Source of the DNA: Alphaproteobacteria bacterium
GTDB lineage: Bacteria > Pseudomonadota > Alphaproteobacteria > Micropepsales > Micropepsaceae
Assembly: GCA_947475445.1 (NCBI GenBank)
Contig: CANJLC010000009.1
Coordinates: forward strand, 1 to 64,000
Length of the DNA stretch: 64,000 nt
Direction of reading: 5' to 3'
Both the position numbers and the translations under genes were made by a program. Below are positions 1-64,000 of this stretch, piece after piece (positions within the stretch are counted from its first letter, which is position 1; every line of letters starts with the position of its first letter). The notes under the pieces are model-generated. The model did no database searches. It worked only from the letters and a program-made list of their open reading frames with translations, and was not told the origin of the DNA.

Positions 1-148
1 GCGGCGAATGTCCTTCAGGACCCGTTCCGCAGGCGCTTTGGGACTTGGGGATCTCGTTCTCATCGGTCGTCCTTTCTCAGAGCGATGAGACCAAATTCCT
101 CCCTTAGCTAAAACCCCAATTCTGTCTCATAGGCTCTGACGGCGTACA
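1..148 (-). mobile_element. IS3-family insertion sequence, terminal part with start of orfA
   Basis: The minus strand reads ATG at position 63 followed by 21 open codons to the window edge. The peptide ends in VLKDIRR, which matches the N-terminus typical of IS3-family OrfA transposases (the next residues would normally be ATRRxxSAEEKIRIVLEG). A good ribosome site, GAAAGGAC, precedes the ATG. Between this start and the purU remnant lie about 85 non-coding bases that would hold the terminal inverted repeat. Read on the minus strand the element would begin TGTACGCC at about position 148, which has the TG terminus usual for IS3 ends. The other end, orfB and the target duplication lie outside the window, so the exact boundary is inferred. 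Confidence 0.72.
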
Positions 149-725
149 GGTCTCGAAATTCGGCCATACCCTTGTGGACCTGCTCTATCGCGTGCGCATC
201 GGCGCCATCGCCATGGATGTGCCGCTGATCGTGTCCAACCATCGCGTGTTTGAAGACGTCGCCCGCGCCAGCAACATTTTCTTTGTCTACCTGCCGGTGT
301 CGAAGGACAACAAGCGCGCCGCCGAGGAAAGGCTGGCGGAGCTGGAAGCGCAGCACCAGGTCGACCTGATCGTGCTGGCGCGCTACATGCAGATCCTGTC
401 GGATGAATTCTGCGCCAGCCGCCTGGGCCGCATCATCAACATCCATCATTCCTTCCTGCCCAGCTTCAAGGGGGCCAACCCCTATACCCAGGCGCATGAC
501 CGGGGCGTCAAGCTGATCGGCGCCACGGCGCATTATGTCACCGGCAATCTGGACGAAGGCCCCATCATCGAACAGGCCGTGGAACGGGTGGCGCATTCCC
601 TGTCCCCTGAGGACTATGTCGCGGTGGGCCGCGATATCGAGAACAGCGTGCTGGCCCGGGCCGTCAAGTGGCATTGCGAGCACCGCATCTTGCTCAATGG
701 CCGCCGTACCGTGATTTTTCCTTAA
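149..725 (+). pseudogene. purU: Formyltetrahydrofolate deformylase (PurU), 5'-truncated by an IS element
   Basis: PurU hydrolyses 10-formyl-THF to formate and THF. Homology begins abruptly at codon 150 with VSKFGHTLVDLLYR, which in intact PurU (about 280 residues) lies just after the N-terminal ACT domain. The formyltransferase-like catalytic domain is complete: INIHHSFLP carries the Asn and His, and NLDEGPII the Asp, of the hydrolase site. No ATG lies in frame before homology starts, and a stop occurs at 105-107. The first in-frame ATG (174) is inside a conserved segment. The missing half should lie beyond the IS element to the left. A truncated protein lacking the ACT regulatory domain could be made, but I think the gene is inactivated. 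Confidence 0.8.
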
Positions 726-814
726 CAATTGGGCCGTTTGGCCGCGCTATCCGCAGCGGCCGGCCCATGTTAAAGTGCAAAAAATCGCCCTGAGAGGCGC
801 AACGGGAGGGGACC

Positions 815-2194
815 ATGGATCGGCGTGACACACTAAAGGCGATTACCGGCGGCGCAGCGCTTTCTCTGGCTGCCAGCAAAGAAGTTTTTGCCCAGGCGGC
901 CGCTGCGGCGCCGCAGCCGGCAGCCTCTGGACGCGCCCGTGCCCGTTCTGGCGGGGTGCCCGCGCTGAAGATCACCGACATCAAGACTTTCATGACGAAA
1001 GTCGACGGCACCAACATGATCAATGTGAAGGTGTACACCAGCGAACCTGGCCTTTACGGCATCGGCTGTGGCACCCATGCCGAGCGTCCCACCATCGTGG
1101 CAGACACGGTGGACAAATACCTCAAGCCCTTCCTGATCGGCCGCAACGCGGACGAGATCGAGAAGATCTGGCAGCAGATGTGGATCGCGCCCTATTGGCG
1201 CGCATCCGTCGACGCCAATAACGCCATGGCGGCCATTGATGGCGCCCTGTGGGACATCATGGGCAAGCGCTGCGGCGTGCCGGTCTATGACCTGCTGGGC
1301 GGCAAGGTGCGCAACGGCCTTCGCATGCTCTACGACGTGCAGGCACGCAGCCCGCAGGCAATGGATGACCAGATCCGCAAGGCGATGGCCGGCGGCTATG
1401 ACCATTTCCGCATTTATCTTGCCGGTGGCGGCCAGACTCCGGCCGCGGGCGCGGTGGAGCGTTCGGCCGGCGGCGGCAGCATTGGCCGCACCGCCACGGG
1501 CGAGCAGGTGTTCGACATTCACGGCAACGACGCCGAATACATCAAGCGGCTGTGCGATGCCTTCGAATATATCCGCAAGAATATCAGCTGGGACATCGAG
1601 ATCGGCCATGACGTGCATGAACGTCCCAGCCCGCGCGGCGCCATCATGCTGGCCAAGGCGGTAGAGCAGTATCGTCCCTTCTTCGTGGAAGATCTCTTCG
1701 CGCCGGAAGACATCGAATATTACAAGATCGTCCGCGCCCAAAGCTCCATCGGCATCGCCATGGGCGAGTTGTTCGTGAACCAGAATGAATGGCTGCCGCT
1801 GGTCGCCAACCGCTATATCGACATCATCCGCACCCATATCTCGGCGGCGGGCGGCCTCAACATGGCGCGCAAGATGGCGCATACCTGCGAATTCTTCGGC
1901 GTCACCACGGCCTGGCACGGCCCGCAAAACGTGTCGCCGGTGGGCCATGCCGTGAACATGCATATCGATCTTTCGATCTACAATTTCGGCATCTGCGAAG
2001 GCAAAGGCTTCACCGACGCGATCAAGGAGCTGTTCCCTGGCTGCCCGGAAGAGGTCAAGGGCATCCGCTATTCCAATGACAAGCCGGGCCTCGGCATTGA
2101 TCTGGACGAAAAGGTTGCCGCGAAATTTGCGCCGGATGGCAAGGGTTCCAACCGCGGTGCCCAGGACCCCGACGGCGCGCCGAAAAGGCCGTAA
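815..2194 (+). CDS. Tat-exported enolase-superfamily protein, ManD/RspA-like (copy 1)
   Basis: A 459-residue protein. Residues 1-27 form a Tat-type signal (DRRDTLK, then a hydrophobic stretch ending VFAQA), followed by an Ala/Pro/Arg-rich linker to about 47. The rest resembles the mannonate dehydratase/RspA branch of the enolase superfamily. It has ALWDIMGK and VYDLLGGK in the capping-domain junction, metal ligands D266 (in GHDVHER), E292 (VED) and E318 (GEL), and H268 and H368 (WHGP) as likely acid/base residues. The closing KPGLGIDLDEK block is also typical of ManD. A glycine-rich insert (about 204-228) is unusual. GGGAGGGG precedes the ATG as ribosome site. Substrate is unknown; a sugar acid is an inference from the family. 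A close paralogue starts 43 bp downstream. Confidence 0.85.
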   Translation: MDRRDTLKAITGGAALSLAASKEVFAQAAAAAPQPAASGRARARSGGVPALKITDIKTFMTKVDGTNMINVKVYTSEPGLYGIGCGTHAERPTIVADTVDKYLKPFLIGRNADEIEKIWQQMWIAPYWRASVDANNAMAAIDGALWDIMGKRCGVPVYDLLGGKVRNGLRMLYDVQARSPQAMDDQIRKAMAGGYDHFRIYLAGGGQTPAAGAVERSAGGGSIGRTATGEQVFDIHGNDAEYIKRLCDAFEYIRKNISWDIEIGHDVHERPSPRGAIMLAKAVEQYRPFFVEDLFAPEDIEYYKIVRAQSSIGIAMGELFVNQNEWLPLVANRYIDIIRTHISAAGGLNMARKMAHTCEFFGVTTAWHGPQNVSPVGHAVNMHIDLSIYNFGICEGKGFTDAIKELFPGCPEEVKGIRYSNDKPGLGIDLDEKVAAKFAPDGKGSNRGAQDPDGAPKRP

Positions 2195-2237
2195 CAGCTC
2201 GTTCAGCAACTGCACACACAAGAAGTGGGATTGAAAC

Positions 2238-3641
2238 ATGGATCGTCGTCAGACCCTGAAGGCCATTACCGGCGGCGCCACGGGCGCCTTGTCATTGGCC
2301 GCCAGCAAGGAAGTCTTTGCCCAGGCCGCCGCCACTGCGCCCCAACCGGCTGCAGCGGGGCGTGACCGCGCCCGCGCCGGCGGCGTTCCGGCCCTCAAGA
2401 TCACCGACATCAAGACCTTCACCACCAAGGTCGGTGGCACCAACATGATCAATGTGAAGGTGTACACCAGCGAGCCGGGCCTTTACGGCATCGGCTGCGG
2501 CACCCATGCCGAGCGTCCCACCCTGGTCGCCGACACGGTGGAAAAATACCTCAAGCCCTTCCTGCTCGGCCGCAACGCCGACGAGATCGAGAAAATCTGG
2601 CAGCAGATGTGGATCGCGCCCTATTGGCGCGGCAGCGTCGACGCCAACAATGCCATGGCGGCCATCGACGGCGCCTTGTGGGACATCATGGGCAAGCGCT
2701 GCGGCGTGCCGGTGTATGACCTGCTGGGCGGCAAGGTGCGCAACGGCCTTCGCGTGCTGGGCAGCGGCGGTGGCCGCGACCTCAAGGAAATGGAAGACCG
2801 CATCCGCGCCCAGATGGCCGATGGTTACGATCATTTCCGCGTCAGCGCGCCGGGCGGTGGCCTTGGCGGCGGCGGCAGCGATGGCGCCAGTGGTGTGGAG
2901 CGTTCGGCCGGCGGCGGCGGCATTGGCCGTACCGCCTCCGGTGAACTGGTCGTGGACATCGTTCCAAGCGACGCGGTCTATAACCGCAAGCTGATCGAAA
3001 CCTTCGATCACATCCGCAAGAATATCGGCTGGGACATCGAGATCGGCACCGACGTGCATGAACGTGTCAGTCCGCGCGGCGCCATCATGCTGGCCAAGGC
3101 GGTGGAACAATATCGCCCCTTCTTCATGGAAGACCTCTTCGCGCCGGAAGACGTCGAATATTACAAGATCGTGCGCCAGCAGAGTTCGATCGGCATCGCC
3201 ATGGGCGAGCTGTTCGTGAATGTGAACGAATGGCTGCCGCTGGTTTCCAATCGCCTGATCGACATTATCCGCATGCATATCTCGGCGGCGGGCGGCCTGA
3301 ACCTGGCGCGCAAGGTGGCCCATACCTGTGAATTCTTCGGCGTCACCACGTCCTGGCATGGTCCTGCCAACGTCTCGCCGGTCGGCCATGCCATCAACAT
3401 GCATGTCGACCTGTCGATCTACAATTTTGGCATCTGCGAAGGCGGCAAGTTCTCTGAACAGCTGCAGGAAATTTTCCCGGGCTGCCCGGAAATCCGCAAG
3501 GGCATCCGCTATTCCAATGACAAGCCGGGCCTCGGCATCGACCTGGACGAAAAGGTTGCTGCGAAATATCCGGCCGGCAACGGCCCGGCAGGTTCGAACC
3601 GCGGCGTCCAGGACCGCGACGGCCAGCCGCGGCGTCCGTAA
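2238..3641 (+). CDS. Tat-exported enolase-superfamily protein, ManD/RspA-like (copy 2)
   Basis: A 467-residue tandem paralogue of the preceding gene. The Tat signal (DRRQTLK...VFAQA) and the catalytic set are conserved: D272 and H274 (TDVHER), E298 (MED), E324 (GEL), H374 (WHGP). Long blocks are almost the same as copy 1, for example residues 53-95 and 260-400. The segment from about 172 to 255 differs strongly and carries a longer glycine-rich insert (205-230). This part of the protein is near the active-site loops, so the two copies may act on different substrates. That is inference. The same product class and the 43-bp gap suggest co-transcription. Export by Tat would place both enzymes, folded and metal-loaded, in the periplasm, which is uncommon for this superfamily. 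Confidence 0.85.
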   Translation: MDRRQTLKAITGGATGALSLAASKEVFAQAAATAPQPAAAGRDRARAGGVPALKITDIKTFTTKVGGTNMINVKVYTSEPGLYGIGCGTHAERPTLVADTVEKYLKPFLLGRNADEIEKIWQQMWIAPYWRGSVDANNAMAAIDGALWDIMGKRCGVPVYDLLGGKVRNGLRVLGSGGGRDLKEMEDRIRAQMADGYDHFRVSAPGGGLGGGGSDGASGVERSAGGGGIGRTASGELVVDIVPSDAVYNRKLIETFDHIRKNIGWDIEIGTDVHERVSPRGAIMLAKAVEQYRPFFMEDLFAPEDVEYYKIVRQQSSIGIAMGELFVNVNEWLPLVSNRLIDIIRMHISAAGGLNLARKVAHTCEFFGVTTSWHGPANVSPVGHAINMHVDLSIYNFGICEGGKFSEQLQEIFPGCPEIRKGIRYSNDKPGLGIDLDEKVAAKYPAGNGPAGSNRGVQDRDGQPRRP

Positions 3642-3683
3642 TAGGCGGCGGGCACGCGCCTTGAAGGAATTAAGTCCCGGGAT

Positions 3684-3727
3684 TTGCGGGCCAGAAGGGG
3701 GTTTTATGCCCCCTTCGGTGCCCGCAA
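3684..3727 (+). terminator. Two-tier hairpin after the enolase-superfamily pair
   Basis: TTGCGGGC pairs with GCCCGCAA, and inside it GAAGGGGG pairs with CCCCCTTC around a TTTTATG loop. It lies 42 bp after the second enolase-like gene. No T-run follows, so it may be a weak or Rho-assisted terminator, or an mRNA-stabilising hairpin. Confidence 0.5.
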
Positions 3728-3844
3728 GTCCCCGCCCTGCCACAAGAATTCACCGCATGGACACGGATAGGCGTTTGCGGCAGTCTTTGCAGCCAAATTC
3801 AACAGCGCGGGCCAACCGCGTCATATTCGTGGGGCGGGCAAATC

Positions 3845-5110
3845 ATGTCGTTTCTGGGTAAAGTCTATTGGCAGGTTCTGATCGCCATCGCGCTTGGCGT
3901 GGTGTTCGGCTATTTTTATCCTGCGGCCGGCGCGGCGATGAAGCCGCTCGGCGACGGCTTCATCTCCCTGATCCGCATGATGATCGGACCGATCATCTTC
4001 TGCACCATCGTCCATGGCATCGGCTCGATGCACGACATGGCCAAGGTGGGCCGCATCGGGCTCAAGGCCATCATCTGGTTTGAGTTCATCTCCACCATCG
4101 CGTTGATCCTGGGCCTCCTGGCGGCGCACCTGGTGGAGCCCGGCGTGGGCATGACGGCGCATGCGACGCCGGCGGGCGTCAAGGCGGCGGCCGGCTTCGT
4201 CACCAAGGCGGCGGACGACAGCGTCGTGGCGCACCTGCTCAACATCATCCCGGCGACCTTCATCAGCGCCTTTGTCGGCGGCGACCTGTTGCAGGTCTTG
4301 CTGATTTCCGTCCTCACCGGCGTTGCGCTCAGCCGCATGGGCGAGGCGGGCGCCAAGGTGGCGCATGGCGTGGACCTGATGGGCAAGGTCTTTTTCCGCA
4401 TCATCGGCTATATCGTGAGGCTCGCTCCGCTGGGCGCCTTCGGCGCCATGGCCTACACCATCGGCGCATTCGGCGTGGCGGCGCTGGCCAACCTGGGCAC
4501 GCTGGTCGCCACCTTCTACATCACCAGCCTGCTGTTCGTGGTGGTGTGCCTTGGCCTCACTGCGCACCTGGTGGGATTCTCGCTGTTCAAGTTCCTGCGC
4601 TATATCCGCGAGGAATTGTTCATCGTGCTGGGCACCGCTTCGTCGGAATCAGTGCTGCCCAATTTGATGCGCAAGCTCGAGAAGCTGGGTTCCAAGGATT
4701 CGGTGGTCGGCCTGGTCGTGCCGATGGGCTACAGCTTCAATCTTTGCGGAACCAACATCTACATGACGCTGGGCATCCTGTTCCTGGCGCAGGCGACCGG
4801 CACGCACCTGACCTGGGGCCAGGAAGCCACCATCCTGCTGATCTCCATGCTCACCTCCAAGGGCGCGGCGGGCATTACGGGGGCGGGTTTCATTACCCTG
4901 GCGGCAACCTTGCAGATCGTGCCGGATATCCCCATCGCCTCGCTGGCCCTGCTTTTTGGCGTGGACCGGTTCATGAGCGAATGCCGCTCCCTGACAAATT
5001 TTATTTCAAATGGCGTGGTGACTTTGGCGGTTGCGCGCTGGGAAAATGAGCTGGACCGCCCCAAATTGCTGCGGGAGCTGGATGCAGGGCCTGCAAAAGT
5101 GGAGGATTGA
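3845..5110 (+). CDS. dctA: Dicarboxylate:cation symporter, DctA-like (DAACS family)
   Basis: A 421-residue inner-membrane transporter that would import C4-dicarboxylates with Na+ or H+. It shows the family's hydrophobic pattern, the serine-rich hairpin ([11 protein letters not shown], about 264-274), the TM7 motif and the TM8 motif ([12 protein letters not shown], 374-385). SSESVLPNL and [12 protein letters not shown] match DctA better than glutamate carriers. The TM7 motif reads NLCGT (C301) where the family has an Asp (NLDGT or NMDGT) that coordinates a cation. R381 and N385 are present. The gene may handle dicarboxylates or the product of the neighbouring enolase-like enzymes; both are inference. 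It lies 87 bp before pckA, which fits growth on C4 acids through gluconeogenesis. Confidence 0.8.
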
Positions 5111-5132
5111 TCACGGAACGCCATAGGGCGGT

Positions 5133-5160
5133 TTGCGTGGAAACCGAGAGCGGTTATAAG
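5133..5160 (+). promoter_or_regulatory. Candidate promoter for pckA
   Basis: TTGCGT and TATAAG are separated by 16 bp, with the -10 about 37 bp before the pckA start and a ribosome site (AGAGGAAG) between. The match is by eye only. Confidence 0.35.
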
Positions 5161-5197
5161 CCGCCCGGTCGGCTGGGGTAGATAGAGGAAGCGTACA

Positions 5198-6808
5198 ATG
5201 TCGGACAATAACAAGGGTGCGTTCGGTCTCGAACGTCATGGTTTCAGCAATCTCAAGGCAGTGAACTGGAATTTGGCCGTTCCACGCCTTTACGAGGAAG
5301 CCATCCGCCGCGGCGAAGGCAAGCTGGCAAAGGATGGCCCCATCGTGGTGCTGACCGGCCAGCATACCGGCCGCTCTGCGTCCGACAAATTCACGGTGCG
5401 CGACGCCAATACCGAATCCCAGATCTGGTGGGACAACAACAAGCCCATGAGCCCGGCGCATTTCGATGCCCTGTATGCCGACATGATGGCGCATGCCCAG
5501 GGGCGCGAACTCTTCGCCAAGGACCTGTTCGGTGGCGCCGACCTGACCCATCGCATCAGCGTGCGGATCGTGACGGAATATGCCTGGCATTCGCTGTTCG
5601 TGCACCAGCTGCTGATCCGTCCCACGGCGGAACAGCTCAAGAGCTTCGATCCGGAATTCACCATCATCGACCTGCCCAGCTTCGTGGCAGACCCGGCCAG
5701 GCATGGCTGCGCCACCCAGACGGTGATCGCCGTCAATTTCACCAAGAAGATGATCCTGATCGGCGGCACCTCCTATGCCGGCGAGATGAAGAAATCCGTC
5801 TTCACCATCATGAACTACCTGCTGCCGGCCAAGCGGGTGATGTCCATGCATTGCTCGGCCAATGTCGGCAGCGACGGCCGCAGCGCGATTTTCTTCGGTC
5901 TTTCGGGCACCGGCAAGACCACGCTGTCGGCGGACGCCTCGCGCACCCTGGTGGGCGACGACGAGCATGGCTGGAGCGACCACGGCGTCTTCAACATCGA
6001 AGGTGGTTGCTACGCCAAGGTGATCAAGCTCAGCCGCGAGTCCGAGCCGGAAATCTTCTCCACCACCGAGCGTTTCGGCACTGTGCTGGAAAATGTGGTG
6101 ATGGACGACGCCACCGGTGCCCTTGACCTGGACAGCGCCAAATATGCGGAAAACACCCGCGCCGCCTATCCGATCGATTTTATCCCGAACGCCAGCGACA
6201 CCGGCCGCGCCGGCCATCCCAGCAATGTGATCATGCTGACGGCGGACGCCTTTGGCGTGCTGCCGCCCATCGCCCGGCTGACGCCCAGCCAGGCCATGTA
6301 TCATTTCCTTTCCGGCTTCACCGCCAAGGTGGCGGGTACGGAAAAAGGTTTGGGCAAGGAGCCGCAGCCCACTTTCTCCACCTGCTTCGGCGCGCCCTTC
6401 ATGCCGCGCCATCCGTCGGAATATGGCAATCTGCTGCGCGACCTGATTGCCCAGCATGGCGCCGATTGCTGGCTGGTGAATACAGGCTGGACCGGCGGCG
6501 CCTTTGGCACCGGAAGCCGCATGCCGATCAAGGCCACCCGCGCCCTGCTGAATGCGGCGCTGGATGGCTCTTTGGCCAATGTCGAAATGCGCATCGACCC
6601 GCATTTCAAATTCCGCGTGCCGGTTTCGGTGCCGGGGGTGGATACCAAGATCCTCAATCCCCGCGACACCTGGGCCGACAAGTCGGCCTATGACGCCCAG
6701 GCGGCCAAGCTGGTGGGCATGTTCCGCGACAATTTCAAGAAATTCGAGGCCTATGTCGGCCCGGACGTGCTGCAGGCCGCCCCGGGGCTGGCCCAGGCTG
6801 CGGAATAG
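5198..6808 (+). CDS. pckA: Phosphoenolpyruvate carboxykinase (ATP)
   Basis: A 536-residue enzyme that converts oxaloacetate and ATP to phosphoenolpyruvate, CO2 and ADP, the entry step of gluconeogenesis from C4 acids. The kinase loop GLSGTGKTT is at 234-242, the metal/ATP motif GDDEHGWS at 253-260, followed by [10 protein letters not shown]. The N-terminal [12 protein letters not shown] block and the WTGG segment near 430 are also typical of the ATP-dependent family. Length is normal. The ATG follows AGAGGAAG at good spacing. The upstream neighbour is a DctA-like carrier, so uptake and use of dicarboxylates may be coordinated. Confidence 0.97.
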
Positions 6809-6869
6809 ACGGCCTCTGTAAGAAGGACGGTTTTTATGGCTCACTGCTCCGGGGGACGGGGCAGGGGCC

Positions 6870-7376
6870 ATGGAAATACCGCACGAGTTTTATTTCTACA
6901 CGCTGGCCCAGATCGGCATCGCCTTTGCCGGTTTCGCCACCATCCTGATGGCGCTGCGCGAATCGCGCGGCGGCGGCATGTCGAAATTCCATCTGTGGGT
7001 CGCCAAATCCTATATCCAGTCGGGGCTGGTGACGGCCGTCAACGCCATGCTGCCGCCGCTGCTGTTCGGGCTGGGGCTTTCGGAAATCCTCACCTGGCAG
7101 ATTGCCAGCCTGCTGATCGGGCTTCCGGCGATTGCAATGCTGCTGCTGGCGCCGCGCCAATGGCGCCAGACCACGGACATGCCGCTGCAGCTGCGGCTCA
7201 AAATCCAGATCGCGCTGGGATTGCTGATTAACGGCGCGCTTGTATTCAACGCCGCAGGCTGGCCGGCATCGCCGGGCGGCGGCCTCATCATGCTGGCGGT
7301 CAGCTGGAACCTGTTTGGATTTTTCGCGCAGTTCGCGGAATCGGTGAATTTCTTTTTCGGCAAGGACGAAACATAA
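6870..7376 (+). CDS. Hypothetical integral membrane protein
   Basis: A 168-residue protein of unknown function. I see about four membrane segments (roughly 10-29, 48-72, 78-97 and 115-155) separated by short basic loops (RESRGGG, APRQWRQ). No cysteine pairs or enzymatic motifs stand out. The start chosen is the ATG at 6870 because the peptide then begins with a short amphipathic head followed by a clean membrane segment. An earlier ATG at 6836 with a good ribosome site belongs to a different frame whose product looks non-biological. The gene lies 61 bp after pckA and 12 bp before the next gene, so it is probably co-transcribed with the VOC protein. Confidence 0.65.
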   Translation: MEIPHEFYFYTLAQIGIAFAGFATILMALRESRGGGMSKFHLWVAKSYIQSGLVTAVNAMLPPLLFGLGLSEILTWQIASLLIGLPAIAMLLLAPRQWRQTTDMPLQLRLKIQIALGLLINGALVFNAAGWPASPGGGLIMLAVSWNLFGFFAQFAESVNFFFGKDET

Positions 7377-7388
7377 AAAGGGGAGCGC

Positions 7389-8375
7389 ATGAACCAGGAT
7401 TTCTCACGCCGTAATTTTATCGCCGCAGGTACAGCGCTTATGGCATCGCCCCTCCTGGCCGCGCCCGGAATGGCGCAGACGAGATCCGCGCTGACCACGC
7501 GCCGGCTCAACAATGTGATGATCGCGGTCTCTGACCTCGATAAGTCGGCGGCATTTTACCAGAAGTTGATCGGCGCCCCGGTGATGCAGGGCAATACCGC
7601 CATCTTCCGCATCGGCGATGGCCCGCACTTTTTCGGCGTCACCCAGATGCCCAATGGCGGCACGCCCGGTTTCCTGTCTTACGGCCTGACGGTGGACAAT
7701 TTCGATCCCGCCAAAACCGCAAAGTCGGTTACCGCCGCCGGTTTCAAGGCTGACGTCATCATGCGCGACGGCACGCCCGAATTGTGGACTGCCGATCCTG
7801 ACAACATCAAGATCCAGCTGCAGCACACGGCGTATGGCCATGGTTCTGGTCCGCTGGGCGCGGTGTTGCCGCCCCAGCCCCTGCGCGGCAAGCCGGCCTT
7901 CAACCTGAAAACCATCAGCCATGTAACGCTGACCAATTCCAATGGCCCCAGGAGCCTGGATTTCTATACGAAGATGTTCGGTTGGGAAGTTCAGTCCAAG
8001 CAGGGACCGACACAATGGTGCTTCACGGTGGGCGAGGGGCTGGACTGCGTCGTGTTCAATGTCGGCGTCAACAATCCCAGCGCCAAGGCCGGCATCAATC
8101 ATGCCTGCTTCACCCTGCCGGCCTTCGACGCCAACACGGTGATGAATATCCTCTCGGACAATGGGCTGGAGCCGATCGAGTATGGCAACAATGCACTGAT
8201 CAAGCCGCTCACCTGCCGGGTGCGGCTGCGCCAGCGGGCCAACAATGGCGGCAGCCCCACCCATGCGCTGGGCACGCCGGAGCTGTATTTCAACGACCCC
8301 GACAATATCGCCATGCAGCTTCAGGACATCGCCTATTGCGGCGGCTCCGGCGCCCAGGGGGAAATCTGCCCTTAG
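7389..8375 (+). CDS. Tat-exported two-domain VOC (glyoxalase/dioxygenase-fold) protein
   Basis: A 328-residue protein with a clear Tat signal (SRRNFIAAG, then a hydrophobic core and AxA-type site near GMAQ at about 30). Two vicinal-oxygen-chelate domains follow: residues about 38-152 (NNVMIAVSDLDKSAAFYQKL) and about 174-320 (ISHVTLTNSNGPRSLDFYTKMFG). Each ends with a DPDNI-type strand (ADPDNIKIQLQ and NDPDNIAMQLQD). Such proteins bind a metal and act as glyoxalases, extradiol dioxygenases or antibiotic-binding proteins. Export to the periplasm is unusual for this fold. Substrate cannot be told from sequence. AAAAGGGGAGCGC precedes the ATG. Confidence 0.8.
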   Translation: MNQDFSRRNFIAAGTALMASPLLAAPGMAQTRSALTTRRLNNVMIAVSDLDKSAAFYQKLIGAPVMQGNTAIFRIGDGPHFFGVTQMPNGGTPGFLSYGLTVDNFDPAKTAKSVTAAGFKADVIMRDGTPELWTADPDNIKIQLQHTAYGHGSGPLGAVLPPQPLRGKPAFNLKTISHVTLTNSNGPRSLDFYTKMFGWEVQSKQGPTQWCFTVGEGLDCVVFNVGVNNPSAKAGINHACFTLPAFDANTVMNILSDNGLEPIEYGNNALIKPLTCRVRLRQRANNGGSPTHALGTPELYFNDPDNIAMQLQDIAYCGGSGAQGEICP

Positions 8376-8481
8376 CACTTTGAGAGTCCGCAATCTTCCG
8401 GCTTTTTTGCGCTGCGATAAAATCGTGTCAGTAAATTTATGTTGCTATGCACACAAGGGGTCACCCTCGCGGCAGTATCTT

Positions 8482-8495
8482 GCTTTGGCCAAAGC
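8482..8495. promoter_or_regulatory. Perfect 14-bp palindrome upstream of the MBL-fold gene
   Basis: GCTTTGGCCAAAGC lies 82 bp before the start of the metallo-beta-lactamase-fold gene, in a 202-bp non-coding gap that is otherwise unremarkable. It could be an operator. A few such palindromes are expected by chance in 64 kb. Confidence 0.2.
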
Positions 8496-8577
8496 CCGGA
8501 TTAACATGCCCGCGATCAAAAGCTGGCCCAAGCCGGCTGATGGCTGGGTACGAAACATTCCAACAGGGTGGGGAAAA

Positions 8578-9648
8578 ATGAATCGCACATTGTTATTGGG
8601 CATGGCCGCTGTGGCGGCAATTTCGGCAACGGCTGTGATGGCGGTGCCTGCCGGTTATCCGATTCAGGTCGTGCCGGTCGGCAAGGGACCTTTTAATTTC
8701 CCGCCGGGCTTCGGGATCGACTTCCCCAAGGTCAAGATCATGGTCACCGAAAAGTTGGCCCCGAACCTTGTCATCCTGCACGGCAATGCCGGGGTTGATG
8801 CGGGTCATCCCGATGGCTCAGGCGGCCGCGTTGCGGTGCTTTATGGCCCCGATGGCGTGCTGATGGTGGATACCGAAAACAAGCAGGTCGCCGAGAAGAC
8901 CCTCGCGGCCGTTCGCACCCTTTCCAAAGGGCCGATCAAGTTCGTGATCTCCAGTCACGCGCATGGCGACCATACCGGCGCCAACGCTTTCTTCGCCAAG
9001 CAGGGCGCCATCATGATCGGCCAGGAAAACCTGCGCTATGAAATGATGCCCGCCCCGAATGCCTCTGCCCAGCAGAAGGCGAATTACGAACCCGGCGGCC
9101 TGCCGTTCATGACCTACCAGTATGATCCGGCCAAGCCGGGCACGCCGGCCCTTACCATCAAGATGAATGGCGAAATCGTGGACGCGATCCCGATGATGCC
9201 GTCGCATCTGGGCGGCGACACGGTGGTGCGCTTCCGCAATGCCAACGTGATCTATATCGAAGACTTCTTCCGCAACTTCGGCTTCCCCTTCGCCGATCAA
9301 GGCAATGGCGGCTCGATCAAGGGCATGCTGGATGCGATCGACCTGTTCTCCAAGCTGTCCGACGACAACACCATCCTGATCCCCGGCCACGGCACGCTGA
9401 TCCACAAGAAGGATCTGCTGCCCTACCGCAAGATGCTGGTGGACGTCATGGCCAAGGTGAAAGACATGAAGGGCCAGGGCAAGTCGCTGAAGGACGTGCT
9501 GGCGTCGAACGTGCTCAAGCCGTATGAAGGCGGCACGGATGGCGACACGCAATCGTCCAAGGACCGCTTCCTCACGGAGGTGTATGCCGAAGTGAACGGC
9601 CTGCCGCCGATCGTCAATGGCCGGCGCACGATGCCGAAGATGGACTGA
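8578..9648 (+). CDS. Secreted metallo-beta-lactamase-fold hydrolase
   Basis: A 356-residue protein with a Sec signal (MNRTLLLGMAAVAA, cleavage near AVMA at 22). The binuclear zinc motif is at 127-132 (HAHGDH), a second ligand region is PSHLGGD near 207, and GHG near 265 supplies the last histidine. Members hydrolyse lactones, beta-lactams, thioesters or phosphoesters; the exact substrate is not evident. The frame stays open upstream to 8245, but the ATG at 8578 is preferred because AGGGTGGGG precedes it and a normal signal peptide follows. It lies between an exported VOC protein and an exported penicillin acylase. A strong terminator follows at 9683. Confidence 0.83.
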   Translation: MNRTLLLGMAAVAAISATAVMAVPAGYPIQVVPVGKGPFNFPPGFGIDFPKVKIMVTEKLAPNLVILHGNAGVDAGHPDGSGGRVAVLYGPDGVLMVDTENKQVAEKTLAAVRTLSKGPIKFVISSHAHGDHTGANAFFAKQGAIMIGQENLRYEMMPAPNASAQQKANYEPGGLPFMTYQYDPAKPGTPALTIKMNGEIVDAIPMMPSHLGGDTVVRFRNANVIYIEDFFRNFGFPFADQGNGGSIKGMLDAIDLFSKLSDDNTILIPGHGTLIHKKDLLPYRKMLVDVMAKVKDMKGQGKSLKDVLASNVLKPYEGGTDGDTQSSKDRFLTEVYAEVNGLPPIVNGRRTMPKMD

Positions 9649-9682
9649 TCCGGTGCAGTATCGGGTAACATGACGTCAGGCG

Positions 9683-9720
9683 ATCGCCACTCCGGAAGCC
9701 TCCGGGGTGGCGATTTGCTT
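9683..9720 (+). terminator. Intrinsic terminator after the MBL-fold gene
   Basis: ATCGCCACTCCGGA pairs with TCCGGGGTGGCGAT (one G-U pair) around an AGCC loop and is followed by TTGCTTTG. It lies 34 bp after the hydrolase stop codon and before the penicillin acylase start. Confidence 0.65.
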
Positions 9721-9757
9721 TGTGCCGGACCAATTACAGGACAGAAGGAACGTCAGG

Positions 9758-12223
9758 ATGAAAATCAACAGCAAATGGATTGCCGCGGGCTGCTTCATCG
9801 CAGGCCTGCTGCCGCAAACAATCCTGGCGGCTACCCCCAGCGAGACGCTGGCTGCGCCGGGCCTTTCCCAGCCTGTTGAGATCATCAAGGACCATTGGGG
9901 CGTCTCGCATATCTACGCCAAGAACGAGAATGACCTGTTCTTCGCGCAAGGCTTCAACGCCGCCCGCGACCGGCTTTTCCAGATGGAAATGCACCGCCGC
10001 CGCGCCACCGGCACCATGGCTGAGATCCTGGGTCCCAGCGAGATCCAGCGCGACATCGGCGCGCGCCAGTTCATGTATCGCGGCGATCTCGACAAGGAGA
10101 TGGAAGTCTACCACCCCCACGGCCGCGCCATCCTGGAATCCTTCGTCAAGGGCATTAACGCCTATATCGACCTGACCGAGAAAAACCCGGCGCTGCTGCC
10201 GCCCGAATTCAAGATGCTGGGCATCAAGCCCGGCAAATGGACGCCAACCGATCCCCTGGCGCGCCTCAACTCGGTGGGCCTGGGCCAGGCCAATGCCGAA
10301 TTGCAGACCGCGCTGGCCGTCAAGGCGGTGGGCGCCGAAAAGGTCAAGGACCTGCTTTATTTTCAGCCCGCCAATCCGGACTTGACCATGGATCCGGCGA
10401 TTGACGCTTCGCTGCTGAACAAATCCATTCTCGACACTTACAATGCCTGGCTGTCCTCCGTGAAAATCAAGCCCGAGCAGCTGCAGCCGCCCTATCGCGG
10501 CAATCCCAAGACCTCGCAGAATGTCAGCGAGCAGTTGACCAGGCTGGCCGCGCTGGATGAAGCGCTGCTGCCCAACAGCGGCACGGGCACCAATCCACGC
10601 GCCGATACCGGCAGCAACAATTGGCTGGTCAGCGGCAAACTGACCATGGGCGGATATCCCATCGTGGTGGGCGATCCCCACCGCGAGCAGGAATCCGCGT
10701 CACTGCGATACTGGGTGCATCTGGTGGCGCCGGGCTGGAACGTGATCGGCGGCGGTGAAGCGATGCTGCCGGGCGTTTCTATTGGCCATAATGAATATGG
10801 CGCCTGGGAACTGACCAGCTTCGGAACCACCACCGAGGACATTTACGTCTATGACACCAACCCCGCCAATCCCGACCAGTACAAATACAAAGATGGCTGG
10901 GAGACCATGAAGACCGTCACCGAAACACTGCCGGTAAAGGGCCAGGCGGCGCAGCGGCTGCAGCTGAAATTCACCCGTCACGGGCCGGTGGTGTCCGAGG
11001 ACAAGGCGCATCACAAGGCCTATGCCATCCGCGCTGCCTACCTGGAGCCGGGCGCGGCCCCTTATGTTTCCAGCCTGCGCATGGACCAGGCCAGGAACTG
11101 GGACGAGTTCGTGGATGCTGCTTCTTATGCGCGCCTTCCGGCCGAGAATTACATCTGGGGCGACCGCGAGGGCCATGTCGGCTACCAGGCGGTGGGCATC
11201 ACGCCGCTGCGTCCCAACTGGAGCGCGCTGTCCCCCGTGCCGGGCGATGGCCGCTATGAATGGGCGGGCTTCCTGCCGATCAAGGAACTGCCGCACATCC
11301 TTGATCCCGAAAAGGGCTATTACAACACTTCGAACGATTACCAGATGCCGACCGGCAGCATCGCCACAAGCTGGCCCAATCCCCAGGCACTGCATTACCT
11401 TTGGGCCGATCCGTTCCGGGCGCAGAGTGTCGCGGAAGTGCTGGGATCGGGACGGCGATTTACCGTCGCGGACATGATCGAACTGCACAATAACGACCTG
11501 TCCATTCCCGCCCGTTCCATGGTGCCGCTGCTGCGCGATGTCACCATCACAAATCCGGCATCCCAGAAGGCGGCCGACCGGCTGCTGCACTGGAATTTCG
11601 TGCTGGACAAGGATTCTGTGGAAGCGGGCATCTATGAAATGTTCCAGCGTCATTTGATCGTGAATGTTCGCGCCGCCGTGGTTCCGTCGGCCGCCAGGGA
11701 CGTGATCAATGTGCCGATGGTACGCATCGTCGCCCTGGTGACGGCGCCCGATGGCAGCTTCGGCGCGGATTCCGTGGCCGGGCGCAATGCGGTGCTGGTC
11801 AAGAGCCTGGACCAGGCCGTGGCCGATTTGACCAAGCGGTTTGGACCGGACATGGCGAAATGGAATCTTGGCGCTTATCACTACGCCAAGATCATGCATC
11901 CCATGGGCGAGGCGCTGACGCCGGAACTGGAAGCCAAGTTCAATGTCGGCTCCAGCCCCCGCGGCGGCGACGCCTATACCGTCTCGGCCACGGGCGGCAA
12001 CGACAACCAGACGGGCGGCGGTTCCTTCAAGAACATCTTTGATACGGAGAATTGGGACAATTCGGTGGGCCAGAACAATCCGGGCCAGTCCGGCAATCCT
12101 GACGATCCCCATTACAAGGATCTCTACGCCCTATGGTCGAAGGGCAAGTATTTCCCGGTCTTCTATTCGCGCTCCAAGATTGAATCGGTGGCGGAAAAGA
12201 CCTTCAATTTGATGCCGCAATAG
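9758..12223 (+). CDS. Penicillin acylase family protein (Ntn hydrolase, S45)
   Basis: An 821-residue precursor with a Sec signal (MKINSKWIAAGCF..., cleavage near TILA at 24). The alpha-chain region has HWGVSHIYAKNENDLFFAQGF and DRLFQMEMHRRR, standard for the family. The autocatalytic junction is DTG|SNNW, so S286 would become the N-terminal nucleophile of the beta chain. VVGDPHRE follows, as expected. These periplasmic enzymes remove acyl groups from penicillins, acyl-homoserine lactones or other amides; the sequence does not decide. The frame is open back to 9707, but the ATG at 9758 gives a proper signal peptide and follows AGAAGGAA. Its 3' end overlaps the convergent glycosyltransferase gene by 20 bp. 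Confidence 0.88.
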   Translation: MKINSKWIAAGCFIAGLLPQTILAATPSETLAAPGLSQPVEIIKDHWGVSHIYAKNENDLFFAQGFNAARDRLFQMEMHRRRATGTMAEILGPSEIQRDIGARQFMYRGDLDKEMEVYHPHGRAILESFVKGINAYIDLTEKNPALLPPEFKMLGIKPGKWTPTDPLARLNSVGLGQANAELQTALAVKAVGAEKVKDLLYFQPANPDLTMDPAIDASLLNKSILDTYNAWLSSVKIKPEQLQPPYRGNPKTSQNVSEQLTRLAALDEALLPNSGTGTNPRADTGSNNWLVSGKLTMGGYPIVVGDPHREQESASLRYWVHLVAPGWNVIGGGEAMLPGVSIGHNEYGAWELTSFGTTTEDIYVYDTNPANPDQYKYKDGWETMKTVTETLPVKGQAAQRLQLKFTRHGPVVSEDKAHHKAYAIRAAYLEPGAAPYVSSLRMDQARNWDEFVDAASYARLPAENYIWGDREGHVGYQAVGITPLRPNWSALSPVPGDGRYEWAGFLPIKELPHILDPEKGYYNTSNDYQMPTGSIATSWPNPQALHYLWADPFRAQSVAEVLGSGRRFTVADMIELHNNDLSIPARSMVPLLRDVTITNPASQKAADRLLHWNFVLDKDSVEAGIYEMFQRHLIVNVRAAVVPSAARDVINVPMVRIVALVTAPDGSFGADSVAGRNAVLVKSLDQAVADLTKRFGPDMAKWNLGAYHYAKIMHPMGEALTPELEAKFNVGSSPRGGDAYTVSATGGNDNQTGGGSFKNIFDTENWDNSVGQNNPGQSGNPDDPHYKDLYALWSKGKYFPVFYSRSKIESVAEKTFNLMPQ

Positions 12224-13298
12224 ACGAGGCCAGAAATGCCTCCCATTCCGCGGCGCGGGCTGGCCAGGAGCAGAGCCGGTTGACAGACCGGCTCTGCTCG
12301 AAACGTTCTTCGGCCCATTCCCGCGGCTCGACCTGGAAATCCATCACATTTTTCTCCAGCAGCGCGATATAGTCCGTGACGATCTCGGGATCGGTCATGT
12401 CCATGTTCAGCGGCAGCAGGTCAGCGAAGCCCAGGGTGGTTTCGGGAAGCGCCCCCAGCTCAAGGCTCACCACCTTCAGGCCAGCGGCAATCGCTTCCAG
12501 GGCGGCGATGCAGTAGGTCTCCACAAAGGCGCAAGGATAGGAGAGGAAGGCGGCACTCCTGAGCTGCTGCGCCAATACCGGCTGGGACACCGAGCCGTGA
12601 TAGGTGGTACGCGGCGAATTCTTCAGCCGCTGGTAAAGATGCGCAAACTGGTCATCGGGCGCGCGATAGGTCTGCATGGCGGAAAAGATGTCGAACTGCG
12701 TGCCGCCGCGCATGCGTGGGATGACCTCCGCCAGCAAATGCAGCCCGCGATAAGGCATGCTGGTATAGGCGGCGCGATTCTCCTTGGCCGCGCGCAATTC
12801 TTCGGCGCTGGTGAACATGTCCTGGAAAGCCGGGGCGATACCGTTGCCGATAACATGGCTGCGGCCGGAAAATGGCACCATTTCCTTCTGCGTGTTGCTG
12901 ACAAAGACGGCGCAATCGATGTGCGGCGTCATCTCGGCCAGGGGCGCCATCGCGGTCTGGTCGGGCAATAGATGCAGCCAGGCGATGTTCAGGGCCTTGG
13001 GTGCGGCCTGCTTGAGGTAGGCGGTGGCCGGCAGGGCGCTCAGCGCGATCGTTGCGTCGAATTCACTGCTGGTGAAAAACGCCGCGTCATGCAGTGCTTC
13101 CAGCGGGACATGCCGCACACCCTTCACGAATTCCGGCGTGGCCGGCGACAGCCGCGCCGCGAACGTCACAGCATGCCCGTTCTTGGCCAGCTGGCGCGCC
13201 AGGTAGGCGGCGCAGGATTCGCTGCCGCCAAGCGGCTCGCGCTCCGGCATCGTTACGTCCATGGGAATCGGGCTGTAACTTACAAACAGCAGCTTCAT
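12204..13298 (-). CDS. Glycosyltransferase, GT4-like
   Basis: A 364-residue GT-B-fold protein. The N-terminal domain begins MKLLFVSYSPIP and carries GGSE near 24, typical of GT4 donors. VIGNGI and the MPYRGLHLL stretch start the second domain. ETYCIAALEAIAAG gives the E-x7-E-type donor-binding motif near 260-275. Donor and acceptor are unknown. An ATG five codons upstream is also in frame. The chosen ATG at 13298 has no Shine-Dalgarno sequence but follows TATAAC by 6 bases, so the mRNA may be leaderless. The gene converges on the penicillin acylase gene with a 20-bp overlap, and its C-terminal codons contain a 13-bp perfect inverted repeat. Confidence 0.78.
   Translation of the reverse strand: MKLLFVSYSPIPMDVTMPEREPLGGSESCAAYLARQLAKNGHAVTFAARLSPATPEFVKGVRHVPLEALHDAAFFTSSEFDATIALSALPATAYLKQAAPKALNIAWLHLLPDQTAMAPLAEMTPHIDCAVFVSNTQKEMVPFSGRSHVIGNGIAPAFQDMFTSAEELRAAKENRAAYTSMPYRGLHLLAEVIPRMRGGTQFDIFSAMQTYRAPDDQFAHLYQRLKNSPRTTYHGSVSQPVLAQQLRSAAFLSYPCAFVETYCIAALEAIAAGLKVVSLELGALPETTLGFADLLPLNMDMTDPEIVTDYIALLEKNVMDFQVEPREWAEERFEQSRSVNRLCSWPARAAEWEAFLASSIAASN
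12268..12299. other. Perfect 13-bp inverted repeat inside the glycosyltransferase 3' end
   Basis: GAGCAGAGCCGGT pairs with ACCGGCTCTGCTC around TGACAG. It lies 45 bp past the penicillin acylase stop codon while still coding for the opposite gene. It could end the acylase transcript, but no T-run follows. Confidence 0.6.
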
Positions 13299-13329
13299 GG
13301 CGCCGTTATACAAGGGCCCGGCGAAAACG

Positions 13330-13361
13330 AAAACGGCTCCCGCGGGGACGGGAGCCGTTTT
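13330..13361 (-). terminator. Intrinsic terminator of the Tyr/Gly-rich protein gene
   Basis: AAAACGGCTCCCG pairs with CGGGAGCCGTTTT around a 6-base loop. On the minus strand it is followed by CGTTTTCGC, and it begins 18 bp after the stop codon of the gene at 13379. The symmetric A and T runs mean it could work in both directions. Confidence 0.8.
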
Positions 13362-13378
13362 GCGCCTGACGCGGATTC

Positions 13379-13687
13379 CTAGCGGCCGTAGCCGTAGCCG
13401 CGATCGTCATAGCGATCATAGCGATCGTCGTAATAGCCACGCGGCGGGGGCGGCGGCGGGGCATAATAGTCGCGGTCATAATAGGGATCGTCATAACGCG
13501 ACGACGAAGAAAGGACGCTCAGGGCCATCAGGCCGATGCCAAGTCCGATCAGGGCGCCGCCGGCGTTTCGGTTGCCGTAACCGCCATGATAGCTGCGGCT
13601 ATAGCCGCCATGGCCGCGCGGCGCTGCGCTGGCGGCAGTGGCGCTCAACAGTGTCAGCGCCAGGGCGGCGGAAAGAAGGCGTTTCAT
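13379..13687 (-). CDS. Small secreted Gly/Tyr-rich protein of unknown function
   Basis: A 102-residue protein. Residues 1-22 are a Sec signal (MKRLLSAALALTLL...ASAAP). A glycine/tyrosine-rich stretch (GHGGYSRSYHGGYGNRN) precedes one hydrophobic glycine-zipper-like segment (GGALIGLGIGLMALSVL, about 43-59). The tail is Asp/Tyr/Arg-rich with a run of six prolines. It may be a small envelope protein. I do not recognise a family. AAGGATAGAGACC precedes the ATG, and a strong terminator follows the stop, so this is a single-gene unit. Confidence 0.7.
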   Translation of the reverse strand: MKRLLSAALALTLLSATAASAAPRGHGGYSRSYHGGYGNRNAGGALIGLGIGLMALSVLSSSSRYDDPYYDRDYYAPPPPPPRGYYDDRYDRYDDRGYGYGR

Positions 13688-13822
13688 GGTCTCTATCCTT
13701 CAAATGCACGCCGGTTGGGGCGCGTCTGCGATGCTGTCCAGCACCGTGGAGAGGAGGTTGGGCTTTTGCCGATGAATGCAACCTGAACGGAAAACAGGCG
13801 GCTTTCCGGGAAAAAAAGCGAC

Positions 13823-14161
13823 TCAGAAAGGGCCGCGTTGCTGCAATTGCTGGTACTGGCGCTTGAGGACATCGATGCGGCGGTTATAGGCGGCCGACAG
13901 GCAAGGCTGGTTGTTGGCGCAGCGCCGCCGCGCGTTGAGGAATTCGCGCTGCTCGTCGCCCATATTGCCACGCGTGCCCATCGCCACCAATCCGGACAGC
14001 GTCTGGAATCGCACTGCCATTTCCACGTCCAGTTCGCTGAGCACGCGCGAGGCGCACACCGTGCGTTCATCGGGCAGGCGCGCCTTGCCGCAATCAAAAC
14101 TTGCCGCCTGCGCCGGAAGCGCAAGCAGCAGAAAAGCAGATGCGGCAAGGAAAAATCTCAT
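13823..14161 (-). CDS. LprI/DUF1311-like small secreted protein
   Basis: A 112-residue protein with a Sec signal (MRFFLAASAFLLLALPAQA). The mature part starts FDCGKARLPDERTVCASRVLSELDVEMAVRFQ, the cysteine-containing signature of the DUF1311/lysozyme-inhibitor LprI family, and has two more cysteines (CANNQPC). The frame is open further upstream to 14320, but only the ATG at 14161 gives a signal peptide. Lysozyme inhibition is a family-level suggestion. The divergent neighbour is a lytic transglycosylase, so a link with wall turnover is possible but unproven. Confidence 0.7.
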   Translation of the reverse strand: MRFFLAASAFLLLALPAQAASFDCGKARLPDERTVCASRVLSELDVEMAVRFQTLSGLVAMGTRGNMGDEQREFLNARRRCANNQPCLSAAYNRRIDVLKRQYQQLQQRGPF

Positions 14162-14342
14162 GCGCCCATACTGCAGAAATATGGAACATGTGCAACTTTT
14201 CGGAACTTTTGTTCCTTGTTGATCGGCGCAAGGGAAAACCGTATGTAGAAATTGCATACGCACAACACGCGTCACGGTTCCCGTGTAAGGGAACACCGCT
14301 CCAGGCGGCAACTCCACCACCTAGCAAGGGAATGAACAAAAT

Positions 14343-15202
14343 ATGGCGCTACACCGCGCAGTTGAAGAAAAATTATCTTCGCCCATCAACTTCCGCAATT
14401 TCGCCCTTACCAGCCTGATGCTGGCCGCGACGGCATTCCTGCTGCAAGGCCGCCCGGCGGAAATGCAGATGATGCGCCTGGCGCGTCCGGTGCGCATTGC
14501 GTTGGTCGACGCCACCCAGCCCGCGCCGCAAGTCATGAACCCGGAAGCCGGCATGTCGTCCAGGGAATTGATGCAGCGCTGGGAACCCACAATTGCCGAC
14601 GCGGCGAAGCGCTTCAAAATTCCTGCCGCCTGGATCCGCAATGTGATGCGCTCGGAAAGCGGCGGCCGTATCTATCTGCACGGCCAGCAGATCACCTCCA
14701 ACAAGGGCGCCATGGGCCTGATGCAGGTCATGCCCGGCACCTGGCGTGAAATGCAGCAGCAATATCGCCTGGGCGATGATCCCTTCGATCCGCAAAATAA
14801 TGTCTATGCCGGCGCCGCCTATCTTCGCTGGTTGCACGGCAAGTATGGCTTCCCCGCCATGTTCGCGGCCTACAATACCGGCCCGGGCAATCTGGAAGAC
14901 CATCTGCACCATGGTGCGCCCCTGCCGCGCGAGACCCGCAACTATGTCGCCGGCATCACCCGCGCCCTGGGCGAGGGCACGGACTGGCTCAGCCGGGCCA
15001 GCCACCGCGCCGGGGGCCTGATGGTCACGGCACCGAACGGCAAGAAGATCGCGCTGGATAAAGGCAAGATTAGCGGCGTGCGCGCGGCGCTGCCGGGCGA
15101 ATTTGCGCCGGGCGTGACCACGGTGATCAGCCTAGGCAAGATCGTCCAGGGCGTGCGGGAAAGCCAGGACGTGGTCCTGGCGGCCATCACCAGCGCCAAG
15201 GG

Positions 15203-15206
<4 letters not shown>
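14343..15206 (+). CDS. Lytic transglycosylase, SLT domain
   Basis: A 287-residue protein. It has a basic N-terminus and a membrane segment at about 20-36, so it is exported or anchored. The SLT domain spans about 78-200. It contains MRSESGGR with catalytic E105, GAMGLMQVMPGTW, the NVYAGAAYLRWL block and AAYNTGPGNL, all characteristic of soluble-lytic-transglycosylase folds that cleave the MurNAc-GlcNAc bond with anhydro-ring formation. CAAGGGAATG precedes the ATG. Its last 4 bp overlap the convergent fadJ-like gene. Confidence 0.85.
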
Positions 15207-17245
<2,039 letters not shown>

Positions 17246-17292
17246 GGCTGGCTCCTGGTGAATGGCGTCATCCTATACCCTAGACCGCTTCG

Positions 17293-18351
17293 CTAGTAGG
17301 GCAGGGCGTTGGGTTTGACGGGTGTTCCGGCTGGCGGTTTTTTGGGAAACAGGCCTTCCAGGAAGCCGGCCAGCTTTTCCAGGGCGGCCTGGCTGGTGGC
17401 CGGATCGGGCGCCGCGCCATCGCGGGCAAAGTCGCGTCCCACGCCGGGATAGATTGCCAACTGGGCGGGCACATTGCGGGCCCGCAATGCGTCGTACAAT
17501 TTCTGCGACTGTTTGGACGACACGCTCATGTCCTGCGCGCCATGCTGGATCAGGAAGGGCGGGCTCATCGGCTGGATGTAAGCCAGCGGGCTGGCGTTGC
17601 GCGCGACGCCGATGGCGCACAAGGACGGCTCGCAGCCCAAATAATCGCCGGCATCGCTTTTGTCCGGCGCAGGCTTGCCCAGATCCGCCGCCATGCTCTC
17701 GAAATCGCTTACGCCATACCAGTCGATTACGCCTTGCACGCAATCGGATGGCGCCCCGGCTTCGCCCTTGGGCTCCAACGTGGCGACACCGCACGACACT
17801 CCGGCCAGCGCGGCCAGTTGCCCGCCCGCGCCCGCACCCCAAACCGCGATGCGCGTGTCATCCAGGTTGAAATCCGTCTTGTGGCTGCGCAGCCAGCGAA
17901 TGGCGCTTTTGACATCCTGCAGCGCGGCCGGGAAAGGGGCTTCGCCGGACAGGCGGTAATTCACGGATGCTACCACATACCCGCGTGCCGCCAGCGCGTT
18001 GAGCAAAGCGGGAAAATCGCTGAAGCCGCCATTGTGACGGGAATCGCCGCTGTTCCACTCGCCGCCATGGACAAACACAATGCCGGGACGGGGAAAGGAT
18101 TTTGCCTGCGGCAAATAAAGATCAAGCGTCAGCGGGCGAAAGCCCTTCAGCGTGGCATAGACCCTTTCGCTCATCGTGACGATGCCTGCCGGCGGCTTAA
18201 CTTCTGCCTTGGGGACCTTGGGCGTTTTGACGGCTCTTGGCGCGGACTTGGTTTTGGCGGGTTGCGGCCCGGCGGGTGCGTTGTGGGCCGGCGGCTTGGC
18301 CGCGCCCCAAAGCAGCGGCAGCGCCAGAAAAATCACGGGAAGGATTTTCAT
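17293..18351 (-). CDS. Exported alpha/beta hydrolase-fold protein lacking catalytic Ser and His
   Basis: A 352-residue protein with an N-terminal signal (MKILPVIFLALPLLWGAA) and an Ala/Pro/Lys-rich linker to about 55. The core looks like a BD-FAE/carboxylesterase: VFVHGGEW (oxyanion motif, about 93-99), VNYRLSGEAPFPAALQDVKSAIRWL, and D274 in HGAQD. The nucleophile elbow, normally GxSAGG, reads G172-A-G174-A-G-G, so Gly replaces the catalytic Ser. The usual PGxGH reads PGVGR with R306, and no His occurs after residue 270. I infer that it is not a classical esterase. The frame stays open to 18441; the ATG at 18351 is chosen for the signal peptide, has no Shine-Dalgarno, and follows TTATTT by 6 bases. 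Confidence 0.78.
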   Translation of the reverse strand: MKILPVIFLALPLLWGAAKPPAHNAPAGPQPAKTKSAPRAVKTPKVPKAEVKPPAGIVTMSERVYATLKGFRPLTLDLYLPQAKSFPRPGIVFVHGGEWNSGDSRHNGGFSDFPALLNALAARGYVVASVNYRLSGEAPFPAALQDVKSAIRWLRSHKTDFNLDDTRIAVWGAGAGGQLAALAGVSCGVATLEPKGEAGAPSDCVQGVIDWYGVSDFESMAADLGKPAPDKSDAGDYLGCEPSLCAIGVARNASPLAYIQPMSPPFLIQHGAQDMSVSSKQSQKLYDALRARNVPAQLAIYPGVGRDFARDGAAPDPATSQAALEKLAGFLEGLFPKKPPAGTPVKPNALPY

Positions 18352-18392
18352 GCGCCGAAATAACCATGCGCAGGCGCGCCGCGCAACGCGGT

Positions 18393-19352
18393 CTAGCGGC
18401 TTTCCAGCCAGTGGATGGCGAAAAGGCGATTGTCGTCGCACCAGACCGCGCGGGGCGCAAAGCCGGCCCGCACCGCAATCTCGCGGAAGCTTTCGATGGA
18501 ATATTTGTGGCTGTCCTCGGTATGCACCGCTTCGCCCGCGGCGAACTCGATCCTGCCGTCGCCCAGCCTTGCGCTTTGGCGCTTCAGGCTGACCAGGTAC
18601 ATTTCAATCCGCTGCGCCCGGGGGTTGTAGGGCGCATAATGGGCAAAAGCGTCCAGGTCGAAATCCGCGTCCAGCTCGCGGTTGGCGCGGGCCAGAAGGT
18701 TCTTGTTGAAAGCGGCGGTGACACCGGCCGCATCATTATAGGCGGCATGCAGAATCGCCGGGTCCTTCACCAAATCCACGCCCACCAGCAAGCCGCCGCC
18801 ATTCAGCATCTCGCGCATGCGCCTGAGCAGTGCCATCGCCGCATCGGGCGAAAAATTGCCGATGGTGCTGCCGGGAAAGAAACCGGCCTGCCGTGTCGCG
18901 CCCGGCATCATCGCGAAATTGATGGGCAGGGTGAAATCGCCTTCCACCGGGCGCAGCGCCAGCGCGGGATAATCCACCGCCAGCTGCTGCACGACGCTGC
19001 GCAGATAGTCGCCCGAGATATCAATCGGGCTATAGCCGTGCGGGCTGTCCAGCGCATCCAGCAGGATGCGGATTTTGCGCAAGGCGCCGGCGCCAAATTC
19101 CACCATCTCGGCGCCGGGTCCGATCAGGCTGGCGATCTCGGCGGCATGGCGGCGCAGCAGCGCCACTTCGGTGCGGGTCTGGTAATATTCCGGCAGGACG
19201 CAGATGGCGTCGAACAGGGCCGAGCCTTCTGCGTCATAGAAGTATTTGCAGGACAGCTCCTTGGGTGTCCTGCGCAGGCCTTCCTCCAGGCCGCGGGCAA
19301 ATCCGCCCGCCTGCGCGCAAGGGGCTACCGCTTCCATGCGGCGCGCGTCCAT
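18393..19352 (-). CDS. egtD: L-histidine N-alpha-methyltransferase EgtD
   Basis: A 319-residue SAM-dependent enzyme that trimethylates histidine to hercynine, the first step of ergothioneine synthesis. Recognisable blocks are KYFYDAEGSALFDAI, LPEYYQTRTE, EFGAGALRKIRILLDAL (SAM-binding), YSPIDISGDYL, FFPGSTIGNF, GGGLLVGVDLVKDP and the C-terminal HTEDSHKYS. Length is that of the family. The start overlaps the egtB stop as TAATG and follows GGAGGATTT, so the two genes are translationally coupled. The next gene on the strand begins 41 bp downstream. Confidence 0.95.
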   Translation of the reverse strand: MDARRMEAVAPCAQAGGFARGLEEGLRRTPKELSCKYFYDAEGSALFDAICVLPEYYQTRTEVALLRRHAAEIASLIGPGAEMVEFGAGALRKIRILLDALDSPHGYSPIDISGDYLRSVVQQLAVDYPALALRPVEGDFTLPINFAMMPGATRQAGFFPGSTIGNFSPDAAMALLRRMREMLNGGGLLVGVDLVKDPAILHAAYNDAAGVTAAFNKNLLARANRELDADFDLDAFAHYAPYNPRAQRIEMYLVSLKRQSARLGDGRIEFAAGEAVHTEDSHKYSIESFREIAVRAGFAPRAVWCDDNRLFAIHWLESR

Positions 19353-20541
19353 TACAAATCCTCCGCAAGGCGAATGCCGCTGAATTGCCAGCGCGCCGAG
19401 GGCGGGAAGAAATTGCGGTAGGAGAGGCGCATATGCTCCGGCGGCGTCGCCACGCTGCCGCCGCGCAGCACCAGCTGGCCCACCATGAACTTGCCATTAT
19501 ATTCCGCGGCAATGCCTTCAAAGGGCTTGAAGCCGGGATAGGGATCATAGGATGAGCGCGTCCATTCCCACACTTCGCCATGGGCAAAGCCCTTTGCTGT
19601 CGCTTCCCATTCAAATTCGGTTGGCAGCCTTTTGCCGGCCCATGCGGCGAAAGCCGCCGCCTCGAAAAAGCTGACATGCTCCACCGGCGCATGTGGATCG
19701 AGCGGCTGCACGCCTGCCAGGGTGAACTGGCTGCGGCTGCCGTCATTGTCGCGCAGCCAGTAGAGCGGCGCGTCCCAGCCCTGCTCCTGCACAAGCGTCC
19801 AGCCGTCGCTCAGCCATAATTCCGGGCGGCGGTAACCGCCATCCTCGATGAAGGCGCGATATTCGCCATTGCTCACCGGCGCGGAGGCGATGCGAAAGGG
19901 ATAGAGGAACACCTTGTGACGCGGCGTCTCGTTGTCGAAGGCGAAGTCCGTTCCGCCATGCCCGATCTCCACCAGCCCGCCGTCATGCTTGACCCAATCG
20001 CGCGCCCGCGGAATGCGCGGAGCCGGCGGTTGCTTGCGATAGGCCGGCAGCAAGGGATTGGCGAAGAAAGCATGCTTGATGTCGGTGAGGATCAATTCCT
20101 GGTGCTGCTGCTCATGGTGCAGGCCAAGCCGGATGCGCGCTTGCAGCCCGTGATCCACGCCGCGCAGCAGCAGCGATTCCATCGCCGCATCGACATGGCG
20201 CCGCCAGGCCATCACCGTTTCCAGCGCCGGCTTGGTGATCAGCCCGCGCTGGGCCCGGGGGTGCCGCGGTCCCAGTGCCTCGTAATAGGAGTTGAACAGA
20301 TAGGCGAAACTGGGATCGAAGACCTCATAGGCCGGGTCCTCGCCCAGGATCAGGGCCTCGAAGAACCAGCTGGTATGGCCCAGGTGCCATTTGACCGGGC
20401 TGGCGTCCGGCATGGACTGGATGGCGCAATCTTCCGCCGTCAGGGGCGCGGCCAGGGCCTCGCTATGGGCCGTACAGCCCGCCAGGCACGCAATAGCGCC
20501 TCGCCGGCGGGTTCGCGATGGATACCGGTCACGGCGTGCAT
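19352..20541 (-). CDS. egtB: Ergothioneine sulfoxide synthase EgtB, with a one-base 5' frameshift
   Basis: EgtB joins hercynine to a thiol donor with O2, using non-haem iron. The main frame has the iron-binding histidines in KWHLGHTSWFFE and HHEQQHQE, then a C-terminal FGE-sulfatase-like domain (VSNGEYRAFIEDGGY...WEWTRSSYDPYPGF...LRGGSVATPPEHMRLSYRNFF). The natural start is ATG at 20541 after AGGAAATTGC. That frame reads EALLRAWRAVR, a typical EgtB opening, and then leaves the EgtB frame at about 20470, where AHSEALAAPL continues one frame over. One G seems missing in CGGCCC. Left as is, the first frame ends after about 35 codons. An internal ATG at 20413 would keep the iron ligands. It is either a true mutation or a sequence error. 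Confidence 0.85.
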
Positions 20542-20652
20542 GCAATTTCCTGATGCGATGGTGCTGGGCAAAGGAACGGTTGCACGTCCCCGAGGTTCCA
20601 TCGGTCGAACTTACCTGACCCTCCGGGACAGGCAATTTCAGGGTTAAATGCC

Positions 20653-20667
20653 ATTTTGTAACAAAAT
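20653..20667. promoter_or_regulatory. 15-bp palindrome between egtB and the beta-barrel gene
   Basis: ATTTTGTAACAAAAT is a perfect 7-1-7 palindrome in the 288-bp divergent gap, 112 bp before egtB. The AT-rich base content makes a chance origin less easy to exclude. It could be an operator. Confidence 0.3.
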
Positions 20668-20755
20668 TACACAGTTTTGGGGCGGGACAGCCACTCCCAA
20701 GGCCCAAGAATCCGGTTTTGTGACTTGAAAACATCAACCATTTCGCGGCTTTTAC

Positions 20756-20785
20756 TTGAGACTGGAACGCCCCCTCTGGTATTTT
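20756..20785 (+). promoter_or_regulatory. Candidate promoter for the beta-barrel gene
   Basis: TTGAGA and TATTTT are separated by 18 bp and end 44 bp before the start codon at 20830. Recognised by eye only. Confidence 0.3.
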
Positions 20786-20829
20786 ACTTCCATGAAAGCC
20801 AAAGGCTTGAATCCTTGGGTTTGAGGGAC

Positions 20830-21921
20830 ATGAACCGTATTTGGACCGCTGCCTTGTTTGCAGCCGGCCTTGCCGCCTTTGGGCCGCAGGCTGGCGCGGC
20901 GGAATTGCGCGTTCCGGTCAGCCTGACATCCTTTGGCGCCGCCCAGGCCCTGTCATCTTACCAGATGTCCGCCGCCGGCCTGGCGATGGGTCCGGCGCAA
21001 ACTTTTTCGCGCAGCGAATTTTCGCGCACGCCCGTCTATGGCGGCGCCACGTTCCTGCAAAGCTTCGCGGCCTCGTCCGCCTTCAACGAGAATTTCGCGC
21101 TCGACAGCGGCTACAATCTCGACCTGGCGCAGCGCTTCGACAATTACACCGGCGCGAAATCGCCGCTGCTGGGCCCGGCCGGAACCCTGGGCCTTGCCAA
21201 TGGCGGCCATTATGCCGGCATCACCTATGTGCCGTCGCCGTCACTGCGCGTGCGCGTAGGCGCGCAATTCAAGAATGACCGGCTGGACAGTTTCACTTTC
21301 GATCCCGTGCAGGGCGTGCCGCTGACCTACGAAACCGGCGAGCAGCGTTCCTTGCTGGCGGGCGCATCCTGGAATTTGCTGGACTGGGCCGGCCTCAGTG
21401 TCAGCGGCATCATCAACACCCAGAAAGGCCAGGGCTTCGTATCGCTGTCGCGCACCGCGCGCGCCGGCCGCGCCACCACCGCTGGCCTCAACGTATCGGC
21501 GCAGATGAGCCTTGGCGCCGGCTGGGTGACCACGGCGGCTTTCAGCGAAGGGCTGTCCCAGCTCGACCAGAAGATCGGAGCAGCGCAAACGGTGGAAAGC
21601 CATTCCTACTCCATCGCCATCGCCAAGCATGGCCTGTTCGGCGCGGACGCGCTGGGCTTCTCCTTCAGCCGTCCCAGCCCCAGCCTGCTTGAGAGCGGCT
21701 TTGAAATGGTGGCCGCCTCGGGTGACCTGCCGCCGGCCTTTGCCGTTGGCGGCCGCCTGCCGGGCGGAACGCCGGAAACCGACCTGCAGCTGGGTTATGT
21801 CACAAGCTTCCTGGACGGCGCCCTGGCGCTGCAGGCCAACGCGGCCTACCAGATGAACTATCAGGGCCAGACCGGCGCCACCTCGCTGGCGGTCCTGTCC
21901 CGCGCCAAGATCAAGTTCTGA
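20830..21921 (+). CDS. Putative outer-membrane beta-barrel protein
   Basis: A 363-residue protein with a Sec signal (MNRIWTAALFAAGLAAFGPQAGAAE, cleavage near 24). The mature part is rich in alternating hydrophobic/polar stretches with Gly and aromatic residues (HYAGITYVPSPSLRVRVGAQF, LLAGASWNLLDWAGLSVSGI, DLQLGYVTSFLDGALALQANAAY). It ends in Phe (SRAKIKF), the C-terminal residue favoured by the BAM machinery. This suggests a barrel of roughly 12 strands. I do not recognise a specific family. The frame is open upstream to 20677, but the ATG at 20830 gives the signal peptide and follows TTGAGGGAC. Confidence 0.65.
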   Translation: MNRIWTAALFAAGLAAFGPQAGAAELRVPVSLTSFGAAQALSSYQMSAAGLAMGPAQTFSRSEFSRTPVYGGATFLQSFAASSAFNENFALDSGYNLDLAQRFDNYTGAKSPLLGPAGTLGLANGGHYAGITYVPSPSLRVRVGAQFKNDRLDSFTFDPVQGVPLTYETGEQRSLLAGASWNLLDWAGLSVSGIINTQKGQGFVSLSRTARAGRATTAGLNVSAQMSLGAGWVTTAAFSEGLSQLDQKIGAAQTVESHSYSIAIAKHGLFGADALGFSFSRPSPSLLESGFEMVAASGDLPPAFAVGGRLPGGTPETDLQLGYVTSFLDGALALQANAAYQMNYQGQTGATSLAVLSRAKIKF

Positions 21922-21995
21922 GCCGCCGCCCGCGCGTTGCAGTGAGCGCGGCGCTTCGATAGAAACCACACGCTTCTGCTTTAAAGGAACAGCTC

Positions 21996-23654
<1,659 letters not shown>

Positions 23655-23693
23655 ACGCTTCGGGCCTTGCTCCAAAAGATCCGCGCGGAACTG

Positions 23694-24347
23694 CTATTGA
23701 TTGCGGTACTGCTTGGCCAAGTCGTCCAGATGCTTGACCAGCGTCGGGATGCTGCCGTTGTTCTGGCCGAGGAATGAGGTGAACTGGTCACGCTCTTCCA
23801 GCGCCAGCCAGATGCCCGCCACCGAGAAATCCGTCACCACCGGCTTGCCGGCGTCGGTGCGCACCCGGAAATCCACGTCCAGCGGCGCCTGGCCGCTGCG
23901 GTCGTTGGGATCAATCAATTGCGTGGCGACGATGAAATCATCGGGGCTTCGGGCCTGGCTGCCGGTCACCTTCAGGGTCTGGCCGGCATATTTGGCGAAA
24001 TAGGACTGGTAGACCGCCACGGCGTAATTCTGGAAGGCGGCCTCGAATGCGGCGAGCTCCGGGGTTCCGTCCTTGCCCCTGCGATACTGGCCAAGGGTGA
24101 AATTGGCGATGCGCTTCATGTCGGTCAGGCCCAGCAGGAAGCTGGCGAATTGCTGGCGGCGCTGCTCCACCGAGAGCGACTTGTTGTTCAGGATATCCAG
24201 GCCCTTGTGGATATTGTCCTGCACATAGGTTTCGGCGGGGTTGGCAGCCAGGGCGGGGGTGGCGCCAAGAAGTCCGATGCCGGCAACGACAAGGCCCAGC
24301 GCCAGAACATTGCGCCGCAGGACAGTTTTGATCATCGAAGGGCTCAT
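23694..24347 (-). CDS. mlaC: MlaC-family periplasmic phospholipid-binding protein
   Basis: A 217-residue protein with a Sec signal (MSPSMIKTVLRRNVLALGLVVAG...ALA). The mature part has features of the MlaC/Ttg2D fold: YVQDNIHKGLDIL, FASFLLGLTDMKRIANFTLGQYRR, FQNYAVAVYQSYFAKYAGQTLKV, and VDFRVRTDAGKPVVTDFSVAGIWLALEERDQFTSFL. MlaC shuttles phospholipid between the outer-membrane MlaA complex and the inner-membrane MlaFEDB transporter. The gene is 78 bp downstream of mlaA on the same strand. The mlaFEDB genes are not in this window. Confidence 0.87.
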   Translation of the reverse strand: MSPSMIKTVLRRNVLALGLVVAGIGLLGATPALAANPAETYVQDNIHKGLDILNNKSLSVEQRRQQFASFLLGLTDMKRIANFTLGQYRRGKDGTPELAAFEAAFQNYAVAVYQSYFAKYAGQTLKVTGSQARSPDDFIVATQLIDPNDRSGQAPLDVDFRVRTDAGKPVVTDFSVAGIWLALEERDQFTSFLGQNNGSIPTLVKHLDDLAKQYRNQ

Positions 24348-24425
24348 CCGGGCTTTCTCTGCAGGGATAGTTTGCGTGTGCGTGTGGCAAGTTCAAGGCG
24401 TAAACAAAAATAGGGGGAATTGGGT

Positions 24426-25157
24426 TCAGAAATCGGGCAAATCCTCGGCTTTGCTGGCGCGCCCGTTGCGAATCTCGGTGTCCCTGATCTGACGGTACAG
24501 GCTGCGCAGGGAGGCATAATAGTCCACCGAGCTGCGCTGGATACCCTGGATCGTGTTGTAGGTCTGGCCCTTGAGGTCCAGGAAGGTGAAATATTCGCGC
24601 CCCGCAGACCACCAGATATGCTGCTTCATGGGTATTTGATTGGTCGGATCGATCACGGCATCGGTGACAAGGCCGAAGGCGTCGCGCGGATTGGACGGGC
24701 CAAAAAAGGGCAGGATTATATAAGGTCCTTCGCCAACGCCCCAGACGGACAGGGTCTGGCCGAAATCCTCGCCATGGCCATAGATTCCCAATTTGCGGGC
24801 CGGGTCGAAAAGGCCGCCCAGGCCAAAACTGCTGTTGATTATGAAGCGTGCCGCCGACTGGCCGCCGCGGCTGACTTCTCCCTGCAGCATGTCGTTCACG
24901 AAAATGGTCGGAAGGCTGAGATTGCCCAGGAAATTGTGGACGCCGCGCCGCCCGCCCTCGCCGACAAAGAAGTAATAAATCCCCACGGTGGGGATGACGA
25001 CATAGCGGTCAACCTTGCCGTTGAATATCAATCTCTGGCGGTTGAATGCCTCATAGGGGTCATTGGCGGCCAGGGCCTGGGGCGAGGGGGGTGCGGAGGC
25101 ACAGGCGGTCAAGGCAAGACCGCAAGCCCCCAAAACCAGCGCCCTGACTGCGCGCAT
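24426..25157 (-). CDS. mlaA: MlaA/VacJ-family outer-membrane lipoprotein
   Basis: A 243-residue lipoprotein with signal MRAVRALVLGACGLALTAC and lipobox LTAC (C19). The body shows the MlaA pattern: NDPYEAFNRQRLIFNGKVDRYV, GVHNFLGNLSLPTIFVNDMLQG, ARFIINSSFGLGGLFDPA, EDFGQTLSVWGVGEGPYIILPFFGPSNPRDA. MlaA removes misplaced phospholipid from the outer leaflet of the outer membrane. An earlier ATG at 25181 is in frame, but the one at 25157 follows AGGTGG at 6 bases and gives the better signal. It forms a pair with mlaC. It diverges from the ArsR-type regulator with a 125-bp gap. Confidence 0.9.
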   Translation of the reverse strand: MRAVRALVLGACGLALTACASAPPSPQALAANDPYEAFNRQRLIFNGKVDRYVVIPTVGIYYFFVGEGGRRGVHNFLGNLSLPTIFVNDMLQGEVSRGGQSAARFIINSSFGLGGLFDPARKLGIYGHGEDFGQTLSVWGVGEGPYIILPFFGPSNPRDAFGLVTDAVIDPTNQIPMKQHIWWSAGREYFTFLDLKGQTYNTIQGIQRSSVDYYASLRSLYRQIRDTEIRNGRASKAEDLPDF

Positions 25158-25245
25158 GAATTCCACCTTTGCCCCCGGCATTGAGCCGTTTTTCCGGGTT
25201 TTTGTCCCATCTGTCCATAGGTCTTGTTTCCCCCGCCATTTCGAG

Positions 25246-25267
25246 CATATAAAGATATGTTTATATG
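25246..25267. promoter_or_regulatory. 22-bp dyad operator candidate before the ArsR-metF-metH unit
   Basis: CATATAAA and TTTATATG form a perfect 8-bp inverted repeat with a 6-bp spacer, 15 bp before the regulator's ATG and just ahead of its ribosome site (AAAAGG). ArsR-type dimers bind such AT-rich dyads. The position suits autoregulation. Confidence 0.65.
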
Positions 25268-25282
25268 TAAAAGGAACCGCAG

Positions 25283-26284
25283 ATGGTCAGGGAGGGCATG
25301 GAGAATCTGGTCGCCATGCTGCGCGCTGCGGGAGATCCCACGCGCCTGCGCCTGCTGCTGCTTTTGCGTGAGGCCGAGCTGGCGGTCAGCGAACTGATCG
25401 AGATTGTCGGGCAAAGCCAGCCGCGTGTCTCGCGTCATTTGAAGCTGCTGGGCGAAGCCGGGCTGCTCGAGCGTTTCAAGGAAGGAAGCTGGGTCTTTTA
25501 CCGCGCCGCCGACCGGGGCAAGGGTGCCGAACTGGGCCGGGCGCTGGCGCTGCTCGCCGATTCCAGCCTGATCGAATCCGACCGCGCCCGGCTGGTGCAT
25601 GTGCGCGAGGCACGCGCCGCCGCCGCCGCCGCCTACTTCAAGGCCAATGCCGCGGAATGGGAGCGCATCCGCGCCCTGCACGCGCCGGACAAAACCGTCG
25701 AGGAAGCCATCGTGAAAATCCTGGCGGCAAAGCCGATCGAGAATTTGCTGGATGCCGGCACCGGCACTGGCCGCATGCTGGAATTGCTGGCGCCCCATGC
25801 CAAGCGCGCTGTCGGCATCGATGTCAGCCCGGAAATGCTGGCCATCGCGCGCGACCGGCTGGCGCGCGACGGGCTGTCCCAGGTGCAGGTGCGGCTGGGC
25901 GATATCTACCGCCTGCCTTTTCCAAACGGCGGCACGGGTGCGGATCGGGAGAGCGGCTTTGACGCCGTGCTGTTCCACCAGGTGCTGCATTATCTCGATG
26001 ATCCGGGCGCCGCGGTGGCGGAAGCCGCCCGGGTGATGCGCCCGGGTGGGCGGCTCGCCATTGCCGATTTCGCGCCGCATGGCCTGGAATTCCTGCGCGA
26101 TGACTATGCCCATCGCCGCCTGGGTTTTTCCGACCGCGAAGTGAAGGGCTGGCTGGATGCCGCCGGACTGAAATCCGCCCATAGCGAAACCATCGCGCCG
26201 GACTTGGCCAGCAAGGATGGCCCGGCCGCAGAAAAACTGACCGTCAAGCTCTGGCTTGCCACCCGCGAGAAGGAGGCCGCATGA
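25283..26284 (+). CDS. ArsR-family regulator fused to a SAM-dependent methyltransferase domain
   Basis: A 333-residue protein. Residues about 6-85 form an ArsR winged helix (MLRAAGDPTRLRLLLLL, SQPRVSRHLKLLGEAGLLERFKEGSWVFYRA) without the usual metal-binding cysteine motif. Residues about 145-330 form a class I methyltransferase (LLDAGTGTGRMLELLA, GIDVSPEMLAIARDRL, FDAVLFHQVLHYLDDP, VMRPGGRLAIADFAPHG). Fusions of this type next to metF/metH are common in alphaproteobacteria. By analogy with SahR-type ArsR proteins they may sense S-adenosylhomocysteine or SAM; this is inference. The ATGA overlap with metF shows co-transcription. Confidence 0.9.
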   Translation: MVREGMENLVAMLRAAGDPTRLRLLLLLREAELAVSELIEIVGQSQPRVSRHLKLLGEAGLLERFKEGSWVFYRAADRGKGAELGRALALLADSSLIESDRARLVHVREARAAAAAAYFKANAAEWERIRALHAPDKTVEEAIVKILAAKPIENLLDAGTGTGRMLELLAPHAKRAVGIDVSPEMLAIARDRLARDGLSQVQVRLGDIYRLPFPNGGTGADRESGFDAVLFHQVLHYLDDPGAAVAEAARVMRPGGRLAIADFAPHGLEFLRDDYAHRRLGFSDREVKGWLDAAGLKSAHSETIAPDLASKDGPAAEKLTVKLWLATREKEAA

Positions 26285-27165
26285 GCCTAGACCAGATGAT
26301 TTCCAATGATGCGCCGATTTCGGTGTCTTTCGAATTCTCGCCGCCCAAAACGGACGAAGCGGAAGCCAATTTGTGGGCGGCCATCAGGCGGCTGGAGCCG
26401 CTGGCGCCCAGCTTTGTCTCGGTCACTTACGGCGCGGGCGGCACCACGCGCGAACGCACCCACGCCACCGTCAAGCGCATTGTCGAGGAGACCACGCTGA
26501 AAGCGGCCGCACATTTGACCTGCGTCGGCGCCTCGCGCGGCGAGATCGACGATATCGTGCGCGCCTATTGGGATGCCGGCATCCGCCATATCGTGGCGCT
26601 GCGCGGCGACATGCCCGGCATGGACGGGCCATATCGTCCGCATACGGATGGTTATCACTCCACGCCGGAACTGATCGAAGGTATCCGCCGCATCGCGCCC
26701 TTCGAGGTCAGCGTCTCTTTCTACCCGGAGCGCCACCCGGACTCGCCCAGCCACGGCCATGATATCGAGCTGCTGAAACGGAAAATGGATGCCGGCGCCA
26801 CCCGCGCGCTGGGCCAGTTCTGCTTCGACAATGACGCCACGGCGCGCTTTCGCGACGATGCCGCCAAGGCGGGCATCACCATTCCGGTCATCCCGGGCAT
26901 CATGCCGACCACCAATTTCCGCGGCGTGGAACGCATGGCGGCCAAGACCAAGGCGTCAATCCCCGCCTGGATGGCGCGGGCCTATGATGGCCTGGATGAC
27001 GATGTCGAAAGCCGCCGCATCATCGCCGCCGCGGTGCTGGCCGACCAGGTGCAGCAATTGCGCGCCCGCGGTTTCGACCTGTTCCATTTCTATACGCTCA
27101 ACCAGGCCAATCTCAGCTATGCGGCCTGCCGTCTGCTTGGCCTCCGTCCGAAAGAATTGTCATGA
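26281..27165 (+). CDS. metF: Methylenetetrahydrofolate reductase
   Basis: A 294-residue flavoprotein that reduces 5,10-methylene-THF to 5-methyl-THF, the methyl donor for MetH. FEFSPPKT near residue 18-25 carries the catalytic Glu. Other family blocks are [40 protein letters not shown] and the GIMPTTNF segment. Length is that of bacterial MetF. It overlaps both the upstream regulator and downstream metH by 4 bp (ATGA), so the three are translationally coupled. Confidence 0.96.
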
Positions 27166-30100
27166 GCCTTGACCGCAATGCCCGCATCGCCTGGATGAAG
27201 CAGGAGGCGCAAAAGCGCCTGCTTTTGCTCGACGGTTCCTGGGGCGTGATGATCCAGGGCTTCAAGCTGGGCGAAGATGATTTCCGCGGCCCGCGCTTCG
27301 GCAACCATCCCAGCGAACTCAAGGGCAACAACGACCTTCTCACTTTGACCAAGCCCGATATCATTCGCGATATCGGCTGCCAGTATCTGGAAGCCGGCGC
27401 GGACTTCATCGAGACCAATACCTTCAATTCCAATTTCACCAGCCAGGAAGATTATGGCTTGGGGCATCTTGTTGGCGAATTGAACGAGGCGGGCGCCGCC
27501 CTGGCGCGGGCGCTTTGCGACAAATACACCACGGCAGACCGTCCGCGCCTGGTGGCCGGCGTGCTGGGCCCGGCCAACCGTACCGCGACCATTTCCCCCG
27601 ACGTCAATGATCCGGCCTTCCGCAACATCACCTTCGACCAGCTGCGGGCCACCTATCGCGACGCCACGCGTGGCCTGATCGCGGGCGGCAGCGACGTCAT
27701 CATGATTGAAACCGTGTTCGACACGCTCAATTGCAAGGCGGCGATCTTCGCCATCGAGGAAGTGTTCGTGGAACTGGGCATGCGTTTGCCGGTATGGATT
27801 TCCGGCACGATCACCGACCTGTCGGGCCGCACCTTGACCGGCCAGACGCCCGAAGCCTTCTGGCATTCGGTGCGTCACGCCAATCCCTTCGCCATTGGCC
27901 TCAACTGCGCCCTGGGCGCCAAGGAATTGCGCCCTTACGTTGCCGACCTTGCGGGGGCCTGCGATACGCTGGTCAGCGCCCACCCCAATGCCGGCCTGCC
28001 CAACGAATTTGGCGGCTATGACGAGACGCCCGAATCCATGGCGGTGATGATCCAGGAATTCGCCAGGTCGGGCCTGGTCAATATTGTTGGCGGCTGCTGC
28101 GGCACCAAGCCCGAACACATCAAGGCCTTTGGCGAAGCTGTGAAAGGCATCGTGCCGCGCAAAATCCCGCAAAAGCCGAAATTCATGCGCTTGTCGGGGC
28201 TGGAGCCCTTCACCCTGACGCCTGACCTGAACTTCATCAATGTGGGCGAGCGCACCAACATCACCGGCTCGGCCAAGTTCCGCAAGCTGATCGCCGCCAA
28301 CGATTATGAGGCGGCGCTGGATATCGCGCGCGGCCAGGTCGAGAATGGCGCCCAGATCATCGACATCAACATGGACGAAGGCATGATCGATTCCGAAGCG
28401 GCGATGACCCGCTTCGTCAACATGATCGCCGGCGAGCCGGACATTTCCAAAGTGCCGCTGATGATCGACAGCTCCAAATGGAGCGTGATCCAGGCCGGCC
28501 TGAAATGCTGCCAGGGCAAGGCCATCGTCAATTCCATCTCGCTCAAGGAAGGCGAGGCGGCGTTCATCGAACGTGCCCGCGAAGTGATGCGCTTTGGCGC
28601 TGCCGTGGTGGTGATGGCGTTTGACGAAGTCGGCCAGGCCGACACGCTCATCCGCAAGACCGAAATCTGCAAGCGCGCCTATGACATACTGGTGGGCATC
28701 GGCTTTGCGCCCGAAGACATCATCTTCGACCCCAATATCTTCGCGGTCGCCACGGGCCTGGAAGAGCACAATGAATATGGCAAGGCCTTTGTCGAAGCGG
28801 TGGAGGTGATCCGCCGCGAAAATCCCCACTGCCACATCTCCGGCGGTGTCTCCAATTTCTCCTTCTCCTTCCGCGGCAACGAGAAAGTGCGCGAGGCGAT
28901 GCATTCGGTATTCCTGTTCCACGCCATCAAGGCGGGCATGGACATGGGCATCGTGAATGCGGGCCAACTTACTGTTTATCAAGATATTCCCACGCCCCTG
29001 CGCGAAGGCATTGAAGACGTTCTGTTCAACCGCCGCCCCGACGCCAGCGAGCGATTGCTGGCCCTGGCCCAGGAATATCGCGGCGACGGCAGCGTGGCGG
29101 AAGTGGAAGACGCCGCCTGGCGCTCGCTGCCGGTGATCGAGCGCATCAGCCACGCCATGGTCCACGGCATCGACGCCTTCATCATCGAGGATACGGAACA
29201 GGCGCGTGCTGAAGCCACCCGTCCGCTGGACGTGATCGAAGGACCGTTGATGGCGGGCATGAATGTGGTGGGCGACCTGTTCGGTTCGGGCAAGATGTTC
29301 CTGCCGCAGGTGGTCAAGTCGGCCCGCGTGATGAAGAAGGCCGTGGCCTACCTGCTGCCTTTCATGGAAAACGACAAGAACACCGTCAAGGAACCGGCAG
29401 GCCGCATCATCATGGCCACGGTCAAGGGCGATGTGCACGACATCGGCAAAAACATTGTCGGGGTCGTGCTGCAATGTAACGGCTATGAAGTGATCGACCT
29501 GGGCGTGATGACGCCGGCGCAGAAGATCCTGGATGCGGCGCGCGAGCATGATGCCCATATCATCGGCCTGTCAGGCCTGATTACGCCCTCGCTTGATGAA
29601 ATGGTGCACCTGGCATCGGAAATGGAGCGCCAGGGATTCAAGATTCCGCTGATGATCGGCGGGGCGACGACCAGCCGCGTCCATACCGCCGTCAAGATCG
29701 ACCCCAATTACCGCGGCGGCCAGACGGTCTATGTGACGGACGCCAGCCGCGCCGTCGGCGTTGCGTCCAACCTTTTGTCAAAGGATGGCGGCGCGGCCTA
29801 TGCCGCCGAAATCCGCAGTGAATATGAAGCCATGGCCAAGGCCCATGCCAGCAAGCAGAGCAGCGGCAAGCGCCTGACCCTGGCCGAGGCGCGCGCCAAC
29901 CACGCCAAGCTGGATTTCGGCAAGGTCGCGCCGCCCCCCGGTTTCCTGGGCTCGCGCACCTATACCAATTACGATTTGGGCGAACTGGCCAAGTATATTG
30001 ACTGGGGTCCCTTCTTCCAGACCTGGGAACTGGCCGGCCCCTATCCCGCCATCCTGACTGATCCGACGGTGGGCAAGGCCGCCAGCGAATTGTTCGCCGA

Positions 30101-30869
30101 CGCCCAGAAGATGCTGGCGAAAATCATCGACGGCAAATGGCTGCAGGCCAGCGCCGCCATCGGTTTCTGGCCGGTGAACCGCTCGCCCGACAATCCCGAC
30201 GATATCCTTGTCTATGGCGACAAGGCGCGCAAATTCCCCATCCACACGCTGCACACATTGCGCCAGCAGATGGCGCGAGAAGCCGGAAGGCCGAACCTGT
30301 CGCTGGCCGATTTCATCGCCCCGCTGGGCGTGGATGATTATATCGGCGGCTTTGTCGTCACCGCCGGGCTGGGCGAAGACAAGCACATCAAGAAGTTCGA
30401 AGCGGCCAAGGACGATTACTCCGCCATCCTGCTGCGCGCCCTGGCCGACCGCCTGGCCGAGGCTTTTGCCGAACGCATGCATGAAAAAGTGCGCAAGGAA
30501 TATTGGGGCTATGCGCCGGACGAGAATCTGGGCAACGAACAGCTGATCGCCGAATCCTACCAGGGCATCCGTCCCGCGCCGGGCTATCCCGCCCAGCCCG
30601 AGCACAGCGAGAAAGCCACTTTGTTCAAGCTGCTGGACGCGGAAAGCCGCATCGGCGTGAAACTGACCGAGAGCTACGCCATGTGGCCGGGCTCTTCGGT
30701 GTCAGGCTTCTACTTCGCCCATCCCGAAAGCCGCTATTTCGGCGTCGGCAAGATCGAGCGCGACCAGGTCGAGGATTACGCCAGGCGCAAGGGCTGGACG
30801 GTGCAGGAAACCGAACGCTGGCTGGGCCCGGTGTTGAACTACAATCCCAGGACGGTGGACGCAGCCTGA
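27162..30869 (+). CDS. metH: Cobalamin-dependent methionine synthase
   Basis: A 1235-residue multidomain enzyme that transfers a methyl group from methyl-THF through cobalamin to homocysteine. The homocysteine domain (1-330) has zinc-binding cysteines in GLNCALG (about 249) and GGCCGT (about 312-313). The pterin-binding domain follows ([28 protein letters not shown]). The cobalamin domain has the DxHxxG motif in [11 protein letters not shown] (about 757-762) with the later GLSGLITPS and GGATTS blocks. The C-terminal activation domain (about 900-1235) contains the [15 protein letters not shown]-binding segment. All domains are complete (E. coli MetH is 1227). No B12 riboswitch is visible upstream. 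Confidence 0.97.
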
Positions 30870-31573
30870 TGGCGATTTGGGGAAAAATGAGCGGCGGCGC
30901 CGCCGGACTGCTGGTGGGCGGGCCGCTGGGCGCGCTGGTCGGCGCCGTGGCGGGCCATTTCATCTTTGACCGCGAAACCGACCCCGGCGTGGCCTTCACC
31001 ATTGCCATGGTGGCGCTGGCCGGCAAAATGGCGCGGGCCGACGGCGTGGTGACGGAAGAAGAATTCTGCGTCTTTTTGAAAGTCTTCTCGGTTCCGCCGC
31101 AGGAAGAAGCCAATGTGCGGCGCATCTTCAACCTGGCACGTCAGGACGTTGCCGGTTACGAGGCCTATGCGGGGCAGATCGCCAGGCTCTTCATGGGCAA
31201 GCCCGCGATCCTGGAAGACGTGCTGGATGGCTTGTTCGAAATCGCCAAGGCCGATGGTGTGCTGCATCCCGAAGAATCCCGCTTCCTGGAGCGGGTGGCG
31301 GAAATCTTTGGTTTCGCGCCCAACGAATTTCGCCGTATCCGCGCCAGTCATTTCGCGCCGGAGCTGACGGATCCCTATGTCATCCTGGGCGTGTCCTATG
31401 TCGCGGGCGAAGACGAAATCCGCCAGACTTATCGCCGCCTGGTGCGCGAAAATCATCCCGACAGCCTGATCGCCCGCGGCGTGCCGGAAGAATTCATCAA
31501 GCTGGCAAACGACAAGCTGGCCGCGATCAACGGGGCGTATGACAAGATCCGCGCCGAGCGGGGCCTGAAATGA
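30869..31573 (+). CDS. TerB/DnaJ-domain protein, DjlA-like
   Basis: A 234-residue protein whose start overlaps the metH stop (TGATG). Residues about 9-27 are a Gly/Ala-rich membrane or glycine-zipper segment (GGAAGLLVGGPLGALVGAVAGH). A TerB-like helical domain follows (about 42-150: ALAGKMARADGVVTEEE, DGLFEIAKADGVLHPEE). A J domain ends the protein (about 168-230) with PYVILGV and the HPD motif in RENHPDSL. This order is that of DjlA, a membrane-attached DnaK co-chaperone. The next gene overlaps by ATGA. Confidence 0.87.
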   Translation: MAIWGKMSGGAAGLLVGGPLGALVGAVAGHFIFDRETDPGVAFTIAMVALAGKMARADGVVTEEEFCVFLKVFSVPPQEEANVRRIFNLARQDVAGYEAYAGQIARLFMGKPAILEDVLDGLFEIAKADGVLHPEESRFLERVAEIFGFAPNEFRRIRASHFAPELTDPYVILGVSYVAGEDEIRQTYRRLVRENHPDSLIARGVPEEFIKLANDKLAAINGAYDKIRAERGLK

Positions 31574-32244
31574 AACGGGTCGAGATGCCGTCGCCCAACA
31601 AGGACAGCCGCGGCAGCGTGGCCGTCAACATGCTGGTGCTGCATTATACCGGCATGACATCCGGGCGTGCCGCGCTGGAGCGGCTATGCGATCCCGCCGC
31701 CAAGGTTTCCTCGCATTATACCATCGACGAAGACGGCACGGTCTATGCCCATGTGCCGGAAAGTGAGCGCGCCTGGCATGCCGGCGTGTCCTATTGGATG
31801 GGCACAAACAACGTCAATGCGTGTTCCATTGGCATCGAGCTGGTCAATCCCGGCCATGAATTTGGCTATCGCGAATTTGCCGCCGCGCAGATTGCCTCGT
31901 TGATACAGCTTTGCCAGGACATCAAAACGCGCCACGCCATTCCGGCCCACCGCGTGCTGGGCCATAGCGATGTCGCCCCCGAGCGCAAGGACGATCCGGG
32001 CGAACTCTTTCCCTGGGAAGCGCTGGCCAAGGCGGGCATCGGACTCTGGCCGGAAGACCTCGAAGGCTATTACCCGGCCAGCTACCTGGTGCGGTTCGGC
32101 TATAATCCCGAAGCGCCGCGCGAACGGCTGGTGACGGCCTTCCAGCGCCATTTCCGTCCCGCCCAGCTGACGGGGCAATGGGATGAGGATTGCGGCGCGC
32201 GCCTTGCCGCCCTGCTGGCGAAAACGCCGTCCCCCACGCTATAA
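31570..32244 (+). CDS. N-acetylmuramoyl-L-alanine amidase, AmpD-like
   Basis: A 224-residue Amidase_2 protein without a signal peptide, so probably cytosolic like AmpD, acting on anhydro-muropeptides in wall recycling. Zinc ligands are H25 (VLHYTG), H132 (GHSDVAPERKDDPG) and D142, matching E. coli AmpD H34, H154 and D164. SSHYTIDEDG and AWHAG are also typical. The C-terminal part (about 160-224) is a helical extension resembling a peptidoglycan-binding module. The start overlaps the DjlA-like gene by ATGA. Confidence 0.87.
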   Translation: MKRVEMPSPNKDSRGSVAVNMLVLHYTGMTSGRAALERLCDPAAKVSSHYTIDEDGTVYAHVPESERAWHAGVSYWMGTNNVNACSIGIELVNPGHEFGYREFAAAQIASLIQLCQDIKTRHAIPAHRVLGHSDVAPERKDDPGELFPWEALAKAGIGLWPEDLEGYYPASYLVRFGYNPEAPRERLVTAFQRHFRPAQLTGQWDEDCGARLAALLAKTPSPTL

Positions 32245-32252
32245 GTCCCACC

Positions 32253-33119
32253 ATGGACCTGCCCATCATCATGGTTTCGGATGCCGAGCGTGCGCAGGGA
32301 AGGCTGGCGCAGGAAAGCGCCTTTGCCGCCATCAAGGGGCTGCATGAAGAAGGCGCGGTGATCCTGCGCGGCATCTATCCCACCGAAGGCATTGATGCGC
32401 TGTATCAAACCTTCCAGGCCCGCTACGGCAATCTGGATCCTGCCCGCATGCTGGCGGCGTCGCAGCAGCCGCCGCCCAATTTCATCCAGAAAGTGGGTGA
32501 AGGGCGCTATGAGATTGCACCGCGCATGACCGGCCCATTCGGCCATCCCGGCCTGTTCGCCAACGCTGTGCTGATGAATTTCCTGTGGCCGCTGCTGGGC
32601 GGCGACATAATGCGGCTGGCCAGCATGACGGTGGTGGCCTCCTATCCCGGTTCGGCGATGCAGCATATTCACCGCGATCACGGGCAGCTCTTCCATGAAT
32701 TTGCCCAGATCGGCCCGGCACTGCCGCTTTATGCCGTCAATGTCACGGTGCCGCTGATTGACGTCGATCAGAATATCGGTCCGACCGCGATCTGGCCCGG
32801 CTCGCATCGCTGGCCGCAGGAGCAGGAATCCACGCCCGAAGGCATGGCGAGTGTTGCGTTCCAGCGCGGCGACGCCATCGTGATGGATTACCGCACCATG
32901 CATACCGGCATGCCCAACAGCAGCAACACGGTGCGGCCGATCCTGTACATGGTCTACTCGCGCGAATGGTTCTTTGACGACAACAACCATCGCGGCCGCA
33001 CGCCCATGGCGATCACCCTGGCCGAGCTTCAGGCCATGCCCAAGGAATCACAGCTGCTGCTGATGCGCGCCTGGCAGCAGGCGCTGCGGGCCCACCAGCT
33101 CGCGACATTGCCTGCATAG
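32253..33119 (+). CDS. Phytanoyl-CoA dioxygenase (PhyH) family protein
   Basis: A 288-residue Fe(II)/2-oxoglutarate-dependent oxygenase. The facial triad is H140-R-D142 (HIHRDHGQL) and H217 (MHTGMPNSS); R228 (VRPILYMVY) would hold 2-oxoglutarate. GPTAIWPGSHRW is another PhyH-family block. The substrate is unknown. The frame is open back to 32190 inside the amidase gene, but the ATG at 32253 is the likely start. It has no Shine-Dalgarno, and GCTATAAG lies 7 bases before it, which suggests leaderless initiation in addition to read-through from the met unit. Confidence 0.8.
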   Translation: MDLPIIMVSDAERAQGRLAQESAFAAIKGLHEEGAVILRGIYPTEGIDALYQTFQARYGNLDPARMLAASQQPPPNFIQKVGEGRYEIAPRMTGPFGHPGLFANAVLMNFLWPLLGGDIMRLASMTVVASYPGSAMQHIHRDHGQLFHEFAQIGPALPLYAVNVTVPLIDVDQNIGPTAIWPGSHRWPQEQESTPEGMASVAFQRGDAIVMDYRTMHTGMPNSSNTVRPILYMVYSREWFFDDNNHRGRTPMAITLAELQAMPKESQLLLMRAWQQALRAHQLATLPA

Positions 33120-33136
33120 GCCCGTTGCCTTATTAT
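33108..33136 (+). promoter_or_regulatory. Promoter of rnpB
   Basis: TTGCCT and TATTAT are 17 bp apart. The -10 ends 6 bases before the RNase P RNA 5' end as judged from the terminal helix. The -35 lies inside the last codons of the PhyH gene. Confidence 0.6.
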
Positions 33137-33142
33137 CCCCTT

Positions 33143-33505
33143 GTCAGATGGCCGGGTGACCGCGGGCGGAGAAATCCGTTCGAGGAAAGTCCGGGCTCCA
33201 CGGAAAAACGGTGCCGGTTAACGGCCGGCGGGGGCAACCCCAGGGATAGCGCCACAGAAATGACACCGCCTACCGGCCTAAAGCCGCGGCAAGGTTGAAA
33301 TGGTGCGGTAAGAGCGCACCGCGTCCCTGGTAACAGGGGCGGCTAGGCAAGCCCCACCGGGAGCAAGACCAAATAGGGACGGCACGTGATGTTTTTCGCA
33401 TCGTCGTCCGGGTCGGTCGCGTGAGGTATGCGGTAACGCATACCCCAGAGGAATGGTCACCCCTTCCGCAAGGAAGGACAGAACCCGGCTTACAGGCCAT
33501 CTGAC
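33143..33505 (+). ncRNA. rnpB: RNase P RNA, bacterial type A
   Basis: The catalytic RNA that matures tRNA 5' ends. The conserved core GAGGAAAGTCCGGGCTCCAC lies at about 33181-33200, and its partner ACAGAACCCGGCTTACAG is near the 3' end. GGGATAGCGCCACAGAAA and GGTAAGAGCGCACCG are further core segments. The outermost helix pairs GTCAGATGGCC (33143-33153) with GGCCATCTGAC (33495-33505), which sets the ends. Its length of about 363 nt is usual. Confidence 0.95.
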
Positions 33506-33528
33506 ACTTTTCATCGGCAGGAGTTTTG

Positions 33529-34071
33529 ATGCGTAAAATCGCGGGTTTTGTGGCTGTTGCGGTGATCCTGGGCTGCGCACAGGCCGCCGCCGATCCGGTG
33601 GTGTATCAGCCCGAGGGCTGCGATTTCGCCGTCACCTTCAGCGCCCCGCCCAAAAGGACGCTGCTGAAAACCCTGACCAATCGCGGCGACGCCGTGCTGA
33701 CCTACCGGGCCGAACTGCAAAGCGATGCGGCGGGCAAGCTCACACTCCTGCGCGCCGAATGCACCGCCATTCCGCGCATGGGATTTGTCGATGACCAGAT
33801 TCTCAAAGGCGTGATGGACCAGGTCGGTAAGGACGAAAAGCTCAAGAGTCCCCGCTCTTTCTTTGAACGCAACAAATTGACCGGCACGGTGGGCCGCCTG
33901 CGCGGAAGGCGCGAAATTGACAGCAAGGACGTCACCGTCGAACTGCGCCGTTATTTCGGCGACAACACCATGCTCGATGTCTGGATCGGGGCGGAAACGG
34001 ACGCCTATCCGCCGGCGGAAGGCGACGCCTTCCTCAAGACCATCACCCTCAAGGGCAAGTCCTTGTTCTAG
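33529..34071 (+). CDS. Small secreted protein of unknown function
   Basis: A 180-residue protein with a Sec signal (MRKIAGFVAVAVILGCAQAAA, cleavage near 21). A cysteine in the signal (GCAQ) is not in a convincing lipobox. The mature part has two further cysteines (PEGCDFAV and AECTAI) that could form a disulfide, and alternating strands suggest a small beta-rich domain. No family recognised. GGCAGGAG precedes the ATG. It lies 23 bp after rnpB and stands alone. Confidence 0.68.
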   Translation: MRKIAGFVAVAVILGCAQAAADPVVYQPEGCDFAVTFSAPPKRTLLKTLTNRGDAVLTYRAELQSDAAGKLTLLRAECTAIPRMGFVDDQILKGVMDQVGKDEKLKSPRSFFERNKLTGTVGRLRGRREIDSKDVTVELRRYFGDNTMLDVWIGAETDAYPPAEGDAFLKTITLKGKSLF

Positions 34072-34293
34072 GACGATTCTGGCGAATCAGGCTGGTACGG
34101 AAACAACCAAAACGAGCAATGTGTGATTTAACACAACCATAGATATATTCGAGCCAGTTCCGTCCTTAAGCTTTCGTTTACCGACTTCACCACACTCTTT
34201 CCCTGTTTAGGATTTGTTCTCACGCCCCCTACCGGTGGGGCTCTGGGAGACGCCGGCAACTAGCCAAGCCCCTCAAAAAGCTAGGATTTTCGT

Positions 34294-34322
34294 TTGACGG
34301 CCAAACTCATCCCATGATATCC
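34294..34322 (+). promoter_or_regulatory. Candidate dcw-cluster promoter
   Basis: TTGACG at 34294-34299 is a good -35. A -10 would fall at ATATCC (17-bp spacing) or GATATC (16-bp), inside the MraZ boxes. The -10 match is poor. Confidence 0.35.
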
Positions 34323-34334
34323 CATACTGTCCCA
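34310..34334. promoter_or_regulatory. MraZ operator: three TCCCA repeats at 10-bp spacing
   Basis: TCCCA occurs at 34310, 34320 and 34330, each separated by 5 bp. On the other strand this is TGGGA-N5-TGGGA-N5-TGGGA, the arrangement known for E. coli MraZ (TGGGN repeats with 5-bp spacers). It lies 79 bp before mraZ and overlaps the likely promoter, so MraZ should repress its own cluster here. Confidence 0.85.
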
Positions 34335-34412
34335 TGGGCCGGTTTTAGGGCCCGTCCGGCAACGGCCGACTGATCGGCCATCCAGACCTATGGGCTAGGG
34401 GGTTTGCGCAGC

Positions 34413-34880
34413 ATGACCGGGTTGGTCCAACCGTTCATTTCGACGGTCATCGGCTCGCTCGATTCCAAGGGGCGGGTCTGCATCCCCGCTGCCTACCGCC
34501 ACATCCTTGCCGCCCAGAACACGGCCGGCGTTTATGTCTGTCCCAGTTTTTCGGAAAGCTGCCTGGAAGCTTTCGGCCAGACGCTGCTCGAAAGCGTTTC
34601 GGCACGGCTTGCGGACCAGGATCCGTTTTTCTCGCCCAGCCATGACGACCAGGCGACCGCCATCATCGCGCGCACGCAATTGCTGGTGGCCGATGACCAA
34701 GGCCGCGTGCGCCTGCCTGATGCGATGATCGCGCACGCACGGCTCAAGGACCGCGTCGCCTTTGTCGGCAAGGCCGCGAAGTTCCAGATCTGGGACTGGG
34801 ACTCCTACGGCCCCATTGAAGCCGAAGCCGTGGCGCGCATGAAAGCGAAACTCGAACGCGCCCGCGAGGAAAATTCATGA
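34413..34880 (+). CDS. mraZ: Transcriptional regulator MraZ
   Basis: A 155-residue protein with two SpoVT/AbrB-like half-domains, each holding the DxxxR signature: LDSKGRVCIPAAYR (about 17-30) and ADDQGRVRLPDAM (about 92-104). MraZ forms a ring that binds repeated boxes and controls the dcw cluster. Three such boxes lie 79 bp upstream. The ATG at 34413 follows CTAGGGGG at good spacing; a TTG at 34404 in the same frame is too close to that site. The stop overlaps rsmH by ATGA. Confidence 0.95.
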   Translation: MTGLVQPFISTVIGSLDSKGRVCIPAAYRHILAAQNTAGVYVCPSFSESCLEAFGQTLLESVSARLADQDPFFSPSHDDQATAIIARTQLLVADDQGRVRLPDAMIAHARLKDRVAFVGKAAKFQIWDWDSYGPIEAEAVARMKAKLERAREENS

Positions 34881-35782
34881 GCGGCCACTTGCCGGTGATG
34901 TTGTCGGAAGTGATCGCGGCGCTCGCGCCCAGGGATGGCGCCTCCTACATTGACGGCACCTTCGGCGGCGGCGGTTACGCCAAGGCAATCCTGGAGGCCG
35001 CCGATTGCCGCGTGCTTGGCATTGACCGCGATCCCCACGCCATTGCCCGCGGCCAGGCCCTGGTGGAGAAATTCAACGGCCGCCTGACCCTGGTGGAAGG
35101 CGAATTCTCCCGCATGGACGCGCTGGCCGGTCCCAGCGACGGCATCGTGCTGGACCTGGGCGTTTCCTCTTTCCAGTTCGACACGCCGTCGCGCGGTTTC
35201 TCGTTTCGCGAATCTGGCCCGCTGGACATGCGCATGAGCCTGTCCGGCGAATCCGCCGCCGATTTCGTCAACAGCGCTTCGCACAGCGAGTTGGCTTCGG
35301 TGATCGCCCGGCTGGGCGAGGAAAAGAACGCCCGCCGCATCGCCAGCGCCATCATCGCCGCCCGCCCGGTGACCACGACCGCCGAACTGGCGTCCATCGT
35401 TTCCGAGGCACAAGGCCCCGCCGCCTTGCGCCACGCCATCCATCCCGCCACGCGCACTTTCCAGGCGCTGCGCATCCATGTGAATGACGAGTTGGGCGAA
35501 CTGGAACGCGGCCTGGACGCCGCCCTGTCGCTTCTCAAGCCGATGGGCCGCCTTGCCGTGGTGTCGTTCCACAGCCTGGAAGACCGCATCGTCAAGCAGT
35601 TTTTCTCCAGCCACAGCAACGCCGCGCCGCGCGCCTCGCGCCATGCGCCGGAAACAGCGCGCGCCACTGCGCCGCTGCGCCTGATTACGTCACGTCCGCA
35701 AACGCCCAGTTCGGCGGAGATTGCGGAAAATCCCCGTTCCCGCTCCGCCAAGCTGCGCGTGGCGGAACGTTTGGCGGCATAG
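34877..35782 (+). CDS. rsmH: 16S rRNA (cytosine1402-N4)-methyltransferase
   Basis: A 301-residue SAM-dependent enzyme (formerly MraW) that methylates C1402 in the ribosomal P site. SAM motif: YIDGTFGGGGYAKAIL (about 20-35). Other family blocks are GIVLDLGVSSFQFD, GFSFRESGPLDMRM, HPATRTFQALRIHVNDEL and FHSLEDRIVKQFF. Length is normal. It overlaps mraZ by 4 bp, and ftsL starts 8 bp downstream. Confidence 0.96.
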   Translation: MSGHLPVMLSEVIAALAPRDGASYIDGTFGGGGYAKAILEAADCRVLGIDRDPHAIARGQALVEKFNGRLTLVEGEFSRMDALAGPSDGIVLDLGVSSFQFDTPSRGFSFRESGPLDMRMSLSGESAADFVNSASHSELASVIARLGEEKNARRIASAIIAARPVTTTAELASIVSEAQGPAALRHAIHPATRTFQALRIHVNDELGELERGLDAALSLLKPMGRLAVVSFHSLEDRIVKQFFSSHSNAAPRASRHAPETARATAPLRLITSRPQTPSSAEIAENPRSRSAKLRVAERLAA

Positions 35783-35790
35783 GAGGCAAC

Positions 35791-36156
35791 ATGGTTCGCT
35801 TGCTCAATTTCTTTTGCGTTGCGTTCATGGGGCTTTCCATCCTGGCGCTCTACCATGTCTCCGAAGCGACCCGCGTCGCTCGCGTCGAGCTGGAACGCAC
35901 CAACCACCAGATCGCCGAGACCCGCGGCCATATCAGCGTGCTGCAGACCGAATGGGAACGCGTCGCCGGCCCCGCCCGCATCCAGCAGCTGGCCGAATTG
36001 CAGGGCATGAGCGACACCACCTCGGTCCAGCTTTCCTCTTTCGACCAACTGCCCCGCCGCGGCGAAGACACAGCCCCGCTGGGCAACACGCCTTTGCACA
36101 ATGCCAGCGCCGTGGTGCCGTCACGTCCGGCGCCCGCTACCGATTCAGGAATGTGA
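35791..36156 (+). CDS. ftsL: Cell division protein FtsL-like
   Basis: A 121-residue bitopic protein: short cytoplasmic head, one membrane segment (about 6-23, FFCVAFMGLSILALYHV), then a coiled-coil stretch (about 28-66, VARVELERTNHQIAETRGHISVLQTEWERV), as in FtsL. The C-terminal third is a Pro/Ser-rich tail. FtsL joins FtsB and FtsQ to recruit FtsW/FtsI to the septum. Identification rests on topology and its place between rsmH and ftsI. TAGGAGGCAAC precedes the ATG. Confidence 0.88.
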   Translation: MVRLLNFFCVAFMGLSILALYHVSEATRVARVELERTNHQIAETRGHISVLQTEWERVAGPARIQQLAELQGMSDTTSVQLSSFDQLPRRGEDTAPLGNTPLHNASAVVPSRPAPATDSGM

Positions 36157-36160
36157 AGCA

Positions 36161-37759
36161 ATGGGTCTGATCCCACGGCGCATCATCATAGGAGCGGGAC
36201 TTTGCGTCGTCGCTTTTGCGCTGGTGGGAATCCGCCTGGTTGACGTGACCTTGATGCAGGGCGGCGTTGCCGCCAGCGTTTCAGGGCGCGTGATTGCCGC
36301 CCGGGCTGATTTGACCGATCGCAATGGCGAACTTCTCGCCCGCGACCTCCCCGTGAAGGATCTTTATGCCCGTCCCCGCGTGCTGTGGGACAAGGCGCAG
36401 GCCGCGCGCGATCTCGCCAGGGTCACCGGCGCCGATATGCGGCGGCTGGATAATGGTTTCAACACCGCCAGGCATCCCTATGTGCTGGTGGCGCGGCAGT
36501 TGACGCCGGACCAGCAGGACAGCGTCATGCATCTGGGCCTGCCGGGTCTGGAGTTCGAGCCCAGCGCAAAGCGCTACTATCCCGATGGCCGCACCGCGGC
36601 GCAGCTTTTGGGCGTGACCGATGCCGACAATAACGGCGTGTCGGGCCTGGAGCTGGGACTGAACGAAAAATTGCATTCCCAGGCCGGCAGCCAGGTCGCC
36701 ACCTCCATCGACAAGCGCGTGCAATATATCCTGGCGCATGAAACCGAAAGCGCGCGCCAGATGTTCACGGCCCGCGCCGCCGGCGGCGTGGTGATGGATG
36801 TCAATTCCGGCGAGATCATCGCCATGATCTCGGTGCCGGATTTCGATCCCAACCAGCGCCGCCTCGGTGCCGGCGATTCCACGCGCAATGTGATGGCGCA
36901 GGATGTCTACGAGCTGGGCTCTGTGTTCAAGATATTCTCCTTCGCGCTCGGCTTTGAAGACAAGACCATGCACCTGGACGAAGTCTTTCCCATCGGCCAG
37001 GGCTTCAGGATCGGCAAATACACAATCCATGAAGCCGAGCACATGCCCGCCACCCTGCAGGCCCGCGATATCCTGGCCCAGTCCTCCAATATCGGTACTT
37101 CGCAGATCGCCTTGCGCTCCGGCGGCGTGCGCCAGCGTGCCTTCCTGCAAAAAATCGGCCTGCTGGGGCCGATCCGCAGCGAATTGCCGGAAATGGCCCG
37201 CCCGCTTTATCCGCGCGCCAATTGGGGCGCCATCGAAACCGCCACGGTTGGTTTCGGCCAGGGCATTTCCGTCAGCCCGCTCAGTTTCGTCGCCGCCGCC
37301 GCCAGCATGGTCAATGGCGGGCGCCGCATCACGCCCACTTTCCTGAAACAGGCGCCGGGCGCCGACAACCGCAAGGAGCAGGTGATCCGGCCCGATACCA
37401 GCGAACAGATGCGCGACCTGCTGCGCTATGTCGTCACCAACGGCACCGGCCGCAAGGCCGACATTCCCGGCTATGACGTGGGCGGCAAGACCGGCTCCGC
37501 CCAGGTGCCCGGTCCCAACGGCCGCTACATCCCCCACGCCTTGCGCACCTCCTTCATCTCGATCTTCCCCGTGCACAAGCCGCGCTACATCCTGTTCGTA
37601 CTGCTCGACCAGCCGCATGGCACCAAGGAAACCGGCGGTTTCGCCCTGGCTGGCTACACCGCCGCCCCGCTGGCCGGAAAAGTCATCTCTCGCATTGCGC
37701 CGTTGCTCGGCGTTCCCAATACCGCGCCGCCGGTGAAGCTGGCGCGCGGAAATTCATAA
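36161..37759 (+). CDS. ftsI: Septal peptidoglycan transpeptidase FtsI (PBP3)
   Basis: A 532-residue class B penicillin-binding protein. Membrane anchor at about 8-27, then the pedestal domain (RVIAARADLTDRNGELLA, YYPDGRTAAQLLG). Transpeptidase motifs are complete: S254-V-F-K257, S308-S-N310 and K443-T-G445. The SxxK context is ELGSVFK, versus EPGSTFK in many FtsI. It crosslinks septal peptidoglycan with FtsW. The ATG at 36161 leads directly into the anchor, 4 bp after ftsL; the open frame to 36101 is inside ftsL. The stop overlaps murE as TAATG. Confidence 0.95.
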   Translation: MGLIPRRIIIGAGLCVVAFALVGIRLVDVTLMQGGVAASVSGRVIAARADLTDRNGELLARDLPVKDLYARPRVLWDKAQAARDLARVTGADMRRLDNGFNTARHPYVLVARQLTPDQQDSVMHLGLPGLEFEPSAKRYYPDGRTAAQLLGVTDADNNGVSGLELGLNEKLHSQAGSQVATSIDKRVQYILAHETESARQMFTARAAGGVVMDVNSGEIIAMISVPDFDPNQRRLGAGDSTRNVMAQDVYELGSVFKIFSFALGFEDKTMHLDEVFPIGQGFRIGKYTIHEAEHMPATLQARDILAQSSNIGTSQIALRSGGVRQRAFLQKIGLLGPIRSELPEMARPLYPRANWGAIETATVGFGQGISVSPLSFVAAAASMVNGGRRITPTFLKQAPGADNRKEQVIRPDTSEQMRDLLRYVVTNGTGRKADIPGYDVGGKTGSAQVPGPNGRYIPHALRTSFISIFPVHKPRYILFVLLDQPHGTKETGGFALAGYTAAPLAGKVISRIAPLLGVPNTAPPVKLARGNS

Positions 37760-39249
37760 TGGCGCCCCAATCTCTTGAGATTGTGGCGGCCAAGAAAGAC
37801 AAAAACGCCATGGTGGCGGTACCGGTTTTCACCAGCCGTGATTTCAAGGGCCTGACCAGCGACAGCCGCAAGGTCGAGCCGGGCTTCCTGTTCGCTGCGC
37901 TGGCGGGCAGCAAGACCGATGGCGCGCGCTTTGTCGCCGATGCCGTGGCGCGCGGCGCAACCGCCGTGCTGGCCCGCCCCGAACTGGCAGATGAGGCCAA
38001 GGCGCTGGGCGTGAAATTCATCGCCGACGAAAATCCCCGCCTGGGCCTGGCCCGCATGGCGGCGGAATTTTATGGCGCGCAGCCTGCGTTGGTGGCTGCC
38101 GTCACCGGCACCAAGGGCAAATCCTCCATCGTCGCCTTCCTGCGCGAAATCTGGACCGCCTGCGGCAAGCCTGCCGCCAGCCTGGGCACGGTGGGCGTGA
38201 TTGGCCCGAACGGCGCGATGCCGCTGTCCCACACCACGCCCGATCCGGTGGAAATTCATGCCCTGCTGGCGCAACTGAAAAAAGACGGCGTGGATCATTT
38301 GGCGCTGGAAGCCTCCAGCCACGGGCTGGACCAGTTTCGCCTGGACGGCGTGAAGATATCGGCGGCGGGATTTACCAACATCACCCGCGATCACATGGAC
38401 TACCACCAGACGTTTGAGCATTACCTTGCCGCCAAGCTCAGGCTGATGGATGAAGTGGTGGCGCCGGACGGCGTGGCGGTAGTCAATGCCGACGCCGAAC
38501 ATGCCGAAAAATTCATCGACGCCGCCAGGACCCGCGACTTGCGCCTGATCACGGTGGGCGAAAAAGGCGAAACCATCAGGCTTGCGGCGCGCACCAGCCG
38601 GGGCGATGCCCAGGCCTTGACGATTGATTTCGCGGGCAAGAGCTATGACGTGCTGCTGCCGCTGGCCGGCGCTTTCCAGGCTTCCAATGCGCTTGTCGCC
38701 GCGGGCCTAGCCATCGGACTGGGCGAAGATCCAGCCAAGGTGTTCACGGCGCTGGCCCTTTTGAAGGGTGCGCCCGGCCGCATGGAGAAAGTGGCTTTCG
38801 CCGCAAGCGGCGCGCCCATCTATGTGGATTACGCCCACACCCCGGATTCACTGGAAAAAGTTCTTCAGGCGCTGCGTCCCCATACAAGCGCAAGGCTGCG
38901 CCTGGTGTTTGGCTGTGGCGGCGACCGCGACAAGGGCAAGCGCCCCCTGATGGGCCAGATCGCCGCCGCGCTGGCAGATGACGTGATCGTCACCGATGAC
39001 AATCCCCGCACCGAGGATGCCGCCGCCATTCGCGGCCAGATCCTGGCCACGGCCAAGGGCGCGCGCGAAATCGGCGATCGCCATGCCGCGATTGCCACCG
39101 CCATCGCCGCCCTGAAAACCGGCGACGTGCTGGTGATCGCGGGCAAGGGCCATGAGACGGGCCAATATATCAAGGGCAAGATCATCCCCTTCTCCGACCG
39201 CGACGAAGCCCTCAAATGCGCCATTGCCGGGGGAGGGCGCGCAGCATGA
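37759..39249 (+). CDS. murE: UDP-MurNAc-L-Ala-D-Glu:meso-diaminopimelate ligase
   Basis: A 496-residue Mur ligase that adds the third residue of the stem peptide. ATP loop GTKGKSS at 117-123. The D414-N-P-R417 motif is the signature of meso-diaminopimelate (not lysine) specificity, so the peptidoglycan is of the DAP type. NITRDHMDYH and the YVDYAHTPDSLEKVL block are typical. It overlaps ftsI (TAATG) and murF (ATGA). Confidence 0.96.
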   Translation: MAPQSLEIVAAKKDKNAMVAVPVFTSRDFKGLTSDSRKVEPGFLFAALAGSKTDGARFVADAVARGATAVLARPELADEAKALGVKFIADENPRLGLARMAAEFYGAQPALVAAVTGTKGKSSIVAFLREIWTACGKPAASLGTVGVIGPNGAMPLSHTTPDPVEIHALLAQLKKDGVDHLALEASSHGLDQFRLDGVKISAAGFTNITRDHMDYHQTFEHYLAAKLRLMDEVVAPDGVAVVNADAEHAEKFIDAARTRDLRLITVGEKGETIRLAARTSRGDAQALTIDFAGKSYDVLLPLAGAFQASNALVAAGLAIGLGEDPAKVFTALALLKGAPGRMEKVAFAASGAPIYVDYAHTPDSLEKVLQALRPHTSARLRLVFGCGGDRDKGKRPLMGQIAAALADDVIVTDDNPRTEDAAAIRGQILATAKGAREIGDRHAAIATAIAALKTGDVLVIAGKGHETGQYIKGKIIPFSDRDEALKCAIAGGGRAA

Positions 39250-40595
39250 CGCTGTGGACCTCAACTGATGCAGAAAGCGCCACGCTGGGAAAAGCCAGCG
39301 CGCCTTTTGCCGTGAACGGTCTTTCGATTGATACCCGCACCCTGAAAGAGGGTGATCTCTTTGTCGCCCTCAAAGGTGACAATCGCGACGGCCATGATTT
39401 TGTCCGCGCCGCCTTTGACGCCAAGGCGGGCGCGGCGCTGGTCACGCATCGCCCCGAAGGCGTCACCGGCGCGCTTCTGACGGCGGCCCATACCCAGCGC
39501 GCCCTGGAAGACCTGGCGCGCGCGGCGCGGGCCCGCAGCAACGCCAGGATCCTGGCCGTCACCGGCAGCGCCGGCAAGACCACCACCAAGGAAATCCTCC
39601 GTCACGCCCTGAACGGGCTGGGCCGCACCCATGCCTCGGCGGCGTCCTACAATAATCACTGGGGCGTGCCGCTGTCGCTGGCCTCGCTGCCGCAAGATGC
39701 CGAATATGGCGTGTTCGAAATTGGCATGAATCATTTTGGCGAGATCCGCAATCTTGTGTCCTTTGTGCGGCCGCATGTGGCGCTGATCACCACCATCGCG
39801 CCGGCTCACCTGGAATTCTTTGGCAGCTGTGACGCCATTGCCGACGCCAAGTCGGAAATTTTCGAAGGCCTGGCGCCGGGCGGCATCGGGCTGATTCCCG
39901 CTGACAGCGACTATGCCGACCGGCTGGCGGCGCGCGCGGCGCAGGCCAAGGTTTCGCGCATCGTTCGCTTCGGCAAGAGCGGCGAAGCCAGGCTGATCTC
40001 GTTTGTCCCCGATGGCGACGGCATGCGCGTCAAGGCCGACATATTGGGCCGCGTTGTGGATTTCCTGGTCGGCGCACCGGGCGCGCATATCGCGGTCAAT
40101 GCGGTGGGCGCGCTGGCGGCCGTGGCGCTGATGGACGGCGATGTCCTGAATGCGGCAGCGGGCCTGAAGAATTTCAAGGCCCTGAAAGGCCGCGGCGCCC
40201 AGTTCAAGGCGGGCGACATCACGGTGATTGATGAAAGCTACAACGCCAATCCCGCTTCGATGGCTGCGGCGCTGGCGCTGCTGGCTGCCGCCAAGGGGCG
40301 CAAGCTGGCGGTGCTGGGCGACATGCTGGAAATGGGCCCCGGCGATCATCATGCCGCGCTGGCTGCCCCGATTGCCGCCGCCAATACCGACCAGGTTTTC
40401 GCCTCGGGGCTTGAAATGAAGGCCCTGTGGGAGGCGCTGCCGCAACAGCGCCGCGGCGCCTATGCCGAAAATTCCGCGGCCCTGGCGCCCGTGCTTTTGA
40501 AGGCGTTGAAGCCCGGCGACACGGTGCTGGTGAAGGGCTCGTTCGGCAGCAAGATGTCGGTGATTGTTGAAGCCCTCAAGGCGAGGCAGGCGTAA
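39246..40595 (+). CDS. murF: UDP-MurNAc-tripeptide:D-Ala-D-Ala ligase
   Basis: A 449-residue Mur ligase that adds D-Ala-D-Ala to complete the pentapeptide. The P-loop [10 protein letters not shown] is at about 107-116. [24 protein letters not shown] and [11 protein letters not shown] are MurF blocks. The ATG at 39246 gives an ATGA overlap with murE; the frame is open 10 codons further but inside murE. The stop overlaps mraY as TAATG. Confidence 0.96.
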
Positions 40596-41686
40596 TGCTT
40601 TATTATCTGTCGCTTCTCACCCACACCGACCAGCTCGCCTTCTTCCGGCTGTTTCGCTATCTCACCTTCCGCTCCGGTGCCGCGGTGATGACGGCGCTGG
40701 CCATCGCCTTCGTCATCAATCCGATGCTGATCCGCTGGCTGAAAGTAAAACAGGGCAAGGGCCAGCCCATCCGCAGCGACGGCCCCCAGCGCCATATCAT
40801 CGAAAAGGCCGGCACGCCGACCATGGGCGGGCTGTTGATCCTGATCCCCTGCATCGGTTCGACTTTGCTGTGGGCCCAGCTGTCCAACCGCTATGTCTGG
40901 ATCGTGCTGATGGTGACACTCACCTATGGCCTGCTGGGCTTTCTGGATGACTATTACAAGGTGACCAAGCGCACGGCGGACGGCCTGAGCGGCCGCATGC
41001 GCCTTCTGATCGAATTCGCCATCGCATTCCTGGCCACCTGGATGATCATGGGCCTGGAGCCGCCCGCCTTGTCAGGCGCGTTGGCCATCCCGTTCCTCAA
41101 GACAGCGCTGCTGCCGCTGGGATTCTTCTTTGTCGTGGTTGGCGGCTTTGTCATCGCGGGCGCCGCCAATGCCGTCAATTTCACCGATGGCCTTGATGGG
41201 CTGGCGATTGTGCCCGTGATGATCGCGGCGGCAACCTTCACCCTGATCGCCTATCTGGTCGGCAATGAACGCTTCGCCGAGTATCTGCAGATTCCCTATA
41301 TCTTCTCCAGCGGCGAGCTGGCGGTTTTCCTGGCGGCGCTGGTCGGCGGCGGGCTTGGATTTCTCTGGTACAACGCACCGCCCGCCGCCATCTTCATGGG
41401 CGACACCGGATCGCTGCCGCTGGGCGGTGCGCTGGGCGCGGTGGCCGTGTGCGTCAAGCATGAGATCGTCCTTGCCATTGTCGGCGGACTATTCGTGCTG
41501 GAAACCGTTTCGGTGATCGTGCAGGTGATTTCCTTCAAGCTCACCGGCAAGCGGGTTTTCCGCATGGCGCCGATCCATCATCATTACGAGCAGCTGGGCT
41601 GGACCGAGCCCACCATCGTGATCCGCTTCTGGATCGTGGCGGTGGTGCTGGCGCTGGCCGGCCTTGCCACGCTGAAATTGCGGTGA
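40595..41686 (+). CDS. mraY: Phospho-MurNAc-pentapeptide transferase
   Basis: A 363-residue polytopic inner-membrane enzyme with about ten membrane segments that transfers phospho-MurNAc-pentapeptide to undecaprenyl phosphate, forming lipid I. Catalytic aspartates sit in FLDDYYKV (D118, D119) and [10 protein letters not shown] (195-203). The HHHYEQLGW motif near 325 and KAGTPTMGG near 71 are family signatures. It overlaps murF by one base, and murD starts 4 bp later. Confidence 0.97.
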
Positions 41687-41690
41687 GGGG

Positions 41691-43114
<1,424 letters not shown>

Positions 43115-43118
<4 letters not shown>

Positions 43119-44266
43119 GTATCTCGCGCGCCGACAAGGGCGGCTTCGCCAATTGGTGGTTCACCGTGGACAAGGTGGCGCTGACCGGCATGGCCCTGCT
43201 GCTGGGCATCGGCCTGATGCTGGCGGCCGCCGCCAGCCCCGCCATCACCGGCGGCCCCATCAGCGCGGGCGATTTCCGCTATGCCATACGGCAGATTACA
43301 TATGCCGCCCTGGCGCTCACCATCATGGGCAGCGCCTCGCTGCTGTCGCTGCGCCAGATCAAGATCACCGCCGCCATCCTGTTTGCCCTGGCGCTGATTG
43401 CATCTTTCCTGGTGCTGTTCATCGGCGCCGATATTCTGGGCGCCCGGCGTGAACTGGATTTTGGTCCCGTCAGCCTGCAGCCCAGCGAATTCCTCAAGCC
43501 CAGCTTCGCCATCCTGGCCGCCGCCGTATTGGCCGACAAGGCGCCGATGCGCATGCCCAAGCCGCTTGTGACTTTCCTGCTGCTGGCGCCGGCCTTGCTC
43601 ATCCTTGTGCAGCAGCCAGACGTCGGACAGACCGGCTTGCTGCTCTGCCTGTGGGGCGCGTTGCTGTTCTTCTGGGGCATGTCGTTCGTCTGGGTGACGG
43701 CGGGACTGGCCATCGCCGGCGTGCTGGGGTTTGCCGCCTATGAAATCTTCCCGCACGTCAATCATCGCGTGCAGCAATATCTGAGCGAATCCGATATCGG
43801 CTACCAGGCCGGGCTGGCGCTGAAAGCCTTTGCCCATGGGGGTTTCTCGGGCGTTGGCCCGGGCGCCGGCACCATCAAATACCGCATACCCGATGCCCAT
43901 TCCGACTATATTTTCGCTGTTGCGGGCGAGGAATTCGGCCTGCTGCTTTGCGCCTTGATCGCGGGGCTGTTCTGCCTGCTGACGGTACGGCTGCTGCTGC
44001 GCTCCGCCGCTTCGCGTGATCCTTTCTGTCAGCTGGCGGGCGCTGGGCTGGCAGTTGTGACTGCCGTGCAGGCCTTCATCAATATGGGCGTGGCCGTGTC
44101 GCTGCTGCCGGCCAAGGGCATGACCCTGCCGTTCATCTCCTATGGCGGCTCGTCGCTTTTCTCCATTGCGCTCACCATGGGTTTTGCCCTGGCGGTGACG
44201 CGCCAGCGCCCCAAGATCGGCGCGCGCCAGGAATCGCTGCTGCAGGCGCTGGGAGCCAGGGCATGA
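43115..44266 (+). CDS. ftsW: Septal peptidoglycan glycosyltransferase FtsW (SEDS)
   Basis: A 383-residue integral membrane protein with about ten membrane segments. SEDS signatures include GARRELDFGPVSLQPSEFLKP, QQPDVGQTGLL, the GPGAGTIKYRIPDAHSDYIFAVAGEEFG loop and LPFISYGGSSL. The Asp in QQPDVGQ corresponds to the catalytic Asp of SEDS polymerases. It polymerises lipid II at the septum together with FtsI. It overlaps murD and murG by 4 bp each. Confidence 0.96.
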
Positions 44267-45339
44267 GCGGCGCCATTGTCCTTTCCGCCGGCGGCACCGG
44301 CGGTCACCTGTTTCCCGCCCAGGCGCTTGCCGGTGAATTGTCGCGGCGCGGCCGCCGCATCGTTGTCATGACCGACAGCCGCTTCGCCAATTACGCCACC
44401 GCCTTTCCCGGCGTGGATATTGAAACCGTGCCGTCCTCACCCATGGGCGCCGTTACCGCGCCGTTCAAGATTGCCGCGGGCATCGTGACCGCGTTCGTCA
44501 AGCTGATGCGCCTGAAGCCGGCCGCCGTGATCGGGTTCGGCGGCTACCCTTCCGTGCCCGTGATGCTGGCGGCGTCGCTGGCGCGCCTGCCAACCGCCAT
44601 CATCGAACAGAATGCCGTGGTGGGCCGCGCCAACCGGCTGGTGATGGAAAAAGTCCGGCTGGTTGCGGCGGCTTTCCCCATTGCGCGTTTCGCGCCAAGG
44701 GACAAAAGCAAGATCGTGCTCACCGGCAACCCGCTGCGCCCCGAAGTCACGGCGTTGTGGGGCGCACCCTATCCGCAACTGCATCATGACGATGCGGTTC
44801 GCCTGCTGGTATTCGGCGGCAGTCAGGGCGCGCGCGCCTTCAGCCTGATTGTTCCTGCCGCCATCACGCGCCTGCCGCATGCGCTCAAGCAGCGGCTGCA
44901 TGTGGTGCAGCAATGCCGCCCCGAAGACATGGCGGCGGTGCGCGAGATTTACGCCAATGCCGAAATCCGCGCCGAACTTGCGCCATTCTTCACCGATCTT
45001 CCCGCCCGCATGGCGAACGCGCATCTTGTGATTGGCCGCTCCGGCGCCGGCACGGTGGCCGAGCTGATGGCGATCGGCCGGCCGTCCATTCTGGTGCCGC
45101 TGCCCTCTTCGATGGACGATCACCAGACCGCCAATGCCGACATCCTTGCCAGTGAAGGCGCCGGATGGCGGGTGCGCGAACGCGATTTAAGCCCGGATTT
45201 GCTGAATCAAATGCTCACCGGGATTTTTGCCGATCCGGCCGACCTGAAGCGCCGCGCAACCAAGGCGCATGCGCTGGCGACGCCCCATGCGGCAAGCAAG
45301 CTGGCCGATCTGGTCGAGAAACTGGCGGCAGGCGCATGA
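44263..45339 (+). CDS. murG: Lipid II synthase MurG
   Basis: A 358-residue GT-B glycosyltransferase attached to the inner face of the membrane; it adds GlcNAc to lipid [11 protein letters not shown] (10-19), [24 protein letters not shown], and [11 protein letters not shown] mark the family. The donor-binding [11 protein letters not shown] block is near 258-268. ATGA overlaps with ftsW and murC. Confidence 0.96.
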
Positions 45340-46751
45340 AAGTCACCACCCGCGTCCCCCTCGATATCGGCGCCATCCATTTCATTGGCATTGGCGGCAT
45401 CGGCATGAGCGGCATCGCCGAGATCATGCACAATCTGGGTTACAAGGTGCAGGGCTCGGACGTGGCGCAAAGCGCCAACGTCAAGCGGCTCATGGCGATG
45501 GGAATTCCTGTCGCCATCGGCCACAGCGCGGACAATCTCAAGGGCGCGCATGCGGTGGTCTATTCTTCCGCCGTCAAGCCCGGCAATGTCGAGTTCGACG
45601 CCGCGCGGGCGCTGAGCCTGCCGCTGGTGCGCCGCGCCGAGATGCTGGCCGAGATCATGCGCCTGCGCTGCTGCGTTGCCATCGCCGGCACCAATGGCAA
45701 GACCACCACCACCACGCTGGTGGCGGCGCTGCTCGATGCCGGCAACATGGATCCCACCGTGGTCAATGGCGGCATCATCAACGCCTATGGCACCAATGCG
45801 CGGCTGGGCGCCGGCGAATGGGTCGTGGTGGAAGCCGATGAAAGCGACGGTACCTTCCTGCGCCTGCCCGCCACCATCGCGGTGGTGACCAACGCCGATC
45901 CCGATCACCTGGATTATTACGGCACCTTCGACAATATGCTGGCTGCCTTCCAGCGCTTTATCGAGAACGTGCCGTTCTACGGTTTCGCAGTGCTCTGCCT
46001 GGACCATCCCGAAGTGCAGGCCATGGTGGGCCGCATCACCGACCGGCGCATGATCACTTACGGTTTCTCGCCCCAGGCCGATGCCCGCGCCGTCAATGTG
46101 CGCTTTGCCGAAGGCATGTCACGCTTCGACGTGGTTTTCACCGACCGGCGCAAGAACAGCGAAGTCCGTTTTGACGATCTGTGCCTGCCCATGCCGGGCG
46201 AGCATAACGTCCAGAACGCCATGGCCGCGATTGTCGTGGCGCGCGAACTGGGCGTCAGCGAAGCCCTGATCCGCAAGGCCCTGGCCGAGTTCAAGGGCGT
46301 GGGCCGCCGCTTCTCCAAGATCGGGGAATGGAACGGCGCCGCCATCATCGACGATTATGCCCATAATCCCTTCAAGATCGCCGCCGCCCTGAAGGCGGCG
46401 CGCCAGGCTTACAGCGGCCCTGTGGTCGCGGTGGTGCAGCCACACCGCTATACCCGCCTGCGCGACACCTTCGAGCAGTTCGCCAAATGCCTCAACGATG
46501 CCGATGTGGCGGTGATCGCGCCGGTCTATGCCGCGGGCGAGCAGCCCATCGACGGCATTGACCGCGATTCCTATGCCGAGGCGCTGCGCGCCCATGGTCA
46601 TCGCAATGTCATCGTGATTGACGGCGAAGCCGACCTCGCCGCCGCCATCGCGCCGTTCCTGAAAGCCGGTGGCGCAGTTGTCGGCCTTGGCGCCGGTTCG
46701 ATCAGCGCCTGGATGCACGCTCTCCAGAAAAAGCTGGAGGCGCTGAAATGA
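45336..46751 (+). CDS. murC: UDP-MurNAc:L-alanine ligase
   Basis: A 471-residue Mur ligase that adds the first amino acid to UDP-MurNAc. The N-terminal [13 protein letters not shown] motif is at 18-30 and the ATP loop [10 protein letters not shown] at 118-127. [11 protein letters not shown] and DDYAHNP are MurC-specific. The frame is open back to 45165 inside murG, but the ATG at 45336 gives the standard ATGA overlap. ATGA overlap with murB follows. Confidence 0.96.
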
Positions 46752-47644
46752 CCAAGGTTTGCGAGGCGCTGCCGCCGGTGCGCGGCACTTATACCTACGA
46801 TGCGCCGCTCAAGGATCTGGTGTGGTTCCGCACCGGCGGCGCCGCCGAAATCCTGTTCCGTCCGGCTGACGCGGAGGACCTGGCAACCTTCCTGGCCGCC
46901 CGGTCCGAAGACTTGCGTCTGTCCGTGATCGGGGTTGGCTCCAACCTGCTGGTGCGCGATGGCGGCATCCCGGGCGTGACAGTGCGCCTGTCTTCGGCTT
47001 TCGGGAAAATCGAAACCCATGGCACGCGGGTGCGGGCAGGGGCCGCGGCGCTGGATGGCGCCGTGGCGCGGGCCGCGGCGGATGCGGGCATTGCGGGCCT
47101 GGAATTCCTGCGCGGCGTGCCGGGCACCATTGGCGGGGCGCTCAAAATGAATGCCGGCTGCTACGGCCGCGAGATCAAGGATATATTTGTCGAAGCCACC
47201 GCGCTGGATGCGCACGGCAACAAGATCACCCTCAAGCCCGCCGATATGGGCTTTGTCTATCGCAAGAGCCAGACCCGTGACGAACTGGTTTTCGTGGAAG
47301 CGGTGTTCGAAGGCAGTCTTGATAATCCCGATGCCATCCGCGCCCGCATGGAAGAACTCAGCGCCAACCGCGAGGCGGCCCAGCCCATCCGCGCCAGGAC
47401 CGGTGGCTCGACCTTCAAGAATCCGCCGGGCCACAAGGCTTGGGCTTTGATTGACGAGGCCGGTTGCCGCGGCCTCAAGATCGGCGACGCCCAGGTCAGC
47501 GAAAAGCACACCAATTTCCTCATCAATATGGGCGACGCCAGGGCCGCCGACATCGAGGCGCTGGGCGAGGAAGTGCGCAAGCGCGTCAAGGCCAAGTCCG
47601 GCATCGAGCTGGAATGGGAAATCAAGCGGGTGGGCATCGCATGA
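46748..47644 (+). CDS. murB: UDP-N-acetylenolpyruvoylglucosamine reductase
   Basis: A 298-residue FAD enzyme that reduces the enolpyruvyl group to form UDP-MurNAc. FAD-binding [12 protein letters not shown] (about 59-70) and [18 protein letters not shown] (about 124-141) are present, and the short type-II-like [18 protein letters not shown] carries the catalytic Ser. Length fits the shorter MurB class common in alphaproteobacteria. It overlaps its neighbours by ATGA. Confidence 0.95.
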
Positions 47645-48564
47645 CCACCTACAAGCGCATCGCGGTCTTGATGGGTGGGCGCTCGGCAGAGCGCGAAGTC
47701 TCGCTGTCCTCCGGGCGCGGCGTGATGAAGGCACTGGCGGAAGAAGGCTTTGATCCGGTGATGGTGGATCCCGGCGACAACCCCGGCGACCAGCTTTTCC
47801 AGGCCAAGCCGGATGCGGCTTTCAATGCCCTGCATGGCCGCTTCGGCGAAGACGGCACCGTGCAAGGATTGCTGGAATTGATGCGCATTCCCTATACCCA
47901 TTCGGGCGTGCTGGCCTCGGCGCTGGCGATGCACAAGGAAAAAACCAAGGATGTTTATCGCGCCGCCGGCCTGCCGGTGGTCAAGTCCATCGTGGTGGAC
48001 CGCAAGGTGGCGGCGGCCAGCCATCTGATGGAACCGCCTTACGTGATCAAGCCGGTCAATGAAGGCTCCTCCGTGGGAATCTACATCATCCGCAAGGGCG
48101 ACAACCGCCCGCCCGCCGAACTGGGCGCCGACAGCTGGAATCTATCCAGCGAGATGATGGTGGAAGAATTCGTGCCGGGCCGCGAACTCACGGTCAGCGT
48201 GATGGGAGACAGGCCCCTGGGCGTGACCGAGATCGTCACCGACCTGGAATTCTACGATTATGAGGCGAAATACGCGCCGGGCGGTTCGAAGCACATCCTT
48301 CCGGCCGACCTGCCGGCAAAGATAACCGAACAGGCGATGGACCTGGCGGTCCGGGCGCACCGGGCGCTGGGCTGCCGCGGCGTCACCCGCACCGATTTTC
48401 GCTATGACGACACCGATGCGCGCCATCGGCTGATCCTTCTGGAAACCAATACCCAGCCCGGCATGACGCCGACTTCGCTGGTGCCGGAACAGGCTGCCCA
48501 TCTGGGCATCTCCTACGCAAAATTGTGCCGCTGGATGGTGGAGGACGCTTCGTGCGATCGCTGA
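47641..48564 (+). CDS. ddl: D-alanine:D-alanine ligase
   Basis: A 307-residue ATP-grasp enzyme that makes D-Ala-D-Ala for Mur[16 protein letters not shown] (about 11-25) binds the first D-Ala. [11 protein letters not shown] and [18 protein letters not shown] (metal and second-Ala site) complete the signature. The frame is open back to 47464 within murB; the ATG at 47641 gives the ATGA overlap. The ftsQ GTG start lies 13 bp inside its 3' end. Confidence 0.95.
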
Positions 48565-49490
48565 AAATTGAACGCAAGGCGCGCGGGCAGTCCCGCGCCA
48601 AGACATTGCGCCACCCGCTGCGCGGCAATCCCGGCAAGGCCTCCGTCCAGCCCGGCTCTGCGCGCCGCGCCCGGCCGCCGGGCATTTTCGGCCGTTTCCT
48701 TGGCCGCATCGGCGCGTTCTTTGCCCGTCCCATCGCAATCCTGGCGGCGGGCCTGTCCGTCTTGGCGCTGATCGGTGTGCTGCTGGTCAGCGGCATGGTG
48801 GGACGCGCCGCCCATGGCGTGGGCAATGGCGTGTCGGGCGTGATCGGCGATGCCGGTTTTGGCGTCTACGAAATCCAGATCACCGGCAATCGCCGCGTCC
48901 CCACCGGCACCCTGTTTGCCGCGCTGGGCCTGAAGGCGGGCCAATCCATCTTCTTTATTGACCTTCCCGCAGCCCGCTCGCGCCTGATGGCACTGGACTG
49001 GATCGCCAGCGCCGACGTGGTGCGCCGCTATCCCGATGCCATCCATGTCACGGTGGTTGAAAAGCGGCCCTTCGCCCTGTGGCGCACGCCGGATGGCAAG
49101 GTCGCGGTGGTGGAACGCGCCGGTGGCGTCATCACCACCCAGGGCGTGGAGAAATTCTCAAAGCTGCCAAAGCTGGTGGGCACCGGCGCGCCCGAGAAAG
49201 CCGCCGAACTGGTGGAAGCGGCCCTCAATCATCGCGCCGTGTCCGCCCGCGTCGCCGCCTATGAGCGCGTGTCCAGGCGTCGCTGGAACCTGATCCTGAA
49301 CAATGGCGTGGTGGTGAAGCTGCCGGAGATCGGCTGGCAGAAGGAACTGGACGCGCTGGAGCATCTTATCGTGGACAATGGCATCCTGGAGCGTGACGTC
49401 ACCGAGATCGACCTGCGTTCCAACACGCAATATTTCTTCATGCTCAAGGGCGGCGAGAAAAAGGATGTCCAGAGGGACAAGGAAATCTGA
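48552..49490 (+). CDS. ftsQ: Cell division protein FtsQ
   Basis: A 312-residue bitopic protein. A long basic cytoplasmic head (1-55, rich in Arg and Lys) precedes one membrane segment (about 62-86). The POTRA domain follows ([21 protein letters not shown], about 106-175), then the FtsQ beta domain ([19 protein letters not shown]). It links FtsL/FtsB to the divisome. The start is GTG at 48552, directly after TGGAGGAC, inside ddl. The frame upstream has no ATG. The stop overlaps ftsA as TGATG. Confidence 0.9.
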
Positions 49491-50770
49491 TGGGCGAAAC
49501 ATTGAGGTTGCGCGTGAACAACGAGATCCCCGCCTACCGCACCGGACTGGTTTCGGCGCTCGATATAGGCTCCTCCAAGGTGGCCTGCGTCATTGGCCGC
49601 GCCGAAGGCGGCGTGCTGAAAGTGCTGGGCAGCGCCTTGCGCGAAAGCGCCGGGCTGAAAGCCGGCACCGTCACCAGCCTTGAACTGGCCGAGGAAAGCA
49701 TCCGCGACTGCGTCGCCGCCGCCGAGAACCATGCCGATGCCCGCATCCAGAATGTGCTGGTGGCGGTCAATTGCGGCAGCCCGGCTTCCGTCACCAGCCG
49801 CGCCGTGATGGCGCTGGATGGGGCGCTGGTGTCGGACGCCCATCTGCGCCAGCTGCTGGCGGAAGGCCGCGCCAAATGCCGTCTCGACGGCCACGAGATC
49901 ATCCAGAGCGCCCCCACCGCCTATGTGGTGGACGAAGCGCGGGGCGTGCGCGACCCTTCCGGCATGTTCTGCCAGCGCATCGGCGTCGCCATGCATGCCG
50001 TGGCGGTCAAGCCGTCTCCCCTCGCCAACCTCAAGCTGGCGGTGGAACGCTGCCACCTGAATGTGGTGGGCACCCTGTTCTCGGCCTATGCCTCGGGCCT
50101 GGCCACCTTGACCGAAGACGAAAAGCAGATCGGCGCCACGGTGATCGACATGGGCGGCGGCTGCACCTCCATCGCCGTCTTTTTGGAAGGCCATCTGGTC
50201 TATGCCGATGTGGTGCCGCTGGGCGGCTATTCGGTCACCCATGACATTTCCCGTGGCCTGGCCGCACCGCTGTCCGGCGCCGAGCGCGTCAAGACCCTGT
50301 TCGGGGCGGCGCTGGGCGACCTGCAGGCGGGGTCCGATGTGATCTCCGTGCCCCAGACCGGCGAGGAAGGCGAGGATGGCGCCCTGCGCGTGCCGCGCTC
50401 CATGCTCACCCGCATCATCCAGGCCCGCCTGACCGAGATATTCGAGGAAGTGCAGAAGCGCCTGCAGGCCTCCGGCTATGAAAACGTGACGGGCCGCCGG
50501 GCTGTTTTGACAGGCGGCGCCTGCCAGCTCACCGGCACCCGCGAACTGGCGGCAAGGGTGCTGAACAAGCAGGTTCGCATCGGCCGGCCGCAGCCCTTTG
50601 CGGGCCTGGCGGCGGCCTCGGCGGGGCCGGACTATGCCACCGCCATCGGCCTCCTGATGGCGGGCGCGATGCTGCCGCCCGAAATCCTGAACCCCGAATT
50701 GGCCAGCATCCCGGCCGCCGGGCAAAGCAAAAGCTGGCTCTCACGGTTGACGGGCCGGTGGCTGGGATGA
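49490..50770 (+). CDS. ftsA: Cell division protein FtsA
   Basis: A 426-residue actin-like ATPase that tethers FtsZ to the membrane. Phosphate loop 1 is SALDIGSSKVACVIG (about 23-37). The SHS2/1C domain has NCGSPASVTSRAV. Phosphate loop 2 is DMGGGCTSIAVF (about 219-230), and LTGGACQLTG is the adenosine motif. The C-terminus (SWLSRLTGRWLG) forms the amphipathic membrane-targeting helix. It overlaps ftsQ by one base, and ftsZ follows after 81 bp. Confidence 0.96.
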   Translation: MGETLRLRVNNEIPAYRTGLVSALDIGSSKVACVIGRAEGGVLKVLGSALRESAGLKAGTVTSLELAEESIRDCVAAAENHADARIQNVLVAVNCGSPASVTSRAVMALDGALVSDAHLRQLLAEGRAKCRLDGHEIIQSAPTAYVVDEARGVRDPSGMFCQRIGVAMHAVAVKPSPLANLKLAVERCHLNVVGTLFSAYASGLATLTEDEKQIGATVIDMGGGCTSIAVFLEGHLVYADVVPLGGYSVTHDISRGLAAPLSGAERVKTLFGAALGDLQAGSDVISVPQTGEEGEDGALRVPRSMLTRIIQARLTEIFEEVQKRLQASGYENVTGRRAVLTGGACQLTGTRELAARVLNKQVRIGRPQPFAGLAAASAGPDYATAIGLLMAGAMLPPEILNPELASIPAAGQSKSWLSRLTGRWLG

Positions 50771-50847
50771 TTCAACAAGATAACAGCGAATCAGTTGGGC
50801 AATTCGGGAATACGCAACGTGACCGAAACACGTCACTGAGGAGAATC
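50769..50847. promoter_or_regulatory. Three GANTC (CcrM-type) sites in the ftsZ leader
   Basis: GANTC occurs at 50769 (GATTC, over the ftsA stop), 50788 (GAATC) and 50843 (GAATC), inside or touching the 81-bp ftsA-ftsZ gap. At this base composition about 0.3 would be expected. CcrM methylates GANTC in many alphaproteobacteria, and GcrA uses it to time division genes. GTGAC-N8-GTCAC also lies just before the ribosome site. Confidence 0.5.
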
Positions 50848-50851
50848 TAAG

Positions 50852-52309
50852 ATGGCGATCAACCTGAAAGTACCCCCGACCAAGGAACTGCGTCCCCGCA
50901 TCACCGTGCTGGGCGTGGGCGGCGCGGGCGGCAATGCCGTCAACAACATGATCGAAGCCGGCCTTGAAGGCGTGGACTTCGTGGTGGCCAACACCGACGC
51001 CCAGGCCCTCAGCCAGTCCAAGTGCGACCGCCGCATCCAGCTTGGCGCCGCCACCACCGAAGGCCTTGGCGCAGGGGCGCAGCCCGAAGTGGGACGCGCA
51101 GGCGCCGAAGAATCCCTGCCCGAGATCATGGAGCAGCTGCAAGGCTCGCACATGGTGTTCATCGCCGCCGGCATGGGCGGCGGCACCGGCACCGGGGCAG
51201 CCCCGGTGATCGCCCGCGCCGTGCGCGAGGCCGGCATCCTGGCGGTCGGCGTGGTCACCAAGCCCTTCGCCCTGGAAGGCGACCGCCGCATGAAGGTGGC
51301 CGAAGCCGGCATCAAGGACCTGCAGACCTTCGTGCATACCCTGATCGTCATTCCCAACCAGAACCTGTTCCGCGTCGCCAATGAGCGCACCACCATGGCC
51401 CAGGCTTTCGCCATGGCCGATGAAGTGCTGCATGCCGGCGTGCGCGGCGTCACTGACCTGATCGTGATGCCCGGCCTGATCAATCTCGACTTCGCCGACA
51501 TCAAGTCTGTGATCTCGGAAATGGGCAAGGCGGTGATGGGTACCGGCGAAGCCGAAGGCGAAGACCGCGCCATGCGGGCCGCCGACATGGCGATCTCCAA
51601 CCCGCTGCTGGACGATGTCAGCATGAAGGGCGCCCGCGGCGTTCTCATCAACATCACCGGCGGCCCCGACCTGATGCTGTTCGAAGTCGAACAGGCCGCC
51701 AACCGCATCCGCGCCGAGGTCGATCCCGACGCCAATATCATCTTCGGCAACACCATCCTGGACGACATGGAAGGGCGCATCCGCGTCTCCGTGGTCGCCA
51801 CCGGCATTGATGCCGAGCAGATCAAGGCGCAGGAGAAGGTCTATACCTTCCGTCCGCCGGCCAAGGCCCGCACCCTGCAGGTCGAGCCGCGCCCCGTGCC
51901 CGCCGCCAACCCGGTGCACAACCAGGTTGAAAAGCTGGCCAGCGAACTCAATGCGGCGCCTGTCCAGGACGCCGACGAGGCCTATATCCTGGGCGGCGAT
52001 GACGCCCCGGCGGTGCCTTATCCCGTCACCGAAACCATCCGCTCCACCGAAGAAATGCCGCTGGCCATCAAGCCGGAACCGGAAAAGAAAAGCGGCTGGG
52101 GCTTCTTTGGCCGCAAGAAGGCCGCTGCCCCCGACCTGCGCGCCGAGCCGCCGGTCACCCGTCCCGCGCCGCGCCCGGAAGCCCGTGCCGCAGCCCCTGT
52201 GCAGATGGAAGAACAGCCCGCGCCACCCTCGGGTGACGATCTCTTCCCCGAGCATAACCGCGACGAACAGTTCGAAATCCCGGCTTTTCTCCGGCGCCAG
52301 TCGAACTGA
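50852..52309 (+). CDS. ftsZ: Cell division GTPase FtsZ
   Basis: A 485-residue tubulin-like GTPase that forms the Z ring. The GTP signature GGGTGTG is at 109-115, preceded by [10 protein letters not shown] (21-30), and the T7 loop [11 protein letters not shown] is near 207-217. The globular part ends near 320. A long variable linker (about 330-468, rich in Pro, Ala, Glu) leads to the conserved C-terminal peptide EIPAFLRRQ, which binds FtsA and other partners. TGAGGAG precedes the ATG. A strong terminator follows at 52374. Confidence 0.98.
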
Positions 52310-52318
52310 CAGGCGCAG

Positions 52319-52366
52319 CCTGTCATCCCCGGCGAGGTTGCGAAGCAACCGAGGGAAGGGGATCCA
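52319..52366. repeat. REP-like palindromic element after ftsZ
   Basis: Nested inverted repeats: an outer ATCCCC/GGGGAT pair and an inner GGTTGC-GAA-GCAACC hairpin (52336-52350). The TCATCCCCGGCGAGG type of opening is typical of dispersed intergenic repeats in alphaproteobacteria. Only one copy is seen in this window, so its repeated nature is inferred. Confidence 0.45.
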
Positions 52367-52373
52367 GTAATGC

Positions 52374-52402
52374 AAAAAGGGCGGCGTCAGCCGCCCTTTT
52401 TC
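52374..52402 (+). terminator. Intrinsic terminator of the dcw cluster (after ftsZ)
   Basis: AAAGGGCGGC pairs with GCCGCCCTTT around GTCA and is followed by TTCTTT, 64 bp after the ftsZ stop. A textbook terminator. Confidence 0.88.
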
Positions 52403-52419
52403 TTTGCTAGAATGCCGCT

Positions 52420-52908
52420 ATGAACGTTGAGGATGCGACACAGGCCGATCTGCCCGGTATCCGGGAATTGATCAATCACGCCATCACGACCGGGGTTGCG
52501 GTGTTCGATGAAACACCCAAGACCGTGGCGGAAGTGGAAAGCTGGTTCGCGGCGAAACAAAAGGCCGAGCTGCCGGTCCTTGTCGTGCGGGATGCCGCCG
52601 GCGTTGCGGGCTATGCGTCTTACGGCCCGTTCCGTCCTTGGGGGTGTTACCGTTTCACCGTCGAGCATGGTGTTCATGTCCGCACTGATGTGCAGCGCCG
52701 TGGTTTGGGAAAAAAGCTTCTGGAGGCGTTGACCGAGCGGGCACGCGCCGCCGGCATGCATGTCATGGTGGGCGGTATCGAGGGCAGCAACGACGCCAGC
52801 CTGCAGTTGCATCGCGAGCTGGGTTTTGTCGAGAGCGGCCGTTTGCCGGAAGTGGGCCGAAAGTTTGACAATTGGTTGACGCTTATATTCATGCAGAAGA
52901 CGTTGTAA
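52420..52908 (+). CDS. GNAT N-acetyltransferase, phosphinothricin-acetyltransferase-like
   Basis: A 162-residue acetyl-CoA-dependent transferase. N-terminal DATQADLPGIRELINHAI, then DETPKTVAEVESWF, and the acetyl-CoA loop VHVRTDVQRRGLGKKLLEAL with the Q/R-x-x-G-x-G/A form, ending in SLQLHRELGFVESGRLPEVGRKFDNW. The pattern is that of the PAT/MddA group, which acetylates phosphinothricin or methionine analogues. It sits between the ftsZ terminator and lpxC, where many relatives have lpxC directly. No Shine-Dalgarno is visible; GCTAGAAT lies 6 bases before the ATG, suggesting a leaderless start. Its stop overlaps lpxC as TAATG. Confidence 0.85.
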   Translation: MNVEDATQADLPGIRELINHAITTGVAVFDETPKTVAEVESWFAAKQKAELPVLVVRDAAGVAGYASYGPFRPWGCYRFTVEHGVHVRTDVQRRGLGKKLLEALTERARAAGMHVMVGGIEGSNDASLQLHRELGFVESGRLPEVGRKFDNWLTLIFMQKTL

Positions 52909-53765
52909 TGAACGTCATGCGCCATACCATCGCCCGCGAAATTTCCATCTCCGGCATCGCCCTGCATGCTGGCGTCACCGTGACCATGACCCTGTCGCCT
53001 GCGCCGGCCGGGCAGGGCGTGATGTTTGTGCGCGGCGATCTGGGGGCCACGCAGATACCGGCACGGTACGATCTTGTCGGCGAAACCCGCCTGGGCACGG
53101 TGATCCAGAAGGATGGCGCCAGTGTCGGGGTGATCGAGCATCTGATGGCGGCGGTGGCCGGCGCGGCGCTTGATGATCTCACTGTCACGCTGGATGGGCC
53201 CGAGCCGCCCATCTTGGATGGCGACGCGCTGTCCTATCTCACCCTTATCCAAAAGGCGGGCCTGAAAAGCCAGGGCGTGCCGCGACATGCCATCGAGATT
53301 TTGAAGCCGGTATCGGTAACGCAGAAAGACGCCACGGCCAGCCTCAGTCCCGCATCCGGCACGGTTTACGAATTCGAAATCGAATTCGCCGCCGCCGCCA
53401 TCGGGCGCCAGTCCTTTGCGCTGGATTTCTCGCCGGAAAGTTTCGCGCAAGCAATTGCCCCGGCCCGCACCTTCGGGTTCGTGAAGGAACTGGAAGGGCT
53501 GCGCGCCATGAACCTGGCCCATGGCGCCACGCTGGAAAACACCTTGGCACTGGACGATAGCGGTGTGGTGAATAAGGGCCTGATGCGCTTTCCCGACGAA
53601 TTTGTCCGCCACAAGATCCTGGACGCCATCGGCGACATGGCGCTGGCGGGGGCGCCGATCCTGGGCCGGTTCCGGGGCCTCCGCTCCGGCCATGCCACCA
53701 ACAACGCCCTTTTGCGGGCTTTATTCGCCGATTCCAGCGCCTTCCGCCTGGTCCCTCTTTCCTGA
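52908..53765 (+). CDS. lpxC: UDP-3-O-acyl-N-acetylglucosamine deacetylase
   Basis: A 285-residue zinc enzyme and the committed step of lipid A synthesis. Zinc ligands H78 (EHLMAA), H235 and D239 (DEFVRHKILDAIGD) and general acid H262 (SGHATNN) are all present; E77 would be the base. ARTFGF is also diagnostic. Length is slightly short against 300. The start overlaps the acetyltransferase stop (TAATG); a second ATG three codons on is an alternative. AGAAG precedes it. Confidence 0.95.
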   Translation: MNVMRHTIAREISISGIALHAGVTVTMTLSPAPAGQGVMFVRGDLGATQIPARYDLVGETRLGTVIQKDGASVGVIEHLMAAVAGAALDDLTVTLDGPEPPILDGDALSYLTLIQKAGLKSQGVPRHAIEILKPVSVTQKDATASLSPASGTVYEFEIEFAAAAIGRQSFALDFSPESFAQAIAPARTFGFVKELEGLRAMNLAHGATLENTLALDDSGVVNKGLMRFPDEFVRHKILDAIGDMALAGAPILGRFRGLRSGHATNNALLRALFADSSAFRLVPLS

Positions 53766-53778
53766 TATAAGCCCCTCA

Positions 53779-53850
53779 ATGCGCATGGACGCCCTGCCCG
53801 AGAAATGGCATAAGGGCTTGTTCCGCATAAGAAAAATGGAAGAACTGTAA
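53779..53850 (+). CDS. Possible 23-codon upstream ORF coupled to bamD
   Basis: ATG at 53779 opens a 23-codon frame (MRMDALPEKWHKGLFRIRK...) whose TAA overlaps the bamD ATG as TAATG, the junction form used by true genes in this region. No Shine-Dalgarno precedes it, but TATAAG lies 7 bases before the ATG, as in other apparently leaderless genes here. A short frame like this can occur by chance. If real, it would couple translation of bamD to a leader peptide. Confidence 0.25.
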   Translation: MRMDALPEKWHKGLFRIRKMEEL

Positions 53851-54704
53851 TGCGTTTGCCGGGTGCAAAATTCCGCGCTGTCCTCGCTGTTTCGGCCGTC
53901 AGCCTCTTGCTGTGCGGTTGCAGCCTGTTTGAAAGCGATACCGCGGCCAACAATCTGAACAAGGACGCTGAGCAATATAACGAGCGGCCGATCGACCAGA
54001 TCTATGCCGCCGCCTGGCGCGAGATCAACCGCGGCAACTGGGAAGTGGCCGCCGCCCAGTTCAACGAAGTGGACCGCCAGCATCCTTATTCGGTGTGGGC
54101 CCGCCGGGCGCAGTTGATGAGCGCCTTCAGTTCCTACCAGGCCAACAAATATGACGATGTCGTCACCACCGCCGACCAGTATATTTCCCTGCATCCGGGC
54201 AGCCGCGAAGTCGCCTATGCCTTCTATTTGAAGGCCATCGCGCTGTATGAGCAGATCGTCGATGTGGGCCGCGACCAGTCCAAGACGCTGGGCGCGCTGG
54301 TGGCGCTGCAGGACGTGGTGCAGCGTTTCCCCGACACTGAATATGCCCGCGACGCCAGCCTCAAGATCGACCTGACGCGCGACCATCTCGCCGGCAAAGA
54401 GATGGAAGTGGGGCGCTATTACCTCACGCGCGGCAACTATATCGGCGCCATCAACCGCTTCCGCACCGTGGTGGACCAGTACCAGACCACCCCCCAGATC
54501 GCCGAGGCGCTGGAGCGGCTGACCGAGTCCTATTATTCCCTGGGCCTGGACAGCGAGGCCCAGACCGCCGCCGCCGTGCTGGGCGCCAACTATCCCGGTA
54601 CCGTCTGGTACCAGGACTCCTACAACATCCTCAGGGGCCGGAACCTGACCCCCCAGGCCGACCAGCAAAGCTGGATCTACAAAGCCTTCCACAAAATGCT
54701 TTGA
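53850..54704 (+). CDS. bamD: Outer-membrane assembly lipoprotein BamD
   Basis: A 284-residue lipoprotein (ComL/YfiO family). The signal ends in LLLCGC with C24 as the lipidated residue. Five TPR-like repeats follow: YAAAWREINRGNWEVAAAQFNEVDRQHPYSVWARRAQLM, the AFYLKAIALYEQIVDV stretch and YYLTRGNYIGAINRFRTVVDQY are clear. BamD is the essential partner of BamA in inserting beta-barrel proteins. GGAAGA precedes the ATG, which overlaps the stop of a possible upstream ORF. Confidence 0.93.
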   Translation: MRLPGAKFRAVLAVSAVSLLLCGCSLFESDTAANNLNKDAEQYNERPIDQIYAAAWREINRGNWEVAAAQFNEVDRQHPYSVWARRAQLMSAFSSYQANKYDDVVTTADQYISLHPGSREVAYAFYLKAIALYEQIVDVGRDQSKTLGALVALQDVVQRFPDTEYARDASLKIDLTRDHLAGKEMEVGRYYLTRGNYIGAINRFRTVVDQYQTTPQIAEALERLTESYYSLGLDSEAQTAAAVLGANYPGTVWYQDSYNILRGRNLTPQADQQSWIYKAFHKML

Positions 54705-54860
54705 TTCGGGCCGGGCACGGGTCTTTTCGCCCCTGGCGTTGTCGCGCGTGCTCATGTGCTTGCGCACACTCCGCGCGCCGCTCCTGGCCAGGAACGAAAA
54801 TCCCTCGCGCCCAGCCCGAATCGCCCCTTGTTTGATTTTGGCTGGATTTGGGGTAGTTTT

Positions 54861-54875
54861 GTTCCCTATTTGTAC
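54861..54875. promoter_or_regulatory. LexA (SOS) box candidate before recN
   Basis: GTTC-N7-GTAC, one base from the alphaproteobacterial LexA consensus GTTC-N7-GTTC, lies 20 bp before the recN start and just after a possible promoter (TTGATT, 16 bp, TAGTTT). RecN is an SOS gene in many bacteria. Confidence 0.6.
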
Positions 54876-54895
54876 CAGACTGCTTCGAGGGCCCG

Positions 54896-56572
54896 ATGCT
54901 CGCCGCACTGACCGTCCGTGACATTGTCCTGATCGAACAGGCGGCGCTGGAATTCGCGCCGGGCCTCAACGTGCTGACCGGGGAAACCGGGGCGGGCAAG
55001 TCCATCCTGCTCGACTCCCTGGGTCTGGCCATCGGCGCCCGCGGCCGGGCAGGGGTCCGGCCCGGCGCCGCGCAAGGCTCGGCCGTGGCGGTGTTCGATC
55101 CGCCCGCCAAACATCCCTCGCGCGCCCTTCTGAATGAACAGGCCCTGACCTCGGACGGCGAAATCGTCCTGCGCCGCAGCCTGGCTGCCGACGGCAAATC
55201 CCGCGCCTTCGTCAATGACGAGGCGGTAGGCGTGGGCCTGCTGAAAGAACTGGGCGGGATGCTGCTGGAAATCCATGGCCAGAGCGATGACCGCGGCTTG
55301 TTCGATGTCGCCACCCATCGCGGGCTTCTCGACTCCTTTGGCGGTCTGGAAGCCGACGCCCGCAACGTGGCGTCGCTTTATTCGGCTTATGATGCGGCGC
55401 GCCTTGCGCTTGCGGCCCTCCAGGCGCGCGCCGACGAGGCGCAGCGCAATGCCGATTTCGTCCGCGCCGCCGCCGGTGAACTGTCCGATTTCGCCGCCGA
55501 GGCAGGCGAGGAAGAGAGACTGGCTGGCGAGCGCGCCCTGATGATGAATGCCTCGCGCATCGCCGAAGACCTGTCCTCGGCCAGCGCTGCCCTGTCGGGC
55601 GAGCGCGGCGCAGAGGCCGGCCTGGCGTCTGCCCTGAAAAAACTCTCCCGCCTGCAGCCCGAAGCGCGCAAGCGCATTGCAGCTGCGGAAACCGCGCTGG
55701 AACAGGCTTTCGCCCAGACCGAGGAAGCGCGGCGCGAACTGGACGCGCTGCTCGCCAGTCTGGATACCGATACCGCCGCGCTGGAAAGGAAAGAAGAACG
55801 CCTGTTCGCCCTGCGCGCGCTGGCGCGCAAATATGCCTGCACCCCTGATGCGCTGCCCAGCGTCACCGCTGATTTCATTGCCCAGCGCGAGGCGCTGGAT
55901 GGCAGCGGCGCGGGCATGAAGGGCGCGCAGGCTGCGGTTGCCGCCACCCGCGCCGCTTTCGTTGCCGGGGCCAAGAAATTGACGGCCGCCCGCGCCGCGG
56001 CGGCGACGAAGCTGGAAGCCGCCGTGGCGGCGGAGCTGGAGCCCCTCAAGCTGGGCCATGCCAAGTTCCGTGTCGCCCTGACCCCCGACGCGGATGGCGG
56101 GGCTTACGGGCTTGAGAAAATCGCCTTTGAAGTCGCCACCGTGGAAGGCGCGGCCTTCGGATCATTGGCCAAGATCGCCTCGGGCGGCGAGCTGGCGCGA
56201 TTCTCCCTGGCGCTGAAAGTGGCGCTGGCGGCGGTGTCTCCTCCGGCCGCCCTGGTATTCGACGAAGTGGACCGGGGCGTGGGCGGCGCGGTGGCTGATG
56301 CGGTGGGCCTCAGGCTCCAGCGCCTGGCGCAAACCACCCAGGTATTGCTGGTCACCCATTCGCCCCAGGTTGCGGCCCGCGCGGCCCGGCATTTCCGCAT
56401 TTCCCGCATCGGCGACAAGACCCGCATTGTCATGCTGGACGGCGAGGCGCGGCTGGAAGAGATCGCCCGCATGCTGTCGGGCGCCAGCGTCACCGACGAG
56501 GCCCGCGCCGCCGCCAAAAGGCTGGTGGCGGAAGCCGTGCTGCCCGCAGTCAAGACGCGCAAACGGGCCTAG
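54896..56572 (+). CDS. recN: DNA repair protein RecN
   Basis: A 558-residue SMC-like ATPase that acts early in double-strand-break repair. Walker A GETGAGKS at 29-36. A long coiled-coil region (about 155-370) is rich in Ala, Glu and Arg. The signature ASGGELARFSLALKVAL (about 427) and Walker B LVFDEVDRGVGG follow, then VTHSPQVAARA. Length is normal. CGAGGG precedes the ATG. The gene has its own promoter region of 191 bp after bamD, with a LexA-like box. Confidence 0.95.
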   Translation: MLAALTVRDIVLIEQAALEFAPGLNVLTGETGAGKSILLDSLGLAIGARGRAGVRPGAAQGSAVAVFDPPAKHPSRALLNEQALTSDGEIVLRRSLAADGKSRAFVNDEAVGVGLLKELGGMLLEIHGQSDDRGLFDVATHRGLLDSFGGLEADARNVASLYSAYDAARLALAALQARADEAQRNADFVRAAAGELSDFAAEAGEEERLAGERALMMNASRIAEDLSSASAALSGERGAEAGLASALKKLSRLQPEARKRIAAAETALEQAFAQTEEARRELDALLASLDTDTAALERKEERLFALRALARKYACTPDALPSVTADFIAQREALDGSGAGMKGAQAAVAATRAAFVAGAKKLTAARAAAATKLEAAVAAELEPLKLGHAKFRVALTPDADGGAYGLEKIAFEVATVEGAAFGSLAKIASGGELARFSLALKVALAAVSPPAALVFDEVDRGVGGAVADAVGLRLQRLAQTTQVLLVTHSPQVAARAARHFRISRIGDKTRIVMLDGEARLEEIARMLSGASVTDEARAAAKRLVAEAVLPAVKTRKRA

Positions 56573-56583
56573 TTCTGGTATAA

Positions 56584-59008
<2,425 letters not shown>

Positions 59009-59012
<4 letters not shown>

Positions 59013-60829
59013 ATCGCCCGCGTGACCCGCTCCAGCCATGCGCGCGCGTCCTCATCCACCAGATGATGCAGGCTTTCGCGCACCCGCGCATGGTAGGTGT
59101 TGAGCCAGGCGCGTTCGCTTTCGCTCAGCAAGCCGGGCTCGACCAGGTTGCGGTCAATCGGCACCAGGGTAATGGTCTCCAGCGCCATCATCGGACGCTC
59201 GCCGCCGGCCACGTGCAGAAAATCCGTCACCACCACCAGATTTTCGATGCGGATGCCATATTCGCCGGTCTTGTAGAAGCCCGGTTCGTTGGAGCAGATC
59301 ATGCCCGGCAGCAGCGGCTGGTTCACCGGCCGCTTGGAGATGTTTTGCGGGCCCTCATGCACCGAAAGGTATGAGCCGACGCCATGGCCGGTGCCATGGT
59401 CATAATCCAGCCCCGCTTCCCACAAGGGCCGGCGCGCGAAACTGTCCAGCTGCGTGCCGATGGTGCCTTCGGGAAAGCGCGCCGTGGCCAGCGCGATATG
59501 ACCCTTTAAAACGCGGGTGAAGCGATCCTTCATTTCCGCCGTTGGCGTGCCCACCATCACGGTGCGGGTGATGTCGGTGGTGCCGTCGGGATATTGCGCC
59601 CCGGAATCGATCAGGAACATCTCGTTCGCGCCGATGGTGCGGTTGCTGGAATGGGTGACGCGGTAATGCACGATGGCGCCGTTGCTGCCGGCGCCGGAAA
59701 TGGAATCAAAACTGAGGTCGGACAGGCAGCCGGTCGCCCGGCGAAACCCTTCCAGCGCTTCGGCTGCTGCGATTTCGGTCAGTGCGCCGCCCGCGGCCGC
59801 CTTCTCGAACCAGCACAGGAAACGCACCATCGCCGCGCCGTCGCGGATATGGGCCTTGCGCATGCCTTCAATCTCAAGCGGGTTCTTGCAGGCCTTGGGC
59901 AATTGGCAGGGATCAGCCTGGTGCTTGATGGTGGCGCCAGCGCGGTGCAGCCGGTCCAATATGGCCGTCGCGGCCGTGGCGGGATCGGCGATGACGCGCT
60001 TGCCCTTGAGGCCGTCCAGCGCGCCTGCGAACTTGCCTGGTGCATGCAACCGCACGCCGCTGCCGAAATGGGCCAGCAATTCGGGGCTGCGTTTTTTCTC
60101 GTCGAGGAACAGATCGACTGTCGCGTCACTGTTCAGGATGGCAAAGCCCAGCGCGAAAGGGGTGTGCGGCACGTCTTGCCCACGCATGTTCAGCAGCCAG
60201 CAGACCGAATCCGCCAGGGTCAGCACGGCGGCATCGGCGCCGGATTGCGCAATGCGCTCCGCCAACCTTGCGCGCTTGGATTCGCTGGTTTCGCCCGCCA
60301 GATTGAACGGATGCGTCACGGCGGGCCGGGCAGGCGGGGCGGGCTGGTCCTTCCACACCGCATCAATGGGATTGCTGTCGCAAGGGACCAGGGTGCCGCC
60401 GGCGCGCTCCGCCGCATGGCGCAGGCCCGCCACGGCATTGGCGGTGGACAGCCAAGGGTCGTAACCCAGCCTGGCGTCTTTGGGGAGGTTTGCGGGCAAC
60501 CAGCCTTGCGGCCCTTCGCCAACCAGGTCGCGCGGCTCGAACAATTTTGTGTCGGTCTGCTTGGCGACCTGCAGCGTGTAGCGGCCATCGGTGAACACCA
60601 CCGCCTTGTCCATCAGCACGATGGCGGAGCCGGCCGAGCCGGTGAAGGCGGTCAGCCAGGCCAGGCGCTCGGCATGGGCCGGCAGATATTCGCTGCCCTG
60701 CTCATCGCTATGGGGAACCAGGAACCCGTCCAGCCCGCGGCCCTTCAGTTCCGCGCGCAGGGCCGCCAGCCGTGGCGCACACTGGGCCGCGTCACTGAGA
60801 TCATCATAGCTCTGGAATGGCTTATCCAT
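59009..60829 (-). CDS. pepP: Xaa-Pro aminopeptidase (M24B), long form
   Basis: A 606-residue metallopeptidase that removes N-terminal residues before proline. Two creatinase-like N-terminal domains (about 20-315) precede the M24 catalytic domain. Metal ligands lie in IDSGAQYPDGTTDITRTV (two Asp), HGTGHGVGSYLSVHEGP (His), EPGFYKTGEYGIRIEN (two Glu). The length matches the long eukaryote-type XPNPEP1-like class rather than E. coli PepP (441). It follows prmA by 9 bp on the same strand, so the two form an operon. Presumably cytosolic, with no signal peptide. Confidence 0.92.
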
Positions 60830-60838
60830 GGGGACAGC

Positions 60839-61693
60839 CTAGCGTTTTGGTTTCTCCAAAACCAGCGCGCTCCAGGGGCCGTCGCGCCAGACACCCACAA
60901 AACGCAGGCGATGGTAAAAGGACAGGATCATTTTTTCCTGGTTGGTCAATAGGCCCGACAGCACCAGCATGGCGCCGGGGGCCAGGGCCGCCACGATCTG
61001 CGGCGCCAGCCGCGTCAGCGGCCCGGCCAGGATGTTGGCGATGATCAAATCATAGGGCGCGGAGGCCCCCAGCACGGGATTGGTCAAGCCATCGGCCACC
61101 ACGGCGCGCACCTTGTCGCCCACGCCGTTGCCCTGCGCATTTTCATCCGTCACCTCGATGGCGACAGGATCGATGTCGGAGGCCAGCACGCGCCGTTTCC
61201 ACAGCTTGACGGCGCCGATGGCGAGAAGCCCGGTGCCGCAGCCCAGATCCAGCACATTGGTGAAGGTTCGCCGCTTGGCCAGATCACTCAGCACCGCCAG
61301 GCACAAGGCGGTGGTTTCATGATGCCCGGTGCCGAAGGCAAGCCCGGCCTCGATCCGCATGGGGATGACGCCATGCGGCACCTGGCCCGCGTCATGCGCG
61401 CCATAGACAAAGAAGCGTCCCGCCCGCACCGGCGGCAGGCCCTCCTGGGACAGCTTGATCCAGTCCTGGTCGGGCAGGGGGGCAACATCCACGGGCTGGC
61501 CCGCAATCTTGGACAGCCAGGCCGCATCCGGTTCTTCCGTATACAGAGCTTCTACCACGGCGCCGGGACCGAAGGGTTCTTCCACGATCAGCACGGCCTG
61601 GGGATCGCTGGCCAGCTCCAGCAGCGACGCCATGTCGGATGCTTCAAGCTTGGGCAGCGCGACGGACGCTTTCCACAGGGGCGGCATGGGCAT
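60839..61693 (-). CDS. prmA: Ribosomal protein L11 methyltransferase
   Basis: A 284-residue SAM-dependent enzyme that methylates ribosomal protein L11. The N-terminal L11-binding domain is less conserved. The catalytic domain has GLAFGTGHHETTALCL, VLDLGCGTGLLAIGAVKLW (SAM loop), ASDIDPVAIEVTDENA and the NxxA-type IIANILAGPL. Length is near the E. coli enzyme (293). A second ATG two codons on is an alternative start. It heads a two-gene unit with pepP and diverges from a secreted cupin gene. Confidence 0.93.
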   Translation of the reverse strand: MPMPPLWKASVALPKLEASDMASLLELASDPQAVLIVEEPFGPGAVVEALYTEEPDAAWLSKIAGQPVDVAPLPDQDWIKLSQEGLPPVRAGRFFVYGAHDAGQVPHGVIPMRIEAGLAFGTGHHETTALCLAVLSDLAKRRTFTNVLDLGCGTGLLAIGAVKLWKRRVLASDIDPVAIEVTDENAQGNGVGDKVRAVVADGLTNPVLGASAPYDLIIANILAGPLTRLAPQIVAALAPGAMLVLSGLLTNQEKMILSFYHRLRFVGVWRDGPWSALVLEKPKR

Positions 61694-61779
61694 AGGATCA
61701 GGTCCAGGGTTGGTCCGGCGATATGCCGTGCCGCCCGGGGCCGGTCAACCGGCGCTCCCGTAATTCAGAGGAAACCGAC

Positions 61780-62268
61780 ATGAAGCTGCATACCCTTCTG
61801 CTGGCCGCCGCGCTGGCGCTGCCCACCGCCGCCTTTGCGCAAATGGCGCCCGCCGCCGCCCCGGACATGAAGATCTATGCCACTTCGGCCGAGGTCCAGG
61901 CTCTGATCGCAAAGGCCAAGGCCATGCCGGCCAAGCCGCTGATCATACAGCCCATCCTGTCCCTGGCGCCCTACAGCGCCTCCTTGGAATATCGCGTCGG
62001 CGAAGCCGCGCCCGCCTCGGTCCATGATACCAATGCCGAACTGATGTATGTGCTGGAAGGCTCAGGCACCCTGGTGGATGGCGGCACGCTGATCGACGCC
62101 AAGGCCAGCAACGGCAATTCCTCTGGCAGCGGCGTCAAGGATGGCACCTCCCATCCCTTGGCCAAGGGCGATTTCGCCATGGTGCCGCAAGGCGTGGCGC
62201 ATCAGCTGGTCCCGGCTGCCGGGCAGGCCCTGATCCTGATGACCTTCAAGGCCCCGCGCGGGAAATAA
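61780..62268 (+). CDS. Secreted cupin-domain protein
   Basis: A 162-residue protein with a Sec signal (MKLHTLLLAAALALPTAAFAQ). The mature part is a single cupin: VHDTNAELMYVLEGSGTLVDGGTL carries motif 1 in a reduced form (one His, then Glu), and GDFAMVPQGVAHQLVPA is motif 2 with its His. The fold binds a metal and may act as an isomerase, dioxygenase or binding protein; no substrate can be assigned. AGAGGAAACC precedes the ATG. The frame stays open to 61723, but the ATG at 61780 gives the signal. Confidence 0.75.
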   Translation: MKLHTLLLAAALALPTAAFAQMAPAAAPDMKIYATSAEVQALIAKAKAMPAKPLIIQPILSLAPYSASLEYRVGEAAPASVHDTNAELMYVLEGSGTLVDGGTLIDAKASNGNSSGSGVKDGTSHPLAKGDFAMVPQGVAHQLVPAAGQALILMTFKAPRGK

Positions 62269-62282
62269 CAGAGCGGAAATAA

Positions 62283-64000
62283 TCAGGCGCGCGACACGAA
62301 CTGGTCGATGACGCGTTTTTCGCCCGCCTTGTCGAACTCCACCGTCAGCTTGTTGCCTTCGACAAAGCTGATTTTTCCATAGCCGAATTTCTGGTGGAAA
62401 ACGCGCTCGCCACGCGCATATTGCGAAGCGCCGGGGTCGGAGGTCTGCACCGTCCAGGCCTGGGCCTCGATCATGGGCGGGCGGGTGCGCACCCCGCCGG
62501 CCGCGGCGCGGTTGGCCTGGGCGCGTTTCCAGCCCGGCAAGTCATAGGAGCTGGCGAAAGACGCCGCCCCCGCATTGTCGCGAAAACCTGTGGCGCCGCC
62601 GTAAAAGCCTTCATCCATCACCGCGTCGACATGCTCCTCGGGAATTTCCTTGAGGAACCGCGAGGGCAAGGCGCTTTGCCAGCTGCCATGCACCCGGCGG
62701 TTGGCGGCGAAGGACAGGCGGATGCGCTGGCGCGCCCGTGTCAGGCCGACATAGGCCAGGCGGCGTTCTTCTTCGAGGCCCGCCAGGCCGTTTTCATCCA
62801 TGGTGCGCTGGGACGGAAACAGTCCTTCTTCCCAGCCGGGCAGGAAGACAGTGTTGAACTCAAGTCCCTTTGCGGCATGCAGCGTCATCAGGTTTATGCG
62901 GTCGCCGCTTTCATCCTGGGCGATTTCCATCACCAGCGACACATGTTCCAGGAAGGCGGAAAGCGATTCAAAGCTTTCCATGGAGCGGACAAATTCCTTG
63001 AGGTTGTCCAGCCGCCCCGGTGCTTCCGCCGACTTGTCGGCTTTCAGCATGTCGGTATAGCCGCACTCATCCAGCACCATTTCCGCCAGCTCGGTATGCG
63101 GCAACACTTTCGATGTCTCGCTCCAGCGGGCGAAATTGGCGGAGAGTTCGGCCAGCGCTTTCCTCGCCTTGGGCGGCAATTCGTCGGTGTCGGAAATTTC
63201 CCGCGCCGCCGCCAGCAGCGGTATCTGACGGGCGCGGGCGAAAGCGTGCAGCGACGCCACGCTGGCGTCGCCAATGCCGCGCTTGGGCTTGTTGACGATG
63301 CGTTCAAACGCCAAATCGTCATCGCCCTGCGCAATCAGGCGCAGATAGGCCATGGCGTCGCGCACTTCGGCGCGCTCGTAAAAACGCGGGCCGCCAATCA
63401 CGCGATAGGGCAGGCCCAGCGAAATAAAGCGGTCTTCGAATTCTCGCATCTGGAAGGACGCGCGCACCAATATCGCCATCTGGCTGAAGGGATGGCCCTG
63501 GCGGTGCAGGTCCTCCGCGTCGGCAGCGATGTTGCGGGCTTCTTCTTCGGCGTCCCACACGCCCTGGACGCGGATTTTCTCGCCCGGTTCGCCTTCCGTC
63601 CACAGCGTCTTGCCCAGCCGGCCCTTGTTGGCGGTGATCAGGCCCGACGCCGCGCCCAGTATTATGGGCGTGGAGCGGTAATTGCGTTCCAGCCTGATGA
63701 CCTTGGCGCCCGGGAAATCGCGCTCGAAGCGCAGGATGTTTTCCACTTCCGCGCCGCGCCAGCCATAGATGCTCTGGTCGTCGTCGCCCACCACGCAGAC
63801 ATTGCCGCTTTGGGTCGCCAGCAATTTCAGCCACAGATACTGCACCACATTGGTGTCCTGATATTCATCCACCAGGATGTAGCGAAAGCGCTCGCGATAT
63901 TCGGCCAAGATGTCAGGCTGGGTTTTGAGGATATGCAGCGTCTCCAGCAGCAAATCGCCGAAATCCGCCGCGTTCAGCGTCTTCAGCCGGTCTTGGTACT
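62283..64000 (-). CDS. uvrD: DNA helicase II (UvrD/PcrA), 5' end beyond the window
   Basis: About 572 C-terminal residues of a superfamily 1A helicase for mismatch and excision repair; the frame runs on to the window edge (YQDRLKTLNAADFGDLLLETL). Motifs: II VDEYQDTN, III GDDDQSIYGWRGA, IV LERNYRS, V TLHAAKGLEFNTVFLPGWEEGLFPSQR, VI RLAYVGLTRARQRI. The C-terminal Tudor-like segment (FHQKFGYGKISFVEGNKLTVEFDKAGEKRVID) is present, which binds RNA polymerase in PcrA/UvrD. The Walker A part and start lie to the right. It converges on the cupin gene with a 14-bp gap. Confidence 0.95.
   Translation of the reverse strand, partial: YQDRLKTLNAADFGDLLLETLHILKTQPDILAEYRERFRYILVDEYQDTNVVQYLWLKLLATQSGNVCVVGDDDQSIYGWRGAEVENILRFERDFPGAKVIRLERNYRSTPIILGAASGLITANKGRLGKTLWTEGEPGEKIRVQGVWDAEEEARNIAADAEDLHRQGHPFSQMAILVRASFQMREFEDRFISLGLPYRVIGGPRFYERAEVRDAMAYLRLIAQGDDDLAFERIVNKPKRGIGDASVASLHAFARARQIPLLAAAREISDTDELPPKARKALAELSANFARWSETSKVLPHTELAEMVLDECGYTDMLKADKSAEAPGRLDNLKEFVRSMESFESLSAFLEHVSLVMEIAQDESGDRINLMTLHAAKGLEFNTVFLPGWEEGLFPSQRTMDENGLAGLEEERRLAYVGLTRARQRIRLSFAANRRVHGSWQSALPSRFLKEIPEEHVDAVMDEGFYGGATGFRDNAGAASFASSYDLPGWKRAQANRAAAGGVRTRPPMIEAQAWTVQTSDPGASQYARGERVFHQKFGYGKISFVEGNKLTVEFDKAGEKRVIDQFVSRA

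Follow-up and report, generated by a model that had tools for sequence, protein, structure and literature searches.

The locus and its hydrolase-like protein

In the 64,000-nucleotide stretch of alphaproteobacterial DNA analysed here (the window), a gene for an exported, hydrolase-like protein lies on the minus strand between a fadB-like gene and the ergothioneine genes egtD and egtB (Table 1). The short gap to egtD is as originally predicted, and the two genes have the same orientation. Two plus-strand genes that recur at this locus lie beyond egtB. The window also encodes, at 13379-13687 on the minus strand, a small Gly/Tyr/Asp-rich protein of 102 aa with a hydrophobic N-terminus.

Table 1. 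Genes, protein regions and key codons at the locus (window coordinates)
Feature	Position	Strand	Remarks
Enoyl-CoA hydratase/3-hydroxyacyl-CoA dehydrogenase (fadB-like)	15203..17245	-	Downstream, 47 bp away; Pfam
Exported BD-FAE-family alpha/beta hydrolase-like protein without catalytic Ser and His	17293..18351	-	352 aa, ATG start
Codon 306, CGC (Arg) replacing catalytic His	17434..17436	-	CAC in G071 and G081
Codon 274, GAC, catalytic-acid Asp	17530..17532	-	Kept in 11/11 Ser-less copies
Codon 174, GGC (Gly), nucleophile elbow	17830..17832	-	Ser in intact sisters (TCG in G071, TCT in G081); aligned to Ser128 of 6tkx
Oxyanion HGG motif (H95 G96 G97), kept	18061..18069	-	Alignment and invariant-column count
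Pro/Ala/Lys-rich linker, residues 19-56	18184..18297	-	Sequence
Probable signal peptide, residues ~1-18	18298..18351	-	Judged by eye from sequence
egtD, L-histidine N-alpha-methyltransferase	18393..19352	-	41 bp upstream; TIGR03438 above cut-off
egtB ORF	19352..20737	-	True start probably inside; TIGR03440 above cut-off
'OMP', recurrent neighbour at the locus	20677..21921	+	No Pfam match; 'outer-membrane-like' is a guess from reading the sequence
ABC-F-type ATPase, recurrent neighbour at the locus	21996..23654	+	Named by eye

The protein matches the Pfam profile PF20434 (BD-FAE) over residues 76-289 (E 4e-56; 190.3 bits against a curated cut-off of 26.8) and has the HGG loop of the family, with Gly174, Asp274 and Arg306 in place of the Ser-Asp-His triad. 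A phmmer alignment to the solved BD-FAE structure 6tkx places residue 174 on chain residue 128 and residue 274 on 237; it stops at 305/268, and residue 306 falls on 269 by an extension of one residue. The triad of that enzyme is given in the cited account as Ser128, Asp237 and His269 (PMC8165983). Position 306 also falls on the His column in the profile alignment to 6nkf and in the MAFFT alignments, and the only histidines of the window protein are at 23, 95, 106, 157 and 270. Alignments and codons thus confirm what the original prediction had read at this site: Gly for Ser174 and Arg for His306, with the right numbering, no His further downstream, and a fold framework in which the oxyanion motif is retained. 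The window protein belongs to PF20434 by sequence, but it should not be called an esterase, since it fails the triad that defines the enzyme.

The N-terminus of the window protein is hydrophobic (MKILPVIFLALPLLWGAA), as in most relatives, the exceptions being the starts chosen for G039 and G082. Cysteines 187, 204, 240 and 245 are found in 17 of 17 rows of the gene group described below and would be fitting for an exported protein with putative disulfides. AlphaFold models built from 4 and 5 alignment rows were of low confidence (mean pLDDT 50.1 and 56.5) and were set aside for arguments about the pocket; a viral_contigs scan for deeper alignment rows found no relative. Esterases and lipases ranked first in a Foldseek search with the five-row model, with TMq 0.57-0.67 over the top 20 and rmsd above 5. 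For the probable alpha/beta-hydrolase fold, the evidence from sequence is much stronger than that from the structure models.

Recurrent loss of the catalytic residues

Relatives were obtained from a scan of the genome collection, which gave four loci, from a family-level search, which matched 20 of 96 genomes at E<=1e-30, and, for wider relatives, from order, class and plasmid searches, bringing the total alignment to 37 rows. The 96 genomes of the family search were also those of the order search, a looser class search with five candidates scored per genome added nothing, and five of the 39 plasmid records found were fetched. The genomes are mostly drafts, the window's own assembly being in 29 contigs. 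One locus (L014) repeats another (L003) and was used once; the distant hydrolases L006, L009 and L010 are outside the 37 rows. Columns 174 and 306 were removed before tree building and codon modelling. Neither tree includes six distant rows (G016, G052, G017, G067, G004 and G008), and the tree of the 37-row alignment also lacks G005b; all of these were still counted in the Ser/His motif counts for that alignment.

A single group of 17 rows (support 100/98 and 100/99 in the two trees) contains 16 copies from 15 genomes of the window's genus and one copy from a Sphingomonas metagenome assembly. Ser is absent from position 174 in 11 of the 16 genus copies (10 of the 15 genomes), where the residue is Gly (window, G033, G043), Ala (G000b, G060, G082), Asp (G080) or Glu (G072, G032, G074, G056). 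Five genus copies (G071, G081, G039, G078 and G025) have both Ser and His. So do, at the catalytic place, all 21 remaining rows, namely the Sphingomonas copy and the 20 rows outside the group; these more distant relatives comprise seven from the window's genus and 14 from outside it. Because the nucleophile is missing from most of the group's genus copies and present in every distant relative, the two substitutions go beyond a chance peculiarity of a single assembly. The orthologues with the same substitutions that the original prediction had proposed to look for were found in part: the same kind of loss recurs in the genus, but the complete triad is present in the closest orthologue, that of G071, which is 70% identical and has matching gene neighbours.

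In nine of the ten genomes that carry a Ser-less copy, the search at E<=1e-30 gave just one match, so the losses are not accounted for by a redundant, still intact close paralogue; the tenth, the window's own genome G000, has two matches, both Ser-less. The second G000 copy (Ala174; L008 2348-2495, end of contig C23) continues into sequence found again, at 99% identity, on contig C25, which means either an interrupted copy or a repeat at the contig end. The G082 copy (L044 from 8526) is part of a 563-codon open frame that extends well beyond the usual end of the protein, and the start used for it in the sequence set gives no signal peptide.

In the trees, the window groups with the intact G071 and G081 (support 91/98 and 96/98). 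A second group is made up of six rows that all lack Ser (93/93 and 92/97, not starred), and seven rows at another locus are a mixture of Ser-bearing and Ser-less copies. A single clade of Ser-less rows is rejected (AU p 2e-81). The loss of Ser takes at least four changes of state, three of them forced by starred branches, and a losses-only count by eye on the tree gives six (window, six-row group, G060, G043, G000b and G082). Reversion of Ala to Ser, which takes one base, could lower this count, since the mixed group at the second locus would then need fewer losses, with four changes in total.

The Ser codon is TCN in the five intact genus copies, and all 11 Ser-less codons start with G (GCG, GCC, GGC, GGA, GAG, GAA and GAT). 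Ala GCN is one step from TCN, and the Gly, Glu and Asp codons are one step past Ala. His is retained in the Ala copies G060 and G082 and gone in all three Gly copies; the C-terminal His region is missing from the alignment in the third Ala copy, G000b, and in G056, and these two copies could be decaying. Codons and tree, rather than ancestral reconstruction, suggest that Ser probably changed to Ala first and that both positions drifted afterwards. The G080 copy, with Asp174 and a His aligned near 306, fits this order less well. The Ser at +1 in G082 and G060 (GxASGG) appears to be left over from a GxSSGG motif and is probably not an elbow nucleophile.

Selection on the Ser-less copies and gene neighbourhoods

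A branch codon model of our own implementation was applied to 280 codons from 17 taxa, the tail of G000b beyond query position 291 being masked here and in the invariant-column count. Omega was estimated as 0.139 for the six-row Ser-less clade, 0.137 for the window tip, 0.135 for the other Ser-less tips and 0.187 for the rest, the tip values (that of the window included) being mixtures of time before and after the loss and the long branches being saturated, up to 6.8 neutral units. Setting omega to 1 costs 2dl 449 for the six-row clade, 32 for the window tip (p 1.5e-8) and 221 for the other Ser-less tips. Given the low branch omegas and the rejection of omega=1 for each Ser-less class, there is no sign of weaker constraint in the Ser-less proteins. 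Tests for stronger constraint on the Ser-less branches are mixed and are not to be over-read (p 0.18 for the six-row clade, 0.016 for all Ser-less branches, 0.12 for three classes and 0.011 for the four-row clade).

Pairwise NG86 estimates of dN/dS are not uniformly low. The sisters G074 and G033, 87% identical and both without Ser and His, give 0.12 at dS 0.59, and 0.18-0.23 is the range for the remaining pairs of the four related Ser-less copies; the value is 0.23 for the window and G071, 0.40 for G060 and G039, and 0.10-0.29 among intact pairs. Sixty-nine columns are invariant in seven Ser-bearing relatives, and the least kept of these in the Ser-less copies are Ser174 (0/11, by definition of the group) and His306 (3/9 scorable). 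At the other 67 columns 695 of 730 cells are kept, with His95, Gly96 and Asp274 retained in all 11 copies. Ser174 and His306 are again the least kept of 37 columns when a wider set of 11 Ser-bearing rows is used. Such a distribution would be expected of a protein that still uses its fold and cleft but has no use for the two catalytic side chains.

Two marks of the pseudoenzyme class were found, namely loss of catalytic residues from an enzyme family and selection after the loss, the latter within the six-row and four-row Ser-less clades. The original prediction of a protein retained despite the loss of its triad is borne out by the intact frame, by purifying selection on the Ser-less branches, including the dN/dS check on the window tip, and by the similar losses in orthologues. 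Its suggestion of a new chemistry fared less well: no replacement nucleophile was found among residues common to the Ser-less copies and absent from intact congeners, nor any common new functional residue. Ala119 alone occurs in at least 80% of the Ser-less copies and in none of the five intact congeners, and ten columns distinguish the six-row clade alone, none of them obviously catalytic.

The window's locus carries the gene in nine genomes, in eight of which (G056 excepted) a fadB-like or acyl-CoA dehydrogenase gene adjoins it. The fadB-like gene is directly adjacent in G071 and G081, and an acyl-CoA dehydrogenase gene stands between in G072, G033, G032 and G080. The OMP gene is nearby in eight of the nine, the contig of G032 being too short to tell. 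A gene for a cation/proton antiporter with a universal-stress domain, identified by a Pfam run on the G033 copy, adjoins the gene in G033, G074, G080 and G032. At the second locus a type I secretion ABC transporter gene is the neighbour in five genomes (G039, G060, G043, G025 and G078), followed in the first three by genes for an HlyD-type protein and a member of a large protein group (L042, L045, L050); repeats were tested in the G060 member only, a protein of 1698 aa with RTX and cadherin-like repeats. No neighbour common to both loci, and so no shared pointer to a ligand, was found, and there is no glycoside hydrolase among the annotated neighbours.

Interpretation and comparison with known systems

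The original prediction had read the position of the gene after egtD as a sign of co-expression with ergothioneine synthesis. An accessory protein of this pathway would agree with the shared strand and the 41-bp spacing, with the adjacency of egtD in G071 and G081 as well, and with the somewhat higher frequency of egtD in carriers of the gene (10 of 15) than across the whole set searched (51 of 96 genomes at E<=1e-40). However, egtD-egtB stands between the gene and the OMP gene in only four of the nine same-locus genomes, adjacent in three and one gene away in G056, where the antiporter gene intervenes. At the same threshold egtD was not detected in the carriers G072, G074, G033, G032 and G080, three of which are less than 95% complete; together they make up all but one row of the six-row clade that is Ser-less throughout. 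In six other carriers, all drafts (G039, G043, G060, G025, G078 and G082), egtD is on a different contig from the gene. In four of seven egt regions (G018, G039, G054 and G060) egtB-egtD lies 0.6-3.3 kb from an OMP relative (47-49% identity) and the gene under study is absent from the region; an OMP relative near egtB was not seen in the other three (G069, G076 and G043, where the contig begins inside egtB). The window protein, moreover, has a probable signal peptide, unlike the cytoplasmic enzymes EgtB and EgtD. Because egtD adjoins the gene in few same-locus genomes and is undetected in five of the 15 carriers, ergothioneine is not the common thread of the carriers; neither conserved linkage nor co-occurrence with egtB/egtD is supported, and a role in this pathway is very unlikely. 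Sequencing or assembly error, for which the draft state of the 29-contig assembly might speak, is an extremely improbable source of the substitutions, given that position 174 is altered in ten genomes, with different codons, and that GGC at codon 174 differs from the TCG and TCT of the sisters at all three bases.

Two further explanations take the substitutions as real. It was originally reasoned that a close orthologue with the full triad would mark the window gene as a decaying copy; G071 has exactly such an orthologue, and the second copy in the window's own genome is cut at its C-terminus by sequence repeated elsewhere in that genome. Against a recent inactivation in the window's species, a pseudogene in the making, stand the low omega of the window tip, an end branch not clearly longer than that of the intact sister (0.20 vs 0.18) and the survival of the full open reading frame, which stayed stop-free in 3 of 2000 runs when neutral evolution was simulated at 0.48 substitutions per site, a value equal to half the dS between the window and G071. 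Moreover, two or more replacement steps separate codon 174 from a TCN Ser codon, so the change at this position is not of very recent date. We consider decay quite unlikely, the codon models and NG86 pairs rejecting it. An enzyme that still works with different residues or by a different reaction, for example with an acidic nucleophile in the Glu- and Asp-bearing relatives, would account for the retention of Asp274, His95 and Gly96 in all Ser-less copies and for Glu or Asp at position 174 in five of the six rows of the six-row clade. The G080 copy (L053 ~8822-9640) even combines Asp174, Asp274 and a His aligned near 306, which we take to be the letters of Asp-nucleophile alpha/beta hydrolases. 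Yet the residue at 174 differs even between the close relatives G074 (Glu) and G033 (Gly), with Gly or Ala in other copies, the shared residues of the Ser-less copies come down to Ala119, His270 is Gln in G072, and the His of G080 aligns one residue short. As G080 sits among Glu and Gly copies, drift is a likelier source of its Asp174 than Asp-nucleophile chemistry, and a changed enzyme is, on the whole, unlikely.

The gene probably encodes a secreted pseudoesterase that has evolved repeatedly and been retained for a non-catalytic role, likely one of binding. Such a protein would be secreted, probably to the periplasm, and derived from a BD-FAE-type carbohydrate/carboxyl esterase. With nucleophile and general base gone, ester hydrolysis by Ser-His-Asp should be impossible, a prediction made at the level of sequence; the sequence framework, the four cysteines, the oxyanion loop and the acid residue are kept in a protein that, by the codon models, is still maintained by selection. 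That Asp274 is retained might point to some residual chemistry, although a structural role for this residue is also possible. The proposed course begins with Ser to Ala (TCN to GCN), His being still present in both scorable Ala copies, after which position 174 would drift to Gly, Glu or Asp and His would erode in most copies. On the simplest account, catalysis may have been dispensable because the family, we infer, already had a non-catalytic job, most likely in the envelope, where it would bind a protein partner, an acylated glycan or some other ester-like ligand. More tentatively, and with somewhat less than even confidence, we propose that a non-catalytic envelope function predates the loss and that hydrolysis was discarded about six times independently in one genus by way of Ser to Ala, a process in progress in some copies (Ala, His kept) and complete in others (Gly or Glu without His); intact and dead orthologues share one chromosomal place.

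To our knowledge, pseudoenzymes have often been studied after a single old loss. One genus here offers a graded natural series of intact copies, copies with Ser changed to Ala and His kept, and copies with both residues gone. As intact and Ser-less orthologues occur at one chromosomal place, the series makes directly testable whether the non-catalytic function preceded the loss of catalysis. For 11 of the 16 genus copies, an esterase label assigned automatically would probably be incorrect.

Among known systems, BD-FAE (PDB 6TKX/6XYC), a bifunctional feruloyl/acetyl xylan esterase of PF20434, is of the same family as the window protein by the profile match and residue correspondences given above; the window protein differs in lacking Ser and His and in having an N-terminal linker. 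BD-FAE is described as coming from a polysaccharide utilization locus (PMC8165983). The best PDB sequence match of the window protein (2.4e-32), and its best PDB fold match from a low-confidence model, is Lip_vut4 (6NKF), a rumen metagenome enzyme called a lipase by its depositors, whose elbow, unlike that of the window protein, is GDSSGG. A literature search found no bacterial pseudoenzyme of the BD-FAE family among the matches listed, judged by title and start of abstract. The alpha/beta-hydrolase fold without a functional triad is reported to serve adhesion or as a chaperone domain in neuroligin, gliotactin, glutactin, neurotactin and the C-domain of thyroglobulin (PMC5943944); these cholinesterase-like proteins are animal, belong to another subfamily and are functional analogues only. 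The evolutionary pattern proposed here is like that described for the fungal Ssd1/Dis3L2 pseudonucleases, in which active-site mutations arose at least four times with a second function conserved (PMC8097288); fold and function are unrelated, and there, according to the same account, the retained role, RNA binding, is known.
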